NCBI GenBank assembly: GCA_030146605.1
Contig: JASLBO010000243.1
Coordinates: 1-7,042, forward strand
From: Sphingomonas sp.
GTDB taxonomy: Bacteria > Pseudomonadota > Alphaproteobacteria > Sphingomonadales > Sphingomonadaceae
Length of the DNA stretch: 7,042 nucleotides
Direction: 5' to 3'
Positions 1 through 7,042 of the stretch are shown here, one piece after another; the first letter of the stretch is position 1, and each line of letters starts with the position of its first letter. The position numbers were made by a program, and so were the translations under genes. The notes under the pieces were generated by a model. It did no database searches. It was not told the DNA's origin and saw only the letters and a program-made list of their open reading frames with translations.

Positions 1-78
1 GTGAAGGCCATTGAGAAAGTCGAACGCCAGCGCGACGGCGATCAGGCCGATCAGCAGGGGAAGGGCAAGCTCGTGCAT
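1..78 (-). CDS. pit: PiT-family inorganic phosphate transporter, N-terminal fragment
   Basis: Only the first 26 codons are present; the gene runs off the left edge. The ATG is at 78-76, and the translation begins MHELALPLLIGLIAVALAFD and continues FLNGLH. This is the first membrane segment of PiT permeases and leads into the family signature around FDFxNGxHD. PiT proteins are inner-membrane symporters for phosphate or metal-phosphate. The start lies 8 nt after the stop of the DUF47-containing gene, so the two are almost certainly one transcript. DUF47 (PhoU-like) proteins are classically encoded beside pit and are thought to modulate it. No strong ribosome binding site is visible, which fits translational coupling. 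The call rests on a short stretch plus context. Confidence 0.8.
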   Translation of the reverse strand, partial: MHELALPLLIGLIAVALAFDFLNGLH

Positions 79-86
79 GTCCGGCG

Positions 87-1265
87 TCAGGCGTGATCGA
101 TGACGATGCCGTCGATCTCATTCGCGACATCCTCGAACGCGTCGACGATCCGCTCGAGATGCTTGTAGAGCTCGCGTTCGACGACGAATTTGAGCGTGTC
201 GGTCTCGCCATATTGCTTGAGCGAGCGCTTGAGACCGGCGGCGTGGATGTCGTCGGCATGGCCTTCCATGCGTACGAGGCGTTCGGTGAGTTCGTGCAGC
301 CGGCCGGCGTTTTGCGCGACGTTGCGGAGCAAAGGCATCGCCTCGGCGGTGACGCGCGCGGCATCGACGATGATGCCGGCCATGTCCTTCATCTCGGGGG
401 CGAAGCTCTCGACTTCGTAGAGCGCGATCGCGTTGACCGTCGCCTGCATCTCATCGATCGAATCGTCGAGCGCGCCGATCAGGCTGGTGATCGCGCCGCG
501 ATCGAACGGAGTCAGGAACGTCTTGCGGACGGTCTGGAGCACTTCGCGGGTGATGTTGTCGGCGTCGTGCTCGCGTTCGATCACTTCGCGGATATGGTCC
601 CTGGCGGCGGGACCGCCCGCGAGCAGCCGCGCCAGCGCATCGCCGGCGGCCATCACCGTAGTCGCATGCGCCTCGAACAGCTCGAAGAAATTGCCCGTGC
701 GGGGCAGCAGGCGCTGAAACCAGGCGAACATCGGACCTAACCTCGATTTTTCAGCGACGGCGCCCAGCACGCCGATCCGCTGGGTTGCAGCTTTGAACTC
801 GGAGGCGCCGAACGAACGGATGAGATCGCGCAGATCGGGCTCTTCGACCGCGTCAGCCGCCTCCGCCAGCGTGAACCAGCGGCGCTCGCGCTCCTGCTGT
901 TCCTTCCAGACGGGAAGCTCGCGGGTGACCGCGAGTGGGAAGACGTCGACGTCCATCATCAGCGATGCGCCGCTGCCGCGACGCTTGCGATAGCGATAGG
1001 AGCCGAGCGGCGTGGGGCAGACCGGGCCGAGCACGCCGGCTTCTTCCTCGGCTTCCTGCGCGGCGGCCGCGTGCGGGGCGATGCCCGACATCGGGTTGCC
1101 CTTGGGGATCACCCAGCGGCCCGTGCCGCGCGAGGTGATCAGCAGGATGCGGAAGGTGGCGTCGGCGGCCGGGTCTTCGGTGCGATAGGGAAGGGCGGCG
1201 ATCTGACGAATGACGGGTGTCCGGATTGCCGGCGCAACGCGCCGGGCCGGTCGCCATGACTCCAA
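87..1265 (-). CDS. NUDIX hydrolase domain fused to DUF47/PhoU-like phosphate transport regulator
   Basis: One uninterrupted 392-codon frame carries two domains that are normally separate proteins. Residues about 19-160 are a NUDIX hydrolase. The box runs G56 to V78, with E71, E74 and E75 in the metal-binding QEAEEEAGV part. The usual Arg is Gln70 and the first box Glu is Ile62. The preceding RWVIPKG resembles NUDIX enzymes acting on diphosphoinositol or dinucleoside polyphosphates; the substrate is inferred only. Residues 179-392 are a full-length DUF47 protein (214 residues; family about 215) starting MFAWFQRLLP. It has PhoU-like acidic metal-binding motifs (EREHDAD at 230-236, EGHADD at 334-339, FEDVANEID near 377-385). 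The only in-frame start before the NUDIX homology is TTG at 1265, just after an in-frame TGA, and its ribosome binding site is poor. The gene lies 8 nt before pit, so the DUF47 half probably regulates phosphate uptake. The join may be a true fusion, two genes merged by an indel, or a sequencing error; an internal start exists at 731. Confidence 0.8.
   Translation of the reverse strand: MESWRPARRVAPAIRTPVIRQIAALPYRTEDPAADATFRILLITSRGTGRWVIPKGNPMSGIAPHAAAAQEAEEEAGVLGPVCPTPLGSYRYRKRRGSGASLMMDVDVFPLAVTRELPVWKEQQERERRWFTLAEAADAVEEPDLRDLIRSFGASEFKAATQRIGVLGAVAEKSRLGPMFAWFQRLLPRTGNFFELFEAHATTVMAAGDALARLLAGGPAARDHIREVIEREHDADNITREVLQTVRKTFLTPFDRGAITSLIGALDDSIDEMQATVNAIALYEVESFAPEMKDMAGIIVDAARVTAEAMPLLRNVAQNAGRLHELTERLVRMEGHADDIHAAGLKRSLKQYGETDTLKFVVERELYKHLERIVDAFEDVANEIDGIVIDHA
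729..744 (-). promoter_or_regulatory. Internal ribosome binding site and ATG for the DUF47 domain
   Basis: Inside the fused frame, the minus strand reads GAGGTTAGGTCCGATG at 744-729. This gives two Shine-Dalgarno-like elements (GAGG and AGG) ahead of an ATG that begins exactly where free-standing DUF47 proteins begin. A TAG stop in the neighbouring frame sits at 739-737, 5 nt before this ATG. That is how a separate upstream NUDIX gene would end. An independently translated 214-residue DUF47 protein is therefore plausible, even if the fused product is also made. Confidence 0.5.
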
Positions 1266-1281
1266 TCGCCGGCCAATTCAA

Positions 1282-1310
1282 GCGGGAGTGCGCGCGCGGC
1301 GCACTCCCGC
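1282..1310 (-). terminator. Stem-loop terminator after the carbonic anhydrase-SulP operon
   Basis: A perfect inverted repeat: GCGGGAGTGCGC at 1282-1293 and GCGCACTCCCGC at 1299-1310, with a 5-nt loop. It begins 5 nt beyond the SulP stop codon at 1316-1318, the expected position for a terminator of that operon. On the minus strand the stem is followed by TTGAATT rather than a run of T, so intrinsic termination may be incomplete. It also lies only 16 nt before the TTG start of the NUDIX-DUF47 gene, so the structure could affect initiation of that gene. Confidence 0.7.
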
Positions 1311-1315
1311 CCGGA

Positions 1316-2839
1316 TCAGGCGGCCAGCGCCGCGAACCGTCCGGTGGCGCCGTCGAACGCCACCTCGGACCCGCTCGCCCGGCGGCGGGTGGACCAGTCT
1401 CGAAGCAACTCGGCGCAGGTATGGTCGACCGCCGAGCAGCGCGTCAGATCGAGCCGGACCGGCGCGCCGCCGGGGACGGCGTCGAGCTTGGCCGACAGCC
1501 TCGGCAGCGCGAGGAAGGTCGCGGCGCCGTCGAGGGTGATGGTGCGGCCATCGGCGTCGTCATGCGCGTTGACCTTGAGCTTGAGACGACGAAGGTGCGG
1601 CAGCAATTCCAGCAGCGACAAGGCGATGCCGACGAGTACGCCGGTGAGCAGATCCTCGGCGACGACCAGCGTCAGGGTGACCGCCCAGATCAGCACCGGG
1701 AGGACGCCATAATCCTTGAACAGATGCCTTGCGTGGTTGAAGTTCACCAGCCGCGCGCCGGTGACGACGAGCACCGCGCCGAGCGCCGCCATCGGGATCT
1801 CGCGCAGCAGCCACGGCAGAAGCGCGACGAAGCCGAGAATCCACACGCCGTGGAGGATCGTCGAAAGCCGCGTCGTGGCGCCCGCCTGGACGTTGGCCGA
1901 GCTGCGGACGATCACGCCGGTCATCGGCAGCGCGCCGGCGGCACCACACAGCAGATTGCCGACGCCCTGCGCGCGCAGTTCCTTGTTGTAATCGGTGCGG
2001 ACGCCGTCGTGCATGCGGTCCACCGCCGCCGCCGAGAGCAAGGTCTCCGCGCTGGCGATGAAGGCGATCGCCAGCGCCGCAGTGAGCACCGCGGGATTGG
2101 CGAATTGGCTGAGGAAGCCGCTCTGGGGCAGCGCCACCGCCGCGGCGATATTCTCGGGCACTACGACTTTGGTGACGTCGAGGCCGAGCAGCCATGCGAC
2201 CATGGTCGCCGCCACCACGCCGAGCAGTGCGCCGGGGACCAGCTTGAGCGAGGCGGGGCGCAGTTTCTCCCACCCGATCATCACGACGATCGTGGTGAGG
2301 CCGAGGATCAGTGCGAGTTCGGCGGCGCGCAGATCGGGCGAGAGGCCGAGCAGCCGGCCGGGCATCGCCATCAAATTGGCGAGTCCGCTCGACAGCGGCT
2401 TCTCGTCGAACAGGACGTGGAACTGGCCGATCACGATCAGCACGCCGATCCCGGCGAGCATGCCGTGGACCACCGCCGGCGAGATCGCGCGGAACCAGCC
2501 GCCGAGACGGAAGACGCCCGCCACGACCTGGATCAGACCCGCGAGCATCAGGATCGGACCGAGCGCCGACAGGCCCTGATCGCGGACCAGTTCGAAGACG
2601 ATCACCGCGAGGCCGGCGGCCGGGCCGCTGACCTGAAGCGGCGAACCGGCCAGCGCGCCGACGACGATACCGCCGATGATGCCGGTGATCAGGCCCTTTT
2701 CGGGCGGCACGCCCGAGGCGATGGCGATGCCCATGCACAGCGGCATCGCAACGAGGAAGACGACGACCGAGGCAGTGAGGTCGCGCGCGATCCAGCCGGT
2801 CGCGCGCGGTTCGGCGCCGGTTATGGCGGCGGAGCTCAT
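1316..2839 (-). CDS. SulP-family (SLC26-type) anion transporter, probable bicarbonate transporter
   Basis: A 507-residue inner-membrane permease. Residues about 17-415 hold the many hydrophobic segments of the SulP transport domain. It includes SGPAAGLAVIV (71-81), SAETLLSAAAVDRMHDG (263-279) and NKELRAQGVGNLLCG (285-299), all typical of the family. Residues about 416-507 form a short cytoplasmic STAS domain, where the usual Asp-Ser-Ser/Thr spot reads D472-H473-T474. SulP proteins carry sulfate, bicarbonate or dicarboxylates. Here the substrate is inferred from the neighbour: the ATG overlaps the carbonic anhydrase stop by 4 nt (ATGA, 2836-2839), with GAGG 7 nt upstream, so the two are translationally coupled. 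That favours bicarbonate (BicA-like), but sequence alone does not exclude sulfate or a dicarboxylate. A hairpin directly after the stop ends the operon. Confidence 0.9.
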   Translation of the reverse strand: MSSAAITGAEPRATGWIARDLTASVVVFLVAMPLCMGIAIASGVPPEKGLITGIIGGIVVGALAGSPLQVSGPAAGLAVIVFELVRDQGLSALGPILMLAGLIQVVAGVFRLGGWFRAISPAVVHGMLAGIGVLIVIGQFHVLFDEKPLSSGLANLMAMPGRLLGLSPDLRAAELALILGLTTIVVMIGWEKLRPASLKLVPGALLGVVAATMVAWLLGLDVTKVVVPENIAAAVALPQSGFLSQFANPAVLTAALAIAFIASAETLLSAAAVDRMHDGVRTDYNKELRAQGVGNLLCGAAGALPMTGVIVRSSANVQAGATTRLSTILHGVWILGFVALLPWLLREIPMAALGAVLVVTGARLVNFNHARHLFKDYGVLPVLIWAVTLTLVVAEDLLTGVLVGIALSLLELLPHLRRLKLKVNAHDDADGRTITLDGAATFLALPRLSAKLDAVPGGAPVRLDLTRCSAVDHTCAELLRDWSTRRRASGSEVAFDGATGRFAALAA

Positions 2840-3528
2840 TCCGCAGCCTCGAGCTGGCGTTCGCCGGCGAGACGCTGCTTCGCGGCCTGTGCGACGGGGA
2901 GGTCTTCACCTTCGGTCAGCGGCAGGAAGCGGCCGGTGCGGCCGTCGAGCGCGAGCACCTGTCCGGCGCCGATGTCGAAGAACCAGCCGTGCAGCGCGAT
3001 CTCGCCGCGGGCGACACCGGCGGCGACCGAGGGGTGGGTGCGCAGGTGGTTGAGCTGGGCCACGACGTTCTCGAGGCTGATCGCGCGGACGCGGTCGACG
3101 CTTTCCATCTCGGGATAGCCCTCGTTCACCACCTGCTCGGCGGCGCAGCTATGCTTGAGCCAGGCAGCGACGTTGGGCATCTTCTCGAGCCCGGCCGGGT
3201 TGGCGACCGCCTTCATCGCGCCGCAGTCCGAATGGCCGCAGACGATGATGTCGCGGATCCCGAGCACCATCACCGCATATTCGACTGTCGAGGTGACGCC
3301 GCCATTCTGCATCGCATAAGGCGGGACGATGTTGCCCGCGTTGCGGCAGACGAACAGGTCGCCGGGCTCCGCCTGCATGATGTGTTCGGGCGCGACGCGC
3401 GAATCGGCGCAGGCGATCATCAGCGCCTTGGGGCTCTGTCCGTCCGTCGCGAGTTTGGAATAGAGGGCGCTCTGGTTGGGAAACACCTGCTTCGAGAAAC
3501 CGTAGACTCGTCCGATCAGCTCATTCAC
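2836..3528 (-). CDS. Beta-class carbonic anhydrase
   Basis: Interconverts CO2 and bicarbonate in the cytoplasm. The 230-residue product (GTG start) has all the beta-class hallmarks. The zinc ligands C40, H99 and C102 lie in the motifs CADSR (40-44) and GHSDCGAMK (98-106). The Asp-Arg catalytic pair is D42 and R44. GDLFVCRNAGN (56-66) and the Gly-rich TSTVEYAV segment follow in the usual order. The frame is open to an ATG at 3576, but the GTG at 3528 is preferred. It has GGAG 8 nt upstream (3540-3537), and its product begins MNELIGRVYGF as in relatives. The stop overlaps the SulP transporter start by 4 nt, indicating a carbonic anhydrase-anion transporter operon. The promoter region (3529-3640) carries a repeat element shared with the promoter at 5752-5841, so it may be under the adjacent two-component system. 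Confidence 0.93.
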   Translation of the reverse strand: MNELIGRVYGFSKQVFPNQSALYSKLATDGQSPKALMIACADSRVAPEHIMQAEPGDLFVCRNAGNIVPPYAMQNGGVTSTVEYAVMVLGIRDIIVCGHSDCGAMKAVANPAGLEKMPNVAAWLKHSCAAEQVVNEGYPEMESVDRVRAISLENVVAQLNHLRTHPSVAAGVARGEIALHGWFFDIGAGQVLALDGRTGRFLPLTEGEDLPVAQAAKQRLAGERQLEAAE

Positions 3529-3536
3529 TGTGCTTG

Positions 3537-3540
3537 CTCC
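3537..3540 (-). promoter_or_regulatory. Ribosome binding site that decides the carbonic anhydrase start
   Basis: The minus strand reads GGAGCAAGCACAGTG. The GGAG is 8 nt before GTG (3528-3526), an ideal spacing. The alternative ATG 48 nt further upstream would place this site inside the coding region and add a proline- and glycine-rich leader absent from the beta-carbonic anhydrase fold. Confidence 0.7.
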
Positions 3541-3547
3541 GTCACCG

Positions 3548-3567
3548 GCCCGCGGAGGGATGCGGGC
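3548..3567 (-). other. Small inverted repeat in the carbonic anhydrase leader
   Basis: GCCCGC and GCGGGC (3548-3553 and 3562-3567) can pair around an 8-nt loop. The repeat ends 7 nt before the GGAG of the carbonic anhydrase gene. If transcription starts around 3565-3570, this would be a 5'-end stem in the mRNA. It is short and has no T-run, so it is not a convincing terminator of the kinase gene. Its role is unknown. Confidence 0.35.
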
Positions 3568-3573
3568 AGGAGA

Positions 3574-3579
3574 CAATTA
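3574..3579 (-). promoter_or_regulatory. Possible weak -10 element of the carbonic anhydrase operon
   Basis: TAATTG on the minus strand is the most AT-rich hexamer between the box and the gene. It starts 49 bases after the first base of the shared box. At the same offset the other copy has TAGCGA (5807-5812). No good -35 is seen upstream (GCGCTG at an 18-bp spacing), consistent with a promoter that needs an activator. The assignment is tentative. Confidence 0.25.
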
Positions 3580-3590
3580 GGCGAGCGGTT

Positions 3591-3628
3591 TTGCTGCAGC
3601 GCAGCGTTTATGTAAGGAATTATTGCTG
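3591..3628 (-). promoter_or_regulatory. Shared upstream box, carbonic anhydrase copy (probable response-regulator site)
   Basis: Read on the minus strand, 3628-3607 begins CAGCAATAATTCCTTAC and ends, two bases later, in AAA. It matches the element at 5758-5779 at 17 of 22 positions. A second CAGCAA follows at 3596-3591, exactly 32 bp after the first, within a perfect 12-bp direct repeat (TTGCTGCAGCGC on the plus strand at 3591-3602 and 3623-3634). The GCAAT-N5-CTTAC arrangement has the 10-bp spacing usual for OmpR-family half-sites. The box ends 78 nt before the carbonic anhydrase start, in an activator-like position. Binding by the neighbouring regulator is inferred. Confidence 0.55.
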
Positions 3629-3640
3629 CAGCGCGGGCCT

Positions 3641-4951
3641 TCAGGCGGGGAGGCAGATTTCCGCGCGCAATCCGCCCTCGGGGCGGTTGGAGAGCTTGAG
3701 CGTGCCGGCTTCGGCTTCGACCGCGCGGCTGACGATCGAGAGGCCCAGCCCGAAGCCGACGGTGTCGCGCGCGCGGGCAGTGTCGAGCCGGACGAAGGGC
3801 TGGAGCGCCTGCTCGATCGACTCCTCGGGGATGCCGGGTCCGTCGTCCTCGACGCGGACGATCGTCGTGCCCGCCTGATCTTCGAGCGTCAGGCGGACAC
3901 GGTCGCCGTAATGCAGCCCGTTCTCGACGAGGTTCGCCAGCGCGCGCTTCATCGCGCTGGGATAGAGCATGCGTTCGCAATGCGCCGGGCCGACATAATC
4001 GACATCGTGCCCCTGATCGCGCGCGGTGTCGGCGATCGTCGCACAGATCACGGCAAGATCGACTGCCTGGCGCGGCTCGCCGTTGCCCTCGCCGGCGAGA
4101 TAGGCGAGCAGCGAATCGATCATCGTCTGCATCTCGACGATGTCGGTCTCGATCTCCTCGCGCATCTCGGCATCGTCGATCGCATCCGCGCGCAACCGCA
4201 GCCGCGCCAGCGGGGTGCGCAGGTCGTGACCGACGGCGGCGAGCGCCTGGGTTCGATCGGTCAGCAGGCGGTGGATGCGCGCCTGCATCCGGTTGAACGC
4301 GAGGATGACGCGGCGGACCTCGCGCGGGCCGCCTTCGGGCACTTCCTGCGCGCCGCCCGCGCCGACTCGCTCGGTGGCGAGCGCGAGGCGGCGCAGCGGC
4401 AAGAGGGTCTGCCGGACGAGCACGCCGCCGATCAGGATGATCGCCACCGCGGGCGCGAGCGCAAGCAGGATGCGTTCGGGCGAGAAGCTGAGATCATGGA
4501 CCGGTTCGCGCGTGGCGAACTTCATCCAGCTGCCGTCGGGCAGCGTGGTGCTGCCGACGATCACTGCGTCGCGCGCGGGGCCGACGAGCCGTAGCCGCAG
4601 GCTCGCGGGCTTGAGGCTGGGCTCCCACGCGATCACCTGGCGATGGATCCGGTCGAGCGACGGGGTGACGCGCATCGCGGGCGGCAGATCCTGCGCCCAG
4701 GCGATCTTGTATCGGGTGGTGGTGAGGTCGGCGGCGAGCGCCGGACGCTCGGCGGCGGGATGCTCGGCGAGCAGCTTGCGCGCGATGACGAGATGCTCGG
4801 CGAGCCGGCGCGCCTCGTCGTCGCGGACCGATAGCTGGCTGGCCCGTTCGTAGAAGAAGGTGCTGGCGCCGAACTCGATCAGGATTGCCAGCAGCAGGAT
4901 CGCGAAGATCCGCCCGATCAGTCCAAGCGGCGCCCTGACCAGCGGCTTCAC
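3641..4951 (-). CDS. EnvZ-type membrane sensor histidine kinase
   Basis: A 436-residue two-component sensor. The order is: TM1 about 12-32; a periplasmic region of about 125 residues (35-160) without a recognisable sensor fold; TM2 about 161-180; HAMP about 180-232; and a HisKA domain with phospho-accepting H242 in GHDLRTPLARL. The ATPase domain follows with N-box N340/N344 (ANLVENGLHYG), G1 box EDDGPGIP (368-375) and G2 box GFGLGLSIV (399-407). All catalytic motifs are intact. The GTG start at 4951 overlaps the response regulator stop by 4 nt (GTGA, 4948-4951) and has no clear Shine-Dalgarno sequence, so translation is coupled. Upstream readthrough of this frame to 5746 is only a shadow of the regulator gene. 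The signal sensed is unknown. Carbonic anhydrase, bicarbonate transporter and an exported peptide on either side suggest pH, CO2/bicarbonate or envelope status (inference). Confidence 0.92.
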   Translation of the reverse strand: MKPLVRAPLGLIGRIFAILLLAILIEFGASTFFYERASQLSVRDDEARRLAEHLVIARKLLAEHPAAERPALAADLTTTRYKIAWAQDLPPAMRVTPSLDRIHRQVIAWEPSLKPASLRLRLVGPARDAVIVGSTTLPDGSWMKFATREPVHDLSFSPERILLALAPAVAIILIGGVLVRQTLLPLRRLALATERVGAGGAQEVPEGGPREVRRVILAFNRMQARIHRLLTDRTQALAAVGHDLRTPLARLRLRADAIDDAEMREEIETDIVEMQTMIDSLLAYLAGEGNGEPRQAVDLAVICATIADTARDQGHDVDYVGPAHCERMLYPSAMKRALANLVENGLHYGDRVRLTLEDQAGTTIVRVEDDGPGIPEESIEQALQPFVRLDTARARDTVGFGLGLSIVSRAVEAEAGTLKLSNRPEGGLRAEICLPA

Positions 4952-5667
4952 TCGCGCGTGACGGGGGCGTTGAACATGTAGCCGACGCCGCGAACGGTGA
5001 CGATCGGCGGCTTTTTTCCGACCGAGGAAAGCTTGCGGCGGAGCCGGCTGACCAGCACGTCGACGCTGCGATCCGAGCTGTCGCCGAGCCGCGTGCGCGA
5101 GAGCTCGATCAGCCGCTCGCGCGCGATGACGCGGCCCGAATGGTCGCACATGCTGACCAGCAGGTCGAACTCGGCGCCGGTCAGCTCGACCACCGCGCCG
5201 GTGGGGGACAGCAATTCGCGGCGCGGCAGATTGACCGTCCAGCCGTCGAATCGGAGCAGCCCGAGGCTGCGCTGCCTGTCTTCTCCCTTGCCGCCTTCGC
5301 GGCGCAGCACCGCCCGGATCCGCGCGATCAGCTCCCGCGTGCTGTACGGCTTGGTCAGATAATCGTCGGCGCCGAGCTCGAGCCCGACCACGCGATCGGT
5401 CTCGCTGCCGCGTGCGGAGACGAAGATGATCGGGACCTGGCTCTTCTCGCGGATCATCCGGCACAGATCGATCCCGCTGGTGCCCGGCAGCATGATGTCG
5501 AGGATGATCAGGTCGACAGGGCCGGCTTCGAGGGCCACCCACATTTCCGCGCCGGTCGCGGCGGGGCGCACGACGAAGCCGTTTTCCTGAAGCGCCCGGG
5601 AAGTGAGGGTCCGCAGCGGCGGATCGTCTTCCACCAGCACGATGGTGGGGGCGGTGGTCATCGTCAT
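4948..5667 (-). CDS. OmpR-family response regulator, partner of the adjacent kinase
   Basis: A DNA-binding two-component regulator of 239 residues from the preferred ATG at 5667 (MTMTTAPTIVLVEDD). The receiver domain (about 7-122) has the acidic pocket E13/D14/D15, phospho-acceptor D57 in LIILDIMLP, S84 and K106-P107. The winged-helix domain (about 145-235) has the family pattern LTGAEFDLL, then SDRSVDVLVSRLRRKL, then VRGVGYMF. The start is uncertain. ATGs at 5685, 5667 and 5661 are in frame. The longest adds MLQYTT and has only a distant AGG; none has a strong ribosome binding site, so a leaderless or near-leaderless message is possible. The gene heads a coupled operon with the kinase. Divergent from it is a small exported-protein gene, and the 156-nt intergenic region holds one copy of the shared box. 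Confidence 0.93.
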   Translation of the reverse strand: MTMTTAPTIVLVEDDPPLRTLTSRALQENGFVVRPAATGAEMWVALEAGPVDLIILDIMLPGTSGIDLCRMIREKSQVPIIFVSARGSETDRVVGLELGADDYLTKPYSTRELIARIRAVLRREGGKGEDRQRSLGLLRFDGWTVNLPRRELLSPTGAVVELTGAEFDLLVSMCDHSGRVIARERLIELSRTRLGDSSDRSVDVLVSRLRRKLSSVGKKPPIVTVRGVGYMFNAPVTRE

Positions 5668-5693
5668 CGTCGTATACTGTAACATCGCGGACG

Positions 5694-5722
5694 GACCTAG
5701 GAACCCGCGGCAGGCGGGTCAA
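5694..5722 (-). promoter_or_regulatory. Candidate promoter of the regulator-kinase operon with an inverted repeat in its spacer
   Basis: On the minus strand, TTGACC (5722-5717) and TAGGTC (5699-5694) are separated by 17 bp: a good -35 and a weak -10. Transcription would begin around 5685-5688, at or next to the first ATG. A 6-bp inverted repeat, ACCCGC (5703-5708) and GCGGGT (5714-5719), overlaps the -35 and fills the spacer, where a repressor or autoregulator could sit. An alternative -10-like TATACG lies at 5676-5671. Confidence 0.35.
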
Positions 5723-5757
5723 CGCGCCCGGCGCGCCGCAGTGCACAAATCGCTGCG

Positions 5758-5796
5758 CAGCAACATTTCGTTACGGAAAGGGCAGCGATCAGCAAC
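5758..5796 (+). promoter_or_regulatory. Shared upstream box, small-exported-protein copy
   Basis: At 5758-5779 the sequence starts CAGCAACATTTCGTTAC and ends, two bases later, in AAA. It matches the minus-strand element at 3628-3607 at 17 of 22 positions. A second CAGCAA starts at 5790, again exactly 32 bp on, and a possible -10 (TAGCGA, 5807-5812) lies at the same offset as in the other copy. GCAAC-N5-GTTAC gives two half-sites with a 10-bp period, as OmpR-type regulators use. The box overlaps a palindrome GCTGCGCAGC (5752-5761). It lies 62 nt before the plus-strand gene and about 36 bp from the divergent regulator's -35, so it could serve both. Confidence 0.55.
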
Positions 5797-5841
5797 GCGC
5801 GGTGCGTAGCGAGCAGGCGAATTGCCGAAAAGGAACTGCCG

Positions 5842-6060
5842 ATGTTCGTGACCCTGATCGCTGCCGCCATCTCCGTCCAGCCTGCCCAGGCCGACCAGGT
5901 GCAATATCGCTCGCACGACATCGCCGGCGCGCTGAAGCGCGGCTGCAAGGTGCAGCGCGTCAGCGTCGCGGGCGGCAAGGCCGAGCATGCGGCGATCATC
6001 CGTTGCCCGGCCAATTCGGCGGCAGCGAAGGACGCACGCCGCGCATCCCCCGGCGCATAG
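5842..6060 (+). CDS. Small probable exported protein of unknown function
   Basis: A 72-residue protein I do not recognise. It starts MFVTLIAAAISVQPAQA, a hydrophobic stretch ending in an Ala-X-Ala that could be a signal peptidase cleavage site, although the usual N-terminal Lys/Arg is missing. The predicted mature part is about 55 residues, basic, with just two cysteines (C35 and C55) that could form a disulfide in the periplasm. The last 15 residues are Ala/Arg/Ser-rich and look disordered. The start is well supported: AAGGA (5830-5834) lies 7 nt upstream of the ATG. It is divergent from the regulator-kinase operon and its promoter carries the shared box, so it may be a regulon member or a feedback partner of the kinase (inference). 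It ends 6 nt from the convergent RmlD-like gene, with no visible terminator between them. Confidence 0.7.
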   Translation: MFVTLIAAAISVQPAQADQVQYRSHDIAGALKRGCKVQRVSVAGGKAEHAAIIRCPANSAAAKDARRASPGA

Positions 6061-6066
6061 CCGCCC

Positions 6067-7042
6067 TCACGCCGCTTCCGAACGCTCGGCCTTCAACGCG
6101 GGCAAGTGCAAGGCGAATTCGGCAATCGCGATGTCGATCGAAGGCAGCCTCGCGCCCCGTGACGTCGCCATTGCCGCGAAAGCCGGCCGCCGGGCGCGGA
6201 AGCCGAGCGTCTCCGCCGGAACGGGTTCGATCAGTCCGGCGGGAAGTGCGAGCGCGTCGGCGATCCGGATGGCGAAATCCGCCCACGACAGGGGCGTGTC
6301 GTTGGTGAGGTGCCACAGCCCGGTCTCGCCATCGATGAGGAGGTCGAGCGCAGTGTCGACGAGGTGCGGCACATAGGTGGGGCTGACCACCAGATCGCTT
6401 GGCGCGTGGAAGCGCTCGCCGCGCGCGAGTGCCGTCGCCGCCGCGAACGCGAAATTGTGCATGTCGAACGGCGAGAAGAACGCCGCGGTGCGAACGATCA
6501 GATGCGCTCCCGGCAGGGCGGAAACCCCTTTCTCCATGGCCAGCTTGCTTTGGCCGTATGCGCCCAGCGGCGCCGGCATATCGCCTTCGACATAGGGAGC
6601 CGTGCTCTGGCCATCGAAGACGAGGTCGCTCGAGAAGTTGAGCGTCGGGATGTTGCGTTCGGCGGCGGCGGTGGAGAGCCGGATCGCTCCGCCGGCATTG
6701 GCCTCGTTGCATTCCTGCGGCGCGGCTTCGGCGTCATCGACGCGGACCCAGCCTGCGGTGTTGATCACCGCCCATGGCCGATGGCGATCGAGCGCGCGCG
6801 CAACGCTGCCGGCATCGCGGAGATCGATCTCGCGCCGGTCGGTCAGGACGTAGGCGAGGTTTCGATGCGCGCAGGCGCGGGCGAAGGCTCGCCCGAGCGT
6901 GCCCGTAGCGCCGAGGACCAGAATGGGGCGGGGTTGTAGCCGGGGGCCGGCCTCCCTGCGGTGTGCCTCCAGCGATGCCGGCCGGTGCACCGTCGGGTAG
7001 AGCAGCCGGATCGGCCGGCGCCACCAGCCTGCGCCTTGCGCG
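6067..7042 (-). CDS. RmlD-like sugar-nucleotide reductase domain, 5' end outside the window
   Basis: An extended short-chain dehydrogenase resembling dTDP-4-dehydrorhamnose reductase (RmlD), which makes dTDP-L-rhamnose. Numbered from an internal GTG at 6990: the nucleotide-binding GATGTLG is at 27-33, NTAGWVRVDDAE (77-88) is the RmlD-type loop, S120/S121 lie in FSSDLVFDG, and Y145 and K149 form the YxxxK catalytic pair. The domain is complete to its stop. The frame does not begin at 6990: it stays open to the right edge, reading GWWRRPIRLLYPTVHRP just before it, and no ribosome binding site precedes the GTG. I recall sphingomonad proteins in which this reductase type is the C-terminal half of a protein with an N-terminal glycoside hydrolase family 1-like domain; the basic linker here fits that. 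The N-terminal domain cannot be confirmed. Likely role: nucleotide-sugar or surface-polysaccharide metabolism. Confidence 0.8.
   Translation of the reverse strand, partial: AQGAGWWRRPIRLLYPTVHRPASLEAHRREAGPRLQPRPILVLGATGTLGRAFARACAHRNLAYVLTDRREIDLRDAGSVARALDRHRPWAVINTAGWVRVDDAEAAPQECNEANAGGAIRLSTAAAERNIPTLNFSSDLVFDGQSTAPYVEGDMPAPLGAYGQSKLAMEKGVSALPGAHLIVRTAAFFSPFDMHNFAFAAATALARGERFHAPSDLVVSPTYVPHLVDTALDLLIDGETGLWHLTNDTPLSWADFAIRIADALALPAGLIEPVPAETLGFRARRPAFAAMATSRGARLPSIDIAIAEFALHLPALKAERSEAA

Follow-up and report, generated by a model that had tools for sequence, protein, structure and literature searches.

A candidate OmpR-type DNA site connecting a two-component system with carbonic anhydrase and SulP transporter genes in Sphingomonas

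A 7,042-nucleotide stretch of Sphingomonas sp. DNA (contig JASLBO010000243.1, hereafter the window) carries the genes of a response regulator and a sensor kinase, with a carbonic anhydrase (CA) gene on one side and the gene of a putative small exported protein on the other. A similar 22-bp box precedes each of these two neighbours. The question raised by this arrangement is whether the two boxes are copies of one regulatory site and, if so, whether the site is read by the regulator encoded between them.

The locus and its two boxes

The features of the window on which the argument depends are as follows.

1316..2839, minus strand: SulP-type anion transporter with a STAS domain (Pfam PF00916 and PF13466)
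2836..3528, minus strand: beta-carbonic anhydrase (Pro_CA, PF00484, E 6.9e-49, 166.5 bits against a cut-off of 25.7), start codon GTG at 3528
3574..3579, minus strand: TAATTG in the CA promoter, resembling a -10 element, at the TA offset conserved in aligned CA promoters
3591..3596, minus strand: second CAGCAA on the CA side, part of a conserved CGCYGCRNNGCAGCAAA-like stretch where the -35 would be expected
3607..3628, minus strand: box 1, CAGCAATAATTCCTTACATAAA, in the CA-SulP promoter, with the core GCAATAATTCCTTAC at 3626-3612
3641..4951, minus strand: EnvZ-type sensor histidine kinase (HAMP, HisKA and HATPase_c; Pfam)
4948..5667, minus strand: OmpR-family response regulator (Response_reg, PF00072, and Trans_reg_C, PF00486, both above the Pfam cut-off)
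5694..5699, minus strand: TAGGTC, putative -10 of the regulator's own promoter, from the window sequence and the TTGAC-N17-19-TA pattern
5717..5722, minus strand: TTGACC, putative -35 of the regulator's own promoter, from the TTGAC-N17-19-TA pattern of orthologous regulator promoters
5758..5779, plus strand: small-protein box, CAGCAACATTTCGTTACGGAAA, with the core GCAACATTTCGTTAC at 5760-5774
5790..5795, plus strand: second CAGCAA of the small-protein promoter, from the window sequence and other divergent promoters
5807..5812, plus strand: TAGCGA, -10-like element of the small-protein promoter, at a TA offset shared by 7/15 divergent promoters
5842..6060, plus strand: putative small exported protein of 72 residues with two cysteines, start codon ATG at 5842

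By domain tests (receiver and winged-helix domains in the regulator, with an adjacent kinase), the two proteins form a two-component system of the OmpR/PhoB family. Their genes overlap by 4 bases in the window, where the beta-CA and SulP genes also overlap and form one operon. The SulP protein scored far below the BicA equivalog cut-off (110.3 of 880 bits); its pairing with a CA suggests bicarbonate as the substrate. The small protein matched 0 Pfam families, and its signal-like start suggests that it is exported. A search with it returned 17 proteins, the window's own included, and diverged small proteins occupy the equivalent place at other loci. Where the nearest kinases and small proteins came with a species name, it was Sphingomonas gei or S. 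psychrotolerans.

The geometry described in the initial annotation was reproduced by direct reading of the window. The two boxes are identical at 17 of 22 positions, a second CAGCAA starts 32 bp after the first on both sides, and a TA-starting hexamer (TAATTG or TAGCGA) begins 49 bases after the first C. The gaps between box and start codon are 78 nt on the CA side (GTG 3528) and 62 nt on the small-protein side (ATG 5842). A TTGACA-like -35 element is absent from both the CA and the small-protein promoters of the window. The half-sites of box 1, GCAATA and CTTACA, are spaced 10 bp apart; the OmpR-like layout that had been proposed is present, in the form of half-sites GCAAYA and STTACA separated by 10 bp, and is also conserved in orthologues. 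The small-protein-side box had been assigned to the gene that it points to, and it does face the small-protein gene; the divergently transcribed regulator gene appears to use its own, separate promoter. The pattern TTGAC-N17-19-TA was found in 61 of 79 orthologous regulator promoters (one of the 80 loci described below being too short), against 0.9 expected from shuffles.

Co-inheritance of carbonic anhydrase gene, box and regulator across the sampled genomes

Orthologous loci were gathered with an alignment of 25 kinases, and the best 80 of 341 relatives were kept (by record name 77 from Sphingomonas and one each from Bacillus, Arthrobacter and a Proteobacteria MAG). The regulator gene directly precedes the kinase gene in 80/80 loci, with a gap of -6 to 298 nt. 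Downstream of the kinase, CA was found in 56 loci and SulP without CA in 10, with neither nearby in the remaining 14. The core GCAAYRNTTYSTTAC before CA was exact in 31/56 loci and had one mismatch in 12, two in 5 and three in 3; 5/56 CA promoters had no core within four mismatches. In the 10 SulP-first loci, the core was exact in one, had three or four mismatches in eight and was not found within four mismatches in one. The expectation that the element would recur in orthologous promoters was therefore borne out, with at most one mismatch in 43/56 CA promoters; in the family sample described below, the box was also present in 22/22 CA promoters outside the training set. These orthologous promoters are not statistically independent events.

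Conservation of the small-protein box is much narrower than that of the CA box, and the majority of the 80 loci lack it. A core facing away from the regulator was exact in 9/80 loci and had one mismatch in 5, giving 14/80 at one mismatch or fewer. Divergent sites scoring at least 12 were present in 18 sequences (the window and 17 loci), and 14 of these are followed by a small ORF whose product has a signal-like start and two cysteines, often together with a PAGK-like motif; no such two-cysteine ORF follows the divergent sites of L005, L007, L008 and L054.

The same linkage was examined at the level of the family. A regulator match at E <=1e-60 was found in 31 of 119 same-family genomes, and the CA query matched 32/119. 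In 24 genomes a CA orthologue reaches at least 55% identity; all 24 belong to the 31 regulator-positive ones, and in each the gene lies about 2.1 kb from the regulator gene. All 24 of these CA promoters beside the two-component system carry the box when scored with the matrix from the first locus set, each at P <=0.003 (1000 dinucleotide shuffles). Twenty-two of the 24 lie outside the training set, the other two (G001 and G034) being the same sequences as training loci; the 22 have at most 80% DNA identity to any training locus, with no long match found for L200 and L201.

CA genes without the regulator behave differently. None (0/6) of the six examined CA relatives (43–49% identity) in genomes without a regulator match at E <=1e-60 has the box; two further such matches, for which there was no locus, are not part of this control set. 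Three of the six have SulP directly downstream (L203-L205), and at a lower regulator threshold these three CA-SulP control genomes yielded only paralogues of 39–42% identity. Two class-level CA relatives (49%) with no regulator match at E 1e-45 are also without the box. Counting against the link, two class-level genomes have CA relatives (51–56%) that lack the box even though regulator relatives (62% and 52%) are present. Another class-level genome, G360, contains two CA copies with box-like sites and a regulator (69%) on the same contig. In the 24 of the 80 locus genomes that have no CA beside the kinase, no CA relative was found anywhere at E 1e-30 (0/24), a search that had no positive of its own, the same query having matched 32/119 family genomes separately. 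Across the sampled genomes, inheritance of the CA gene goes with that of the box and the regulator.

Promoter geometry and genome-wide distribution of the site

The CA promoters were aligned on the box alone; 48 of the 56, each with at most two mismatches, were used, the other 8 exceeding that number. The invariant columns were G0, A3, T8, T11, A13 and C14, and, counted from the G of GCAA, a TA begins at +47 in 48/48. This TA recurs in 17/22 CA promoters outside the training set, in 7/15 divergent promoters of the regulator and in promoters of TorF-family porin genes (4/8 in the family sample and 4/12 in another scan, from which L149 was excluded as no TorF gene follows its site). Background TA at other offsets from 30 to 59 averaged 0.2–0.4 sequences; the highest other offset was +37, in 4/13 of the last TorF set with L149 counted, among near-identical promoters. 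Sites at Bax-inhibitor-type genes had TA at +47 in 0/7. The rigid parts are thus the first box and the TA. Conservation of the second CAGCAA is partial at CA promoters, in which it is sometimes displaced by 1 bp, and the element is missing at many TorF sites; a CGCYGCRNNGCAGCAAA-like stretch covers the expected -35 region of the 48 aligned CA promoters.

Scanning with a stricter pattern, GCAAYANTTCSTTAC, gave four exact sites in S. gei, two at the locus, a third before a TorF-family porin gene and the fourth before a Bax-inhibitor-type gene. The same four sites were found in three further genomes when one mismatch was allowed. The core is also more frequent than chance, as the proposal of a regulatory element requires, with 66 sites against 3 of the reversed pattern in 40 locus-carrying genomes and 37 against 16 in the 119 family genomes; these tests compare whole genomes, and the 66 include the sites of the motif-defining loci. 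The 66 sites comprise 15 CA/SulP promoters of the locus, 5 regulator-divergent sites, 10 at TorF genes, one after SulP without TorF and 10 next to Bax-inhibitor-type genes, whatever their orientation; the other 25 lie at none of these target groups.

Among the family genomes, the share of exact boxes found at CA, SulP-type, regulator-upstream, TorF or Bax-inhibitor genes is 19/25 where the regulator is present and 0/12 where it is absent (Fisher 1e-5), and an exact site is present in 15/31 regulator-positive against 10/88 negative genomes (Fisher 5e-5); both values overstate the strength of the association because the regulator-positive and -negative groups share ancestry. SulP-type genes in the 19/25 tally include relatives of 38–41% identity, and gene context was read for three of the six remaining sites. 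TorF orthologues at 30 loci had a clear box in 8/22 cases in positive genomes and 0/8 in negative ones (Fisher 0.07), and two more in positive genomes had a weak box. Genome scans also found the box before genes of small exported proteins, and a TerC-family gene is among the candidate targets in one genome. The Rfam terC RNA was identified at seven of the examined Bax-inhibitor-type loci; a literature search on this RNA returned no paper matching all terms sought. The regulon first envisaged was limited to the two neighbours of the two-component operon. Both do carry the box, and the set of boxed genes now extends to TorF porin and Bax-inhibitor-type genes.

Predicted regulation, alternatives and relation to known systems

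The two boxes are best read as copies of one conserved OmpR-type DNA site. With a probability of roughly 0.8, judged from sequence comparisons, the neighbouring regulator is predicted to bind both and to activate the CA-SulP operon and the small-protein gene. The EnvZ-like kinase would phosphorylate the regulator, a regulator dimer would bind the box, and the bound protein would act like a class II activator in recruiting RNA polymerase. Activation is expected because the CA box lies upstream of the -35 region, at a fixed distance from the -10, in promoters without a TTGACA-like -35.

Repression, or mere fine-tuning, of the CA-SulP operon and the small protein by the same bound regulator is unlikely in comparison. 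OmpR-family regulators are capable of both activation and repression, and an overlap between box and -35 is possible at the TorF promoters of L082, L089, L091 and L092; at CA, however, it ends upstream of the -35 region and keeps its fixed distance to the -10. It is also rather improbable that the box is bound by a different OmpR-family regulator whose gene lies elsewhere, with the neighbouring pair linked to CA for some other reason. Sites of this family resemble each other, and further paralogues do exist (relatives of 39–47% identity in six regulator-negative family genomes), yet exact boxes at target genes were confined to regulator-carrying genomes (19/25 against 0/12 sites), and the three CA-SulP pairs accompanied only by 39–42% paralogues have no box.

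That the box belongs to an alternative-sigma promoter, or is some other core promoter signal, is very improbable. Its position upstream of a fixed -10-like TA would suit such a signal, but the 47 bp from the start of the box to the TA are more than a -35 element would allow, and the occurrence of the box tracks the presence of one response regulator. A chance likeness, for which the match of merely 17/22 bases within the window might speak, is refuted by the conservation in orthologues and the genome-wide counts and hardly deserves credence.

The regulator is 41% identical to Escherichia coli OmpR. The NCBIfam models that score highest on it, TorR with 198.1 of 275 bits and OmpR with 194 of 331, stay below their cut-offs, as does the best match of the kinase, EnvZ (205.7 bits, cut-off 415). 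In the regulator-OmpR alignment, RSVDVLVSRLRR faces RSIDVQISRLRR with 9/12 residues identical, in what we take, from the layout of OmpR, to be the recognition helix. This helix is near-invariant in 80/80 orthologues, which fits with how well the box is conserved. In Yersinia pestis, OmpR sites are described as 20 bp long with two 10-bp sub-elements (PMC3050692), and the sites here likewise have two sub-elements 10 bp apart. Further likenesses to the EnvZ-OmpR systems of E. coli and Yersinia are the 35% identity of the kinase to EnvZ over residues 130-435 (HAMP and catalytic parts), the closely similar recognition helix and the presence of porin genes (TorF) among the boxed genes.

The differences are equally clear. 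The sensor part of the kinase does not align with EnvZ, both proteins fall under the OmpR/EnvZ equivalog cut-offs, the site sequence is another one, and the main, linked target is the CA-SulP operon. Identity of the box with the E. coli OmpR site was considered and rejected. The Sphingomonas box matrix performed no better than shuffles on ompF and ompC, where 310/1000 and 923/1000 shuffles, respectively, reached the best score; therefore, the box sequence is not that of the enterobacterial OmpR site. Box and OmpR site agree in layout but differ in their letters. The AlphaFold model of the kinase has a mean pLDDT of 74.9, and its best 50 PDB matches are led by the CpxA catalytic core; a sequence search with the sensor segment gave no solved relative (one match, E 0.32).

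The initial annotation knew of no described system that ties a sensor kinase to carbonic anhydrase. A precedent exists in Helicobacter pylori, where the OmpR-like two-component system ArsRS controls carbonic anhydrase in acid acclimation (Wen et al., 2007, as cited in PMC9449129); two-component control of CA is therefore of a known kind. ArsRS resembles the present system in being OmpR-like with a CA target, here a predicted one. It differs in that its CA is of the alpha type and serves acid acclimation in a gastric bacterium, whereas here a beta-CA and a SulP transporter share the operon next to the regulatory pair. The pairing of beta-CA and SulP genes is likewise found without the regulator in L203-L205; unlike those box-less pairs, the present one is tied to the regulator and the box. 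No paper describing the present system was found among the open-access matches listed.

The predicted regulon may serve bicarbonate/pH homeostasis and envelope permeability. As a guess from nothing but the target list (CA-SulP, a TerC-family gene and Bax-inhibitor-type genes), the signal of the kinase could be pH or bicarbonate. A more speculative and rather doubtful extension is a dedicated sphingomonad branch of EnvZ-OmpR that senses bicarbonate or pH, in which one type of site would coordinate CA-SulP, TorF, TerC/Bax-inhibitor-type proteins (some of them preceded by an orphan riboregulator) and a periplasmic small protein with two cysteines that would feed back on the kinase.

An uncharacterised two-component system, represented here by 80 Sphingomonas-type loci, thus gains a concrete, predicted regulon and DNA site. 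TorF porins likewise receive a candidate regulation, as does a Bax-inhibitor-type gene that has an orphan cis-regulatory RNA. The findings suggest that, in a large group of environmental bacteria, the control of CA and SulP is wired to an OmpR-type envelope sensor.

Box sites at terC RNAs, a TerC-family gene and a long reading frame

The Rfam terC RNA (RF03067), a cis-regulatory RNA, precedes a Bax-inhibitor-type gene, and not terC, in seven of the loci fetched from other genomes. At these Bax-inhibitor-type genes the box, the predicted target of the OmpR-family regulator, adjoins the RNA.

terC RNAs (RF03067) upstream of Bax-inhibitor-type genes
L083: 1570-1632
L093: 1384-1446
L094 and L175: 1566-1628
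L096: 1383-1445
L156: 1384-1446
L166: 1395-1457

The genome from which L014 comes (S. aracearum) has a TerC-family gene (PF03741; L134:1588-2325), and an exact box lies 87 nt 5' of the start of this gene. A search of this locus for the terC RNA gave no match above threshold. The genomes that contain L038 and L042 likewise have an exact box 34 nt upstream of a long open reading frame (L145 and L165). Its product is a candidate membrane-bound glucose dehydrogenase.

TorF porins and small exported-type proteins

In several genomes, the anion transporter gene SulP is followed a short way on by a TorF porin gene. This arrangement was seen in L136, L140, L142 and L171 and, among the family-sample loci, in L211, L212, L219, L220, L222, L224, L227 and L233; seven of these eight family-sample cases have a box-like site 5' of TorF (P <= 0.017).

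The small proteins on the divergent side, opposite the regulator, form a fast-evolving set in the window and in L003, L010, L011, L021, L062 and L079. They share two cysteines and a signal-like start, and many also have a PAGK-like motif. No Pfam family matched the protein encoded in the window (5842-6060).

Regulator, locus labels and kinase

The regulator orthologue of one sampled genome (G036:C1:1952014-1952718) carries one in-frame TAG; despite this, the carbonic anhydrase box of that genome is intact. The Sphingomonas locus is also present on the contigs of L040 and L056, one labelled Bacillus sp. and one Arthrobacter sp., and both labels look wrong. A histidine kinase called EnvZ, possibly the kinase of this locus, is described as induced on plants in two phyllosphere strains (PMC9123166, section 7).
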